This document shows positions 1-48,567 of a stretch of DNA of 48,567 nucleotides, one piece after another. The position numbers and the translations under genes were made by a program. The stretch is from an uncultured Eubacteriales bacterium (GTDB lineage Bacteria > Bacillota > Clostridia > Christensenellales > Aristaeellaceae). How positions within the stretch are numbered: position 1 is the stretch's first letter; each line of letters opens with the position of its first letter. The notes beneath the pieces were generated by a model. It saw only the letters and a list, made by a program, of their open reading frames with translations. It was not told where the DNA came from and did not search any database. The stretch spans positions 1 through 48,567 of the forward strand of contig CACWZI010000007.1 of the NCBI GenBank assembly GCA_902765305.1, given 5' to 3'.

Positions 1-113
1 CTTTTCTGTCTTCAGTTCCTTCAACGATCTCCTATGCTTGCGGTAGCATTCGTCTTTTCCTAGGCCATTTTCGTTATCTCAATGCCGTTGGGACGGTTCT
101 CTTGTCCCACTGC

Positions 114-142
114 TTGAAATCAAGGAACGATACTGATATAAT
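114..142 (+). promoter_or_regulatory. Sigma-A promoter for the TIM-barrel isomerase gene
   Basis: A -35 hexamer TTGAAA at 114-119 and a perfect -10 TATAAT at 137-142 are separated by 17 bases. The expected start is about 20 bases before the AAAGGGG ribosome site at 152-158. The stretch 1-113 shows no gene; a small GGGAC/GTCCC stem near 90-108 is the only structure in it. Confidence 0.7.
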
Positions 143-168
143 ACCCAGTAGAAAGGGGCGTGAAGCCA

Positions 169-1011
169 ATGCTGCTTGGAGGAACGGTTGCCGGAAGATG
201 GACGACCCCGGAGGAATGGGAAGCCCTGCTGGTCAAATTCCGCTTCAAGGCGGTGACCGCGCCGTTTGACTGCCGGACGGATAAGCGCGAGATCAGCGCC
301 TACCGGCGTATCTGCGAAAAGCATGGCGTGGTCATCGCGGAAATCGGCGTGTGGAAGAACCCGTTCGACCCAAATCCCACCGCCGCCCGCGAGGCGATGG
401 ACTATGCCAAGGGGCAGCTGGCCCTTGCGGACGAAGCGGGCATTCCCTGCTGCGTGAACATCGCCGGCACGGCCAGCGCCGCCGGATGGGACGCGGCGGA
501 CCCCGACAATTACACCGACCAGGCCTACGCCTGGATCGTCAGCAGCATCCGGGAGATCATCGACGCCGTCCGGCCCGCGCGCGCCTTCTACTGCCTGGAG
601 CCCATGCCCTGGATGGTGCCCGACGGTCCCGACGAATACCTTCAGCTGATACGGGATGTGGATCGCGGGCAGTTCGCCGCTCATATGGATTTTGTGAACA
701 TGATCAACAGCCCCCGGCGCTATCTGATGCCGGAGGCCTTCATCGACGAATGTTTCCGCAAGCTGTCGCCCTGGATCAAGAGCACCCACATCAAGGATAC
801 CCGGATGCACCCCACGCGGCTGACCACCCTACTGGAGGAATGCTCGCCCGGCGAGGGGACGCTGGATTTCGGGAAGGTGCTGGGCATCCTGGACCGCTGG
901 CTGCCTGCCGACGCGCCGGTGCTCCTGGAGCATATGACGACCTTTGAGGAATACGCCGCCGCCTACGACCACGTTTCCGCCGCGGCCTGCCGGGCAGGCA
1001 TCGCGATATAG
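169..1011 (+). CDS. Sugar phosphate isomerase/epimerase, xylose isomerase-like TIM barrel
   Basis: The 280-residue product matches the AP endonuclease 2 / xylose isomerase-like TIM-barrel family in length and layout. These cytosolic metal enzymes isomerise or epimerise sugars, inositols or keto-acids. Metal-ligand candidates are Glu in YCLEPMPW, Asp and His in the AHMDFVNM and STHIKD segments, and Glu of LLEHM near the C-terminus. A GTG at 160 is in frame, but the AAAGGGG ribosome site (152-158) lies only one base from it. ATG at 169 is ten bases away and is the better start. The gene stands alone behind its own promoter, so the substrate cannot be read from context. The decayed GH39 xylosidase beyond it would fit plant-sugar use, which is inference only. 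Confidence 0.8.
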   Translation: MLLGGTVAGRWTTPEEWEALLVKFRFKAVTAPFDCRTDKREISAYRRICEKHGVVIAEIGVWKNPFDPNPTAAREAMDYAKGQLALADEAGIPCCVNIAGTASAAGWDAADPDNYTDQAYAWIVSSIREIIDAVRPARAFYCLEPMPWMVPDGPDEYLQLIRDVDRGQFAAHMDFVNMINSPRRYLMPEAFIDECFRKLSPWIKSTHIKDTRMHPTRLTTLLEECSPGEGTLDFGKVLGILDRWLPADAPVLLEHMTTFEEYAAAYDHVSAAACRAGIAI

Positions 1012-1069
1012 CGAAATGCCTGCCACTTCGACAGACCGGCGGTGCTTTCATGGTCACAGGACGTCTGCC

Positions 1070-2037
1070 CTATTCGATCACAAAGCCGTACACGTCGTTG
1101 ACGCCGAGCGCTGCCCTGACGGTCAGCACGCCGTCCTCCCACGTGAAAGGCCATGCCGCGGGCCGTACCGCGCTCTTATCCTTCAGCGCCTCCACCTCCG
1201 CGGGGTTCAGGGCGTCGGGCCTGCCCATCGCCTCCCAGAGCTTCAGCGGGTTGCCGTGGTCCTCGTCGATGCGCCGGACGGTCACGCGCCTGGGCTTGTC
1301 GGCGCAGGAGAGGCGGACGACTGCCTCCGCTTTGGGCAGGTCCAGGTTCTTCATCTTTTGCCGGAACAGGATCACGTGGGTCTCCCCGCGACGCGAAGCT
1401 AGTCCTTTAGGGCGACGCGAAGCCAGTCCTTTAAGGGCCAGGCGTCGAAGCCACCCGCTTGACCTTCGGCGTCGCCCTGGTCCTCTACCCCGCCCAGCGG
1501 GTCGCCCGCGTACTGGTGCGTGGTGACGAAGTCCACCGGCACGTCGTTTTCCCGGCAATAGCGCAGGAAGCTGCTGATCCACTTGCCGCCGCTGGTGGCG
1601 GGGCCGCCCACCTGGATCTGCGCGTCAACGTCCTTGATGGCCCGGGCGGATTCGGCATACAGCCGGAAGTACTCGTCCCGGCTGCCGTTCCAGAACACGA
1701 AGGGCAGGTCGGGCTCGTTCCAGACCTCAAACAGCCAGGTGCGCACCTCCTCGGCGCCATAGCGGTGGATCAGGAAGCGAACGAAAGCCTGTAAATAATC
1801 CCGCCAGGCGGCGTAATCCGCGGGCGGCACGATGTTGGGCCGGTAGAAGAAGCCGCCCTTCACGGGCCTCCCCTCCTCTTTTAATGCCAGCTTTTCGGGC
1901 ATGAAGGACAGCTCCACCAGCGGCTTCATGCCCGCCGACAGCACGTTGTCGTAGGCAACGCCACAGGCGCCAAAGTTGTATTCGGTATGATAAACAGTTC
2001 TCTTGGAACTGGTATGATCGCCGCCCGTCCCGAAGTC
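1070..2037 (-). pseudogene. GH39 beta-xylosidase remnant, internally deleted and frameshifted
   Basis: Two reading frames on the minus strand carry pieces of one glycoside hydrolase family 39 enzyme. The upstream piece (about 2037-1399) has the segment GMKPLVELSFMP and the acid/base motif VWNEPD, then GGPATSGGKW and the HQYAGDPLG stretch. The downstream piece (about 1387-1070) has the family C-terminal segment RIDEDHGNPLKLWEAMG and ends DVYGFVIE. The N-terminus and the region that should hold the catalytic nucleophile are absent. The join falls exactly on a tandem pair of a short dispersed repeat (1390-1438), and the frame changes there. An intact enzyme would release xylose from xylo-oligosaccharides; this copy cannot be active. 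Confidence 0.8.
1390..1438 (+). repeat. Dispersed short repeat, two tandem copies
   Basis: Two adjacent units of about 24 bases share the core GACGCGAAGC(T/C)AGTCCTTTA followed by G/A-rich GGGC. Units start at 1390 and 1414. Related copies occur at 6427-6450 (inside a MITE-like element) and 45494-45518 (between tilS and hpt). Here the pair sits at the break point of the GH39 remnant. Confidence 0.7.
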
Positions 2038-2066
2038 CTATCTCAGCGGGGCTGTTTAATGGGCGG

Positions 2067-2606
2067 CTATTTCACCTTTTTCAGATACTTCGACGCTATC
2101 CAAACATGTCGCTCATGATAGATGAGCTCGGACCACTTGCCTTTCGTGGACAAGACGTTCACGCTGGTGCCCTTTTCCAGCTTTCCCATGGCCCGGCTCT
2201 TCGAGGAAGGCTTGGCGCGCATGCGAACCGTGCAGGTTGTCGTGTAGGTGTTACTTGAATCCGGAAAAGTCACAATACCTGTATCCGCTGACTTCTTCTT
2301 CAGATACTTGCCGTCGACATAGCCGTTGTCTTTGGCATGCTTGACGTAGTACCAGCCCTTTTCCATTTTCTCCACAGTCACCTCCGTGCCTTTCTTCAGC
2401 CTGGTGATGACTTTGTTCTTCTTGCTTGGACCGGAGCGTACATTTAGTTTCCGAACGGTCACTACGCAGATATCACCGCTGGCAAATGTTTGCCTGGCTT
2501 CGGCGTGCGCCACAGTATACACGATCCCATTCAGAGGTGCGGTCAGGCCGAACAGGCTCAGCACCATCAGGACCGAACATACATAGCGACAAACCAACTT
2601 TTTCAT
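2067..2606 (-). CDS. Secreted protein with two bacterial SH3 domains
   Basis: The 179-residue product begins with a signal peptide: MKKL, a hydrophobic stretch VLMVLSLFGLTAPL and a cleavage-like AHA-E site. Two SH3b domains follow. The first has RKLNVRSGPSKKNKVI and GWYYVKHAKDNGYVDGKYL; the second has CTVRMRAKPSSKSRAMGKL and VWIASKYLKK. SH3b domains usually bind cell-wall peptidoglycan, so the protein is probably exported and wall-associated, perhaps an adaptor or a lost partner of a lysin, since it has no catalytic domain. ATG at 2606 has an AAGAGGTG ribosome site at the right distance; an upstream in-frame ATG at 2651 lacks one. The neighbouring fragment at 3816-4073 is a related SH3 domain. 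Confidence 0.8.
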   Translation of the reverse strand: MKKLVCRYVCSVLMVLSLFGLTAPLNGIVYTVAHAEARQTFASGDICVVTVRKLNVRSGPSKKNKVITRLKKGTEVTVEKMEKGWYYVKHAKDNGYVDGKYLKKKSADTGIVTFPDSSNTYTTTCTVRMRAKPSSKSRAMGKLEKGTSVNVLSTKGKWSELIYHERHVWIASKYLKKVK

Positions 2607-2697
2607 GTTAACACCTCTTTTCAAATAGATGGTCGTTTTGTCGGGATTCATCTATGACGATCGCATACTCAAGTGCGCTGCGTTTGGCAGCATGGCG

Positions 2698-3657
2698 TCA
2701 GTTCCCCTCCATACGCATCATGTTCACCTTCTTGTCAATAGCCTTCAGCATGGCGTCAACGTCGATCTGACCCGCCAGGTATTGCTCCGCGAGGTCGCTT
2801 GCCTCTCCGGCATTCTCACTGTACAGCCAGTTGACGCCTTCCAGGACGATATTCTCATCATTGGCGCGATACCATTCAATACTTGCCTGACTGATGTCCC
2901 AGCTGGTTTGCTCGTAATCGACAATGGAAGCCTCCTGCTCCCGAATCTGCGCTTCCAGATCCTGCTTATTCGCCTCTTCGGCGCTCTCATATTCATCCTT
3001 CAACGTTTTCAACGATTCATTGAATTCCCGCATCGCCTCCTCATAGTAGCTGTTGCGAACAGGCTCATTCAGGCTGGGATCAACGCAGTACAGGGTATCC
3101 CGGCTCATGCAATCCGCAAGCTGCTCCATGAACAGCATGGCCTCATTGGGATGCTTTGAGTAGGGATTTGGAAAACGGCTGTTCAGAAGCTCTACGATAT
3201 GAAATCCGCATCGATTGACATAAAAACGAATATTCTTTTTCTCGCAATAAGGCACGACAGTCTCCCATACCCGAATCTGAGGATGCAGCCTTTCGATGGC
3301 CTCCCACGCGGCAGACCCGATGCCACAGTCATGTGTCCTCGGTGAGACGAAGAGCATGTCAACATAACCCCGTTCGTGTTCGTCCAGCTTGATTACCACC
3401 CCGCCAAGCCTGATATCACCGATGAAAATGCGATATGCCTCAGCATCTGCCGCATTGATGCTCGCCTCTATGGTCTGACGCGAAACACCGGTGCCTTCTG
3501 ATTCATAGTACACGTCTCTTACCCGGCATTCTCCTGCGGCGCCATGCATGAAGGCTTCCTGACTGTCAAGAATAAACTGCGCTCTGTCATTTTCTTCCAG
3601 GGGTTTTAAACTGATGATTGTCGTCAGAATAATCGTCCTGATTGTCCTCCTTCTCAC
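2698..3657 (-). CDS. Chimera: GNAT acetyltransferase fused to a solute-binding-protein tail
   Basis: Residues from about 17 to 165 form a GNAT N-acetyltransferase: SLKPLEENDRAQFILDSQEA, the acetyl-CoA strand YVDMLFVSPRTHDCGIGSAAW and a C-terminal NIRFYVNRCGFHIVEL. From about residue 168 the sequence changes character. A helical acidic stretch (EEAMREFNESLKTLKDEYE) leads to the ending YLAGQIDVDAMLKAIDKKV, which reads like the C-terminus of an ABC transporter family-1 extracellular solute-binding protein. That part would normally be exported, the GNAT part cytosolic, so the join looks like a deletion between two genes. The start is uncertain. GTG at 3657 overlaps a strong AAGGAGG (3646-3652), and no ATG lies at the proper distance after it, which suggests the native GNAT start was altered. 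Confidence 0.65.
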   Translation of the reverse strand: MRRRTIRTIILTTIISLKPLEENDRAQFILDSQEAFMHGAAGECRVRDVYYESEGTGVSRQTIEASINAADAEAYRIFIGDIRLGGVVIKLDEHERGYVDMLFVSPRTHDCGIGSAAWEAIERLHPQIRVWETVVPYCEKKNIRFYVNRCGFHIVELLNSRFPNPYSKHPNEAMLFMEQLADCMSRDTLYCVDPSLNEPVRNSYYEEAMREFNESLKTLKDEYESAEEANKQDLEAQIREQEASIVDYEQTSWDISQASIEWYRANDENIVLEGVNWLYSENAGEASDLAEQYLAGQIDVDAMLKAIDKKVNMMRMEGN

Positions 3658-3744
3658 GCTGGATCACCGCAATATTCGCCGCCAGCTTCTCGTACTGACT
3701 GACCAGCCGGTCGTATCAATGAGCCGCTTTTGTTCGCTGGTCAT
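3587..3744 (-). pseudogene. Small frameshifted gene overlapping the GNAT start
   Basis: ATG at 3744 follows a very strong GGAGGAGGG site. The first ten codons read MTSEQKRLID. A coherent charged frame, LVSQYEKLAANIAVIQREK then acidic residues to a TGA at 3587, continues one base out of phase from about 3711. A single indel therefore appears to break a protein of about 50 residues, with a predicted helical middle. I do not recognise a family. Its tail overlaps the ribosome site and first codons of the GNAT chimera. Confidence 0.4.
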
Positions 3745-3815
3745 GTGCTCCCTCCTCCGTCCCTGTAAAAGAAAAGCACTCCGGAGCGCAAACCCCGGAG
3801 TGTGTTCGTGTTGTC

Positions 3816-4073
3816 TCAGTCGGTCAGCTTGGCGTACTTGCCGCTGACCCAAGCATTCTGGCCATTGTGCTCGACCATGGGCCAACCACTGTCGGACACC
3901 GTGCCGCCATAGGGCAGCTTGTCCCCCTTATGCGCCACGCCGACGATCTTTCCGTCTGTGTTCGGCGCGGTGCGAATATAGCAGTTGCCGCCGACAATGG
4001 TGACATTGATCGGGCAACTGTCGCCGCTGCAGCCAACGCCGTCCAGGGCTTCCACCGCCTTCTCCAGTGCCAC
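3816..4073 (-). CDS. SH3-domain fragment, probably the tail of an amidase or lysin
   Basis: The 85-residue reading contains one SH3b domain: GGNCYIRTAPNTDGKIVGVA, then GWPMVEHNGQNAWVSGKYAKL. The preceding LVALEKAVEALDG helix and CSGDSCP linker are typical of the region between the catalytic and SH3 domains of N-acetylmuramoyl-L-alanine amidases. The frame is open further upstream to a stop near 4113 (reading GECDPATLVALEK) but has no proper start codon; GTG at 4073 has no ribosome site. It is therefore probably a 5'-truncated remnant, related in domain type to the gene at 2067. Confidence 0.5.
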   Translation of the reverse strand: MALEKAVEALDGVGCSGDSCPINVTIVGGNCYIRTAPNTDGKIVGVAHKGDKLPYGGTVSDSGWPMVEHNGQNAWVSGKYAKLTD

Positions 4074-4112
4074 TAGGGTGGCCGGGTCACACTCACCATG
4101 GAACGTGTCTCC

Positions 4113-4304
4113 TTACTGGTCCAGCTCGATCACCACATCATAGCTGCCTTCCAGCGCCGCGATCTCCGCAAGGGGGCAGGTGATGACGCCGATGTTCACC
4201 TGATTGCCGTAGATCTCGGATTCATCCTGGTCCTCAAAGAGGATGGTGAAGTAGGGCGCGTCGGTGGCATAGTCGATGTCGCCGTTCAGCCAGCCATACC
4301 GCAA
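4113..4304 (-). CDS. Hypothetical small acidic protein, possibly a fragment
   Basis: A 63-residue frame starts at TTG 4304 and ends with LEGSYDVVIELDQ. I recognise no family. A GGGAGG site lies just upstream, but the ATG it serves (about 4317) is in a different frame, so the gene may be frameshifted at its start. It lies between the truncated dehydrogenase and the SH3 fragment, in a stretch where most genes are broken. Codon composition resembles real coding sequence. Confidence 0.3.
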   Translation of the reverse strand: MRYGWLNGDIDYATDAPYFTILFEDQDESEIYGNQVNIGVITCPLAEIAALEGSYDVVIELDQ

Positions 4305-4336
4305 TCCATCGTCTCATAGCATCCTCCCAGAGTCCC

Positions 4337-4498
4337 TTACAGAAACGCGCCGTTGCACACCTGGATGACCTGTCCCTTGACGTGCCTGCCCATGTCGGAG
4401 GCCAGGAACAGGCAGGCGTTCGCCTGGTCGATGGGGTCGCACTCCGGGCCGGGGAAATAGACGAAGTGCCTGCTGTACTCCAGCATCTTCGCGTCCAT
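4337..4498 (-). pseudogene. C-terminal fragment of a short-chain dehydrogenase with its own start
   Basis: The 53-residue frame starts at ATG 4498 behind GGAGGGATGACAC. It reads DPIDQANACLFLASDMGRHV, then KGQVIQVCNGAFL. This is the last segment of short-chain dehydrogenases/reductases (family pattern LASD...TGQ...DGG). The Rossmann nucleotide-binding part and the Tyr-Lys catalytic residues are missing. Promoter and ribosome site survive, so the 5' control region appears to have been joined to the gene's 3' end by deletion. It is divergent from the LysR gene, a usual arrangement for a regulator and its target. Confidence 0.7.
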
Positions 4499-4530
4499 GT
4501 GTCATCCCTCCGATTTCACTTTCCGGGAAT

Positions 4531-4559
4531 ATTATATCGCGCCGCTCATCTATAATCAA
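4531..4559 (-). promoter_or_regulatory. Promoter of the truncated dehydrogenase gene
   Basis: On the minus strand TTGATT (4559-4554) and TATAAT (4536-4531) are 17 bases apart, upstream of ATG 4498. Confidence 0.6.
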
Positions 4560-4563
4560 ATAC

Positions 4564-4599
4564 TTGTTTTCTATGCTTTCCCATGCTATAATTGCATAG
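4564..4599 (+). promoter_or_regulatory. LysR gene promoter with a flanking inverted repeat
   Basis: TTGTTT (4564-4569) and TATAAT (4587-4592) have a 17-base spacer. The inverted repeat CTATGC (4571-4576) / GCATAG (4594-4599) brackets the -10 element. It is a plausible autoregulatory site for the LysR-type protein, whose family often binds such dyads in the divergent promoter region. Confidence 0.6.
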
Positions 4600-4623
4600 G
4601 AAGTACACTTGGGAGGGACAGAT

Positions 4624-5493
4624 ATGGACATTCGCACGATGCAATATTTTCTCGCGGTGATCCGCGAGGGCACGATCTCGGCGGCCGCCGAATCCCTGCA
4701 CGTCGCCCAGCCTTCCCTGTCCCGGCAGATGAAAGATTTGGAAGAAGAGCTCGGCGTGACGCTGTTCGAACGCGGCAACCGGAAAATCACCCTGACGGAG
4801 GAGGGGCAGGTCCTGCGCCGCCGCGCCGAGGAAGTGGTGCGGCTGATGCAGCTTACCCAGGAGGAGATCGCCCAGGTCAAGCACCGGCTGACCGGCGCCA
4901 TCCGCATCGGCGCGGGCGAATCGCAGGCATTCCGGTATTTTGCGGAAACGGCGGCCGCCCTGCTCAGGGAGCACCCGGACGTTCAGCTACACATCACCAG
5001 CGGCGACACCCAGGACCTGATGGACGAGCTGGACAACGGCCTGATCGACTTCGCACTGATCTTTACCGAATATGATCACGAAAGATTCAGGTCGATCCGG
5101 TTGCCTGCCGCGGATCGCTTCGGCGTGCTGATGCGCCGGAACCACCCGCTGGCCTCCAAGGTTGAGATCCGGCTGGCCGAGCTTGCCGGTGTTCCCATCA
5201 TGATCTCCCGCGCCTCTCAGTCCTACTGGGAGAGCGTCACCCAGACCAGAAGCCTGAATATCGTCGGCACCTACAACCTCATCTTCAACGCCTCGCTGCT
5301 GGTGGAATCCGGGGCCTGCTGCGCGCTGGGCTTCGAGAAGCTGATCAACACCATCGGCGACAGCGCACTCTGCTTCCGTCCCCTCGCAGGTCAAAAGAAA
5401 ACATCCGGCGCGCTGATCTGGAAAAAATACCAGACCTTTTCGCCGGCTGTTCAGCTGTTTATCAACCATATCCTGAGCCTGGGTACGGCATGA
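4624..5493 (+). CDS. LysR-family transcriptional regulator
   Basis: The 289-residue product has the LysR winged helix-turn-helix in its first 60 residues (MQYFLAVIREGTISAAAESL, then AQPSLSRQMKDLEEELGVTL and FERGNRKITLTEEG). A periplasmic-binding-like effector domain follows from about residue 90 to the end. ATG at 4624 with GGGAGGGA upstream is preferred to the in-frame codon at 4609. The divergent neighbour is the tail of a short-chain dehydrogenase, the likely former target. The effector cannot be named from sequence. Length and domain order are normal for the family. Confidence 0.9.
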   Translation: MDIRTMQYFLAVIREGTISAAAESLHVAQPSLSRQMKDLEEELGVTLFERGNRKITLTEEGQVLRRRAEEVVRLMQLTQEEIAQVKHRLTGAIRIGAGESQAFRYFAETAAALLREHPDVQLHITSGDTQDLMDELDNGLIDFALIFTEYDHERFRSIRLPAADRFGVLMRRNHPLASKVEIRLAELAGVPIMISRASQSYWESVTQTRSLNIVGTYNLIFNASLLVESGACCALGFEKLINTIGDSALCFRPLAGQKKTSGALIWKKYQTFSPAVQLFINHILSLGTA

Positions 5494-5517
5494 GTTTTTT
5501 GTGCATAATACAATTAG

Positions 5518-5545
5518 CCCCCTGCCGGATTGCTTCGACAGGGGG
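5518..5545. terminator. Bidirectional hairpin between lysR-type gene and hsp20
   Basis: Arms CCCCCTG (5518-5524) and CAGGGGG (5539-5545) pair perfectly around a 14-base loop. It lies between the converging ends of the LysR gene and hsp20. No strong T-run follows on either strand. Confidence 0.5.
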
Positions 5546-5561
5546 AGGTATGACGGGGATT

Positions 5562-6008
5562 TTATCCTTCAATCATGATGACCTTTTTCTCAGGAATCTT
5601 CTTCTCATCCTTCTTGGGGATATTCAGGCTCAACACGCCGTGCTCCAGCTTTGCGCCGATATCCGCCTCTGTGAGCGCATCGCCCACATAGAAGCTTCTC
5701 TGCATCGTACCAGCCCAGCGCTCCTGCCGGATGACCTTGCCCTTCTTCGTGGTCTCGTCCTTGTCAAGGCCCTTCGCGGCGGTCACGGTCAGGTAGCCGT
5801 TCTGCAGCTCCAGCGTGATGTCCTCCTTCTTGAAGCCCGGCAGATCAATATCTACTTCGTAATGATCCTCATGCTCATGCACGTCGGTCTTCATCTCGCG
5901 GGCGGCGTTCTTGCCGTACAGCTGACGGTCCATCCGCCGCATCTCACGATCCCAGTCACCAAAGAACTCGTCAAACAGATTCTCACCAAAGATACTCGGC
6001 ATCAACAT
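5562..6008 (-). CDS. hsp20: Small heat-shock protein, HSP20/alpha-crystallin family
   Basis: The 148-residue product is a cytosolic ATP-independent chaperone that holds unfolding proteins. The N-terminus MLMPSIFGENLFDEFFGDW is typical. The alpha-crystallin domain spans about 40-140, with YEVDIDLPGFKKEDITLEL, ERWAGTMQRSFYVG and the conserved A-x-L-E-x-G-V-L-S-L segment (AKLEHGVLSLNIPKK). The start at 6008 has AAAGGAGG eight bases upstream; the longer in-frame start at 6080 does not. A CIRCE operator overlaps the promoter, so expression should be HrcA-controlled and heat-inducible. Confidence 0.93.
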   Translation of the reverse strand: MLMPSIFGENLFDEFFGDWDREMRRMDRQLYGKNAAREMKTDVHEHEDHYEVDIDLPGFKKEDITLELQNGYLTVTAAKGLDKDETTKKGKVIRQERWAGTMQRSFYVGDALTEADIGAKLEHGVLSLNIPKKDEKKIPEKKVIMIEG

Positions 6009-6170
6009 AACGCTTACCTCCTTTGACCCTCTTGCGCTGGTCGCGCACCCGTTGTCGGTGTGCTCCCTTTCGAGTGGCATCCTCCGACGGGCTGTCGTGT
6101 CGGCGTCGGTCTTTGTATGTTGTTACCCTGAACCTTTGGGGCTCTTTCTTTCCCCCTCGGTTCGTATATT

Positions 6171-6212
6171 ATTATACTCATTTTGTTAGCACTGTCAAGA
6201 GGCGAGTGCTAA
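6171..6212 (-). promoter_or_regulatory. CIRCE operator (6186-6212) overlapping the hsp20 promoter
   Basis: The 27-bp element is TTAGCACTG-N9-GAGTGCTAA, matching the CIRCE consensus at 17 of 18 arm positions. On the minus strand TTGACA (6198-6193) lies inside its spacer and TATAAT (6176-6171) follows after 16 bases. HrcA bound there should block the promoter. The leader to the hsp20 start is about 160 bases. Confidence 0.9.
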
Positions 6213-6326
6213 TATGGCAATGAACATTTCGTGAACAGTTTTGCAGAGAATGATTCGATTCAGAATTCAATTATGCAAAGACTTGGGCTACTCATACCCA
6301 CAAGCGATCGATCACTCATATAGGAC

Positions 6327-6364
6327 AAAGGCCCAGGGATTTGCTAACATCCCCCGGGCTCTTT
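6327..6364 (-). terminator. Hairpin, probable terminator of the Rrf2/flavoprotein operon
   Basis: An imperfect G/C stem (AAAGGCCCAGGGA against TCCCCCGGGCTCTTT) lies about 210 bases beyond the flavoprotein stop. The MITE-like element at 6382-6550 sits between gene and hairpin, so it may have inserted there. The remainder of 6213-6573 holds no gene. Confidence 0.45.
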
Positions 6365-6381
6365 GCATATTTGGTCATTAA

Positions 6382-6550
6382 GGAAATACCGCACAATACG
6401 GCGGCACATCTGGCGGTGCCTTTTCCGACGCGAAGCTAGTCCTTTAGGGCGACATCTGCTGCTTGCAGATTTCTCGACCTTCGAAATCTGCAATTGCATC
6501 TGTCGAAAAATTCACTCGCCAGCTGACCACCTTAATTGCGCGGTATTTCC
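6382..6550. mobile_element. MITE-like element with IS5-type terminal inverted repeats
   Basis: The 169-bp element begins GGAAATACCGC and ends GCGGTATTTCC. It is flanked on both sides by TTAA, a target duplication of the YTAR type made by IS5-family elements. The ends match those of the IS5 element at 37513-38642 (GGAAATGCCGCATAATACG at its left, GCGGTATTTCC at its right). Inside are a copy of the dispersed GACGCGAAGC repeat (6427-6450) and an 11-bp perfect hairpin (6463-6493). It carries no gene and was probably moved by a related transposase. Confidence 0.8.
6427..6450 (+). repeat. Dispersed GACGCGAAGC-type repeat copy
   Basis: Near-identical to the unit at 1390-1413 (GACGCGAAGCTAGTCCTTTA then GGGC), here carried inside the MITE-like element. 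Confidence 0.7.
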
Positions 6551-6573
6551 TTAAGTGTGACACTTGGGTTTCA

Positions 6574-7143
6574 TCAGGCAAGCAACCACTCCACCATTTC
6601 GTCTGCGGCCTTCAAGTCGTCCGGCTTTTCCAAGATGCTGCCCGGGACATTCGCATCGCCCGCCACATGCGCCTTGTAGTCGCGGAATCCGGCGGTAGCA
6701 AAGCTCTTGAGGTTGGTTTCAACCATCTGCGTGTACACATCGACCGGACCAAATCCGGCAAAGAAGTATCCGCCCAGCTTCTTGTCCTTGCGGCTCGCCA
6801 TGGAGAAGTCGGGCTGGCTGAAGTCCATGAAGGAATAGGTGCGGTCGAGGAACGCCTTGAGCTGCGCAGGGAACTGATCCCAGTGCACAGGCGCGAGAAT
6901 CAGCATCGCGTCGCAGGTGTCGATCTCGGGGATGAGGGCGGTAAAGTCGTCCTTCTGGATGCAGTTGGGGGTGTGCTGGCGCTTGCAGCCATCGCAGGCA
7001 AGACAGACGCGGACGTCCTTTTCGCCGATGTTGAACGTGAAAACCTCGGCCTTGCCCTTAAGCTGCTCCGCGATACGCTCTTCCAGCGCATAGGAGTTGC
7101 CCTTCCTTCTCTTGCTGCCGTTGACGATCAGGATCTTCTTCAT
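6574..7143 (-). CDS. NAD(P)H-dependent FMN reductase / flavodoxin-fold protein
   Basis: The 189-residue product opens with the flavodoxin-like phosphate loop KKILIVNGSKRRKGNSYALE and has the second FMN loop LAPVHWDQFPAQLKAFLDRT. A cysteine-rich segment (VCLACDGCKRQHTPNCIQKDD) between them is typical of iron-sulfur-flavoprotein-like members, where it may bind a cluster or a metal. It should act in the cytosol as an oxidoreductase. ATG 7143 has AGAGGAG upstream. It follows the Rrf2-type regulator by 15 bases on the same strand, so the pair is an operon and the flavoprotein is the likely regulated function. Confidence 0.85.
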   Translation of the reverse strand: MKKILIVNGSKRRKGNSYALEERIAEQLKGKAEVFTFNIGEKDVRVCLACDGCKRQHTPNCIQKDDFTALIPEIDTCDAMLILAPVHWDQFPAQLKAFLDRTYSFMDFSQPDFSMASRKDKKLGGYFFAGFGPVDVYTQMVETNLKSFATAGFRDYKAHVAGDANVPGSILEKPDDLKAADEMVEWLLA

Positions 7144-7158
7144 GAGATATTACTCCTC

Positions 7159-7605
7159 TCAATGTAACTCGTTTTGTATGGCTTGCCTTGTTTCTTCAAC
7201 AATCTCGGCAAGCGTCGTGCAACGAAGCTCGTCCTCCAGGGCCTCCTGCGCATTGGCAAGCCTTGGATTGAGCGCCTTATGGATGTTCCGTCCTACCGGA
7301 CAATCGGGATTCGGCTGCTCATGGAAATGGAACAGCCCCTCCGCTTCATCGACGCTGTGGACTGCCTTATAGACGTCGTATAGGGTAATCCCGTCCAGCG
7401 GTCTGGCCAGCTCCGCACCGCTGCTTCCACGGCGCGATTGTACAATTCCTGCTTCTCGAAGCGAAGATATGACGGTGCGAACGATGACTGGATTGACGCC
7501 GATACTCCCCGCCAGGAATTCACTGTTCACCCGATCCATGTCCTTGAAATAATCTATGGCCGTGATGATGTGAACACCTATCGTGAATCTGCTGCCTATC
7601 TGCAT
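7159..7605 (-). CDS. Rrf2-family transcriptional regulator
   Basis: The 148-residue protein has the Rrf2 winged-helix start QIGSRFTIGVHIITAIDYF and the recognition region SEFLAGSIGVNPVIVRTVIS, LREAGIVQSRRGSSG, followed by the usual LYDVYKAV stretch. The three clustered cysteines that ligate Fe-S in IscR/NsrR are absent; only isolated cysteines (NPDCPVG and RCTTL) remain. It therefore resembles the redox/thiol-sensing or ligand-sensing YwnA-like subgroup. ATG 7605 with GAGGAGGCG upstream is preferred to the start at 7653. It heads an operon with the flavoprotein and likely represses it through the palindrome at 7638-7662. Confidence 0.88.
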   Translation of the reverse strand: MQIGSRFTIGVHIITAIDYFKDMDRVNSEFLAGSIGVNPVIVRTVISSLREAGIVQSRRGSSGAELARPLDGITLYDVYKAVHSVDEAEGLFHFHEQPNPDCPVGRNIHKALNPRLANAQEALEDELRCTTLAEIVEETRQAIQNELH

Positions 7606-7637
7606 ACGTCGCCTCCTCAAATCTTTCATCAGCTGAT

Positions 7638-7672
7638 AGTTGTAATATATCATATTACAACTAAGTTGTCAA
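7638..7672 (-). promoter_or_regulatory. Promoter with an overlapping perfect palindromic operator
   Basis: TTGACA (7672-7667) and TATATT (7649-7644) are 17 bases apart on the minus strand. The -10 lies inside AGTTGTAATAT-ATC-ATATTACAACT (7638-7662), 11-bp perfect arms. This is a convincing site for the Rrf2 protein encoded just downstream. Confidence 0.85.
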
Positions 7673-7765
7673 TACCAAAATTACAGCTTGACATCTTAGA
7701 AATGAACTATTTCTGGAAATAAACTGAAACCGTCAGATTAATTCCTTGCAGCTTACTGTTTAATA

Positions 7766-7794
7766 TTACTTTTCCAACGTATTATGCTTATAAT
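7766..7794 (+). promoter_or_regulatory. Promoter of the permease/PAS remnant
   Basis: TTACTT (7766-7771), a 17-base spacer and a perfect TATAAT (7789-7794) lie upstream of the GTG at 7853. Confidence 0.55.
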
Positions 7795-7852
7795 ACATAT
7801 TGAGTTTGTTTACACAAAAGCGACCGCCTTGAAACAGATTGGAGGAATCATA

Positions 7853-8284
7853 GTGGAGAAACAGGCAGCCTCAGCTGGGAAAAGTAATGGCCTTCAACCC
7901 TATCTTTCCCCGCTTGCTGTGTGGGCAGCGCCATCGGCTGGGGTTCACTGGTCGTCACAAGTCAGACATGTGGACATGGTCACGGACTATTATCTGGAGT
8001 TCTACACGGACAAGGATGGAAAGCTCGAAATCCGGCCCGGCGGAACCGACTTTTTCTCAGAGGCCCGGGAGAAGCTGCTCAGGGATGTGGCCGAGAAAGA
8101 TAAGGAGAAGGTCAGAGGCGCGACAGCCAAGCCCAATCTGATGCGCTGGATCGGCCAGGAGGAGACGGAGGCGCTGTCGTTTATGAAGACGGGAGACCGT
8201 GGTGAAACCGCATATATCCTGCAGACCATCAAGACGCGGGGCAGCGACGACCACCACATTGTGATTGGCGTGAGACAAGAATAA
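7853..8284 (+). pseudogene. Remnant joining an amino-acid permease N-terminus to a PAS-like C-terminus
   Basis: GTG at 7853 follows GGAGG. The first residues EKQAASAGKSNGLQPYLSPL then AVWA, continued one frame over by GSAIGWGSLVVTSQT, match the N-terminus and first membrane helix of an APC-type amino-acid permease. From about 7980 the original frame reads DYYLEFYTDKDGKLEIRPGG then TDFFSEAREKLLRDVAEKDK, a PAS-type sensory fragment of the kind found before GGDEF domains. The permease body and any catalytic domain are gone. A frameshift near 7915 and a large internal deletion explain the structure. Promoter, ribosome site and terminator are all intact, so a short junk protein may still be made. 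Confidence 0.6.
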
Positions 8285-8307
8285 CAATCTAAGCATGACG
8301 AACCCAC

Positions 8308-8340
8308 AAGTGCCTCTTCTTCGGAGGAGGCGCTTCTTTC
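8308..8340 (+). terminator. Rho-independent terminator
   Basis: A 12-bp stem with two G-U pairs (AAGTGCCTCTTC / GAGGAGGCGCTT) closes on a TTCG tetraloop and is followed by CTTTCT. It lies 24 bases after the PAS remnant stop. Confidence 0.8.
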
Positions 8341-8407
8341 TGCCCATGTTCCATACGAACACACGGTGGACCCAAGTAGGCCACTGGCGGGTTCACGTGG
8401 ATAGTTA

Positions 8408-9082
8408 TCAGAATTCACCTCCACCGGGCATGCCACCATGGCAATACGCATAGTACCAGCATTCGTAGGGGCTGGTGCAGCACTCGCCCGGCTCCACCTG
8501 TACCTCTTCCCGTTCCTTCTGCATGCGGTTCAGATCCCAGATGTTGTCGTTGATCCACTTGTACAGGCCCTTTGCCTCGGTGGTAACATCCACCGGCAGA
8601 AACGGGTTCGCCTCGTCCGGACCGTGCAATACGATGTAAACCCGGCTCACGGGGACACGGCACCGTTTGAGGATGTAATACTGAAACCCCGCATCCTTCA
8701 CAAACTGATCGTGCAGCTCCGACGCGTTCTTGACCTCGTACATATCGTAGACGGGGCCGCGCTTCCTGAGAATGTCCACCGCGCAGTAGTTGTTGTAGTT
8801 GGAAAAAGCGGCCTCGCAGATGACGGGCGTTCCCTTCTCCATATGCTCCGCGGTCCTGGCCAGCATCGCCTTCTTGTCCGGGATGGTGGTGCCGGGCCGG
8901 TAGACGGTCATTTCCTCGTAGGGCCCGAACATGCCCATAGCCCGATCGCCGAAGTCATTTCCCGCGTCCAGACGGGCCTGGATCTCCGGTGGGATGACCT
9001 TCAGCGAGGGCTTATGCTTGTCCAGCCACAGCATTTTGCGGCACTGCATGCCGCGCATGAAATCCGTTTTCGTGATCGCCAT
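8408..9082 (-). CDS. Cas4/RecB-like PD-(D/E)XK nuclease, N-terminal part of a DUF2779-type protein
   Basis: The 224-residue product starts AITKTDFMRGMQCRKMLWLD, the standard opening of DUF2779 and Cas4-like proteins. The nuclease core is visible: Asp in CAVDILRK, then Glu and Lys in MYEVKNAS, then the downstream helix FQYYILK. One N-terminal cysteine (QC) and three near the end (CCTSPYEC...CH) could bind a 4Fe-4S cluster as in Cas4/AddB. The usual DUF2779 protein continues with an RNase H-fold part; here the gene stops after the cysteines. That missing type of sequence occurs separately at 17424-17861. ATG 9082 has AGGGAG upstream. It is the last gene of the minus-strand convoy, 10 bases after the preceding gene. 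Confidence 0.75.
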   Translation of the reverse strand: MAITKTDFMRGMQCRKMLWLDKHKPSLKVIPPEIQARLDAGNDFGDRAMGMFGPYEEMTVYRPGTTIPDKKAMLARTAEHMEKGTPVICEAAFSNYNNYCAVDILRKRGPVYDMYEVKNASELHDQFVKDAGFQYYILKRCRVPVSRVYIVLHGPDEANPFLPVDVTTEAKGLYKWINDNIWDLNRMQKEREEVQVEPGECCTSPYECWYYAYCHGGMPGGGEF

Positions 9083-9092
9083 AGCATTCTCC

Positions 9093-9404
9093 CTAAGGCT
9101 CCAGATAACGGACGGCCTTTCCGGTCGCCGAAGCGTACTCGATCTCCGAGCGGGTGCTGGAGCCGATGTAGCCGTCAACGTTGATGACGAAGATTTCATC
9201 GGCCATGTCGATCTTCCGCTTGTGCATATCATCGAGCATTTCCTTCGTGCCCTCCGTCCAGACCTCGTCATCCCCGGAGTGGCCGAACAGGCCAACGCTG
9301 ATCACGATGTTGCCCTCCAACGTCAGGCGCTTCTGTGCTTCCATAAAAGCATCCTTGAAGCGTGTGCTGCCGCAGAGGGTGATGACCTTATACTTTCCGA
9401 CCAT
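9093..9404 (-). CDS. Nucleoside deoxyribosyltransferase-like / DUF4406-type protein
   Basis: The 103-residue product begins KYKVITLCGSTRFKDAFMEA and ends VDGYIGSSTRSEIEYASATG KAV. The opening glycine-serine loop and the closing GSSTRxEIEYA segment are typical of small Rossmann-like proteins related to nucleoside 2-deoxyribosyltransferases and DUF4406, which bind or cleave nucleosides or nucleotides. It appears full length for that group. The start has AGGTGGAAG upstream and overlaps the TAA of the NADAR fragment region by context (TAATATG). Its neighbours handle NAD/ADP-ribose derivatives and DNA, which fits a nucleotide-related role, but the substrate is unknown. Confidence 0.75.
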   Translation of the reverse strand: MVGKYKVITLCGSTRFKDAFMEAQKRLTLEGNIVISVGLFGHSGDDEVWTEGTKEMLDDMHKRKIDMADEIFVINVDGYIGSSTRSEIEYASATGKAVRYLEP

Positions 9405-9405
9405 A

Positions 9406-9585
9406 TTAATCTTCCACCTTTCGGAGCATGGAGCGTACCTCCATCAACGCAAAGCCGAGAGTGTTCTGGCCACACCATTCGCTGGCGTCGAATCGCTCGT
9501 CCTCATTGAGCCGTATGCCGCAGGCCCAGATGGTATCGCTGCGCGCACACTCGACGAGCCAGGCATTCTTTCTCTTTGATCTCAT
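9406..9585 (-). pseudogene. C-terminal fragment of a NADAR (YbiA-like) domain protein
   Basis: A 59-residue frame reads NAWLVECARSDTIWACGIRL then SEWCGQNTLGFALMEVRSML. This is the C-terminal end of the NADAR fold (usual pattern: ...D..WG.G...G.N.LG..LM.VR). NADAR proteins are N-glycosidases acting on riboflavin intermediates or on ADP-ribosylated guanine. The conserved N-terminal half is missing and no good ribosome site precedes ATG 9585. It sits between the PLD-helicase stop and the DUF4406-like gene. Confidence 0.65.
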
Positions 9586-9601
9586 TTACCGATTCCATGT
9601 G

Positions 9602-12600
9602 CTATCCCATCACCTGTTGTGTCTTCCTCAGGAACTTCGCCGGGATCTCCTGATGCAGCCGCCACACGATGTTCATGGGCCGGCTGCCGGTATGACTGAC
9701 GTAATCCGCCGTGCCGAGGAAGGTATAGGGCGCGGCGCCGCAGGCGTCGCTCTTGGTCTCCCGGACGAACAGCAGCACATGGCTGCCACGGGCCTTGTGG
9801 TGGATATAGCGCTGGCCGGTGGGCGAATCGGCACTGGTGGTGGACTGGCTCTGCCAGTGGAACAGCCGGGAGTTGATGGAGTAATCGTTGTACATGGTCG
9901 TGGGCGAATACTCCTTGTCCGACTTGTTCAGCGTGATCAGCAGCACATCGGTCTGCTTGTCGGCCAGCCACTTCACGCCCTCGCGCAGCGTCTTAGGCTT
10001 CATGAAATCCAACGCCAGCAACAGCTGGTCACGGGTATAGGAACAGTGCACGTCCAGCGGGCAATCGTAGGGCAGGTCCGCCGGCGCGTCGATAAAGTCG
10101 ATGGTATTCAGCTTGTATTTCAGCAGCTCGATCAGTTCGCCCAGCAGGACCGGGCTGTCCGCCAGCGCATACAGCCTCTCCCATACCTGATCCGCACTGA
10201 AATCCTCAATGACCTCCTGCCACACGGTCACATAGAACATATTGAGCATCCGCTTTTCATTATCCCCCAGGGCGGAGAAATCCACATCGTCCAGCCTCGG
10301 CAGGATGTCCAGCAGGAAGCCGATCCAGCGCCGGGAGTCGATGGCGCACAGCCGGCTGAACGCCTTGATCAGCACGTCCTCCACCGGCTCGGCGAAGTTC
10401 TCCCGCATGCCGGCCTCGGCGCACAGTCGCGCGAAGCTGAACTTGGCGTAGATGGTGCGCGCGTCCATGTGATGATAAGTGAGGAAGTTCTCAAGCGTCA
10501 GAGGCAGGCCGCTGTCCTCCTCGAAAGACGCGATGCGGCTGACCAGCCCGCCCTTAAAGCCGTAGCTCTGTCGGATGTTGGTAAGGATGATCTGCGACGC
10601 CTTCTTCTCCAGCTGGATGTAGCAGCCCTTCGGCACGGACACGAACCCATGGCGCAGCTCCTGCTCCACGCTGTGATTGGTGTTGTCCAGCAGCGCGGCG
10701 AACTTCTCCTCGAAGTTGTACTTGCGGTTGGCCGCGCCGATAAAGTCCAACACGGTCAGGCATTCCTTCCCCTCGGCCAGGCGCAAGCCGCGCCCCAGCT
10801 GCTGAAGGAAGATCGTCAGCGATTCGGTGGGCCGCAGGAACAGCACCGTGTTCACCTCGGGGATGTCCACGCCCTCGTTGTAAATGTCCACCACGAACAG
10901 TACCCGCAGCTCACCCTTGACCAGCTTCTCCTGAGTGGAGGCGCGCACGTCGTCCCGACTGTCGCCGGTCAACGCCAGCGCCGGCACGCCGCAGCGATTG
11001 AAGTAGTCGGCCATGAACCGCGCGTGCTCGATGGACACGCAGAAGCCCAGCGCCCGCACGTCGTTCATGTCGGTCACGTATTTATCCATGCTGCGCAGGA
11101 TGTGGTCGGCGCGCTTCTCTGCCACGCCCTGGCTGAGCGTGTACAGGTTGCTCAGTTCCGCGCGGTCATAGCCGCCCCGCACCCAGCGCAGGTCATTCAG
11201 ATCCACGGTATCCGACACGCCGAAATACTGGAACGGGCACAGCAGTTTGCGGTTGATGGCCTCCGGCAGGCGAATCTCCGCCGCGATGCGTCGGTCGAAA
11301 TACCTGTAGATGTCCTGGCCATCCATGCGCTCCGGGGTGGCGGTCAGGCCCAGCAACACCTTCGGCTGGAAGTACTCCAGCGCCCGGCCATAGCTGTGCG
11401 CCGCCGCATGGTGAGATTCGTCGATGACGATATAGTCGTAATAATCGGCGGGGAGCCGCTGGTTCAGTGCCTGGGAGTTCAGCGTCTGCACCGACACGAA
11501 AAGATGCTCCAGGCTCTCCGGGCGATAGTTGCCCACATAGAGCTCGCCGAAGTTGACGTCCTTCAGCACCCCGGCGAAGGTCGCCTGGCTCTGCTTCAAT
11601 ATCTCCTCCCGGTGGGCGATGAACAGCAGCCGGTTGGCCTTCCCGGGATTCTGTTTGCAGAATCGCCTGTAATCGAAGGCGGCGATCACGGTCTTGCCCG
11701 TGCCGGTGGCGGCAACGATCAGGTTGCGGGTGGAGCCGCGCACCTCGCGCTCGGCCAGCAGCTTGTCCAGGATCTCCTGCTGATAGGGATAGGGCCGGAT
11801 GTCGAACAGGAATTGAGGATGCTCCCTGTCGTAGTGCTCGGCCTTGAGCGCCTCCACCAGCCGAGGCCGCATGTCCGGGCCGTAGAACTCAAATTCGTCC
11901 GAGTGCCAGTAGGTGTCGAAAGTGGCAGCGATCTTGCGGATCGTCGCGGGCAGGTCCTTCGCCGTGACTTTCACGTTCCACTCCAGGCCGCTGGAAATGG
12001 CGGCATTGGACAGGTTTGACGAACCCACATAGGCCGTCGTGAAGCCGGTCTCGCGGTAGAACACATAGGCCTTGGCGTGCAGACGGGTGCGCTTGGTGTC
12101 ATAGCTGACCTTGATGCGGGCGTTCGGCAGCTTGGAAAGCGCCTCCACGGCCTTGACGTCCGTCGCGCCCATGTAGGACGTTGTGATGATGCGCAGCTCC
12201 CCGCTTCGCCGGGCGAAGGCCTCCAGATCCTCGAGGATCAACCGCAGGCCACTCCACTTGATGAAGGACACCAGCATGTCGATGCGGTCGGCGCTGGCGA
12301 TCTCCTTCTTGAGCTCGGAGAACATCTGCGGCTCGTGCACCGCGCCAGTGAACAGGCTGCTCTGGGCAATGGAGGTCTCCGGGCGCACGGCATCGTTCGC
12401 CGAGCTGCCCAGCGCCAGCGCCGGGTCTTGCTCCGCCAGCAGCGCCATCAGCTGCTCCGCCCGGTCGACAATGTCTTGGCCATCCGTCTCCGGCAGCAGT
12501 CCGATCAGCCGGTTCGCCAGCGCCACCTGATCCGCCACTTCACCCCGCCCCTCGGCCATGCCGGACAGCGCCCGCTTCGCCGCCTCCGCGATGTACCGCG

Positions 12601-12724
12601 AAAGCACGTCGGCGACCTCAGCAGGATCGACGGGCGCGACCGATTTGCGCTCAGGGGGAACGGTGTCCAATTCCTGGCGCAGTGCGCGGTTGATCAGTTG
12701 TTCGTAGAGACCGGGGTGGAGCAT
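9602..12724 (-). CDS. PLD-nuclease / SF2 helicase / DUF3427-type protein
   Basis: The 1040-residue product is a three-part DNA-processing enzyme. After a helical N-terminus comes a phospholipase-D-type nuclease motif (RLHAKAYVFYRE ... TAYVGSSNLSNAAI, about residues 210-245). The SF2 helicase core follows: Walker A AATGTGKT (about 340), DESHH, LTATPERMD, and motif VI QQLGRGLRLAEG. The last 350 residues match the DUF3427 region, ending in a domain with SDKEYSPTTMYNDYSINSRL and SHVLLFVRETKSD. ATG 12724 lies 24 bases after the Nmad3 stop; an in-frame codon at 12772 would overlap that gene. The PLD motif is of the single-copy HxK type, so the enzyme would dimerise to cleave. Domain layout is intact with no stops. 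Confidence 0.9.
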   Translation of the reverse strand: MLHPGLYEQLINRALRQELDTVPPERKSVAPVDPAEVADVLSRYIAEAAKRALSGMAEGRGEVADQVALANRLIGLLPETDGQDIVDRAEQLMALLAEQDPALALGSSANDAVRPETSIAQSSLFTGAVHEPQMFSELKKEIASADRIDMLVSFIKWSGLRLILEDLEAFARRSGELRIITTSYMGATDVKAVEALSKLPNARIKVSYDTKRTRLHAKAYVFYRETGFTTAYVGSSNLSNAAISSGLEWNVKVTAKDLPATIRKIAATFDTYWHSDEFEFYGPDMRPRLVEALKAEHYDREHPQFLFDIRPYPYQQEILDKLLAEREVRGSTRNLIVAATGTGKTVIAAFDYRRFCKQNPGKANRLLFIAHREEILKQSQATFAGVLKDVNFGELYVGNYRPESLEHLFVSVQTLNSQALNQRLPADYYDYIVIDESHHAAAHSYGRALEYFQPKVLLGLTATPERMDGQDIYRYFDRRIAAEIRLPEAINRKLLCPFQYFGVSDTVDLNDLRWVRGGYDRAELSNLYTLSQGVAEKRADHILRSMDKYVTDMNDVRALGFCVSIEHARFMADYFNRCGVPALALTGDSRDDVRASTQEKLVKGELRVLFVVDIYNEGVDIPEVNTVLFLRPTESLTIFLQQLGRGLRLAEGKECLTVLDFIGAANRKYNFEEKFAALLDNTNHSVEQELRHGFVSVPKGCYIQLEKKASQIILTNIRQSYGFKGGLVSRIASFEEDSGLPLTLENFLTYHHMDARTIYAKFSFARLCAEAGMRENFAEPVEDVLIKAFSRLCAIDSRRWIGFLLDILPRLDDVDFSALGDNEKRMLNMFYVTVWQEVIEDFSADQVWERLYALADSPVLLGELIELLKYKLNTIDFIDAPADLPYDCPLDVHCSYTRDQLLLALDFMKPKTLREGVKWLADKQTDVLLITLNKSDKEYSPTTMYNDYSINSRLFHWQSQSTTSADSPTGQRYIHHKARGSHVLLFVRETKSDACGAAPYTFLGTADYVSHTGSRPMNIVWRLHQEIPAKFLRKTQQVMG

Positions 12725-12747
12725 GAAATCACCGTTCTTCCTTCGTA

Positions 12748-13554
12748 CTACTGTATAATCTCTTTGACCCAATCCAGCAGACCGTCAGATTCATACACAA
12801 CGAGCTCCTGCCAGATGCCATTGTAGAATAATCCCTTATCTTTTGCACAGTTCTTTCGTTTCCCATAAACATGTTCAGGCATTAAGAACGGCAGTTCATT
12901 CCAAGTGCCTCTGCTCCTGTTTTCCATTGTCAGCACGCGATCCACACGGTAGTCAAGCGTGCCATAGCCTTTGCAGTCCGGCAAAAATGACAGATGCTCT
13001 GTTGGTATGTAGATAACATTTGTACCATTGCAGATGTGGCTGTCTGCTGCATGTGGGTGCCAGGGATACTCTGATATCCTGTCTTTCGCAGTTAGGATCT
13101 CCCCAATCTGCATATAGCCATAGATGACATGCATATCAGAATGGTCAAAGAAGCTGCCTTTGCTCTGTCTGATATAGCGATAGCATCCATTGTACAGTTC
13201 AACCTTCCGAAACCACCCAAAAAACAGAAACAAGTCGCCCAGTTCAACATTTGCATTGGTCAGTACGCCCTGGGCAGAGCCACTCTGCCCGAAGCCCGGC
13301 TTCCAACCCTCGATGCTCTTTGCCCTGCAATCGTCCCGGATATCCGGATCGACATGACAGTATCCAAAGGTCTTCTTCGGCGCAAGCTGCTGGAGTATTC
13401 TTGAATACGGCAATCCATTATAGCAAAGATCGTCATATCTGTCCTTATCAGCCGACGGGATCGGCATGGATAGTAACGTCCCATCCGGCATGATCGGACT
13501 GGGGCAGCCCCCGTTTGATGAGTCAAAGCCCTTCCTTGAGAGAACAACCTTCAT
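12748..13554 (-). CDS. Nmad3-type protein (nucleotide modification associated domain 3)
   Basis: The 268-residue product begins MKVVLSRKGFDSSNGGCPSP then IMPDGTLLSMPIP, a very characteristic opening that I recall as Nmad3, a family predicted from genome context to act with DNA base modification. A possible pocket segment is WHPHAADSHICNGTNVIYIP. No enzymatic mechanism has been established for it as far as I know. The stop is 23 bases before the PLD-helicase start and the start is 29 bases after the SANT gene. Base composition is less G+C-rich than the helicase genes on either side, so it may have joined the block separately. Confidence 0.75.
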   Translation of the reverse strand: MKVVLSRKGFDSSNGGCPSPIMPDGTLLSMPIPSADKDRYDDLCYNGLPYSRILQQLAPKKTFGYCHVDPDIRDDCRAKSIEGWKPGFGQSGSAQGVLTNANVELGDLFLFFGWFRKVELYNGCYRYIRQSKGSFFDHSDMHVIYGYMQIGEILTAKDRISEYPWHPHAADSHICNGTNVIYIPTEHLSFLPDCKGYGTLDYRVDRVLTMENRSRGTWNELPFLMPEHVYGKRKNCAKDKGLFYNGIWQELVVYESDGLLDWVKEIIQ

Positions 13555-13583
13555 CTGGTTCCTCCGATATCAATAGTACAGCA

Positions 13584-14339
13584 TTAAGTATCCTTTTCCC
13601 GATGAGGTAATACGCGAGGCCCGCTTCCTCCAAATCCCATATAAAACAGCCTCGCACGTATGGCCTGTTCCGTTTGTCCATATATGGCCGCTATCTGGGC
13701 AACCGTTTCTCCGTGGAGAAATCGCCTTCTCAAGTCTTCATTATCAAATCTGGAGCTTGAACCAGTCTCTTCCGGATATTTCTCGGCATCCTCGATCAGC
13801 TGCAATCTCTCCAGCCTGTATTTGATGCCTTTTTCTGAACGATGAAAAGCTTTCATCATTTCCTCAATAGACTTCCCATCGTTGAACATTTCCCTTAAAC
13901 GGGCATCCTCCTGGGGCATCCATTGTGTCCCCACACGTTCCAAGCCGGGCTTGATCTGGTTGCCATAGCGGTCTGTTGTGCGCTGCATAAGGCCAAGACA
14001 CATCAACCGATTGTTTATCCCCCTTGGCCGCCTTTGGAGAATTACACACATTCTCTCCACAGGTACCTGGTTTTTGTATAGTTTTCTCAATCCCCGGTCA
14101 TCTTCTTCGGTCCAGGGGCGACCGGCATTGAGTTTCCCGCGCTTTGTATACTGCCCCTGCGATGAACGAACTTGGTTTTTTCCGCCTGCCTCGTTATATA
14201 ACGCCTCAACAGATTTGTATAGAGCCATGATGACATCTGGTTCCGTGTGAACCCCATCCTCTGGCAGGATTTCGCCCGTCACAGGATGAACGCCGTTCAG
14301 CAGCATTTCCAACACTTCAATCGCACGCTCATTGTTCAT
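13584..14339 (-). CDS. DNA-binding protein with three Myb/SANT-like repeats
   Basis: The 251-residue product has three helical repeats with the tryptophan/acidic openings of Myb/SANT or GcrA-like domains: RPWTEEDDRGLRKLYKNQVP with INNRLMCLGL; QWMPQEDARLREMFNDGKSI with IKYRLERLQL; and RFDNEDLRRRFLHGETVAQI with IRARLFYMGF. Each ends in a basic recognition-type helix, so the protein probably binds DNA sequence-specifically. ATG 14339 overlaps the TGA of the nuclease-helicase gene (ATGA), which indicates translational coupling. It could act as the specificity or targeting subunit for the helicases around it; that is inference. Composition is lower in G+C than the helicases. Confidence 0.75.
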   Translation of the reverse strand: MNNERAIEVLEMLLNGVHPVTGEILPEDGVHTEPDVIMALYKSVEALYNEAGGKNQVRSSQGQYTKRGKLNAGRPWTEEDDRGLRKLYKNQVPVERMCVILQRRPRGINNRLMCLGLMQRTTDRYGNQIKPGLERVGTQWMPQEDARLREMFNDGKSIEEMMKAFHRSEKGIKYRLERLQLIEDAEKYPEETGSSSRFDNEDLRRRFLHGETVAQIAAIYGQTEQAIRARLFYMGFGGSGPRVLPHREKDT

Positions 14340-16597
14340 CTGGAGCCCTCCAGCCTTCTGTAATACCCCTCCAGCTTCTCCTCGCAAATCCCCCTGATCT
14401 CCGTCTTTTCCTCTTCTGTCAGCCGCTTCCACACGCTATTGTCCACCTCAACGATGCCGAGGGTCTTGGTATGCCGCATCATCTGCATGTCCTCGAAGCG
14501 CTTGAAGGGATTGGCCAGGATATTCCGCTCGATCTCCTTGTCGGCCACATCCTCGCGGCAATAGAGGCTGTTGGGCTTTTCAACGACCAGGCCCCGGCTG
14601 CGGCGGTCGGCATAGAAGCTGCGAAAGAACTGGACGAGGTCGGTCAGCTTCATCCGGCCCTTCCCGTCCGCGCAGGCCAGCACGGCCAGCATCAGTACGG
14701 GCTTGTAGGAGTAACTCATGTCCATGCGCCGCACCATGTCCATGAACATGGCCTTGCGGTTGGAATCGTCGATCAGCGTCCAGCCATACTTCGCGGCGGC
14801 GGCCTCCAGCGTCTCCTCCTTAAAATACTTGAAGGTCCGGTGCTCGCTCATGGGCACCACCAGGTCCGGCAGGATCATGCCCTCGCGGACGTAGCGCTCG
14901 ACGGTCTCGCTCTGCACGTCCACGCGCCGCACGAACTCCATCTGCGACAGCATTCCGGCGGCCTCCTCCTGCCAGTTGAACAGGTCGACCAGCTCGTAAT
15001 CCGTGGCGTCCACGGGATAATCCACCAGCGCGTCCGGGCGCTCGCCCTTGGCGTACAGATTCTCCTCCGCCGCCTTCTGCGCCATCGGCGCGGCCACCAG
15101 TCCGCCGGCGTGGTAGTCCTTCAGCCGGAACAGCCGGTGCAGCGAATAGGGCATGTTGTACTGGCTGGCGTTGTCCACGAAGTCGAACACCATCAGGCTG
15201 TCCTTGCCGTCGGCCAGGCGCATGCCGCGCCCCAGCTGCTGGGTGTACAGCACCTTCGACATCGTGGGCCGCGCCATGAACAGCACCTCGGTCTCCGGGC
15301 AGTCCCAGCCCTCGTTCAACAGGTCGCAGGCGCACAGCACCAGCAGCTTCTTTTGGGTGAAGCGCTGGGTGGCCTCGTTGCGCTCGGCCAGCTTCATGCT
15401 GCCGGACACCGCCAGCGCCGGCACGCCGCGCTCGTTCAGCAGTGCCGCGATCTGTTCAGCGTGCCTGATGGACGCGCAGAAGATGACCGTCCGCTTGTCG
15501 CGCACAAACTCCAGCCAGGTGTCCACGATCAGCTGGTTGCGCTCCGGCACGAAGATCTTGCTCTCCAGGTCGCGGATGTTGTACTGCACGCTGTTGAAGC
15601 GCACCTTGGTCAGGTCGATATTGGTGTGTATGCGAATGCAGCGCACTGGCACCAGCTCACCGATTTCCACAGCAGTCTGGATGTCCAAGCGGTGCGCTGT
15701 ATTTTTGAATATTTCCAATATATCCTGATCATCGGCGCGCTCCGGCGTGGCGGTCAGGCCCAGGGTAAAGCGCGGCGTGAAGTAAGCAAGCACCTTCTGA
15801 TAGGTCTCGGCGGCGGCGTGATGGGCTTCGTCGATGATGAGATAGTCGAAGGCGTCCGGCAGGAAGCTGTCCAGGTTCAGCGCCACGCTCTGCACGCTGG
15901 CGCAGATCACCTGGGTGTCGGTCTCCTTGTGGTTCTCCACATACAGCCCCAGCGACGCCTCCGGCCAGAGCTCACGGAAGGTGTCGGCGGCCTGGGTGAT
16001 CAGGTCCTTGGTGTGAGCGATGTAAAGCGTCCGCCCGCCCATGCGCTTCGCGTCGCTGACGGCGGTCACGGTCTTGCCAGTGCCAGTGGCATGGTGGATC
16101 AGCGCGATGGTCTCCTTCGCCTCGCGCATCTTCGCCAGCGCGTCCAGCGCTTCCTGTTGATGCTCCTTCAGCTGGAAAGTGCGGCCCCGCTGGGTCGGCA
16201 GGTAGTCCGCGATGGCGCGGAACTGCGGCTGGCTACCCAGAAATATGCGCAGCTCGTCCTTCACGCGCTCCGGCTGCTCATGCATGATCCGCACCGGCCA
16301 GCGGTACACCGCCCAGCCCATGTGGATCATGCTGTTCTGCTTGGTCAGGTCGTCGTAGTGCTTCACCTGTGACACGTGCCCCGGCAGGTGGCTGGCGTCG
16401 TCGTCAATTTCAATGGCCACGCGCCGCCCGCCGTTCTCCAGCAGGAAATCCGCAAACCGGCTGCCCTGATAGATGTCGAAAAAGGGGTACTGCGAATACA
16501 GAAACCCCGTCTTCTCCGCCCCGAAAACGTCCTCGAACAGGGAGATGAACAGGTTTTCGGCGGATGAGCCGGACGCCGCGCGCATTGTGGTAGACAT
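14336..16597 (-). CDS. PD-(D/E)XK nuclease-SF2 helicase fusion
   Basis: The 753-residue product begins with a restriction-endonuclease-like domain: SSAENLFISLFEDVFGAEKT, then SRFADFLLENGGRRVAIEID with the Asp and Glu-x-Asp of a PD-(D/E)XK site. A type III restriction-like SF2 helicase follows: Walker A HATGTGKT (about residue 175), DEAHHAA, LTATPERAD and motif VI TQQLGRGMRLADG. The C-terminal 250 residues are not assignable beyond helical content. ATG 16597 with GAGAGGC upstream is chosen over the in-frame start at 16729, which would overlap the LRR remnant. The stop overlaps the SANT gene start by four bases. The combination suggests ATP-driven DNA translocation coupled to cleavage. Confidence 0.88.
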   Translation of the reverse strand: MSTTMRAASGSSAENLFISLFEDVFGAEKTGFLYSQYPFFDIYQGSRFADFLLENGGRRVAIEIDDDASHLPGHVSQVKHYDDLTKQNSMIHMGWAVYRWPVRIMHEQPERVKDELRIFLGSQPQFRAIADYLPTQRGRTFQLKEHQQEALDALAKMREAKETIALIHHATGTGKTVTAVSDAKRMGGRTLYIAHTKDLITQAADTFRELWPEASLGLYVENHKETDTQVICASVQSVALNLDSFLPDAFDYLIIDEAHHAAAETYQKVLAYFTPRFTLGLTATPERADDQDILEIFKNTAHRLDIQTAVEIGELVPVRCIRIHTNIDLTKVRFNSVQYNIRDLESKIFVPERNQLIVDTWLEFVRDKRTVIFCASIRHAEQIAALLNERGVPALAVSGSMKLAERNEATQRFTQKKLLVLCACDLLNEGWDCPETEVLFMARPTMSKVLYTQQLGRGMRLADGKDSLMVFDFVDNASQYNMPYSLHRLFRLKDYHAGGLVAAPMAQKAAEENLYAKGERPDALVDYPVDATDYELVDLFNWQEEAAGMLSQMEFVRRVDVQSETVERYVREGMILPDLVVPMSEHRTFKYFKEETLEAAAAKYGWTLIDDSNRKAMFMDMVRRMDMSYSYKPVLMLAVLACADGKGRMKLTDLVQFFRSFYADRRSRGLVVEKPNSLYCREDVADKEIERNILANPFKRFEDMQMMRHTKTLGIVEVDNSVWKRLTEEEKTEIRGICEEKLEGYYRRLEGSR

Positions 16598-16608
16598 GGG
16601 AAAGCCTC

Positions 16609-16950
16609 TCAATCGTCGGTAATGACTTCCGTCAGCAGTATACTTATCAGCGAGTCGCAGTTCATGAACGCTTCTTTGCCGATGCTGATGACCGTACTGG
16701 GAATATCGACATGCCTGAGCCGGCTGCACCCGAAGAACGTGCCCGGTTCGATTCGCGTGACTCCTTCCGGGATCGAGATCGACCTGAGCCTGTCACACAG
16801 GAAGAAGGCATACTCACCCAGCTCCCTGAGCCCTCCGGGCAGCTTCGCCGATTCCAACGACTCACAGCCCTCAAAGGCTCGCTCACCGATATGCGTGACG
16901 CCATCCGGGATGGACAGCTCGGTCAGGTTCCTGCAATAGGCCAGCGCTTA
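16609..16950 (-). pseudogene. Leucine-rich repeat (BspA-like, LRR_5) remnant
   Basis: The frame from a TAA at about 16950 to the stop at 16609 is made of LRR_5 units: LTELSIPDGVTHIGERAFEG, LPGGLRELGEYAFF, ISIPEGVTRIEPGTFFG and VDIPSTVISIGKEAFMNC. Such repeats usually belong to large surface or secreted proteins. There is no good start codon, and the frame opens only where the preceding gene ends, so the 5' part has been lost. It is wedged between an unknown gene and the nuclease-helicase. Confidence 0.7.
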
Positions 16951-17396
16951 GGTTTCGATCCGCTGTACGCTGTCGGGATCGTCAATAGCTCAAGCGGCGG
17001 CGCTTCGTAGTCTTCATCCTCCAGGAGCATGCGCTCCCAGCCCCTTTCATCGACAAACGCGAATTTCCCGATGGCTACGTCTCCCCGGGCGGTCGTGTTC
17101 GCGTATTCACAATAGTCCTCCGGATGGTCGGGGCTCCGGAAGCGCATGATGACCGCGCCGCGATTCTTGAGCAGAGCAGCACATTCACGCAAACAATCCT
17201 CCCATCCGCCGGGGTCAGTCGTCGGCCCTGTGCCGGTATCACAGATATACCAGGTCCGGGTCAGGGGCAGGATTGGATGGGGCTCTACGGTCTCCCATAC
17301 GAAAAACGCGTCCGTTTCACGGGAGAGGATCGCTACCGTTTTCTCCATCAATTCCTGGTTGTCCGTGATGATATAGATGTTCGCATTGATCTCCAT
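16923..17396 (-). CDS. Hypothetical 157-residue protein
   Basis: The protein begins EINANIYIITDNQELMEKTV and ends SKPKRWPIAGT. The alternation of short strands and helices suggests a small alpha/beta fold, but I recognise no family. A segment rich in acidic and aromatic residues (ERMLLEDEDYEAPPLELL) lies near the end. ATG 17396 has GGAGGCGG at a good distance. Its C-terminus runs into the break point of the LRR remnant (they overlap by 28 bases in different frames), so the last residues may not be native. It lies 27 bases after the DUF2779-like C-terminal gene. Confidence 0.5.
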   Translation of the reverse strand: MEINANIYIITDNQELMEKTVAILSRETDAFFVWETVEPHPILPLTRTWYICDTGTGPTTDPGGWEDCLRECAALLKNRGAVIMRFRSPDHPEDYCEYANTTARGDVAIGKFAFVDERGWERMLLEDEDYEAPPLELLTIPTAYSGSKPKRWPIAGT

Positions 17397-17423
17397 GTGA
17401 CCGCCTCCAATCCAGCGGGTTGT

Positions 17424-17861
17424 TCAGGAATTGCTGCCAATCGCTTCTGTCAGCCTCTCCCACACCCTGACCATGGCCAGCGTGTCCAGCCCGCAGTATT
17501 TCAGCAGGTTGCTCCTGCACTCTGCTTGTTCTTCCGAAGTCATTTTTTCCATTCGCTCAAACGTTGCGGAAGCCTCCGTACCGTTGTGCACGCCCTCCAG
17601 ATTGTGGTAGTCCAGCTCCGGATCATCCGGGAACAGCGCGGGTAGCACATATTTGATGGAGTAGGAATCCTGCATGGCCCGGCAATAATAGTGCCTCTTC
17701 TGAAACGGCACCATCAGATCCACAATGTGGTCGTAGATGTTCATCAGATGGTCGGCCAGGTCGGGATACAGCTCCGCCAGTCTTCTTATCCGTCCTTTCT
17801 CGAAGGACATGTTGTAGGCCAGCGTGCAGACGTCCTTTAATCGACATCTGATCCTGATCAT
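17424..17861 (-). CDS. C-terminal half of a DUF2779-type protein
   Basis: The 145-residue product contains CTLAYNMSFEKGRIRRLAEL, PFQKRHYYCRAMQDSYSIKY VLPALFP, LDYHNLEGVHNGTEASATF and LLKYCGLDTLAMVRVWERL, the hallmark end of DUF2779 proteins, where it forms an RNase H/DEDD-exonuclease-like domain. The nuclease-like N-terminal half of such a protein is encoded 8.3 kb away at 8408-9082. ATG 17861 has AAAGGA nine bases upstream; a TTG at 17882 overlaps the exonuclease stop. Since the first residues (IRIRCRLKDV) are not family-like, this seems a truncation given a new start rather than a designed single-domain gene. Confidence 0.7.
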   Translation of the reverse strand: MIRIRCRLKDVCTLAYNMSFEKGRIRRLAELYPDLADHLMNIYDHIVDLMVPFQKRHYYCRAMQDSYSIKYVLPALFPDDPELDYHNLEGVHNGTEASATFERMEKMTSEEQAECRSNLLKYCGLDTLAMVRVWERLTEAIGSNS

Positions 17862-17878
17862 TGTACCATTTCCTTTGA

Positions 17879-18409
17879 TCAAACCAGCCTGTACTTCCGG
17901 ATGAACGGCCTCACGTCCGCCCCGGCCTTCAGATACCTCAGCAGTATCTCCGCGCAGGCGCGGCTGTCGCTGTCGGCCTGATGGTGGTCAAGGCAGATGC
18001 CATAGTAATCACACATGGCGTCCAGGCCATGACTCCTCCCCGGCAGGAGGCGCCTCCCCATCTGGACTGTGCACAGATAGGACGCCGTCGACTGCCAGTC
18101 GATCCCATAGGCCTGCAGGCACTTCTTCAGCACGGACATATCGAAGGGCGCGTTATGGGCAACCAGTATGCCGCTGCCCATGATGGGTTCGATTTGATCC
18201 CACAGCTCCGCGAAGGTAGGCGCGTTCGCCACAGCGGCCTCGTCTATCCCGGTCAGCTGTGTATTGAACCAGTCAAAGCCCGTCTCCGGGTTAACCAGGG
18301 AATAGAAGTTGTGAACGATCTCCCCGTCCTCGACCACCGCAATGCCAATCGCGCTGATGCGGTCATTATACCGGTTCGGTGTCTCAACGTCAAACGCTAT
18401 GTAACGCAT
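17879..18409 (-). CDS. DnaQ-like DEDDh 3'-5' exonuclease
   Basis: The 176-residue protein has the complete DEDDh set: Asp and Glu in AFDVETPN, Asp in HNAPFDMSVL, and His-x4-Asp in HHQADSDSRA. The domain resembles the epsilon-type exonuclease of DNA polymerase III/PolC and would remove nucleotides from single-stranded DNA or RNA 3' ends. It stands without a polymerase. The start overlaps the end of the ADP-ribosylglycohydrolase gene by 20 bases, so the two are translationally linked. Length is normal for stand-alone members. Confidence 0.88.
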   Translation of the reverse strand: MRYIAFDVETPNRYNDRISAIGIAVVEDGEIVHNFYSLVNPETGFDWFNTQLTGIDEAAVANAPTFAELWDQIEPIMGSGILVAHNAPFDMSVLKKCLQAYGIDWQSTASYLCTVQMGRRLLPGRSHGLDAMCDYYGICLDHHQADSDSRACAEILLRYLKAGADVRPFIRKYRLV

Positions 18410-19340
18410 GCTCTGTTTCCTCGATCAGTTTCTCGACCCATTCCCTGCGCTGCAATGTCTCGGTCCACGCCTCGGGCATGGCCTGATAATACAAGCCGGC
18501 CAGTCCACCGGCAATGGCCCCCACGGTATCCGTGTCGTCCCCCAGGTTGACCGCTTTCAGCAATGCGTTCTCAAAGCTGTCGGTCGTCGCCAGCGACCAC
18601 ACCGCCGCCTCGAGCGCGTCCACCACGTAGCCGGTGCTGCGGATCGAATCCTCCCCCAGTCCTGCAAAGCGCTCCAAATCCCTCAGCCGGTCATAGTGCG
18701 CCAGCTCTTCACGGTCTGCAAGATGTTCTTCATAGAAGGTAAAGCCATCCTCCAGCCCCTTCTGTAGGTTCTCCAATAACGAACCACCATGGGATACGAT
18801 GGCCGTCGCCATGAAGTGGTACAAGCCACAGGCGATCTTGGCCCTGATGTGCCCGTGGGTGAGTCCGCCAACCCTGTGGATGATATCGACAGCCTCATCA
18901 TCTGGGATATTTTTCTCGATGCAATACAGCACCGCCGGCATAATTCTCATCAGGCTGCCATTGCCATTGTTGTTCTCGGCAGCGCTTCCCGCTTCATGCG
19001 GCTTGTGGTCACGCTTGTATTTCCGAATCGCATTGATCGTGCCCCGCCCGATGTCATAGGCATAGCCATAGGGCGTGAACGCGCCGTCATCCAGCCACTT
19101 CACGAAGTTATCCATGATGTCGGCGCAGTCGATCCCGCCGTTGCGCTTTATGCTCTCCAGCAGCGCAAGGGTCAGGGAGGAATCATCCGTCCAGGAGCCC
19201 GCAGGCAGGTTGAAGGTGCCAAAGCCCCGCATGCCCGTAACGGGATGCCTGGCCACTTCGGCCCGGGATTCAAACTGCACCGGGCATCCGAGGGCGTCGC
19301 CAACCACGACGCCCATGATACCGTTTTTCCAAATGCTCAT
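18390..19340 (-). CDS. ADP-ribosylglycohydrolase family protein
   Basis: The 316-residue product shows all landmarks of the DraG/ARH family: GVVVGDALGCPVQFE at the start, GSWTDDSSLTLAL (acidic metal site), NNNGNGSLMRIMP, and the C-terminal NLGDDTDTVGAIAGGLAG carrying the second metal-binding acidic cluster. Members use two magnesium ions to remove ADP-ribose from arginine or other acceptors, or to hydrolyse related ADP-ribose compounds. ATG 19340 with GAGGTGAAG upstream is preferred over the start at 19478. A macro domain gene lies two genes upstream, so the strand carries two different ADP-ribose-handling activities. Confidence 0.92.
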   Translation of the reverse strand: MSIWKNGIMGVVVGDALGCPVQFESRAEVARHPVTGMRGFGTFNLPAGSWTDDSSLTLALLESIKRNGGIDCADIMDNFVKWLDDGAFTPYGYAYDIGRGTINAIRKYKRDHKPHEAGSAAENNNGNGSLMRIMPAVLYCIEKNIPDDEAVDIIHRVGGLTHGHIRAKIACGLYHFMATAIVSHGGSLLENLQKGLEDGFTFYEEHLADREELAHYDRLRDLERFAGLGEDSIRSTGYVVDALEAAVWSLATTDSFENALLKAVNLGDDTDTVGAIAGGLAGLYYQAMPEAWTETLQRREWVEKLIEETEHALHSV

Positions 19341-19402
19341 TTTCTTCACCTCGCGGAATAGGATACAACAGTCTGCCGCTTTCCGGGTCATATACACAGG
19401 AA

Positions 19403-20044
19403 TCACCTTGACCAGAAATCCGCTTCGATCTCGTCCTTCCAGTCCGCGCCAAGCGGCGCGTTGCAGCGCACCTGGCAAACTGCCTCGCTGACGACCTTGT
19501 AATTCAAGGTCTGGCCCCGGGAATCGCTGTGGAAGTTCACCGCGCGGTCCCGGCCTATGCCAAAGCGGGCGGCGGTCTCCACGGCGTCGATGTTGGCACC
19601 AAGGAAGAGAAACTCCCAGCCGAACTGCTCCTTTTCCTTCCGCACCATGGCCTTCACTTCATCGCTGCTGTAGCGATGGCTGGCGTTTTCCATGCCGTCG
19701 GTCGTGATGACAAAGACAGTGTGCTCCGGACGATCTTCCTCCCGGGCGTATTTGTGGACGTTGGCGATGTGGTGGATCGCGCCGCCGATGGCGTCGATCA
19801 GCGCGGTCCCACCGCCGACAAAGTACTGGCGATCCGTCATCGGCTCGACCTTCCGCACATCCACCCGGTCGTGGATAACCGTGCTGTTGTTGGAGAAAAG
19901 CACCGTGGATACGAGTGCCTCCCCCTCCGCCTGCTTCTGGCGCTCGATCATGCTGTTGAAGCCGCCGATGGTGTCGGCCTCCAGACCAGCCATGGAGCCG
20001 CTCTTGTCGAGAATGAACACCATTTCCGTCAGGTTCTTTTTCAT
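19403..20044 (-). CDS. von Willebrand factor A domain protein
   Basis: The 213-residue protein is essentially one VWA domain with an intact MIDAS metal site: DKSGSM near the start (FILDKSGSMAGLEADTIGGF), Thr in GGGTALIDAIGG, and Asp in ITTDGMENAS. No signal peptide is present, so it acts in the cytosol. Cytosolic VWA proteins usually organise multi-protein assemblies, often with AAA ATPases or TerD-type stress proteins. ATG 20044 has GGAGGGA upstream. It lies 62 bases before the ADP-ribosylglycohydrolase and 78 bases after the macro-domain gene. Confidence 0.88.
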   Translation of the reverse strand: MKKNLTEMVFILDKSGSMAGLEADTIGGFNSMIERQKQAEGEALVSTVLFSNNSTVIHDRVDVRKVEPMTDRQYFVGGGTALIDAIGGAIHHIANVHKYAREEDRPEHTVFVITTDGMENASHRYSSDEVKAMVRKEKEQFGWEFLFLGANIDAVETAARFGIGRDRAVNFHSDSRGQTLNYKVVSEAVCQVRCNAPLGADWKDEIEADFWSR

Positions 20045-20122
20045 GGATAATCCCTCCTGTCTGTTTGTTGGGTCCATTATACAGACAGGCGGGCGAGAAT
20101 AGGTCGCCTGTGAAGCGACCTT

Positions 20123-21166
20123 TTATTTGGTGCAGTTCCCCAGCAGCGGCTGGTCGAAGTCGAACAGGACCTCATTGATCTCATAGATGTTGTATCGTTT
20201 GTTTTTGATAAAATACTCCACAATGATATCGAGCTTGCTGCTGTGGGAAATGGCGAAGCCGGCCTTGCGTAGCAGCGCGGAGGTTTCCTCCAGCGACAGC
20301 TCCAGCGCGATGGCCAAGGCAAAGGCGGTCGGTTTGCTGGGCCTGTACGCCGGATTGGAGCCGATTTTTGAGAACAGCCGCTTGTCGATATTGGCTTTGT
20401 TGTAGCATTGAGCGTCTGTCATGCCCTTTTCATCGATCAGGCGCAGAAGCGCTTCGGAGAAGCCTTCATCGGCTTCTTCGAACACCTTGGACCAGTCGGG
20501 TTTTGGGCTGCCAGTGATAATTGGCGCCTCGGACGGGAATGCCGAACCGAATAAATCCGCCTCATAGCTCTGCGCCGCTGCTTCATCCACCTGCCACAGC
20601 TCGCGCCTGCGTGCTTCTGTATTCCTGTGGTAGTGGCTGGCGGCATAGACGTCGTCGATATATTCCTGAACGTCGCTGAACAGCTTCCGGCTCGTAAGGT
20701 ATTCCGTGCGGCCAAAGACCACCAGGTAGATGAGCATGTCGTTTTCAAAGAGGAATTTTGAACTCACATCCAGCGCAACCGCCATCGCCTCATCCTTCGG
20801 ATACCCAAAGGTGCCTGCGGAGATCAGGGGAAAGGCGACGCTGCGACAATCGTGGGCCTTGGCAAGCGCGAGGCACTTTTGATAGCAGGACGTCAGCAGG
20901 GCCTTCTCTCCCCCCTGCCCGCCGTGCCAGACCGGACCCACCGTGTGAATGACATACCTGGCCGGTAGGTTATATCCTTCTGTGATGATCGCATCACCCG
21001 TTCCACAGCCGCCGATGGCGTGACACGCCTTGGCAAGCTCAGGGCCAGCGGCCTTATGAACGGCAGCATCCAGACCGCCGCCCGGAACCAGGCCGCGGTT
21101 CGTCGGATTGACAATCGCGTCAACCTGCATTTTGGTTATGTCGTTTCTGACGATTTCGAATGGCAT
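20123..21166 (-). CDS. Macro domain protein with a C-terminal HTH-like domain
   Basis: Residues 1 to about 170 are a macro domain: MPFEIVRNDITKMQVDAIVN with PTN, the GGGLDAAVHKAAG loop and the second ligand loop PLISAGTFGYP. It should bind or hydrolyse ADP-ribose derivatives. After a linker, residues from about 240 form a helical domain (EALLRLIDEKGMTDAQCYNK, KRLFSKIGSNPAYRPSKPTA, LSLEETSALLRKAGFAISHS) resembling a lambda-repressor-like HTH found fused to or near macro and TerD-type proteins. This suggests an ADP-ribose-sensing regulator or a targeting module. ATG 21166 with AGAGGT upstream is preferred to 21211. It is first in the minus-strand convoy. Confidence 0.88.
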   Translation of the reverse strand: MPFEIVRNDITKMQVDAIVNPTNRGLVPGGGLDAAVHKAAGPELAKACHAIGGCGTGDAIITEGYNLPARYVIHTVGPVWHGGQGGEKALLTSCYQKCLALAKAHDCRSVAFPLISAGTFGYPKDEAMAVALDVSSKFLFENDMLIYLVVFGRTEYLTSRKLFSDVQEYIDDVYAASHYHRNTEARRRELWQVDEAAAQSYEADLFGSAFPSEAPIITGSPKPDWSKVFEEADEGFSEALLRLIDEKGMTDAQCYNKANIDKRLFSKIGSNPAYRPSKPTAFALAIALELSLEETSALLRKAGFAISHSSKLDIIVEYFIKNKRYNIYEINEVLFDFDQPLLGNCTK

Positions 21167-21214
21167 GGTGGTACCTCTGAATGCACATAAGATTGGTATA
21201 TCATGATACAAATC

Positions 21215-21242
21215 ATTATATCACATATTCTTTATGAAGCAA
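21215..21242 (-). promoter_or_regulatory. Promoter of the macro-domain gene convoy
   Basis: TTGCTT (21242-21237), a 16-base spacer and TATAAT (21220-21215) lie 49 bases before ATG 21166. TATCATGATA, a perfect palindrome, lies just downstream near 21200-21209 and could be an operator. Confidence 0.65.
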
Positions 21243-21395
21243 AGCTTATCACCATATATAAATGCAAAACAACTTTTGAAGGGGTAAAAATTGGACTCGC
21301 AAAACAACGCCGCTGCAAGTGGTGATTTTTGGACACCCTCTTTGGTATACTGTACATGCAATCGGCAAGTACAGGCTATCATAGGGTGTATTTTA

Positions 21396-21521
21396 ATGGG
21401 AAAGAAGATTTACATCACCATCACGGGCACGGTTCACTACCTGGGAGACGCTTTCCTCAAGGAAGGCACACGCGTCACGCTGATCAAGGATCGGTTCATA
21501 TTGGAGACGGAAGGATATTAA
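21396..21521 (+). pseudogene. N-terminal fragment of a HIRAN-domain protein
   Basis: The 41-residue frame begins GKKIYITITGTVHYLGDAFL then KEGTRVTLIKD, the N-terminal strands of a HIRAN domain, a DNA-end-binding fold. The remainder (normally EPDNEYDxEAI...) is replaced by an unrelated tail that stops at 21521. The ribosome site is weak. It looks like a truncated gene left beside the SLOG locus. Confidence 0.5.
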
Positions 21522-21574
21522 TCGAACACCACATGTCAAAACAATGAAATCTCTCTGATTGGCCGCATTTCCTC

Positions 21575-21604
21575 TTGACAAGAACATTTGTTCGATATTA
21601 TAAT
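21575..21604 (+). promoter_or_regulatory. Promoter containing a LexA/DinR-type SOS box
   Basis: TTGACA (21575-21580) and TATAAT (21599-21604) have an 18-base spacer. Inside it lies GAACATTTGTTC (21582-21593), the GAAC-N4-GTTC core of the Firmicutes LexA site. A repressor bound there would cover the promoter, so the SLOG gene is predicted to be DNA-damage-inducible. Confidence 0.75.
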
Positions 21605-21618
21605 CATAGTACCAGCTG

Positions 21619-21690
21619 GCACCTACGAAAGAATGAAATTCAAGCGCAATGCTCTCATGAGCAAAAGACGCGTGATTCTTTCGTGGGTGC
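21619..21690 (+). ncRNA. Structured 5' leader of the SLOG gene
   Basis: A continuous 16-pair stem (21619-21634 with 21675-21690, one G-U pair) encloses 40 bases that contain an inner hairpin (TGCTC/GAGCA, 21650-21663). It starts about 8 bases after the predicted transcription start and ends 48 bases before ATG 21738. No T-run follows, so it is not a simple terminator. It does not match a riboswitch I can name. Confidence 0.5.
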
Positions 21691-21737
21691 ATTTCCTTTG
21701 AACCAACCAACACACTGATAATCGTGGGGAGGTCACT

Positions 21738-22271
21738 ATGAAAAGTAAGTCTGTTTGCAAGGCATGCGCCTTCACCGGCCACCGGCCCAGCAAGCTTCCC
21801 TGGGGCTATGATGAAAAGGCAGCCACCTGCATGGAGTTCAAATTCCGGCTTCGTGAGTCGTTGGAATACCTGATCGGCAAAGGGTACGTCGATTTCCTGT
21901 CCGGCGGCGCACTGGGGTTTGACCTCATGGCTGCGGAGATGGTGCTTTCCCTGCGTGAAAAATATCCCTGGATACGGCTTATCATGGTGCTCCCCTTCGA
22001 CGGGCAGGCAGATAAATGGTCGCAGGAGCAGCGTAAACGCTGGCTGCGAGTCATCGAGGCATCGGACAGGGTGGTTCACGTCAGCCACGAATACGACAAG
22101 GGAGTCTTCTTCCGGAGGAACCACTATCTGGTTGAAAACGCCAATCTGTTGCTTGCGGCCTACGACGGCCAGCCGGGCGGCACGGCGGGAACCGTCGCCT
22201 ACGCGAAGCGACATGGCGTGAAGGTGTTGAGAATTGCGCCCGTCAAGGGAGTTATTTGCGCTGCCGGATAG
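21738..22271 (+). CDS. SLOG-family protein (DUF1273/YpsA-like)
   Basis: The 177-residue product has the DUF1273 landmarks: FTGHRPSKLPWGYDE at the start, FLSGGALGFDLMAAEMVLSL, MVLPFDGQADKWS, and YDGQPGGTAGTVAYAKRHG near the end. SLOG proteins have a Rossmann-like fold that binds nucleotides, NAD or ADP-ribose derivatives. B. subtilis YpsA is a member with a cell-division-linked phenotype. ATG 21738 has GGGGAGGT upstream. Its promoter carries a LexA-type box and a structured leader. It is divergent from the ADP-ribose gene convoy and ends at a strong terminator. Confidence 0.88.
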   Translation: MKSKSVCKACAFTGHRPSKLPWGYDEKAATCMEFKFRLRESLEYLIGKGYVDFLSGGALGFDLMAAEMVLSLREKYPWIRLIMVLPFDGQADKWSQEQRKRWLRVIEASDRVVHVSHEYDKGVFFRRNHYLVENANLLLAAYDGQPGGTAGTVAYAKRHGVKVLRIAPVKGVICAAG

Positions 22272-22307
22272 AGAGGATCATACAGGCGTCCTGATTAAAG
22301 AAATTGA

Positions 22308-22363
22308 GCAACACCCTTTCATTCACCGGCACCGTGCCGAGGTTTGAAAGGGTGTTGCCTCTT
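22308..22363. terminator. Strong terminator between the SLOG and cupin genes
   Basis: Perfect 14-bp arms GCAACACCCTTTCA (22308-22321) and TGAAAGGGTGTTGC (22345-22358) enclose an inner CGGCACCGTGCCG hairpin; CTCTTT follows on the plus strand. It can serve both converging genes. Confidence 0.85.
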
Positions 22364-22367
22364 TATA

Positions 22368-23114
22368 CTATTTCAACTCACTGTATCGTTCATCATCGAC
22401 AGGCTCCAGCCACTCAGCTTTAGCGTCCTTGCCAGGTACCTCGATGGCCAGATGCTGCAACCAGCTGTCGGCGGCAGCGCCGTGCCAGTGCTTGACACCC
22501 GCCGGGATGTTCACCACGTCGCCCGGATGCAGTTCAAGGGGATCCTTGCCCCATTCCTGATACCAGCCACGCCCGCTGACGCAGATCAGCATCTGTCCGC
22601 CGCCCTCACTGGCGTGATGAATGTGCCAGTTATTGCGGCAGCCGGGCTCAAAGGTGACATTGAATACCGGCACCTGCTCCAGTGACAGAGGAGCCAGGTA
22701 GCTCTGCCCGATGAAATACTGGGCGAAGGCATCGTTCTTCTGACCCACTGGGAATACAGAAAGATTAGAGGGAACACCCTCCGCCACACTTTCTTCCTCG
22801 CCATAGATCTCAGCGATCATCGGGAATGTGCTCCAGGCTTTGGGCCAGCCGCAATAGAACGCCAGCTGCGTCACAATCTCCACCGCTTCCTGCTTGGTGA
22901 CGCCGTGCTCCTTTCCTAATGCCAGGTGCGCTTTCAGCTGAGGATAGAGACCCGCCGAGAACAACGCAGCGATGGTGATCATGCTCCTGTCACGGGCCGA
23001 AAGCTCCTTTTCCCGCGACCAGACCTCGCCGAAGAGCACATCGTCATTCAGTTCCGCAAATTTTGGAGCCAGCTTGCCCAGATTATCCCGTCCTGCTGTT
23101 TGCTTCTTTGACAT
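22368..23114 (-). CDS. Carboxymuconolactone decarboxylase-like / cupin fusion protein
   Basis: The first 110 residues form a CMD/AhpD-type helical domain (FAELNDDVLFGEVWSREKEL, SMITIAALFSAGLYPQLKAH, EAVEIVTQLAFYCGWPKAWS). The motif has no paired CxxC, so peroxidase activity of the AhpD kind is unlikely. Residues 140-240 form a cupin with metal-ligand histidines in NNWHIHHASEGGGQML and in VKHWHGAAADSW. Such fusions are common in redox and aromatic-compound clusters, but the reaction is unproven. It is the last gene of the minus-strand redox cluster, with the cyclophilin-like gene 31 bases upstream. Confidence 0.88.
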   Translation of the reverse strand: MSKKQTAGRDNLGKLAPKFAELNDDVLFGEVWSREKELSARDRSMITIAALFSAGLYPQLKAHLALGKEHGVTKQEAVEIVTQLAFYCGWPKAWSTFPMIAEIYGEEESVAEGVPSNLSVFPVGQKNDAFAQYFIGQSYLAPLSLEQVPVFNVTFEPGCRNNWHIHHASEGGGQMLICVSGRGWYQEWGKDPLELHPGDVVNIPAGVKHWHGAAADSWLQHLAIEVPGKDAKAEWLEPVDDERYSELK

Positions 23115-23144
23115 TGCAAATCCCGCCTTTCTTACCTTATCCTC

Positions 23145-23588
23145 TCATTCATTCACGGCCTCAAAGGTGACGGTCTGAGCTGCGCCGTTGGCGCTGGCAA
23201 ACTGCTGAACCGCCGTGTCATCCATCATGCCGATGACCACGGAGCCCGCTTCGATCACGGTATCTTCATTGGTGTTGTAGTACGCCGTCACCCAGCCGCC
23301 GCACCAGTAGGTGAATTCGCCAACGGCATAGGTCTGCTGAACGCTGTCCTCGTCATAGGGCAGATTGTCAGAATACCAGTATTCCCGGTTCTCCCAGTCC
23401 TGCAGGGTGACGGTCATGGGCAGCTGGCTGAGGAATGCGCGGGCAGTGCTGTTGTCCCGCAGATCGGTCATCATGCCCACCGTGCCGTCACCAAAGGTCA
23501 TGCGGATGGCTGCCGTGGTTTTCTGTTCCTGCGCAGCGCCTTCGCCCAGCACGCCGACGCGCTGGAGATAGGCGAAGGTATGTTCCAT
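23145..23588 (-). CDS. Cyclophilin-like domain protein, separated from a hydrolase by one stop codon
   Basis: The 147-residue frame (from ATG 23588) reads as a cyclophilin-like fold: TTAAIRMTFGDGTVGMMTDL, ARAFLSQLPMTVTLQDWENR EYWYSDNLPY and EAGSVVIGMMDD. Its frame is continuous with the upstream alpha/beta hydrolase; only a TAG at 23595-23597 separates them (RAF-stop-DSMEHTF). ATG 23588 has no convincing ribosome site, so the two parts were probably one protein. Cyclophilin-like domains of this sort are usually extracytoplasmic, but no signal peptide belongs to this part itself. Confidence 0.6.
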   Translation of the reverse strand: MEHTFAYLQRVGVLGEGAAQEQKTTAAIRMTFGDGTVGMMTDLRDNSTARAFLSQLPMTVTLQDWENREYWYSDNLPYDEDSVQQTYAVGEFTYWCGGWVTAYYNTNEDTVIEAGSVVIGMMDDTAVQQFASANGAAQTVTFEAVNE

Positions 23589-23594
23589 GGAATC

Positions 23595-24125
23595 CTAAAA
23601 GGCGCGTCCGGTGAATCCATGGCCCGCGCCGCTCATCACATGGTATTCCACATCGGGATAGACCTCCGCCGCCCGCTCCGCGTAGGAGACAGGTACGATG
23701 TAATCCTGGTCGCCGTGCATCAGCAGGACGGGCTTTGTGTAGTTGCCGATCTCCGCATACACGTCGTAATCCCACATGTCAGCGACATAAGCGCGGCCTG
23801 AGTAGATCCATTTGTAATAGAACTCGTCCGGCACCTCGTCCAGCGTGGAAAACTCCCGGTGAATATCATCATGGACGACAAAGGCGGGATAGCACAGGAT
23901 CAGGCCCGAAACCTCGTCCACATGCCTCGCGGCGGTGATGGCGGAGACGATGCCGCCTTGACTGAAACCGTTGAGGATGATCCGATCAGCGTCCACGAAA
24001 TCCCAGCTCTTCGCCGCCGCAAGCACCGCTTCCAAATCGGATACCTCAGTCATCACGGACATCTGCGTGGTGCTGCCGTCAGACATGCTTCCACCGCCGC
24101 CCCGGAAGTCAAAGGCGTACGATGA
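23595..24125 (-). pseudogene. Alpha/beta hydrolase fragment lacking its N-terminus
   Basis: The frame opens at about 24125 with YAFDFRGGGGSMSDG and continues through the nucleophile elbow LNGFSQGGIVSAI (serine in G-x-S-Q-G-G), LLMHGDQDYIVP (acid) and GAGHGFTGRAF (histidine), so the catalytic triad is present. The first strands of the fold are missing; in their place, in another frame, lies the N-terminus of a different esterase. An in-frame TAG ends it before the cyclophilin-like part. It resembles fusions in which a serine hydrolase carries a cyclophilin-like C-terminal domain. Confidence 0.65.
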
Positions 24126-24483
24126 TCATCGGCTTCATCTCGCCGTTCTCGATCAAGTGATCAATGGCGTTTTTGATGTCATTGCTCTGTCCCGCACCGC
24201 CGAACAGACTGCCCTGACTGCCGCCACCGCCGTGCATGACGTAGAGTATATCGTACTGCTGCTGGTCTGAAGATCCGTAGGGCAGATACACATAGGCGTA
24301 TTTGTCCTCGGCGGAGGTTTTGTAATCGAAACGCACCACCTCGCCGGGCTGCTCAGCCTGGGCGGTGTATGCCGCCGGGATCTCAACAATTTCACTGTTC
24401 ATGTGCGTTGCTCCTTCCGCCTGGGCGAGCATCATCATAGAGAGCATCGCCAGAAGCAGGACGAACACCATTGTCTTTTTCAT
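24109..24483 (-). pseudogene. N-terminal part of a secreted esterase
   Basis: The 124-residue frame begins with a signal peptide (KKTMVFVLLLAMLSMMMLAQA). It continues KYAYVYLPYGSSDQQQYDIL, YVMHGGGGSQGSLFGGAGQS and ENGEMKPMIIV, the start of a carbohydrate-esterase or feruloyl-esterase-like domain. It stops at a TGA just where the second hydrolase fragment begins in a different frame. The catalytic serine region is missing. A deletion that joined two hydrolase genes is the simplest explanation. Confidence 0.65.
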
Positions 24484-24495
24484 TGTCGTTGCGCC

Positions 24496-25023
24496 TCACT
24501 CTCCGCGGTCGATATATTGCTCAATTTCGCCGATCACCATGACGTGTTCCGGCTGGTTGGCATACATCTTTTCCCGAATCTCCGGGAGGATGTTTTCCGC
24601 ATCCATTTTCTGCACAAACAGCTTGCGGCAGATGAATATCTTGCTGGCTTCCCTGAAAGAAACGCTGCTGCCTATGTTTTCTGCCGTCAGCTCCGCGTGC
24701 TTGATCTTCTGTGGATCATCCCGCCCGGACACCCTTCCCAGCAGACCCAGCGCCTTGCGATATTCCTCCGGGAAAAAGGAAACAGAGAAGGTATCGTTTT
24801 TCCGGATGTATTCCAGGGTATAGCGGTTTTCCCGCAGGAAGATCGTGACGATGGAACGACCTTTCGTGGCAGGGCCCCAGATGGTGCCCAGGGTGCCCCA
24901 GCCAATGGTCATGGCATTGCAGTCTTCCGCGCTTCCGGCGGCAGCCAGCGCCCACTGTTTGTCAAACATCCGGAATACATCAAAGCTCTCGTTGGTTACG
25001 TCTGTTATGATGCGTTCGCTCAT
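24496..25023 (-). CDS. Flavin reductase family protein (FMN-binding split barrel)
   Basis: The 175-residue product fits the flavin-reductase-like split-barrel family: NAMTIGWGTLGTIWG, the loop ATKGRSIVTIFLRENRYTLE, FSVSFFPEEYRKALGLLGRV and the GRDDPQKI segment. These cytosolic proteins bind FMN and pass electrons from NAD(P)H to flavin or to a partner oxygenase. It lies 13 bases downstream of the hydrolase gene and 12 bases before the esterase remnant in a same-strand run. Length is usual for the family. Confidence 0.88.
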   Translation of the reverse strand: MSERIITDVTNESFDVFRMFDKQWALAAAGSAEDCNAMTIGWGTLGTIWGPATKGRSIVTIFLRENRYTLEYIRKNDTFSVSFFPEEYRKALGLLGRVSGRDDPQKIKHAELTAENIGSSVSFREASKIFICRKLFVQKMDAENILPEIREKMYANQPEHVMVIGEIEQYIDRGE

Positions 25024-25036
25024 GCCGCTTCTCCTC

Positions 25037-26032
25037 TCACAGGTTCTCGTTCATAAAGGCAGCCAGCTTCCTTGTCGCCTGCTCCACATACTCCGGAACC
25101 CAGTAGGTGCGGATATGTGTTGCCCCCTCGATCAGGAACAGTTCCCTGCGCTTTGCGTTGACCGCTTTCTCAAAGGCGGAATCGGTCATATACTTCGTAT
25201 CCGCGATGTCACCGGCCATCATCAGGAGCGGCTGGTCAATGAGATCCATGCGGTCGTCCACGTCAAACGCCATCAGGTGCATCAGGGATTCCGTCGTATA
25301 GCGGCTGTTGGCGTTGGGATGGGCGTGGGTGATGCCATAGTATTCCACACCGTCCCTATACAGACCGGCAGGCAGCTTCTCCATGAGAGCGCGGAGCTGT
25401 TCTTCCGTCATGGGAGGATTATCCCCTTCATATGTGACTTCGCCCTTCAGCTCCTTGCCTCTGGCATCTGCTGCCCTCTGCAGCCTTGCCTGGATGTTTG
25501 CCGTGTCGCCATCCATGAAGCCGTTCCTTCTGACTCTGCCGGTGTTGAACATGGAGAGCGTTGCCACGGCTTTGATCCGCTTGTCGACCTGCGCGGCAGC
25601 CAGCGTATAGCCGCCGCCCCCGCAAATCCCCAGCGATGCAATTCTGTCCGCATCCACATAGGAAAGGGATGCGAGAAAGTCCACCATACCGCTGACATCA
25701 TCCACCCGGTTTGCCGGATAGTCCCGCTGCCTCGGCTCTCCACCGCTTTCGCCCTGATATGAAGCATCTGCGGCAATGGCGACATAGCCCATCTCCGCAA
25801 GCTTCTGGGCAAACAGTCCCGCCACCTGCTCCTTCACGCCGCCGTTGGGATGCGCCACGGTTACGGCAGGATACTTCTTATCGCCCATGGCGTCAAAGTC
25901 CGCAGGGGTGTAAACATTGGCGGCAATGCGGATGCCATTCAGCATGTAGGCAACGGGATGGATATTGACCTTACCCGGTTCGTTGTCTGCGACAGCCCCC
26001 TGGTAGACCAGGCCGAATTTGTTTTCACTCAT
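25037..26032 (-). CDS. Alpha/beta hydrolase (dienelactone hydrolase-like)
   Basis: The 331-residue product has the nucleophile-elbow region SLGICGGGGYTLAAA, in which cysteine takes the serine position (G-x-C-x-G), as in dienelactone-hydrolase-like enzymes. The acidic residue is likely in MMAGDIADTKYM and the histidine in EGATHIRTYW. PAVTVAHPNGGVKEQVAGLF forms the oxyanion strand. ATG 26032 has GGAG nine bases upstream; ATG 26047 directly abuts the aldo/keto reductase stop and lacks a site. The substrate is unknown. It is embedded between two oxidoreductase genes. Confidence 0.85.
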   Translation of the reverse strand: MSENKFGLVYQGAVADNEPGKVNIHPVAYMLNGIRIAANVYTPADFDAMGDKKYPAVTVAHPNGGVKEQVAGLFAQKLAEMGYVAIAADASYQGESGGEPRQRDYPANRVDDVSGMVDFLASLSYVDADRIASLGICGGGGYTLAAAQVDKRIKAVATLSMFNTGRVRRNGFMDGDTANIQARLQRAADARGKELKGEVTYEGDNPPMTEEQLRALMEKLPAGLYRDGVEYYGITHAHPNANSRYTTESLMHLMAFDVDDRMDLIDQPLLMMAGDIADTKYMTDSAFEKAVNAKRRELFLIEGATHIRTYWVPEYVEQATRKLAAFMNENL

Positions 26033-26047
26033 TTGTCTGTTCTCCAT

Positions 26048-26911
26048 TCAGGCGTCTGCCGTAGCGGAAAGGATGTACTTTACAACCGCGGGATTGTTGT
26101 GGTCGATGATCTCGCTGTGGCCGAGATCAAGCGCATCCACCTTTTTCATATCCTCGTCCGTCAGGGTGAAATCCCAGATGTCGATGTTCTGCTCCATACG
26201 CTCCTTGTGAACAGACTTAGGAATGATGGACACGCCCCGCTGGGCGTTCCATTTGAGCGCGATCTGTGCGGCGGTCTTTCCGTACTTAGCGCCGATCTCT
26301 GAAAGAACCGGATGCGTGAAGATTCCGTGCTTTCCCTCTGCCAGCGGGCCCCACGCCTGCGGCACCGTGCCGTACTGCCTCATATTATCTATGGCATCAT
26401 GCTGCGCGTAGAAGGGATGAAGCTCGATCTGATTCACGTGAGGCTTGATCTCGACGATCTCAGCAAACTCCGTGAACCTGCCCGGATAGAAGTTTGCCAC
26501 ACCGAGAGCCTTGATCTTGCCTTCATTGTAAAGCTCCACCATCGCTTTCCACGCGCCGTACACGTCGCCGTAGGGCTGGTGGATCATGAACATATCCAGA
26601 TAGTCAAGCCCCAGCTTCCTGGTGGAACGCTCGAAGGCTTTCTTCGCGCCCTCATAGGAGGCGTCGGAAGTCCAGAGCTTTGTTGTGATGAAAAGCTCTT
26701 CGCGGGTAACCATGCCGGTTTCAATCGCTTCCTTGATGGCTGCGCCGACCGCTTCTTCGTTCATGTAAAGCGCCGCCGTATCGATCAGTCGATAGCCGGA
26801 ACGGACGGCATCCAGAACCGCCTGCTTGCACACTGCGGGATCGGGAATCTGAAATACGCCAAAGCCCTCCAAAGGCATCTGTACACCATTGCTCAATTTG
26901 ATCATATCCAT
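26048..26911 (-). CDS. Aldo/keto reductase
   Basis: The 287-residue product is a standard NADPH-dependent aldo/keto reductase. The catalytic tetrad is visible: Asp in YRLIDTAALY, Tyr of that motif, Lys in LFITTKLWTS and His in FMIHQPYGDVYG. NADPH contacts lie in ALKWNAQRGVSIIPKSVHKE. It reduces aldehydes or ketones in the cytosol. ATG 26911 has a strong AAGGAGG. The downstream hydrolase starts immediately after its stop. The family is broad and the substrate cannot be assigned. Confidence 0.93.
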   Translation of the reverse strand: MDMIKLSNGVQMPLEGFGVFQIPDPAVCKQAVLDAVRSGYRLIDTAALYMNEEAVGAAIKEAIETGMVTREELFITTKLWTSDASYEGAKKAFERSTRKLGLDYLDMFMIHQPYGDVYGAWKAMVELYNEGKIKALGVANFYPGRFTEFAEIVEIKPHVNQIELHPFYAQHDAIDNMRQYGTVPQAWGPLAEGKHGIFTHPVLSEIGAKYGKTAAQIALKWNAQRGVSIIPKSVHKERMEQNIDIWDFTLTDEDMKKVDALDLGHSEIIDHNNPAVVKYILSATADA

Positions 26912-26924
26912 GTGTTTATCCTCC

Positions 26925-27371
26925 TTAATCCACCTTCATTTTTTTGGCTTCGGAAACGCTGGTCACCATGCCCTTGTAATCAAAGCCGCAGATCCCGGCA
27001 AACCGGGAGAGCGTATATTAACAGGCGTCCAGCATCCATTTTTCCGGAGCCGCGCCCTGCACGATGGCGTACATCTCCCTGCCCCTGAATTCTCCTTGCT
27101 CGAAAGGACCGTAAGTCCGATCGAGGAAGCAGCGGAGCAGCCCGCTCAGGTTATGCCAGTAGAGCGGAGAACCGATCACGATGGTCTTTGCCGCGCGGAT
27201 CTTATCGATGACTTCCATGAACTGGTCATCTGGAAACTGCTGTCCATAGCCGTAAATCCTGTGCTCTGCAAGATTCAGCGTCTCGTACTCCTTGCCCTCC
27301 AGAAGAGCCGCTGCCAATCTGGCAGTGTTTCCGTGGGGATTGGGACTGCTGTTGATAAAAAGAATGTTCAT
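26925..27371 (-). pseudogene. Flavodoxin-like NAD(P)H oxidoreductase with an in-frame stop
   Basis: The frame begins NILFINSSPNPHGNTARLAA, the FMN phosphate loop, and has the second loop IVIGSPLYWHNLSGLLRCFL DRTYGP. A TAA at 27018-27020 ends it at 117 residues. The same frame then continues with YTLSRFAGICGFDYKGMVTS to a TAA at 26925, which matches the usual C-terminal helix of the family. A single substitution (likely GAA to TAA) therefore truncates it. The gene is first in the redox cluster, divergent from the TetR regulator. Confidence 0.75.
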
Positions 27372-27409
27372 AGGCTCAACCTCCTGAAGTTTGATTTTGT
27401 CCTTGGCTG

Positions 27410-27455
27410 TTGACTATTTCTTATGTGTGTATTATAATCGACGTGTGGCACATAA
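27410..27455 (+). promoter_or_regulatory. TetR gene promoter and possible operator
   Basis: TTGACT (27410-27415), a 17-base spacer and TATAAT (27433-27438) lie upstream of the TetR gene. An inverted repeat TTATGTG (27421-27427) / CACATAA (27449-27455) brackets the -10 and is a candidate site for the TetR protein. Confidence 0.6.
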
Positions 27456-27528
27456 CACAACACCAGTTCAAGAAGTAGTGAGGTTTAATACACACTTAGA
27501 GCAAAATTGGGGTTTAAAGGAGCTTTTT

Positions 27529-28101
27529 ATGGATAAGACAAAGCAGGACGATCTTCGTGTACGCAAAACAAAGGAAGCGATCCGCCGAACTTTTGAAGAG
27601 ATGATATGCGAGATGGACTATGAGCAGATCACGGTCAGGGAACTGACTGACCGCGCCATGATCAACCGAAAAACCTTCTATCTGCATTATGAAACATTGG
27701 ACAATCTGCTGGAAGAGCTGCAGCAGGAAATCGTAGACAGCTTTACAAGCCAGAACATCTCCTATAAGAGCATGGCGGACATCAGGCGGATTATACGATA
27801 CTTCTATGAGTATGCGGTAAAAATGCCGAAGCTCCACGAACGACTGCTGTGCAGCGGCAGCTACGAGCATATAGGCGATAAGATCAACGAACGAATCATG
27901 GCCTACCAGGCGGAGCGTTACAGAGGCGCGTTCAGCAGGAACATATACGAGGACAACCTTGTTTTTGCTTACTTCTCGCCGATTACCACGATTCTATATC
28001 GCCAATGGGTGAAGGACAGCAAGAAGATGCCGCTGGAGGATCTGATTGCTACAGCAACACGTCTTGTTTGCGGTGGACTTGGGGAATATGTGACGGATTA
28101 A
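27529..28101 (+). CDS. TetR/AcrR-family regulator
   Basis: The 190-residue protein has the TetR DNA-binding start: RVRKTKEAIRRTFEEMICEM, ITVRELTDRAMINRKTFYLH YETLDNLL. The C-terminal ligand domain, with AVKMPKLHERLLCSG, resembles the TetR_C_33-like group common in Firmicutes. ATG 27529 has AAAGGAG upstream and is preferred to the far upstream in-frame start at 27391. It is divergent from the flavodoxin/aldo-keto/hydrolase cluster and most likely represses it in response to a small hydrophobic or electrophilic compound. Confidence 0.88.
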   Translation: MDKTKQDDLRVRKTKEAIRRTFEEMICEMDYEQITVRELTDRAMINRKTFYLHYETLDNLLEELQQEIVDSFTSQNISYKSMADIRRIIRYFYEYAVKMPKLHERLLCSGSYEHIGDKINERIMAYQAERYRGAFSRNIYEDNLVFAYFSPITTILYRQWVKDSKKMPLEDLIATATRLVCGGLGEYVTD

Positions 28102-28525
28102 AGCAAAGAGCTCCCCCGGTATCCCCTTCTCCGGCGAGTGTCTAATCTATTTACCAAATGAGGCCCTCCAGATATAAAAACAGGCCCCGGAATCCTTGAT
28201 GTGATCACAGATTCCAGGACCTATTTGATTCATTACTGTGCTTGGAACGTCAGGAAAAGTAAGTTTCCCCTTTTCGCACTATTTGGGTTGCCCCTTGACA
28301 AGTCCCTTATTCCCACTCGCTCCCATCAGACCGTTTCTAAACGATTCTGCTTAGGTGGTTTCGCTCGTGGTATTCATATCATTCGCATTACTCTCAAGAT
28401 ATTGGCTATCATGATTTCTGTTGTCATTATGTTGTCACGTTGAAAGTGGAACCTTACGATAAAAACACGTTCCCGTTATTCTCTTTGGATCATTATATAC
28501 TCACAATGTGGAACCGTCAAGCCTC
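28102..28525. other. Intergenic stretch with att-like and arm-like repeats
   Basis: No convincing gene is present. An imperfect hairpin at about 28181-28222 (AGGCCCCGGAATC / GATTCCAGGACCT) may terminate the TetR transcript. TATTCCCACTC at 28308-28318 repeats the guaA 3' end (39074-39084) in the same orientation. TGTTGTCATTATGTTGTCACG-like sequence near 28420-28440 (two TGACAAC units on the minus strand) matches a similar pair near 38995-39015. Composition is AT-richer than the core genes. Confidence 0.5.
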
Positions 28526-29152
28526 TCACTTCCCGTTTTCAATCCCGTCCCGGATGATCATTTCAAGATACTGCTTCTGCGACTTGTCTCCGATGTCCGA
28601 GAACACCGCGTTATACGCTACCAAAGCTGTACGCACGTAGTGGCTGTTCTCCTCGAAGAGCTGGCGATCAATCGGGAAGCCATGTTCGTCGGCGAACTGA
28701 CAGCAGAAATGAATGGTCGTTCGTGTATTGCCCTCTCGGAAGGCGTGAATCTTCCAAAGCGCGGCGAGGTCATGGGAGAAGTATTTGGTCAACTTGTCAA
28801 GGTCGTAGTTCTCCCATGAGCGTTTGCGCATCGCACCTAAAACCTGAGCCAGCCGCTTCCTGATGTCGGTATAATCCGTGTATTCCACAGAGAGCCCGCC
28901 CAGCGCCGGCTCCTCCTTGACAATGTTCATCTTCCTGGGTTCGCCGGCCCAATCGTAGAGATCCTGAAAGATATACCTGTGAAACGCCAGGTAGTGACGC
29001 ACGCCATAATCCCCTTCGATGGGGTTCTGCGCCAGCTCGCGCAGCCGCAGTGACGCGAAGTCCGCCTCGGCGTCATCCAAATCCTGCTGCGTCGTCAGAT
29101 TGAATTTGTTTTTCAGGATCGCGGTACCCGGCAGTACATACGGATCAGGCAT
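28526..29152 (-). CDS. Fic/DOC-family protein (probable toxin)
   Basis: The 208-residue product is a Fic enzyme, a family that transfers AMP or related groups to target-protein hydroxyls. The core motif reads HAFREGNTRTT, against the usual HxFxxGNGRxxR. His, Phe, Glu, Gly-Asn and the first Arg are kept, but the second Gly is Thr and the terminal Arg is not in place. The flap region precedes it (YDWAGEPRKMNIVKEEPALG). ATG 29152 with AAAGGG upstream is preferred to the GTG at 29161. It overlaps the end of the small antitoxin-like gene by 8 bases, a typical coupled toxin-antitoxin layout. Confidence 0.88.
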   Translation of the reverse strand: MPDPYVLPGTAILKNKFNLTTQQDLDDAEADFASLRLRELAQNPIEGDYGVRHYLAFHRYIFQDLYDWAGEPRKMNIVKEEPALGGLSVEYTDYTDIRKRLAQVLGAMRKRSWENYDLDKLTKYFSHDLAALWKIHAFREGNTRTTIHFCCQFADEHGFPIDRQLFEENSHYVRTALVAYNAVFSDIGDKSQKQYLEMIIRDGIENGK

Positions 29153-29330
29153 CGGCTTCACCCTTTGCCTTGTACTTCTTGTCCAGATACTTCTTCAAGT
29201 CGTGGGTTGTGGCCTTCCCCTGCTTTTCCAGCTCGATATATTTCTTGAAATCCTCGGTTGGCTCCAGGCCATCCACCTTGATCAGGCCTATGGCGTAGTC
29301 CCACGCTTTGGCAACAGACATCTCCGTCAT
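29145..29330 (-). CDS. VbhA-like antitoxin for the Fic protein
   Basis: The 61-residue product (MTEMSVAKAWDYAIGLIKVD then GLEPTEDFKKYIELEKQGKA) aligns by eye with VbhA-type Fic inhibitors, in which a helix with an (S/T)xxxE(G/N) motif blocks the active site. Here the motif position reads I-K-V-D-G, with Asp for Glu and no Ser/Thr at the expected place. ATG 29330 has GGGAG nine bases upstream; the in-frame start at 29360 does not. It precedes and overlaps the Fic gene. Confidence 0.75.
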   Translation of the reverse strand: MTEMSVAKAWDYAIGLIKVDGLEPTEDFKKYIELEKQGKATTHDLKKYLDKKYKAKGEADA

Positions 29331-29360
29331 GTTAATCATCTCCCGCGCTTTACTGTACAC

Positions 29361-29389
29361 ATTTTACCACAGAAACTGCAAGAAGGCAA
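29361..29389 (-). promoter_or_regulatory. Promoter of the Fic/antitoxin operon
   Basis: TTGCCT (29389-29384) and TAAAAT (29366-29361) are 17 bases apart on the minus strand, about 31 bases before ATG 29330. Confidence 0.55.
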
Positions 29390-29714
29390 ATTGATTATCC
29401 GCATTTTTGCACTCCTGTTTTGAAAAACAATATCCATGTCTCCTCGTAAGCTTCATCTGGTATAATGCTCTCATGTTATGTGCAAGTCGGCAGTACTTTT
29501 TTGCTTTTTCTTTCCTTTGGCTCTCTTCTCTCATAGTTATATTGCAGTAGTATTACGTTGAAAACAAAGATATCATGGCTGTGTGTCTGAAAAGCGCATC
29601 TATCAAAACACAAACTGTTTTCACCAGGATTGGCACTAAAGCACTTCAGCACGTTTTAGAAATTTTGTCTTCATTTCCGTAACAATATCAATTCTTTCCC
29701 TCTACCACAAATAA

Positions 29715-29844
29715 AATAGGTCAGTAAGCTTGATGGCCAGTCAAGAGGCCGACCTATTCTATTGTAATAGAATAATAAAAGCAGGGAGAGAATATTCCTG
29801 CGTGGCCAGAACATGCTTGCACAAACAGGAAACCAATCCCTGCT
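29715..29844. repeat. Cluster of three inverted repeats downstream of the TPR-like gene
   Basis: Three structures follow one another: AATAGGTC/GACCTATT (29715-29758); a perfect 8-bp palindrome arm pair ATTCTATT/AATAGAAT (29756-29773); and a nested stem AGCAGGGA/TCCCTGCT (29780-29844) enclosing TTCCTG/CAGGAA. They lie 35-165 bases beyond the stop of the gene at 29879. They may be a terminator set, a MITE end or an RNA. The rest of 29390-29714 is AT-rich and shows no gene. Confidence 0.55.
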
Positions 29845-29878
29845 CTATTTCGAACCGATCTATTCAAAATAGTTTTCG

Positions 29879-30910
29879 CTATCTTTTTTCCTCTGCCTGA
29901 TGAAAGGCAACTGCATCTAAACCAGATCTTGCCTCTAAAACGGCAACCCGTTTTCTTATGTTTTCCCTGTATGTATCACGATCTCCGTTGCAGATATAGG
30001 CTCCAAGATAGGTTCGATACACGTATTCGATTCGTGCCTTGTCTTCAAAAAGTTTATCTTGATGGATCATCGCATCCTCGGACATGGCAATCAGATACAT
30101 GAAATAGCCTGTATTGGCACTTGGCTGGCTTTGGGGCATACTCAGGGCAATTTTACTAATGCGAATGGTCTCCTTGAAATTCTGGTGCTCAAAATAAATA
30201 TCTGCTAACTTGAGACAGCAAGCAGTAGCGGCAAAGCTACCGTCATTGATAGCTTTTAGCAGGACGGCTTCCGCTTTTTTCTTCTCTTCTTCCGCTCTCT
30301 CCTCCCATTCCACCGCCTTATCTTCTTCGCCTTTCAATTTTGCGCCTTTGCTTGCCACCCGGTAACAGCGTTCTCGAATAACCCGTATTTTGTGCTCCGC
30401 CAAGTATCCTCGCTCGATATTGCCGTCTCCGGTCAAGGCTATCTGTTCCAACTGCGCGTAAGTCAAAGCCCGCTCGGTCAAATCCAATATGGTACTGTCG
30501 TTCACTTCCGGCAGCCAATCTGACTTCTTAAGATAATAGTCGATAAGGAAGGTAAAGGCGCGCCAATTCCACAAACCAACCGGTATCTTATTCAACCTTT
30601 CCTCGTATTGTTCACACTTGTCGTATTCTCCCGCACAGGAGCCATAATAAATGGCGTCAGCAAGAAGATCAACATTGCGCGGATAATACTGCAATCCCCT
30701 CTCGACGATGTTGAAGCCGCTTTCATAGTCGTCCCAGTTCACGGTATAATCAACAGACAGATTATGATAATCGTCAGCGCTTCCTCTGACTCTCCCCTGT
30801 CCCGTCACTTGAGCCACAATTCTGAGGCGATCCTTGTTATCTTCGCAGTATGTGAGCATGGTTTGAGCCTGTCCAACCGATAGGACGATCAGATCATCGT
30901 TCTTATTCAT
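29879..30910 (-). CDS. TPR-like helical repeat protein, function unknown
   Basis: The 343-residue product appears all-helical and has TPR-like spacing: NIVERGLQYYPRNVDLLADA, YGSCAGEYDKCEQYEERLNK, ERALTYAQLEQIALTGDGNI, and KAINDGSFAATACCLKLADI then FKETIRISKIALSMP. There is no signal peptide or membrane segment, so it is a cytosolic scaffold or effector candidate. ATG 30910 has GGGAG upstream; the longer start at 30976 does not. The metallophosphoesterase gene ends 25 bases upstream, so the two form an operon. Composition is AT-rich relative to most of the window, suggesting recent acquisition. Confidence 0.6.
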   Translation of the reverse strand: MNKNDDLIVLSVGQAQTMLTYCEDNKDRLRIVAQVTGQGRVRGSADDYHNLSVDYTVNWDDYESGFNIVERGLQYYPRNVDLLADAIYYGSCAGEYDKCEQYEERLNKIPVGLWNWRAFTFLIDYYLKKSDWLPEVNDSTILDLTERALTYAQLEQIALTGDGNIERGYLAEHKIRVIRERCYRVASKGAKLKGEEDKAVEWEERAEEEKKKAEAVLLKAINDGSFAATACCLKLADIYFEHQNFKETIRISKIALSMPQSQPSANTGYFMYLIAMSEDAMIHQDKLFEDKARIEYVYRTYLGAYICNGDRDTYRENIRKRVAVLEARSGLDAVAFHQAEEKR

Positions 30911-30935
30911 TATGTCAACTCCCTTTCTATCTGTT

Positions 30936-32423
30936 CTATTTCCTGGTAAAATAATCCATCCTAAGAAGTTCAACAATCGGCGTTTGTTCGTTGGAAATCT
31001 TCGGTTCCCCCACCTTTCTTCCTCTCTGAAGTGTTATTTCTTCTTTTGGGTTAGTGTTCTCTTCTGTTCTTTTTTCATATTCGATCTCAATAGGCTTATT
31101 TTCACCTCCTCTGTTGGTCGGCTTTTCTTCATCGACGGTTGGCCTATAGAATTGCGGCGACCATATGCTTTGTCCTTGGGTCCATATACCAATTGGATGT
31201 GTATTATCAGCATCGGTCATACAGATATAATAGTCAATCGCAATGCTTGATTTCTTCGATTCTGAATCCCATGTTATTGTTCCAACCGAAAAGCTAATCT
31301 GGTTAAACCTTTGCTCATCCAGAAACATCCCTCCCGAAGTCACCTGTAAACAGGTATTTGCCGTGAAACGGGACATAGGCATTGTATTGATTGGTCCATC
31401 GCTGACCTGATGCGAATGACCGCATAAGTATAAACTTATTTTGTTTTTATTTATAAATTCAGTTATGGTTTTCTGTGCTTCTATATTGAAAAAATCGATG
31501 GTGTGATGGCCGAACAAAACAGGGATCACAGATGCTTCTCTTTTATTGTCCAGAAATTTCTGTAACTCACAAAAGGTATTCCTTTCAGGCAGACACAGTT
31601 TCCCGTGATCGTCGATTTTATCCTGATTTATCTGCATTATTCTATCCAATGCAGTCGCCATATCCTGTTTTGCTTTGTCATACTCCCGGTCCTTGCAGGC
31701 TTTAACAAAGGCGGCATGGATTTCTTTCATTACCGTATCATGCCAAATTGACAAACATTCTGAATGTTGTCCTGCCAGCAGGGCAGTATTCAAACCGATC
31801 ATTATTACGATCGGTTTAAAGTCGGTGTCTCTGGCTCTTGGGCAAAAACACACAATTTGTCCATCACCAAACGCATGAATGTCCTCCCGATTATCAAGGT
31901 TGGGCATTGTCTCGAAGAAAGGTTTAAATGTATCCCTAACAATTAGATTTCTTTCTTTGTCTGGGACAGAGAGGTGGGCCTCCGCCCTGTTTCCCACGTT
32001 TTGAATGCACTGTTTGCGCTCTATTCGTTTATAATTCTCGTCCATTTCGCTAACGGCATCACGAATCAAATCATGATTCCCCGGGCAAAAGCATAGACGA
32101 TTCATATTATCCGTTTTAAGCCATTGACTATTCTCTGCGCACTGATTATATATTTTCTCTATAGTTTGCTTAACTCTTTCCCTCGAATCAACATCAACCT
32201 TTCCACGATTAAAAAAATCGCCTGTAGCGACAATACAGTCTACGCCGCCATATGATTTCAATATACCAGTAAGGCCCTCTTGTTCTAATTGATCATGGGA
32301 ATATCTATTTCCATCCATTAGATATCTCAGAAAGTGTTCATTGTCTATCCCTCCAACAAGATGCAGATCAGAAATATGCAACCATCGAAAAGCATGCTGT
32401 TCCATATGCGAGTTCCCCAACAC
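30936..32423 (-). CDS. Calcineurin-like metallophosphoesterase, large variant
   Basis: The 495-residue product has the full metallophosphoesterase motif series: D-x-H in HISDLHLVGG, GD in VATGDFFNRG, GNHD in FCPGNHDLIRD, and the late histidines in FGHHTIDFFN and CGHSHQVSDG. It should be a two-metal phosphoesterase acting on nucleotides, nucleic acids or phosphoproteins. About 70 residues after the catalytic domain form a charged tail (ENKPIEIEYEKRTEENTNPK) ending in a basic segment. GTG 32423 has GGAGG seven bases upstream; ATG 32405 is an alternative. It is followed closely by the helical-repeat gene. AT-rich composition and divergence from the TCS operon suggest transfer as a unit. Confidence 0.85.
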   Translation of the reverse strand: MLGNSHMEQHAFRWLHISDLHLVGGIDNEHFLRYLMDGNRYSHDQLEQEGLTGILKSYGGVDCIVATGDFFNRGKVDVDSRERVKQTIEKIYNQCAENSQWLKTDNMNRLCFCPGNHDLIRDAVSEMDENYKRIERKQCIQNVGNRAEAHLSVPDKERNLIVRDTFKPFFETMPNLDNREDIHAFGDGQIVCFCPRARDTDFKPIVIMIGLNTALLAGQHSECLSIWHDTVMKEIHAAFVKACKDREYDKAKQDMATALDRIMQINQDKIDDHGKLCLPERNTFCELQKFLDNKREASVIPVLFGHHTIDFFNIEAQKTITEFINKNKISLYLCGHSHQVSDGPINTMPMSRFTANTCLQVTSGGMFLDEQRFNQISFSVGTITWDSESKKSSIAIDYYICMTDADNTHPIGIWTQGQSIWSPQFYRPTVDEEKPTNRGGENKPIEIEYEKRTEENTNPKEEITLQRGRKVGEPKISNEQTPIVELLRMDYFTRK

Positions 32424-32595
32424 ACTATCGCCTCCTATTAGTCCTTCGTTTATATAACAAAGTAATCTCATTTTTTAAGACAATAGAACCCAACCAAAAG
32501 CAAATTACAATGATGAATATAATAGTATCACCGATCAACACTTCCTCTTCTCTTGTTTCTATTCCTTAATAGTCGCTTATACATTCCTCTATTGC

Positions 32596-32624
32596 TTGCA
32601 AACGGGATGGCTTTATGCTAAACT
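32596..32624 (+). promoter_or_regulatory. Promoter of the BceRS-type operon
   Basis: TTGCAA (32596-32601), a 17-base spacer and TAAACT (32619-32624) lie 32 bases upstream of the response-regulator start. Confidence 0.55.
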
Positions 32625-32655
32625 GTGATCGCTGATTAAAGATCTGGAGATAGAA

Positions 32656-33330
32656 ATGGAATATCGCATACTGATTGTTGAAGATGACCGCAGCATTGCA
32701 GAGGCGATTGCAGCACACATGGCCCAGTGGGGCCTGCAGGCCGAGTGTGTATCAGATTTTCGACATATCATGGAGGATTTCACGCGAATCCAGCCGCACA
32801 TGGTGCTGATGGACATTTCGCTCCCCTTCATGAACGGCTATCACTGGTGCGCGGAGATCCGTAAGGTCTCCTCGGTTCCGGTGATCTTCATCTCCTCTGC
32901 GTCCGACAATATGAACATCATCATGGCCATGAACATGGGCGGAGACGACTTTATCGCCAAGCCCTTCGATTCCGGGGTACTGATTGCCAAGGTGCAGGCG
33001 CTGCTGCGCAGAACCTACGATTACGTCGCCTCCGCCCCGGTGCTGGAGCATCGCGGCGCGATGCTGAACACGGGCGACGGCAGTCTGACCTGGCAGGGAC
33101 AAAAGGTCGAGCTGACCCGCAACGAAGCCCGAATCCTCCTTACCCTGATGCAGAACAAGGGATCTGTCGTCAGCCGGGAAAAGCTAATGGAGGCGTTATG
33201 GCAGACGGACGCCTTCGTGGACGAAAACACGCTGACTGTCAACGTGGGACGCCTGCGCAAAAAACTGGATGTCGTAGGATTGACGGATTTCATCGCCACC
33301 AAGTTTGGCGTGGGCTATTCGGTGGGGTGA
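32656..33330 (+). CDS. OmpR-family response regulator (BceR-like)
   Basis: The 224-residue protein has a receiver domain with acidic pocket Glu9-Asp10-Asp11 and phospho-acceptor Asp53 in MVLMDISLP, the switch Lys in FIAKPFD, and a winged-helix DNA-binding domain (KVELTRNEARILLTLMQNKG, DENTLTVNVGRLRKKLD, FGVGYSVG). It is of the type linked to peptide-sensing ABC transporters. ATG 32656 has GGAGAT upstream. The kinase follows within five bases, and the transporter genes come next, so it should control the downstream ABC genes in response to antimicrobial peptides. Confidence 0.9.
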   Translation: MEYRILIVEDDRSIAEAIAAHMAQWGLQAECVSDFRHIMEDFTRIQPHMVLMDISLPFMNGYHWCAEIRKVSSVPVIFISSASDNMNIIMAMNMGGDDFIAKPFDSGVLIAKVQALLRRTYDYVASAPVLEHRGAMLNTGDGSLTWQGQKVELTRNEARILLTLMQNKGSVVSREKLMEALWQTDAFVDENTLTVNVGRLRKKLDVVGLTDFIATKFGVGYSVG

Positions 33331-33334
33331 GGGC

Positions 33335-34312
33335 ATGAAGCTGTTTCTGCGATATTTATCAGGCAAACACAACACTTTCCTGCTGTTTGCCTCCTTTGTG
33401 CTGGTTTTTGCCTTTGCATTTTGGCTGTATCGTCTGCCGCTTGCGGCGGTACTTTATCCTGCGATGCTCTGTGCGGCTGTCGGCTTGATCTATACTTTTA
33501 TAGACTATGCGAGTGTGAAGCACAGGCACGAGATGCTTTCTGGCTTTCGGGGCATAGACGATGAGCTCCCGCTTCCCCGGGACATTGAGGATGCGGACTA
33601 TCAAGAAATCATCCGCCTGCTACGAGAACAGCGGCGCGAGGCGCAGACCCATGCCGAATCGGAAATGCAGGCGATGGTGGACTATTACACCCTCTGGGCG
33701 CATGAGATCAAGACGCCCATTGCCGCCATGCGCCTACGGTTGCAGAGCCAGGATACCGCTGAGGCGCGCGGTCTGCTTACCGACCTGAGCCGCATTGAAC
33801 GGTATGTGGAGATGGTGCTGACCTACCTGCGACTGGAGGGCGATGGAACGGACTACGTCATCCGCGAGCACGACTTGGACGGCATCCTGCGCCCCGTGTT
33901 CAAGCGGTTTGCCGGAGAATTCATCACTCGCCGATTGAAACTTGATTATACGCCCATGGAGACCCGCGTTCTGACGGACGAGAAGTGGTTGGCCTTTGTG
34001 GTGGAGCAGGTGCTCTCCAATGCGCTGAAGTACACGCCGGAAGGGACGATCTCCGTCTGCCTTGAAGCGCCGCAGACGCTATGCGTCAGGGACACAGGAA
34101 TCGGTATCGCCCCGGAGGACCTGCCTCGCGTGTTCGAGCAGAGCTACACTGGCCTCGCCGGACGCACCGACAGGAAGGCCAGCGGCATCGGGCTGTACCT
34201 GTGTAAGCGCGTCTGCGACAACCTGGGACATGGGATTTCCATAGAATCCACACCGGGTGAAGGCACCACGGTGCGTATCGATTTGCACCGGCGGGAATTG
34301 CCCGTGGAGTGA
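33335..34312 (+). CDS. Intramembrane-sensing histidine kinase (BceS-like)
   Basis: The 325-residue kinase has two membrane helices at about 14-30 and 36-57 with only a few residues between them, so it lacks a sensor domain, as BceS-type kinases do. The phospho-acceptor is His123 in LWAHEIKTPIAAM. The ATP-binding domain shows NALKYTPEG (N box), DTGIGIAPEDLPRVFEQ (G1), GIGLYLCKRV (G2) and STPGEGTTV. ATG 33335 is chosen because the earlier in-frame codon (33305) lies inside the regulator gene. Such kinases are activated by the partner transporter rather than by direct ligand binding. Confidence 0.9.
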   Translation: MKLFLRYLSGKHNTFLLFASFVLVFAFAFWLYRLPLAAVLYPAMLCAAVGLIYTFIDYASVKHRHEMLSGFRGIDDELPLPRDIEDADYQEIIRLLREQRREAQTHAESEMQAMVDYYTLWAHEIKTPIAAMRLRLQSQDTAEARGLLTDLSRIERYVEMVLTYLRLEGDGTDYVIREHDLDGILRPVFKRFAGEFITRRLKLDYTPMETRVLTDEKWLAFVVEQVLSNALKYTPEGTISVCLEAPQTLCVRDTGIGIAPEDLPRVFEQSYTGLAGRTDRKASGIGLYLCKRVCDNLGHGISIESTPGEGTTVRIDLHRRELPVE

Positions 34313-34420
34313 TTGGGAAAACGGTACGTTTCCCTGTTCGGCTGGAAAGCGAGCGTAGCGATTTGCGCAACTGCCGACAATCGGTATTTCTTACAAAAAT
34401 GTTCGTTTTGCCCCTTGAAA

Positions 34421-34463
34421 TGTAAGCCGATTCGATGGAACGAGTCGGCTTACACTGCTAAAA
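34421..34463 (+). promoter_or_regulatory. Inverted repeat and -10 element upstream of the ABC genes
   Basis: TGTAAGCCGATTCG (34421-34434) pairs with CGAGTCGGCTTACA (34441-34454), with one T-G pair. TAAAAT at 34459-34464 follows at promoter distance. The placement between kinase and ATPase genes, ahead of the ATPase ribosome site, fits a binding site for the BceR-like regulator on an inducible promoter. Confidence 0.6.
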
Positions 34464-34495
34464 TGAAGACATCAAACGAACAGGAGGACTTATCC

Positions 34496-35260
34496 ATGAG
34501 TCTGTTGGAAGTCAAGGGACTGAAAAAGGTATACAAGACGCGCTTCGGCGGTCACGCCGTGGAGGCGCTGAAAAACGTAAATTTCACCGTGGAGGAAGGC
34601 GAGTATGTCGCCATCATGGGCGAAAGCGGCTCGGGCAAGACGACGCTTCTGAACATCCTGGCTGCGCTGGACAAGCCCACCTCCGGATCGGTGCTGCTGG
34701 ATGGAAAGGATTTCTCAAAGATCAAAGAGAGCGACGTGGCGACGTTTCGCCGGGACAACCTAGGCTTCGTGTTCCAGGAGTTCAACCTGCTGGACACATT
34801 CACGCTGGAAGACAACATCTACCTGCCGCTGGTGCTGGCCGGGAAGAACTGGCGTGAGATGCACGCTTTGCTCATGCCCATCGCCAGAACGCTGGGCATC
34901 CAGGATCTCCTGAAAAAGTATCCCTACGAGGTCTCCGGCGGTCAGAAGCAGCGCGCCGCCGTGGCACGGGCGCTGATCACCTCGCCCCGGATCATCCTTG
35001 CGGACGAGCCGACCGGCGCGCTGGATTCCAAGTCCTCGGACGAGCTGCTGCGGCTGTTCTCCGAGGTTAACCGGCAGGGACAGACCCTCCTGATGGTTAC
35101 CCACTCCGCCCGCGCAGCCAGCCGCGCCGGAAGGGTGCTGTTCATTCGGGACGGTGAAGTGTTTCATCAGCTTTATCGTGGCGAAGCCTCCGGCGAGCTG
35201 TTCTATCAGAAAATTGCCGACACACTGACCCTGCTGGCCCAGGGAGGTGAGCGTGCGTGA
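34496..35260 (+). CDS. ABC transporter ATP-binding protein (BceA-like)
   Basis: The 254-residue ATPase is of the MacB/LolD-type class used with FtsX-like permeases. Walker A is GESGSGKTT, the Q-loop is VFQEFNLLDTFT, the signature is VSGGQKQR, Walker B is IILADEPTGALD, and the switch histidine is in VTHSARAA. ATG 34496 has AGGAGGAC upstream. The stop overlaps the permease start (GTGA). With the permease it should detect and remove peptide antibiotics that act on lipid II-cycle intermediates, as known for BceAB-type systems. Confidence 0.93.
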   Translation: MSLLEVKGLKKVYKTRFGGHAVEALKNVNFTVEEGEYVAIMGESGSGKTTLLNILAALDKPTSGSVLLDGKDFSKIKESDVATFRRDNLGFVFQEFNLLDTFTLEDNIYLPLVLAGKNWREMHALLMPIARTLGIQDLLKKYPYEVSGGQKQRAAVARALITSPRIILADEPTGALDSKSSDELLRLFSEVNRQGQTLLMVTHSARAASRAGRVLFIRDGEVFHQLYRGEASGELFYQKIADTLTLLAQGGERA

Positions 35261-37317
35261 AAGGAGGGCTCTATCTGCGGCTGGCCTGGGATGGCCTGCG
35301 CAAGAATCGGCAGCTGTCCTGGCCCTATCTGCTCACCTGCGTGGGCATGGTGGCGATGCACTACATCCTGGCGTTTCTGGCCTCGCCCACGGCGCTTGAA
35401 AAGCTGCCCCAGGGCCGCCAGACCATTGAAACGATGATGGCGCTCGGCTGCCTGGTCGTTCTGCTGTTTTCACTGATTTTTCTGTTTTACACGTATTCCT
35501 TCCTGAACCGCCGGAGAGCGCGGGAATTCGGCCTGTACAATGTGCTGGGCATGGGCAAGCGGAACCTTTCACGGATCGTGCTGTGGGAAAGCGCGATCAC
35601 AGCAACCCTTGCGATGATCGGCGGGCTGGCGCTGGGCGCGGCGCTTTCCAAGCTGGCAGAGCTGGGGCTGGTGAACCTGATGAACGGAGAGATCGACTAC
35701 CGCGTCCGGCTGGACTTCAAGGCCGTGTTCAGAACGGTGGTTTGCTATGTGCCTGTTTTCGCGTTGAACGCCCTGGTTGCCGTCATTCGCACGCGGTGCA
35801 GCAGCGCGGTGAACCTCTTGAAGGCGGAGAGCGCCGGGGAGAAGCCACCCAGGGGCAATTGGCTTTTGGCGATCCTGGGCATCGTCATCTTAGGCATGGC
35901 CTACTGGATGGCGCTGAGTATCAAGAACCCACTGGATGCGCTCATGTGGTTTTTTGTAGCGGTGTTGCTGGTCATCGTCGCCACCTATATGCTCCTGATC
36001 GCGGGCAGCGTATGGCTGTGCCGCAGGCTGCAGGCCAACAAGCGGTATTACTATCGGGCCGACCACTTCGTGTCGGTCTCCTCCATGACCTACCGCATGA
36101 AGCGCAACGGCGCGGGTCTGGCGTCCATCTGCGTCATCGCCACGATGGTGCTGGTGATGTTGTCCACCACCACCTGCCTGATGGCGGGCATCGAGGACAC
36201 CATACTGGCTCACGCGCCCCGGGAGATCAACCTTCAAGCATGGCTGAATGATGTGTCTGAGATCAGCGATGAGAACCTGGGACGGATTCGCGCCGCGACC
36301 GAGCGCTTCGCCGCTGAAAACGGTGTTCCAATGGAGAATTCTAGGGATTTCGGTTATGTATACCTGGCCGGAACACTGAAAGACGATACGATTCAGTGCA
36401 ATTACACAACGGCTTTGGATGCGGCAAATCTGGGGAATCTTCGAGAACTGTATATTGTCTCGGCGGAGGATTATACTACTCTTACAGGCAGATCCTTGAA
36501 TCTTGGTTCTGAAGAGGCCCTGCTATTGGTCAACCGATGTGAATTCACATCGGATACTCTGATCCTGGCAATGGGAGAAGAAAAGAATATCTTTCACATT
36601 GTCTCGGTAGAAAAAGGCGTGCTGGACAAAGGATTGTCAGGAACCACCGCGCCGGGGATGACAGTGGTTGTAGCGAATTTGAAATCCGTCGTCGCGGGCT
36701 TTCCGGTTGAGAATGAATATGGGAAGCTGCTGTTCACTTCAGGGTGGAAGTATGGCTTTGATACAGGGCTTGACGATCAGGAAAACGCTGACTTCGAGCG
36801 TGAGCTGTCCAGGTATCTTGAAGCGGAATTCCCCACTGAAGACAGCAGGGGATGGCGCAGTATTATGGTTTCCAGCAGAGCGAACGACGCTACGGATTTC
36901 CGTGCCTCCTACGGTGGCCTGTTCTTCATAGGCATCGTGCTGAGCATCGTGTTCCTGTTGGCCGCCGTGCTGATTATCTACTACAAGCAAGTCTCCGAGG
37001 GCTACGAGGACGCCAAGCGCTTCGGAATCATGCAGAAGGTGGGCATGACGAAGCCGGAAATCAAGCGGAGCATTGGTTCCCAGCTGCTCATGGTGTTTAT
37101 GCTGCCGCTGGCCTTCGCGGGTTTGCACCTGGCCTTCGCCTTCCCTATGATCCGTAAGATGCTCTTGCTGTTCGGCCTTACAAATATCGGCCTCTTTGTA
37201 ACCACCACGCTGATCAGCTTCGCTGTGTTCGCAGCGTTCTATTGGATCGTGTATCGCATAACGTCCGGCGTGTATTATCGGATCGTCAGCAAGACAAGTA
37301 TTGAAGACGCAGCATAA
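35257..37317 (+). CDS. ABC transporter permease (BceB-like, FtsX family)
   Basis: The 686-residue permease has the BceB layout: an N-terminal helix (PYLLTCVGMVAMHYILAFLA), three more helices with the FtsX core (FGLYNVLGMGKRNLSRIVLW), a second helix group, a large extracellular domain from about 310 to 550 (starting MLSTTTCLMAGIEDT, then REINLQAWLNDVSE), and a last group with RFGIMQKVGMTKPEIKRSIG. The extracellular domain of such proteins recognises peptide targets. Start is GTG 35257, overlapping the ATPase stop by four bases. The part encoding the extracellular domain (about 36240-36830) is visibly lower in G+C than the rest, as expected for a fast-evolving ligand domain. Confidence 0.9.
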   Translation: MKGGLYLRLAWDGLRKNRQLSWPYLLTCVGMVAMHYILAFLASPTALEKLPQGRQTIETMMALGCLVVLLFSLIFLFYTYSFLNRRRAREFGLYNVLGMGKRNLSRIVLWESAITATLAMIGGLALGAALSKLAELGLVNLMNGEIDYRVRLDFKAVFRTVVCYVPVFALNALVAVIRTRCSSAVNLLKAESAGEKPPRGNWLLAILGIVILGMAYWMALSIKNPLDALMWFFVAVLLVIVATYMLLIAGSVWLCRRLQANKRYYYRADHFVSVSSMTYRMKRNGAGLASICVIATMVLVMLSTTTCLMAGIEDTILAHAPREINLQAWLNDVSEISDENLGRIRAATERFAAENGVPMENSRDFGYVYLAGTLKDDTIQCNYTTALDAANLGNLRELYIVSAEDYTTLTGRSLNLGSEEALLLVNRCEFTSDTLILAMGEEKNIFHIVSVEKGVLDKGLSGTTAPGMTVVVANLKSVVAGFPVENEYGKLLFTSGWKYGFDTGLDDQENADFERELSRYLEAEFPTEDSRGWRSIMVSSRANDATDFRASYGGLFFIGIVLSIVFLLAAVLIIYYKQVSEGYEDAKRFGIMQKVGMTKPEIKRSIGSQLLMVFMLPLAFAGLHLAFAFPMIRKMLLLFGLTNIGLFVTTTLISFAVFAAFYWIVYRITSGVYYRIVSKTSIEDAA

Positions 37318-37381
37318 CGAGAATCCGCCTATAAACTCAAAGAGCCGATCAATGCGGTAAACATAGGATAGAGGCGACTAA

Positions 37382-37507
37382 ATGGATAGTCTTACATCGT
37401 CACTCTGGATCCGTTGTCCTCATTGCAAAAGCAAGACCCGAATAAAAGTATACACAGATACTGTCTTACTGAATTTTCCGTTGTACTGTCCAAAGCAATG
37501 TCATTAA
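37382..37507 (+). pseudogene. Truncated cysteine-rich KTR zinc-ribbon protein
   Basis: The 41-residue frame reads LWIRCPHCKSKTRIKVYTDT then VLLNFPLYCPK, the Cys-rich KTR family with its CxxC...CPxC zinc ribbon. Family members carry a longer tail after the second cysteine pair (about 55-70 residues). Here the final CPKC is cut and replaced by codons from the inverted repeat at 37496-37511, ending at TAA 37507. KTR genes are typical passengers of Tn916/Tn1549-like conjugative elements. Confidence 0.65.
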
Positions 37508-37512
37508 GCTAA

Positions 37513-38642
37513 GGAAATGCCGCATAATACGCAAGTACAAGACAGCGAGTTCAAATCGGTAAAGGGAAGGCTGACACTCCCCCCTCAAAAGGGTTTCGAA
37601 GGTAAACTCACTCAAGCCTGAAGCCCATAACGGGTATCGGCCAGGAAGAGGTTCGCCAGAGCGAACACCATCTTCAACTGTGAGTCTACCTTCGCCTTAC
37701 CTCGGTATCGTGTCTTTCGACATCGAAACAGATTCTTGACGACGCCAAAGACATGCTCTACCTTGCAACGTACAGATGATTTCCTGTGTTCCGCTTTCCT
37801 TGCTTTATACTGACCGCTTCGACTGAGCTTTTTCAGGGTTGACGGACGTCGACATATGCGATATTTGATCTTTCTTCCGAACTTGTTTCGTGTAACTGCA
37901 TCTTCCCGCTTCTCTGCACCCACATATCCAGCGTCTCCGTGTACCTCTTCCTCTTCGCCCGTCAGCAGTTTTGAGGTCATCGAGACATCCGATATGTTCC
38001 CCGCCGTCGTTTCCAGTGTATGAATCAGCCCTGTATCGGTGTCTACTCCGATATGCGCCTTATATCCGAAATGCCACTGATTCCCTTTCTTGCTCTGATG
38101 CGCTTCCGGATCCCGGCTCTTTTTCTTGTTTTTCGTCGATGGCGATGACGCGATCAGCGTCGAATCCACTATGGTCCCTCGGTGCAGTATCAGACCTTCG
38201 GACTCCAACAGGCGCACCACATCATCAAACAGTTTGTCCTGCAAACTGTTTTCCTTCAGTATATTCCGAAATCTGCCGATGGTGTCCCCGTCCGGCACCT
38301 GATTGCTTGAGTCCACCCCGCAGAAATCCGAAAATGCTCGGCTGTCTATGATCTCGTTCTTCGAAGCCATATCTGACAGATTATACAGGTTCTGGACCAC
38401 GTATATCCTCAGCATTCGCTCCAGTGGATACGGCTTGTTCCCGTGCTCTCCTTTATAATAGTACGGTAGTACCAGTTCCGTCCACCTGTTCCACGGTATG
38501 ATCCTGTCCATTCGCTCAAGCAGTTCCTTCTTCGGTGTCGCTGCTTGGCGTAACTCGTCGCTGATCAGCGACATCGTCATCTGCTTGTTCATACCCCTAT
38601 TTTACCACTTTTTTGTCCGTCTGTACACTGTGCGGTATTTCC
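37513..38642 (-). mobile_element. IS5-family insertion sequence
   Basis: The 1130-bp element has ends GGAAATGCCGCA (left) and, on the opposite strand, GGAAATACCGCA (right), flanked by CTAA and TTAA. It holds one intact transposase gene. The left flank CTAA is the end of the outer inverted repeat, so the IS landed inside the MITE-like element. Confidence 0.85.
37612..38592 (-). CDS. IS5-family transposase
   Basis: The 326-residue product is a DDE transposase of the IS5 group. Landmarks are the N-terminal LERMDRIIPWNRWTELVLPY, the first acidic region HRGTIVDSTLIASSPSTKNK (Asp), then GNQWHFGYKAHIGVD, the second acidic region VHGDAGYVGAEKR (Asp), and the Y-(2)-R-(3)-E-type end SSVRCKVEHVFGVVKNLF (Glu). 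Length matches complete members, and no stop or frameshift is present, so it may be active and could mobilise the MITE at 6382-6550. Confidence 0.92.
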   Translation of the reverse strand: MNKQMTMSLISDELRQAATPKKELLERMDRIIPWNRWTELVLPYYYKGEHGNKPYPLERMLRIYVVQNLYNLSDMASKNEIIDSRAFSDFCGVDSSNQVPDGDTIGRFRNILKENSLQDKLFDDVVRLLESEGLILHRGTIVDSTLIASSPSTKNKKKSRDPEAHQSKKGNQWHFGYKAHIGVDTDTGLIHTLETTAGNISDVSMTSKLLTGEEEEVHGDAGYVGAEKREDAVTRNKFGRKIKYRICRRPSTLKKLSRSGQYKARKAEHRKSSVRCKVEHVFGVVKNLFRCRKTRYRGKAKVDSQLKMVFALANLFLADTRYGLQA

Positions 38643-38683
38643 TTAAGTGTGTGAATGGCGGGAACCAATTTCACCACTTAAAG

Positions 38684-38724
38684 GGCCCCATTCATTGAAA
38701 ACCCGGTTTTCAATGAATGGGGCC
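38684..38724. repeat. Perfect 19-bp inverted repeat
   Basis: GGCCCCATTCATTGAAAAC pairs perfectly with 38706-38724 around a 3-base loop. No T-run follows. Rest of 38593-39020: IS right end, the MITE-like right end, a KTR-style terminator and the arm-like repeats; no gene seen. Confidence 0.7.
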
Positions 38725-38874
38725 GCAGATTTTGCCCGATTTGTCAAGCAGTTCGCTGATATTTAACAGATATTTGGGTTACACCCCCCACGTTTGGCAA
38801 TCTGGGCTTAGTACGTTATTTGAGATATTATTCGTAGCTTAATGACATTGAATCGTGATTAACAACAAACAAAA

Positions 38875-38910
38875 AGAGCTAACTGACTTCAACAAAAATC
38901 AGTTGGCTCT
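38875..38910 (+). terminator. Terminator-like hairpin beyond the MITE right end
   Basis: AGAGCTAACTGA (38875-38886) pairs with TCAGTTGGCTCT (38899-38910) with one T-G pair. Its position suggests it was the terminator of the KTR transcript before the insertions separated them. Confidence 0.55.
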
Positions 38911-39020
38911 GAATTCGTCCGAATGATCTGCGGGCCATTCCAATAATCGGAATAATCCATCGATCATTCAGTAAGTAATGCGAATCTCAAAAAGTGTTGT
39001 CAAAACGTTGTCACGGCGAC

Positions 39021-39061
39021 CCTGGAGGCCTTGAAAACCCCATGTTTTCAGGGCCTCCAGG
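39021..39061 (-). terminator. Hairpin downstream of guaA
   Basis: CCTGGAGGCC-T-TGAAAAC pairs with GTTTTCA-G-GGCCTCCAGG, an 18-bp stem with one T-G mismatch and a 5-base loop, 12 bases beyond the guaA stop. There is no T-run on the minus strand, so termination would be weak or factor-assisted. Confidence 0.55.
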
Positions 39062-39072
39062 CGTTCTGACCG

Positions 39073-40380
39073 CTATTCCCACTCAATGGTGGCGACGGGC
39101 TTCGGGGAGAGGTCGTAGAGGACGCGGTTGACGCCTTTGACCTCGGCCAGGATGCGATCGGTGATCTTCAGCAGCACGGGCCACTGTACCTGTTCCACAG
39201 TGGCGGTCATGGCGTCCACGGTGTTGACGGCGCGGAGGATGACGGGCCACTCGAAGCAGCGGGCGTTGTTGCGCACGCCTGTGGAGCGGAAGTCCGGCAC
39301 GACGGTGAAGTACTGCCACACCTTGCCCCGCAGGCCCGCGATCTCGAACTCCTCGCGCAGTATGGCGTCCGCCTCGCGCAGGGCCTCCAGGCGGTCGCGG
39401 GTGATCGCGCCCAGGCAGCGCACGCCCAGGCCGGGGCCGGGGAAGGGCTGGCGGTAGACCATGCTGTCCGGCAGGCCCAGGGCCACGCCGCAGGCGCGGA
39501 CCTCGTCCTTGAACAGCATCTTCAGCGGCTCGACCAGCTCGAACTGCAGATCCTTGGGCAGGCCGCCCACGTTGTGGTGGCTCTTGACCATCTTGGCGGT
39601 CTTGGTGCCGGATTCCACGATGTCGGGATAGATCGTGCCCTGTCCCAGGAATTCGATGCCGTTGAGCTTGCGGGCCTCCTCCTCGAATACGCGGATGAAC
39701 TCCGCGCCGATGATCTTGCGCTTCTGCTCGGGGTCGCTGACGCCCGCCAGCTTGTCCAGGAAGCGGTCCACCGCGTCCACATAGATCAGGTTCGCGCCCA
39801 GCTGGTTGCGGAACACCTCCACCACCTGTTCGGGCTCGCCCTTGCGCAGCAGACCGTGGTTCACGTGCACGCAGGTCAGCTGGTCGCCGATGGCGCGGAT
39901 CAGCAGCGCCGCCACCACCGAGGAATCCACGCCGCCGGACAGGGCCAGCAGCACCTTCCTGTCGCCCACCTGCTTCTTGATCAGCTCGATCTGGTCGGCG
40001 ATGAAGTTGTCCATGTTCCAGTTGGCCTGGGCCTTGCAGGTGTCAAATACGAAGCTGCGCAGCGCCTCCCTGCGGGGGGCTTCGCCGTCGGGCCAGTGGT
40101 CGAGGGTCACGTCGGCCTTCTTCGCCCGGTGGTCCGCCGCCAGCAACGGCACGCCCGCGCCGTACACGGCCTCGGAGGCGTCGATTTCCACGCCGTCCAC
40201 CACGCGGTTTTCGCCGCCGTTGAGGATGATGCCCTTCACATTGGGCAGCGCCGCCAGCTGCTCGGCGGTGATATCATGGGGATGAATCTCCGTATACACG
40301 CCCAGCGCGCGGATGTCCCGGGCGATCAGGGTGTTCTGGGAACTGCCGAGATCCAGTATGACGATCATGTCCTGCTGCAT
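39073..40380 (-). CDS. guaA: GMP synthase with a degenerate glutaminase domain
   Basis: The 435-residue product makes GMP from XMP and ATP, the last step of guanine nucleotide synthesis. The ATP-pyrophosphatase part is complete: PP-loop LALSGGVDSS (147-154 region), GTIYPDIVESGTK, KSHHNVGGLP, and the dimerisation end DLSPKPVATIEWE. The glutamine amidotransferase part (residues 5-115) is about 75 residues shorter than in normal GuaA (about 510 residues in total). The strand GVPLL that should lead to the catalytic cysteine (GICYG) continues AADHRAKKADV, and the His-x-Glu motif is also missing. The enzyme should therefore depend on free ammonia or a separate subunit. ATG 40380 has GGGGGAGG upstream. 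Confidence 0.92.
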   Translation of the reverse strand: MQQDMIVILDLGSSQNTLIARDIRALGVYTEIHPHDITAEQLAALPNVKGIILNGGENRVVDGVEIDASEAVYGAGVPLLAADHRAKKADVTLDHWPDGEAPRREALRSFVFDTCKAQANWNMDNFIADQIELIKKQVGDRKVLLALSGGVDSSVVAALLIRAIGDQLTCVHVNHGLLRKGEPEQVVEVFRNQLGANLIYVDAVDRFLDKLAGVSDPEQKRKIIGAEFIRVFEEEARKLNGIEFLGQGTIYPDIVESGTKTAKMVKSHHNVGGLPKDLQFELVEPLKMLFKDEVRACGVALGLPDSMVYRQPFPGPGLGVRCLGAITRDRLEALREADAILREEFEIAGLRGKVWQYFTVVPDFRSTGVRNNARCFEWPVILRAVNTVDAMTATVEQVQWPVLLKITDRILAEVKGVNRVLYDLSPKPVATIEWE

Positions 40381-40458
40381 AATGTGCCTCCCCCGTACTT
40401 CTTAAGTTTCGGCTATTATTTTAGCACCACCAACGTGATTCGTCATTAACCAGAAGTT

Positions 40459-40509
40459 ATGAACGGACAAATGTAGAAAAATTAAAGTTCTATGGACCTG
40501 TCCGTTCAT
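40459..40509. repeat. 11-bp inverted repeat between guaA and the toxin-antitoxin genes
   Basis: ATGAACGGACA (40459-40469) and TGTCCGTTCAT (40499-40509) are perfect arms with a 29-base spacer. The stretch 40381-40586 holds no gene. It may be an operator, a terminator or a small mobile-element scar. Confidence 0.5.
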
Positions 40510-40589
40510 CTGCGGGAATGTGATCAGCCCTCATCCTTCGCCTCCAGTGTCTCCAGGGCCAGGAAAAAAATCGAAAGCGCCGCTTGTCA

Positions 40590-40618
40590 TTGACAAATCA
40601 TTGCTAACGCATTATAAT
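40590..40618 (+). promoter_or_regulatory. Promoter of the DinJ/YafQ-type operon
   Basis: Perfect TTGACA (40590-40595) and TATAAT (40613-40618) with a 17-base spacer lie upstream of ATG 40651. Confidence 0.85.
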
Positions 40619-40650
40619 AGCATTGAGATAGTAACGAGGAGGCATGAATT

Positions 40651-40911
40651 ATGGCGACGGTACAAATTCGCATCGACGACGCATTAAAGTCTCGTATCGA
40701 CGAGCTATACAGCACCCTCGGGCTGGACACCACCACCGCCGTTCGAATGTTCTTCATGGCGTCGCTGGAGCACGACGGCATTCCCTTTGACGTGCGGCAC
40801 ACACCGGACTACAGCTTGCAAACCGCCATCCGCGACAGCCGTGGTCGAACCAATCTCCATGGTCCATACGCCACCGCTCATGATGCCGTATCCGCCATGC
40901 TGGAGGACTGA
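40651..40911 (+). CDS. RelB/DinJ-family antitoxin
   Basis: The 86-residue protein begins ATVQIRIDDALKSRIDELYS TLGLDTTTAVRMFF, a ribbon-helix-helix DNA-binding domain of the RelB/DinJ kind. A less ordered C-terminal half (from about 50) would wrap and neutralise the toxin. The consensus promoter upstream probably contains its operator. ATG 40651 has GAGGAGG upstream. The toxin gene follows after two bases. No change of key residues is visible. Confidence 0.88.
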   Translation: MATVQIRIDDALKSRIDELYSTLGLDTTTAVRMFFMASLEHDGIPFDVRHTPDYSLQTAIRDSRGRTNLHGPYATAHDAVSAMLED

Positions 40912-40913
40912 CG

Positions 40914-41261
40914 ATGCTGAAAATCATGTTCACCAACCGCATGAAGCGGGATGTGAAACGCATGAAAAGGCGTGGCAAGGACTTGGCGAAGCTAACCACC
41001 GTGCTGGACAACCTCGCCCGGCAGCAGCCCTTACCCGCGAAAAATCGTGATCATGCGCTCACCGGCAACCTTGCCGACTTTCGCGAGTGTCACATCGAAC
41101 CGGACTGGCTGTTGATATATCAGGTATTCGAGGACGTGCTGATCCTCTCCGCCACCGCCACGGGCACCCATGCGGAATTGTTTGATGAATCGTGCATAAA
41201 CGAAAGCCTTCCACATGTCAAGGAAGGCTTTCGCTCATTCATCTTCCAGTTCGTCAACTAA
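40914..41261 (+). CDS. YafQ-family mRNA interferase toxin with an extended tail
   Basis: Residues 1-92 match the YafQ/RelE toxin fold: KIMFTNRMKRDVKRMKRRGK, HALTGNLADFRECHIEPDWL and LIYQVFEDVLILSATATGTH AELF. Catalytic candidates are the His of DHALTG, Asp of EPDW and His of GTHAE. Such toxins cleave ribosome-bound mRNA. Family members usually end at about this point (TGTHxxLF). This frame continues another 23 residues, encoded across the terminator hairpin at 41201-41233. A one-base loss at the original stop (TTTTGA to TTTGA) would explain that. Confidence 0.85.
   Translation: MLKIMFTNRMKRDVKRMKRRGKDLAKLTTVLDNLARQQPLPAKNRDHALTGNLADFRECHIEPDWLLIYQVFEDVLILSATATGTHAELFDESCINESLPHVKEGFRSFIFQFVN
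41201..41233 (+). terminator. Hairpin inside the 3' end of the toxin frame
   Basis: CGAAAGCCTTCC and GGAAGGCTTTCG form a perfect 12-bp stem with a 9-base loop. It lies within the extended tail of the toxin frame, 28 bases before its stop. Confidence 0.7.
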
Positions 41262-41267
41262 AGCGTT

Positions 41268-41495
41268 TTACAGGTCCTCCGGACCGAAGGGCTCGATCTT
41301 CTTCAGCGTGCCGTCGGCCAATTTGTTCATGCGGTTTTTGAATGAACAGATAAAGGCCTCGGGATCGGTCTTCTGGTAGCCGGGCTTCTCGAAGGCCTCC
41401 CTCTCAAATACCACGGAATAGATATAGTTGTCCTCCACGTCCCCCTTGCTGTTGCGGCGCTGGGTGTAGGCCGACAACAATTTCAATACATTCAT
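41268..41495 (-). CDS. Hypothetical 75-residue protein
   Basis: The product begins NVLKLLSAYTQRRNSKGDVE and ends GTLKKIEPFGPEDL. It is charged, with no signal or membrane segment. I recognise no family. No clear ribosome site precedes ATG 41495. Codon composition is ordinary for the window and the frame runs the full space between the toxin operon and the next gene's promoter, so it is plausible as a real small gene. Confidence 0.5.
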   Translation of the reverse strand: MNVLKLLSAYTQRRNSKGDVEDNYIYSVVFEREAFEKPGYQKTDPEAFICSFKNRMNKLADGTLKKIEPFGPEDL

Positions 41496-41542
41496 TGTAA
41501 CGGATTTCGGGGCGAATTACAAGGAAAACCACACGTCGGGCA

Positions 41543-41571
41543 TTGACTTTCACGCAATATTAATTTAATAT
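41543..41571 (+). promoter_or_regulatory. Promoter of the triple-SH3 gene
   Basis: TTGACT (41543-41548), a 17-base spacer and TAATAT (41566-41571) lie 44 bases before ATG 41615. Confidence 0.6.
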
Positions 41572-41614
41572 ATAGCTATTATGAAGAAACACACGCTTCA
41601 AGGAGGTTGATCCC

Positions 41615-42385
41615 ATGAAAAAGACGCGCATACTGATCCTGTTGGCGCTGGCATTGGCCCTTATGACCGCCGGCGCGGCCCAGGCGGTCCAGGCCTATAG
41701 CGGCTACGAAACGGGCTACGACAACCTGATCGGCGCGATGGAGATCGTCAACTGCGCGTCCTGGGCCTCCCTGCGCAGCTACCCGGATTCCTCCAGCGCC
41801 CGCCTGGCGAAGGTACCCCGCGGCGCGGTGGTCATCAACTGTTACTATCAGGACGAGCGCTTCACCTACTGCGAATACAACGGCGTGGGCGGCTACATTT
41901 TGAACAGCAACCTTTCCTTCATCTATGGGCCCATCGGCTACGAGTACAGCGCGGACAGCTACATGGGCAACATGCAGATCGTCAACTGCGTCTCCTATGC
42001 CTCGCTGCGGGATTATCCCAGCACCACCGGCAACCTGCTGATGCGGGTGCCCCTGGGCGGGATCGTGACCAATGTGTTCAACCATGACGACAAATTCTGC
42101 TACTGCATCTACAACGGCGTGGAGGGCTATATACTGACGAAGAACCTGGCCTGGGTGTCCGGCGGCGGCAGCGCCAGCTACGACAGCAGCTGGATCGGCG
42201 ACGCCTGGATCGTCAACTGCACCTGGGCCTCCCTGCGCGAACAGCCCGACACCTCGTCCTACCGGCTGGCCAAGATACCCAAAAATACCAAGGTCACAGG
42301 CTGCTACTACGTCAACGACCGCTTCGCCTGCTGCACCTACAATGGCATGGTGGGGTATATTTTGGTGGATAACCTGGGATGGTAA
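41615..42385 (+). CDS. Secreted protein with three SH3-like repeats
   Basis: The 256-residue protein has a signal peptide (KKTRILILLALALALMTAGA, cleavage near AAQA). Three repeats of about 65 residues follow. Each starts IVNC-(x)-ASLR-(x2)-P (at about 47, 125 and 203) and ends with Y-N-G-x-x-G-Y-I-L. Each repeat holds a conserved cysteine pair (VNC and YC/CC), so disulfides are possible after export. No catalytic domain is present. It probably sits at the cell surface or wall. ATG 41615 has AAGGAGG upstream; the gene stands alone. Confidence 0.82.
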   Translation: MKKTRILILLALALALMTAGAAQAVQAYSGYETGYDNLIGAMEIVNCASWASLRSYPDSSSARLAKVPRGAVVINCYYQDERFTYCEYNGVGGYILNSNLSFIYGPIGYEYSADSYMGNMQIVNCVSYASLRDYPSTTGNLLMRVPLGGIVTNVFNHDDKFCYCIYNGVEGYILTKNLAWVSGGGSASYDSSWIGDAWIVNCTWASLREQPDTSSYRLAKIPKNTKVTGCYYVNDRFACCTYNGMVGYILVDNLGW

Positions 42386-42399
42386 GAAGGCGAAAGGCG

Positions 42400-42556
42400 A
42401 GTGGCTAGTGATTAGTGATCAGTGAAGGTAGAAATCCATACAGATTTCCCGATTCAAAGAGTTACGAAGCGTCAGAAGACCTACAGTTTCCCCTTAATCA
42501 AACAAATCCCGGAGGGATTTGGTCCTCCACTAGCCACTAGCCACTAATCACTAACC
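42400..42556. repeat. MITE-like inverted repeat element
   Basis: GTGGCTAGTG-ATTAGTG (42401-42417) is answered by CACTAGCCAC (two overlapping copies, 42528-42544) and CACTAATCACT (42542-42552). The roughly 155-bp unit carries no gene. It lies between the SH3 gene and the 3' end of spoIVB. Confidence 0.5.
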
Positions 42557-42559
42557 CCT

Positions 42560-43804
42560 TTATTCTGGATTCTCTCCCGCCTCCAGCATCGTCTCGATAC
42601 AGATCCCGTAGCCCATCGTCGGGTCGTTGACCATCACGTGGGTCACCGCGCCGATGAGCCTGCCGTCCTGGAGCAGCGGGCTGCCGGACATGCCCTGCAC
42701 GATGCCGCCGGAGACCGCCAGCAGCTCGGGGTCGGTGACGCGGATCACCATCGCCCGGGCGGAGGAACGGGCCGAATCGGACAGGCGCACGATCTCGCAG
42801 TCATACTCCCCTACACCGCTGCCGTCCACCGTGGTCAGCAGCGTCGCCGCCCCGGTGTGGATCTGGCTGCGACTGGCCACGGGCAGGCCGCCCGGATAGA
42901 GTCCGCCCTCCAGCGGCGCGTCCGCGTGGCCGAACACGCCGCAATCGCAGTTCGACGTCACGCGCCCCAGGGACGCCTTTTTCTTCATAAAATCACCGCT
43001 CAGCTCCCCGGGAGACCCGGCCACGCTGGGGGTCACGTCCGTCACCCGATTGGCGTACAGCGCACCGTCGCCCACGGGCAGCACCACCCCGGTGTCGATG
43101 TCCGCGATGGCGTGGCCCAGCGCGCCGAAATCGCCGGTCTGCGGGTCATAATAGGTCAGCGTGCCCACGCCCGCGGTGCTGTCGCGCACCCATGCGCCCA
43201 GCCGATACTGCCCGTCCCGCTCGTCCTTCGCAGGGGTGATCTCATATTCCAGGGCTTTCCCACCCCGCAGTACCCTCAGCACAGCGGGCCCGCCGCCTGA
43301 GAGGCACTCGGTCAGCTGCTTCGCGCCAGCGATCTGAACCCCATTGACGCACTGGATCACATCCCCGCTCTTCAATCCCGCCAGCCGGGCCGGACTGGGC
43401 AATTTTCCCAGGTCGGAATTGCCCACGACCACCACGCCGCCGGTGGTCATCGCCACGCCCACCGACTGGCCGCCGGGCACCAGCACCCGCTCGGGCCGCA
43501 CCGACAGCTTCACCGTGCGCAGCGGCACCAGCCCCAGCAGGCTGAAGGTCAGCCGGCCCTCGCCCCTGTTTCCCGCCGTCAGGCGCAAGCCACCCTCCAG
43601 CGCCGTCTCCATTTCGGCAATCGCCCCATCCGCGCCGCTGGCGTCGGCGACCACGGCCGAGCTCACCGGGATCACCGTCACCGCCCCCGCGTCCAGCACC
43701 ATCTCGTCCGGCAGCCGGGTCACCGCGCCCAGCTGCGGCGACAGCATGAGCGCCGCCGTCGCCACGGCAAGCAGGGCCGCCAGCCGCCTGAATCTGTCCC
43801 CCAT
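42560..43804 (-). CDS. spoIVB: SpoIVB-type peptidase (family S55), sporulation signalling
   Basis: The 414-residue product has an N-terminal membrane/signal segment (LAALLAVATAALML), a PDZ domain (about 110-190: KLPSPARLAGLKSGDVIQCV NGVQIAG) and the S55 peptidase domain with His in FGALGHAIAD and Ser in VQGMSGSPLLQDG. In B. subtilis, SpoIVB is secreted from the forespore and cleaves SpoIVFA, which releases pro-sigma-K processing. Its presence argues for a spore-forming host. ATG 43804 has GGGAGG upstream. I could not find a clear sigma-G promoter. The stretch 43805-44075 upstream holds no gene. Confidence 0.9.
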   Translation of the reverse strand: MGDRFRRLAALLAVATAALMLSPQLGAVTRLPDEMVLDAGAVTVIPVSSAVVADASGADGAIAEMETALEGGLRLTAGNRGEGRLTFSLLGLVPLRTVKLSVRPERVLVPGGQSVGVAMTTGGVVVVGNSDLGKLPSPARLAGLKSGDVIQCVNGVQIAGAKQLTECLSGGGPAVLRVLRGGKALEYEITPAKDERDGQYRLGAWVRDSTAGVGTLTYYDPQTGDFGALGHAIADIDTGVVLPVGDGALYANRVTDVTPSVAGSPGELSGDFMKKKASLGRVTSNCDCGVFGHADAPLEGGLYPGGLPVASRSQIHTGAATLLTTVDGSGVGEYDCEIVRLSDSARSSARAMVIRVTDPELLAVSGGIVQGMSGSPLLQDGRLIGAVTHVMVNDPTMGYGICIETMLEAGENPE

Positions 43805-44075
43805 AGCGCATTCCTCCCTCTTTCCCCTTGGCCTGCCGCGCGTTTGGCATCAAATGCCAGTCCAGGCATCGCCGCGCGCCGCGAGCCATACTGTAATCTT
43901 GCCGGACGGCACCGGCGATATGCTGGCAAATGCCCCGCTTTCAGGGAATTCCTGTCGCCCGCGACGCCAAAGCGCGCTGCCGCCGCGGCGCCTCGCCCCT
44001 TGCCATTTTTTTCCGGGCATACCATGATTTTAAACTCTTTTTACAGCATTTATGCCGTTTTGCGGACAAAACCGG

Positions 44076-44104
44076 TTGCTATATTTTTTCGGAGCGATTA
44101 TAAT
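44076..44104 (+). promoter_or_regulatory. tilS promoter, very close to the start codon
   Basis: TTGCTA (44076-44081), a 17-base spacer and TATAAT (44099-44104) are followed by only nine bases before ATG 44114. Transcription would begin within a few bases of the start codon. Confidence 0.7.
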
Positions 44105-44113
44105 AGTAGCGTT

Positions 44114-45457
44114 ATGTTGGAATGCTATGCGAAGCCGCGTTCGATGTCTGCGCCGGATTTTTCCGTCGTTCGCGGCAAGCGCCTGCTGATCGCGCTGTCC
44201 GGCGGCGCGGACTCCGTGGCGCTGGCGGTTCTGCTGGCCGAAGCGCGGGCGGAATATCGTCTGACGCTATACGCCGCCCACATCGACCACGGCATCCGGG
44301 CGGACAGCCCGGAAGACGCCGCGTTCTGCCGGGCGCTGTGCCAGCGGCTGGACATACCGTTTTGCTGCGCCCGCCTGGATGTGCCGGCGGAGGCGCGCGA
44401 GCGACGGGAAGGCCTGGAATCGGCGGCGCGACGGCTGCGCTATGAACAGCTGAGGCGCTTCAAGGCCGAGCTTGGCGCGGACCTCATCGCCCTGGCCCAC
44501 CACATGGACGATCAGGCAGAGACGGTGCTGATGCACCTGGCCCGCGGCGCCGGTTCCGGCGGCGCGGCCGGCATGCGCCCGCTCTACGGCGACCTGTGGC
44601 GGCCCCTGCTGGGCTGCCGCAAGGCCGAGCTGACGGATTACCTGCGGGGCAAGGGCCTGGCCTGGCGGGAGGACGCCACAAACGCCGTGGCCGACAACCC
44701 CCGCAACGCCATTCGGCTGCATGTGCTGCCTGAGCTCGAGAAAAGCTATCCCCAGTGCGTTCGGGCCATCGCCCGCTACGCGAATACCGCGGGGATCGAG
44801 GACGACTGTCTCGACGCGCTGACCGGGGCATACCTCGCGCGGGGTGGCGGCGTCAGCGGCCTCTGCCGGTGGATCGACCTCGAAAGCCCGCCCCATCGGG
44901 CGATACTGCGCCGCGCGCTGCTCGGGGCCTGTCCCGAATCGCTGTCCTGGGAGCAGGTCAACGCGCTGGAGGCGCTGTGCGGCCAGGACCGGGGCAAGCT
45001 GGACATCGGCAGCGGCGTTTTCGCCGAGCGCACGGGCCGTCGGCTGTATTTTGTCCAGAAACAGCCGATGCAAATCGAACCCGCAGCGCTTTCGCCGGAC
45101 GGCGTCACCACCCTGCCGGGGCTTGGCCGCGTGACGACAAAGCCCTGCGCGCCCGTGCCCATACGGGACGATCCCATGCGCCAGGTCCTGAACCCGGCGG
45201 CGCTGGCGGGAGCCGTGCTGCGCACCCGCCGCCCCGGCGACCGGATCCGCCCGCTGGGCTGCGGCGACAGGCTGCTGTCAGACTATCTCATCGACCGCAA
45301 GGTGGATCGCCCCCTGCGGGACGCCACCCCGCTGGTGGCCGTGGGCGGGCGCGTGCACTGGGTGATCGGCCTGGGCATATCCCAGGAAGCCGCGCTGGTG
45401 CCGAGCTGCGAAGCGGTAGAATTGACATTTGAAAGGGAAATTGACCAATCACTGTAG
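44114..45457 (+). CDS. tilS: tRNA(Ile)-lysidine synthetase
   Basis: The 447-residue enzyme modifies the CAU-anticodon tRNA-Ile at C34 with lysine, using ATP. The N-terminal PP-loop domain has LLIALSGGADSVAL (Ser29-Gly-Gly), AHIDHGIRADSPEDAAFCRA, and LAHHMDDQAETVLMHLARGA GSGGAAGM. The C-terminal substrate domains end with RTRRPGDRIRPLG...LIDRKV. ATG 44114 is the only sensible start; longer in-frame extensions overlap the promoter. No ribosome site is present. It is followed by hpt and ftsH, the usual Firmicutes order. Confidence 0.94.
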   Translation: MLECYAKPRSMSAPDFSVVRGKRLLIALSGGADSVALAVLLAEARAEYRLTLYAAHIDHGIRADSPEDAAFCRALCQRLDIPFCCARLDVPAEARERREGLESAARRLRYEQLRRFKAELGADLIALAHHMDDQAETVLMHLARGAGSGGAAGMRPLYGDLWRPLLGCRKAELTDYLRGKGLAWREDATNAVADNPRNAIRLHVLPELEKSYPQCVRAIARYANTAGIEDDCLDALTGAYLARGGGVSGLCRWIDLESPPHRAILRRALLGACPESLSWEQVNALEALCGQDRGKLDIGSGVFAERTGRRLYFVQKQPMQIEPAALSPDGVTTLPGLGRVTTKPCAPVPIRDDPMRQVLNPAALAGAVLRTRRPGDRIRPLGCGDRLLSDYLIDRKVDRPLRDATPLVAVGGRVHWVIGLGISQEAALVPSCEAVELTFEREIDQSL

Positions 45458-45604
45458 CGGCGCCTGTCAGGCGCCACGACGACTGCGGACTGCAACACGA
45501 AGCCAGTCCTTCAAGGCCGCCTCTGCGGATTTACGCCAATGCGGTGGCGTCCACGCCGCCAACGATACAGGACCCACCGATCAAGTACAACGGAGGAAAG
45601 CATC
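45458..45604. other. tilS-hpt spacer with a small hairpin and a dispersed repeat copy
   Basis: GGCGCC-TGTCA-GGCGCC near 45459-45475 forms a short stem. A diverged copy of the dispersed repeat (ACACGAAGCCAGTCCTTCAA then GGCC) lies at about 45494-45518. No gene is seen. Confidence 0.55.
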
Positions 45605-46153
45605 ATGCGAAACGACATCGAAGGCATTCTTTTGAGCGAGGCGCAGATCCAGGCCCGCGTCAAGGAGCTGGGCGCCCGTCTGGCGGAGGAATACCGGGAC
45701 AAGAACCCCGTGATGATCTGCATACTGAAGGGCTCCACCATGTTCTTTGCGGACCTGCTCCGGGCCATGCCCATCCCCCTGACCATGGATTTCATGGCCG
45801 TGTCCAGCTACGGGCGCACCACCAAATCCTCCGGCGAGGTCGAGATCCGCAAGGACCTGGCCGGCTCCATTGAGCACCGCCACGCCATCATCGTGGAGGA
45901 CATCATCGATTCCGGCTTTACGCTGACCTACCTCAGCCGCATGCTCTCCGCCCGCGGCGCGAAGTCGATCAGAATCTGCACGCTGCTGGACAAGCCTGCC
46001 CGCCGCGCCCCCGGCATCACACTGAAGGCCGACTACTCCGGCTTCGAGATCCCGGACGCCTTCGTGGTGGGCTACGGCCTGGACTACGCCGAGATGTATC
46101 GCAACCTGCCCTATATCGGCATACTGAAGCCGGAAGTTTACGAAAAGAACTGA
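45605..46153 (+). CDS. hpt: Hypoxanthine phosphoribosyltransferase
   Basis: The 182-residue enzyme salvages hypoxanthine (and guanine) to IMP/GMP with PRPP. It shows ICILKGSTMFFADLLRAMPI, the flexible loop region SSYGRTTKSSGEVEIRKDL, the PRPP-binding motif VEDIIDSGFTLTYL and the purine-contact end YAEMYRNLPYIGILKPEVY. ATG 45605 has GGAGGAAAG upstream. Together with guaA in this window, it covers both salvage and de novo GMP supply. Length and order with tilS and ftsH are typical. Confidence 0.95.
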   Translation: MRNDIEGILLSEAQIQARVKELGARLAEEYRDKNPVMICILKGSTMFFADLLRAMPIPLTMDFMAVSSYGRTTKSSGEVEIRKDLAGSIEHRHAIIVEDIIDSGFTLTYLSRMLSARGAKSIRICTLLDKPARRAPGITLKADYSGFEIPDAFVVGYGLDYAEMYRNLPYIGILKPEVYEKN

Positions 46154-46248
46154 TTTTTGTTGCGATTGAGTTTATATAAACGGTTATAATATACAGGGAT
46201 AAATGACACTTATGGTTCGCATGCTTTCCTGAAAGAGAGGATACCGAC

Positions 46249-48315
46249 TTGAACAAGAAACCCACAAGGAACGTGCTGCAGGGGCCGCTGATGTACCTGC
46301 TGATCCTGGCCATCATACTGCTGATGGTGCACATGCTCAGCGACGGCGCCCAGCCCACCACCGAATCCATCGACTACTCCACCCTGCTGGAATGGGTGGA
46401 AAACGACCTGCGCCTCAGCCAGGGCGAAACCCTGCCCGCCACCGCCAAATACAGGACGCTGGGCCGGGTGGTCATACAGTCCAACACGCTGAAGGCCGTC
46501 TCCGAGCAGAACATGGCCTCGGCGGAGCTGACCGGCAGCTTCGACGCGGAATGCGTGCTGCCCAGCGAAGCCCAGTTCTACCAGGATGTCAATTCCATAT
46601 ACGCCGCGGTACTGGGCCGCGCCGTCAGCCCCACGGAATACCACTTCGAAATCTCCTCCAAGCTGCCCGCCCAGCCGGCGTGGTGGGTGGAATGGGTCCC
46701 GCTGCTGGTGACGGTGGTGCTCTTCGGCCTGCTCTGGTACTTCCTGATGCGCCAGCAGACCGGCGGCGGCAAGGGCATGATGAGCTTCGGGCGCTCCCGG
46801 GCCCGCATGACCGATCCCAACGCCAACAAGGTCACCTTTGACGACGTGGCCGGCGCGGACGAGGAGAAGGAGGAGCTTCAGGAGATCGTTCAGTTCCTGA
46901 AGAACCCCCAGCGCTTCACCAAGGTCGGCGCGCGGATCCCCACGGGCGTGCTGCTGGTGGGCCCTCCCGGCACCGGCAAGACGCTGCTGGCCCGGGCGGT
47001 GGCCGGCGAGGCCGGCGTGCCCTTCTTCACCATCTCCGGCTCCGACTTCGTGGAGATGTTCGTGGGCGTGGGCGCGAGCCGCGTACGCGACCTGTTTGAC
47101 CAGGCCAAGAAGAACGCCCCAGCCATCGTGTTCATCGACGAGATCGACGCCGTGGGCCGCCAGCGCGGCGCCGGCCTGGGCGGCGGCCACGACGAGCGCG
47201 AGCAGACCCTGAACCAGCTGCTGGTCGAAATGGACGGCTTCACCCACAACGAGGGCGTGATCGTCATGGCGGCCACCAACCGCAGCGACATACTCGACCC
47301 CGCCCTGCTGCGCCCCGGCCGCTTTGACCGGCGCATCGTGGTGAATTACCCGGACGTGAAGGGCCGCGAGGAGATCCTGAAGGTCCACTCAAGGGGCAAG
47401 CCCCTGGGCAAGGACGTCGACCTGGGCGTACTGGCCCGCAGGACCCCCTACTTCACCGGCGCGGACCTGATGAACGTGATGAACGAGGCGGCGCTGCTGA
47501 CGGCGCGCCAGGGCCGCGACACCATCCACATGGACGCCATCGAGGAAGCCATCACCCGCGTGATGGCCGGCCCCGAGAAGAAGAGCCGCAAGGTGACGGA
47601 CATGGACCGCAAGCTGGTGGCCTATCACGAGGGCGGCCACGCCATCGTGGCCCACTACATTCCCGAGTGCGACGACGTGCACGAGATCACCACCATCCCC
47701 CGCGGCTCCGCCGGCGGCTACACCATGTACCTGCCCCAGGAGGAGTTCCACTACGTGACCACGGCCCGCATGAAGGCCCAGATGGCCAGCGCCATGGGCG
47801 GCCGCGTGGCCGAGGCGCTGATCTTCGGCGACATCACCACCGGCGCCTCCAGCGACATCAAGTCCGCCACCGAGATCGCCCGGAGCATGGTCACCGAATA
47901 CGGCATGAGCAGCAAGCTCGGCCCGGTCTTCCTGGGCACCGAGCACGAGGTCTTCCTGGGCCGCAGCTTCAGCCAGCAGAACTCCGGCTTCTCTGAAATG
48001 GTGAATACCGACATCGACAGCGAGGTCCACGCCCTGCTGCAGGAGGCCTATGACCGCGCCGAGCGTATCCTGCGCGAGCACATCGACCAGCTGCACGGCC
48101 TGGCGAATATACTGATCGAGAAGGAAAAGATCGACCGCAGCGAGTTCATCGCCTTCATGGAAGGCAAGCCCAAGGCCCAGGCCGTGGAGACCGAGTTCGT
48201 CTCCAAGCCCGAACCCGAGGACGCGCCCTGGGCCAAGGCGCTGGACGACGAAGCGCCCGCCCCCACCGTGAACCTGAAGAAGGACGAAGGCGGGGAAGCG
48301 GAGGAACAGGAATAA
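46249..48315 (+). CDS. ftsH: ATP-dependent zinc metalloprotease FtsH
   Basis: The 688-residue membrane protease degrades misfolded membrane proteins and some regulators. An N-terminal membrane helix ([19 protein letters not shown]), an extracytoplasmic domain and a second helix ([20 protein letters not shown]) precede the AAA domain: Walker A GPPGTGKT (about 239), Walker [12 protein letters not shown], and the second region of homology [20 protein letters not shown]. The zinc site is HEGGH (about 460) with the third ligand Asp in the later [11 protein letters not shown] segment. Start is TTG 46249 with AGAGGAT upstream. A TATAAT lies near 46186. The last 45 residues form an acidic tail. Confidence 0.95.
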
Positions 48316-48321
48316 TCTACA

Positions 48322-48344
48322 GGGGCGGCGCGCGACGCCGCCCC
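48322..48344 (+). terminator. GC-rich hairpin after ftsH
   Basis: GGGGCGGCG and CGCCGCCCC form a perfect 9-bp stem with a 5-base loop, 6 bases after the ftsH stop. No T-run follows. Confidence 0.6.
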
Positions 48345-48420
48345 CGGTGTTTAAGGGAAGGCATGAACTGGCTCGAGGCTGGTGAACCGTCACCCTCGGA
48401 GATTGGCTTACCCTCTACAG

Positions 48421-48567
48421 CAATGTCATCAACTTAAGGAAAAAATACCTGCCGTCGCGCCCAAAAGGCTTCCCCTTGAGGGGCAATGTCGTCAACTTAG
48501 CAAAAGTTGTAATAGGAAAAGAGTTCACAACAAGCGTCAAAACCTCCGTAGCGGCGACTATCAGTCG
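48421..48567. repeat. Two partial copies of the CAATGTCATTAAGCTA-type end, window edge
   Basis: CAATGTCATCAACTTAAGGA at 48421 and CAATGTCGTCAACTTAGC at 48484 resemble the outer inverted repeat at 37496. The first runs into TTAAGGAAAAAATACC, similar to the IS5/MITE ends. A CCCCTTGAGGGG stem lies between them. No gene is seen in the last 250 bases. Confidence 0.45.

Follow-up and report, generated by a model that had tools for sequence, protein, structure and literature searches.

The window, a stretch of 48,567 nucleotides, corresponds to contig G000:C7, one of 177 in a draft genome of 3.88 Mb. Four adjacent minus-strand genes form a compact block within it (Table 1): in order of reading, a nuclease-helicase (here HEL1), a protein with Myb/SANT-like repeats (SANT), an Nmad3 protein, and a second helicase with a PLD nuclease domain (PLD-helicase). 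HEL1 and SANT overlap by 4 bases (ATGA); SANT and Nmad3 are separated by 29 bases, and Nmad3 and PLD-helicase by 23, counting from ATG 12724. The listed ORF for PLD-helicase (9602-12772) begins at a TTG, but the ATG is the more likely start, since DNA similarity to relatives begins there. A ribosome-binding-like GGAGG precedes both SANT and Nmad3; counts of promoters and terminators in the window were no different from those in shuffled sequence. GC3 is 0.52 and 0.57 for the two middle genes (SANT and Nmad3), vs. 0.88 and 0.87 for the two helicases. An earlier note on this DNA had described such a block: four minus-strand genes that overlap or lie no more than 29 bases apart, ATGA coupling of SANT to the nuclease-helicase, no internal stops, a lower G+C in the two middle genes, two SF2 helicases with differing nucleases (PD-(D/E)XK and PLD), three Myb/SANT-like repeats, and an Nmad3-type protein. 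Coordinates and composition agree with it, all four genes being open and full length, and so do the domain assignments given below, the HEL1 nuclease being clear only family-wide.

Table 1. Features of the four-gene block and its upstream edge; positions are those of the window.
Feature	Position	Strand	Product or basis
PLD-helicase: PLD nuclease, SF2 ATPase, DUF3427; predicted SauUSI-type (Type IV)	9602..12724	minus	1040 aa from ATG 12724
Nmad3 protein	12748..13554	minus	268 aa; PF18754
SANT protein: N-terminal "TGE" segment and three Myb/SANT-like HTH repeats	13584..14339	minus	251 aa
SANT repeats	residues about 72-118, 134-180, 196-236		repeat test, model, family alignment, PDB profile matches
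HEL1: putative Vsr/MTES_1575-like PD-(D/E)XK nuclease (about 1-120) and SF2 ATPase	14336..16597	minus	753 aa
MazG-like gene leftover: last 11 codons, stop included	16609..16641	minus	sequence comparison with relatives
Exchange slot: low-GC stretch, content different in each related genome	12725..14340	minus	DNA comparison, GC3

PLD-helicase carries the Pfam domains PLDc_2, ResIII, Helicase_C, and DUF3427, so ordered that the nuclease precedes the ATPase and DUF3427 comes last. The PADLOC category mREase_IV (Type IV methyl-directed enzyme) matches it at E 4e-246 over residues 125-1047, model PDLC03659 being closer than PDLC03658. Its best solved relative is PDB 7clg (“Putative helicase,” 953 residues, E 4e-89), which we take to be SauUSI. 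The length and domains of 7clg are consistent with SauUSI as it appears in the excerpted text of PMC7913695. An HxK motif and a downstream GSSN, aligned to 7clg, are kept in all 20 PLD-helicase proteins examined, the window's included; the acidic position of the SauUSI HxK(x)4E is a Y in 16 of these (again including the window's), C in two, I in one, and E in one. The missing E is tentatively read as branch variation, because the active site holds the H and K (PMC7913695, in excerpt). PLD-helicase thus resembles SauUSI in its domain order with a C-terminal DUF3427/SRA-like part, in its HxK and GSSN motifs, and in being a single gene; it differs in this Y and in about 90 extra residues ahead of the nuclease domain. 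From excerpts of the published work, the C-terminal SRA fold of SauUSI recognizes modified cytosine, its PLD domains dimerize, and its ATPase drives translocation (PMC7913695, PMC3874153). Judged by sequence, PLD-helicase is a predicted SauUSI-type (Type IV) restriction enzyme, a single-gene kind. It is present in 24 of 200 family genomes (E 1e-100).

For HEL1, Pfam reports ResIII and Helicase_C; in the window protein alone the nuclease domain falls below the cut-off (MTES_1575, E 0.013). At a threshold of E 0.05, however, MTES_1575 matches all 13 aligned HEL1 proteins (best 1.2e-9) and DUF559 matches 10 of them (best 2.9e-5), and the residues of a D..ExD..H pattern (D50, E63, D65, H70) are invariant in the 13. 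The N-terminus is therefore classed as a putative Vsr/MTES_1575/DUF559-like nuclease, its signal faint in the window protein and clear across the family. The motor cores of HEL1 and PLD-helicase are 37% identical over 358 columns, and that of HEL1 matches profiles or structures of EcoAI-type HsdR, RadD, and SauUSI. As in Type I HsdR and other nuclease-SF2 fusions, a PD-(D/E)XK nuclease domain is joined to an SF2 motor; unlike HsdR, the nuclease is of the Vsr/MTES_1575 type rather than HSDR_N, the window gene has no adjoining M or S partner, and most relatives have an adjoining MazG-like gene. Neither HsdM nor HsdS was found among the ten window genes scanned (8408-20077), while both are found in the corresponding slot of a relative (G108, below). 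HEL1 is present in 12 of 200 family genomes, and in a wider search (E 1e-150) in 19 of 308. Plasmids gave no match at E 1e-60, and a single-protein scan of viral contigs none that was confirmed; an alignment scan of the viral contigs found two loci, one 53% identical and near recombinase-like genes (by eye), the other 24%. Several HEL1 relatives adjoin genes that by eye have no obvious defense role. In one genome (G167; L053 9295-19462), a MazG-like gene and HEL1 lie directly behind DrmB-, DrmA-, and UvrD-like genes, a DISARM-like arrangement.

“MazG-like” is our own label for a small gene; Pfam PRA-PH recognizes one of its copies (E 2e-4) but not the G016 copy. The gene lies directly upstream of HEL1, or within about 500 bases, at 13 of 19 loci (20 HEL1 loci were examined, 19 of which have upstream sequence), and is intact in G108 and G016. 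In the window, the residues before HEL1 (...ILLTEVITDD and a stop) are the ending of the intact gene in G016; they now share the frame of a sequence that by eye looks LRR-like. The window HEL1 has lost its MazG-like gene, save for the last 11 codons.

Three repeats can be aligned within the SANT protein: for pairs 1-2, 1-3, and 2-3, respectively 0, 5, and 1 of 5000 shuffles reach the observed scores. Pfam Myb/HTH matches are sub-threshold. The predicted structure, built from three sequences only, has three three-helix units (pLDDT 65, pTM 0.26), fair for the units and not for their arrangement; its upper Foldseek matches mix sigma factors with tandem HTH proteins such as Reb1 and 2lvs, none better than E 0.02. 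The family profile matches 8vd6 at 1.1e-13 and 2lvs at 6.6e-10. Tandem three-helix repeats are also found in the CRISPR-repeat-binding 2lvs, the CAP repeat of 8vd6, Reb1, and c-Myb; unlike these multi-repeat binders, SANT has an N-terminal TGE segment, and its gene often adjoins a nuclease-motor gene.

SANT-like matches occur in 19 of 200 family genomes (E 0.001): 12 have a stand-alone protein, six have solely a SANT tail on RecQ, and one is of another kind. RecQ with a C-terminal SANT repeat is found at seven loci (L017, L018, L019, L020, L022, L023, L028), the seventh genome having a stand-alone SANT gene as well; RecQ identity is Pfam-confirmed for one and was read by eye for the others. 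In the window's own genome, the RecQ that was detected lacks such a tail. Two of the 12 stand-alone genes are at contig edges, leaving 10 informative. For six of these, the gene immediately ahead encodes a nuclease-helicase: HEL1 in three cases, EcoEI-type HsdR in two (gaps of 14 and 230 bases), and an AddA-like gene (UvrD with PDDEXK_1) in one, at 21 bases. One more is behind a protein without a Pfam match, and three have no recognizable helicase as neighbor. A “Big” partner of 1152 aa, considered for SANT in G087, was rejected; it has no Pfam or PADLOC match and by eye is an antisense frame. These positions, together with the RecQ-terminal repeat at seven loci, suggest that SANT is probably a DNA-binding partner of nuclease-motors. 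An order-wide search (E 1e-15) found SANT in five of 396 genomes, the window included, all of the same family. Plasmids yielded seven partial relatives: six, from Proteobacteria, match the first 116-120 residues, and the seventh is from an archaeon; phages gave no match, and of 53 stretches in viral contigs none was confirmed. No report linking Myb-like or SANT proteins with type I restriction in prokaryotes was found in a literature search.

Nmad3 is assigned by PF18754 at E 1.8e-52, with 178.9 bits vs. a gathering score of 27. Residues H67, D69, H142, H166, and H168 are invariant in alignments of 9 and 10 rows. The predicted structure (10 sequences; pLDDT 78, pTM 0.84) has as its best PDB match the McrB N-terminal domain, followed by THYN1 and PH1033-type proteins and, lower in the ranking, Lon N-domains, none below E 0.07, in a listing mixed with unrelated folds; BFVD gave no match at E 0.001. 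According to an excerpt of PMC7641849, restriction makes use of modified-base domains of the PUA-like kind, among them EVE, YTH, and SRA. The predicted fold of Nmad3 weakly resembles such readers, with top PDB matches that are coherent but all at E 0.07 or higher; unlike them, Nmad3 is longer, and the invariant H and D residues could form a metal or catalytic site. On this weak resemblance, Nmad3 most likely either reads modified bases or acts on them as an enzyme, the second option staying in play because the five residues never vary. An excerpt of PMC13092281 lists NMAD domains, leaving unstated which Nmad is meant, among defense parts both validated and predicted, and in an excerpt of PMC11846954 mutation of a phage nmad5 lets phages escape Tmn; a literature search on the name Nmad3 returned nothing about Nmad3.

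Nmad3 occurs in four of 200 family genomes and five of 388 phylum genomes, the window counted in both. Phages gave no match, and a single-protein scan of viral contigs none that was confirmed; an alignment scan of the viral contigs found 10 loci. Its contexts elsewhere include type I genes with GmrSD (G772), HSDR_N/DUF429/WYL-like genes (G816), AAA-WYL-Nmad2 (G161), phage tail genes (G007), and recombinases (G167). A cassette of AAA ATPase, WYL/HTH regulator, in some cases a further gene, Nmad2, and Nmad3 recurs, with one case in the family and another on an IMG/VR contig (L043 4708-10753; L166 3610-8810; L175 2977-4413, where Nmad3 and Nmad2-like genes adjoin), and is a candidate for a separate system. 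In G772, homologs of the Macro-domain and VWA genes at 19403-21211 of the window adjoin Nmad3 (L140 6815-9412).

The order HEL1, slot, PLD-helicase is common to four genomes: the window's, G108, G121, and G1028, the last from a later search of all 308 family genomes and outside the 200. What lies in the slot differs: SANT and Nmad3 in the window; SANT, HsdM, HsdS, and proteins of 195 and 518 aa in G108; SANT and DUF6680, behind a HEL1 remnant, in G121; and a 333-aa Mrr-like nuclease, without SANT, in G1028. A 506-aa protein of the G108 slot (L046 13448-14968) has no Pfam match and, by eye, putative DGQHR-like and TIR/deoxyribosyltransferase-like parts. PLD-helicase, from about ATG to stop, is 91.0% (G108), 87.8% (G121), and 92.2% (G1028) identical in DNA to the window gene; HEL1 is 91.6% identical in G108 and 92.9% in G1028, and in G121, where a 3′ remnant encodes the C-terminal 131 aa, 82.5%. 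Within the slot, blastn (E 1e-8) finds nothing in common with the window beyond about the first 80 bases of SANT. The similarity of HEL1 stops at its 3′ end, 20-base blocks dropping from 0.95-1.0 to about 0.55 around 14360-14340, with the blastn match to G108 continuing weakly to 14259. Since G108 and G121 have the same SANT gene (81%), it is the window and G1028 alone that depart from these two at the SANT position. Outside the HEL1/PLD-helicase pair, the regions compared among the window, G108, and G121 have no similarity (E 1e-8) except the MazG-like end. GC3 is 0.84-0.88 for the intact bracketing genes, 0.77 for the G121 HEL1 remnant, and 0.30-0.61 for the slot genes measured. The suggestion of the earlier note that the combination may be assembled from parts is thus borne out by sharp DNA boundaries and strong GC3 steps, in a comparison of draft assemblies in which contig joins could mislead.

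Among the 200 family genomes, six have both HEL1 and PLD-helicase, adjacent in three and on different contigs in three. In G016, HEL1 is 97% identical, no SANT is found in the approximately 190 bases left on the contig, and there is no PLD-helicase match. We considered whether the motor pair had been laterally transferred in recent times and make no such claim, because guaA is similarly conserved in G108 (92 and 84%, in two pieces) and G1028 (92%), about as highly as the motor genes; the corresponding values are 86% for guaA vs. 93% for the motor gene in G016, and 80% vs. 88% in G121. Vertical inheritance of the pair with turnover of the slot fits this comparison as well as transfer does. Since the four genomes are related (three of one genus, one of another), the link between HEL1 and PLD-helicase may be a single inherited event.

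The best reading, to which we give a probability of about 0.78, is that the four genes are a mosaic restriction/defense island with an exchange slot between two ATP-driven nucleases. By homology to SauUSI, the DUF3427/SRA-like domain of PLD-helicase would recognize modified cytosine, the SF2 motor would then translocate, and the dimeric PLD nuclease would cut. HEL1 would act as a Vsr/MTES_1575-type nuclease-motor, in the window without its former MazG-like gene. SANT most likely binds DNA and may recruit or position HEL1, and Nmad3 would be slot cargo, perhaps a modified-base reader or an enzyme on such bases. From relative to relative, the slot content is exchanged and both motor genes are retained.

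A narrower reading has HEL1 and SANT as a two-part machine, with SANT its exchangeable DNA-targeting subunit and Nmad3 and PLD-helicase independent neighbors. Within the set, no pairing except HEL1 with SANT finds support other than from position. The 4-base overlap recurs in G108, SANT lies directly behind HEL1 in three genomes, and it is found behind HsdR and the AddA-like gene and, as a repeat, fused to RecQ. The divergence of SANT (36 and 40% protein identity between relatives, vs. 97% for HEL1 between window and G108) would suit an exchangeable subunit. Close HEL1 relatives in G1028 and, over the roughly 190 bases left on its contig, G016 nevertheless have no SANT behind HEL1, three of the 10 informative SANT genes are by no recognizable helicase, and binding between SANT and HEL1 is putative; we put this reading at somewhat short of even odds.

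That SANT does no more than regulate transcription of the island is rather unlikely. Regulators are common among multi-repeat HTH binders, and the plasmid proteins resembling its first 116-120 residues are encoded near toxin-antitoxin-type or replication genes, but the SANT gene lies behind rather than before the motor gene, and its repeat also occurs fused to RecQ. Still more doubtful is a decaying island whose genes are chance neighbors, functionally unlinked and left over from successive insertions and losses: the MazG-like gene is down to 11 codons, a DUF2779 remnant lies close by, and HEL1 in G121 is cut to its end, yet all four window genes are full length and open with their motifs conserved. 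We hold at similarly long odds a more ambitious version of the exchange idea, in which SANT is a new exchangeable DNA-targeting subunit (of HEL1, HsdR, AddA-like, and RecQ-fusion enzymes) and the space between HEL1 and PLD-helicase a dedicated exchange site, swapping targeting protein and cargo together, with Nmad3 one modified-base-reading cargo.

The earlier note had proposed one machine, in which SANT and Nmad3 recognize DNA state and direct the two nuclease-motors; the shared strand, tight spacing, and GGAGG before SANT and Nmad3 are in keeping with this, as are the weak likeness of the Nmad3 fold to modified-base readers and the modification-dependent kind of PLD-helicase, but it is very improbable, the full set being found in one of the 200 family genomes searched per gene, that of the window (Nmad3 in 4, SANT-like in 19, HEL1 in 12, PLD-helicase in 24), and unrelated genes replacing Nmad3 in three relatives. 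The co-occurrence check that it had proposed went against it. HEL1, SANT, and Nmad3 are all missing from the neighborhood of PLD-helicase in each of 17 additional regions (five with <1 kb upstream; four of the 24 genomes, G018, G044, G048, and G189, were left out of this wide-region comparison), and HEL1, SANT, and PLD-helicase are missing around Nmad3 at 19 other loci (seven genomes, two plasmids, and 10 viral contigs), several of which are cut by contig ends; SANT is absent from all 17 additional HEL1 regions, some of them short of downstream sequence. Absences near loci were tested by tblastn and with all ORFs; L174, a partial match, was left out of alignment A5, and L142 out of A3. Comparison with defense-system models agrees with its remark that it knew of no described system with this set: in PADLOC the two motors match models, and SANT and Nmad3 match none at E 0.1. 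A literature search, our sole basis for absence from print, found no such gene set.

With the block read as a mosaic island, the slot offers four naturally occurring cargos set between one pair of enzymes, and bears on what defense islands exchange. One small module would explain the choice of DNA by motors without a recognition subunit, if SANT repeats do serve to target several helicase families that are unrelated. Nmad3 gains a testable guess from its predicted structure, that of a PUA-like reader.

A restriction gene is found at the slot position elsewhere: in G098, the C-terminal part of an HpaII-type endonuclease (L092 9307-9948) is 36 bases before PLD-helicase. A DUF2779 gene split around the block was considered and rejected, as the ORF at 8426-9082 is only 34% identical to the N-terminal part of the intact G074 protein and has its own stop. 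At 17424-17882 the window has a DUF2779 remnant, the C-terminal part only, which over 17442-17837 is 79% identical to the C-terminal part of that G074 protein, itself encoded near a PLD-helicase.
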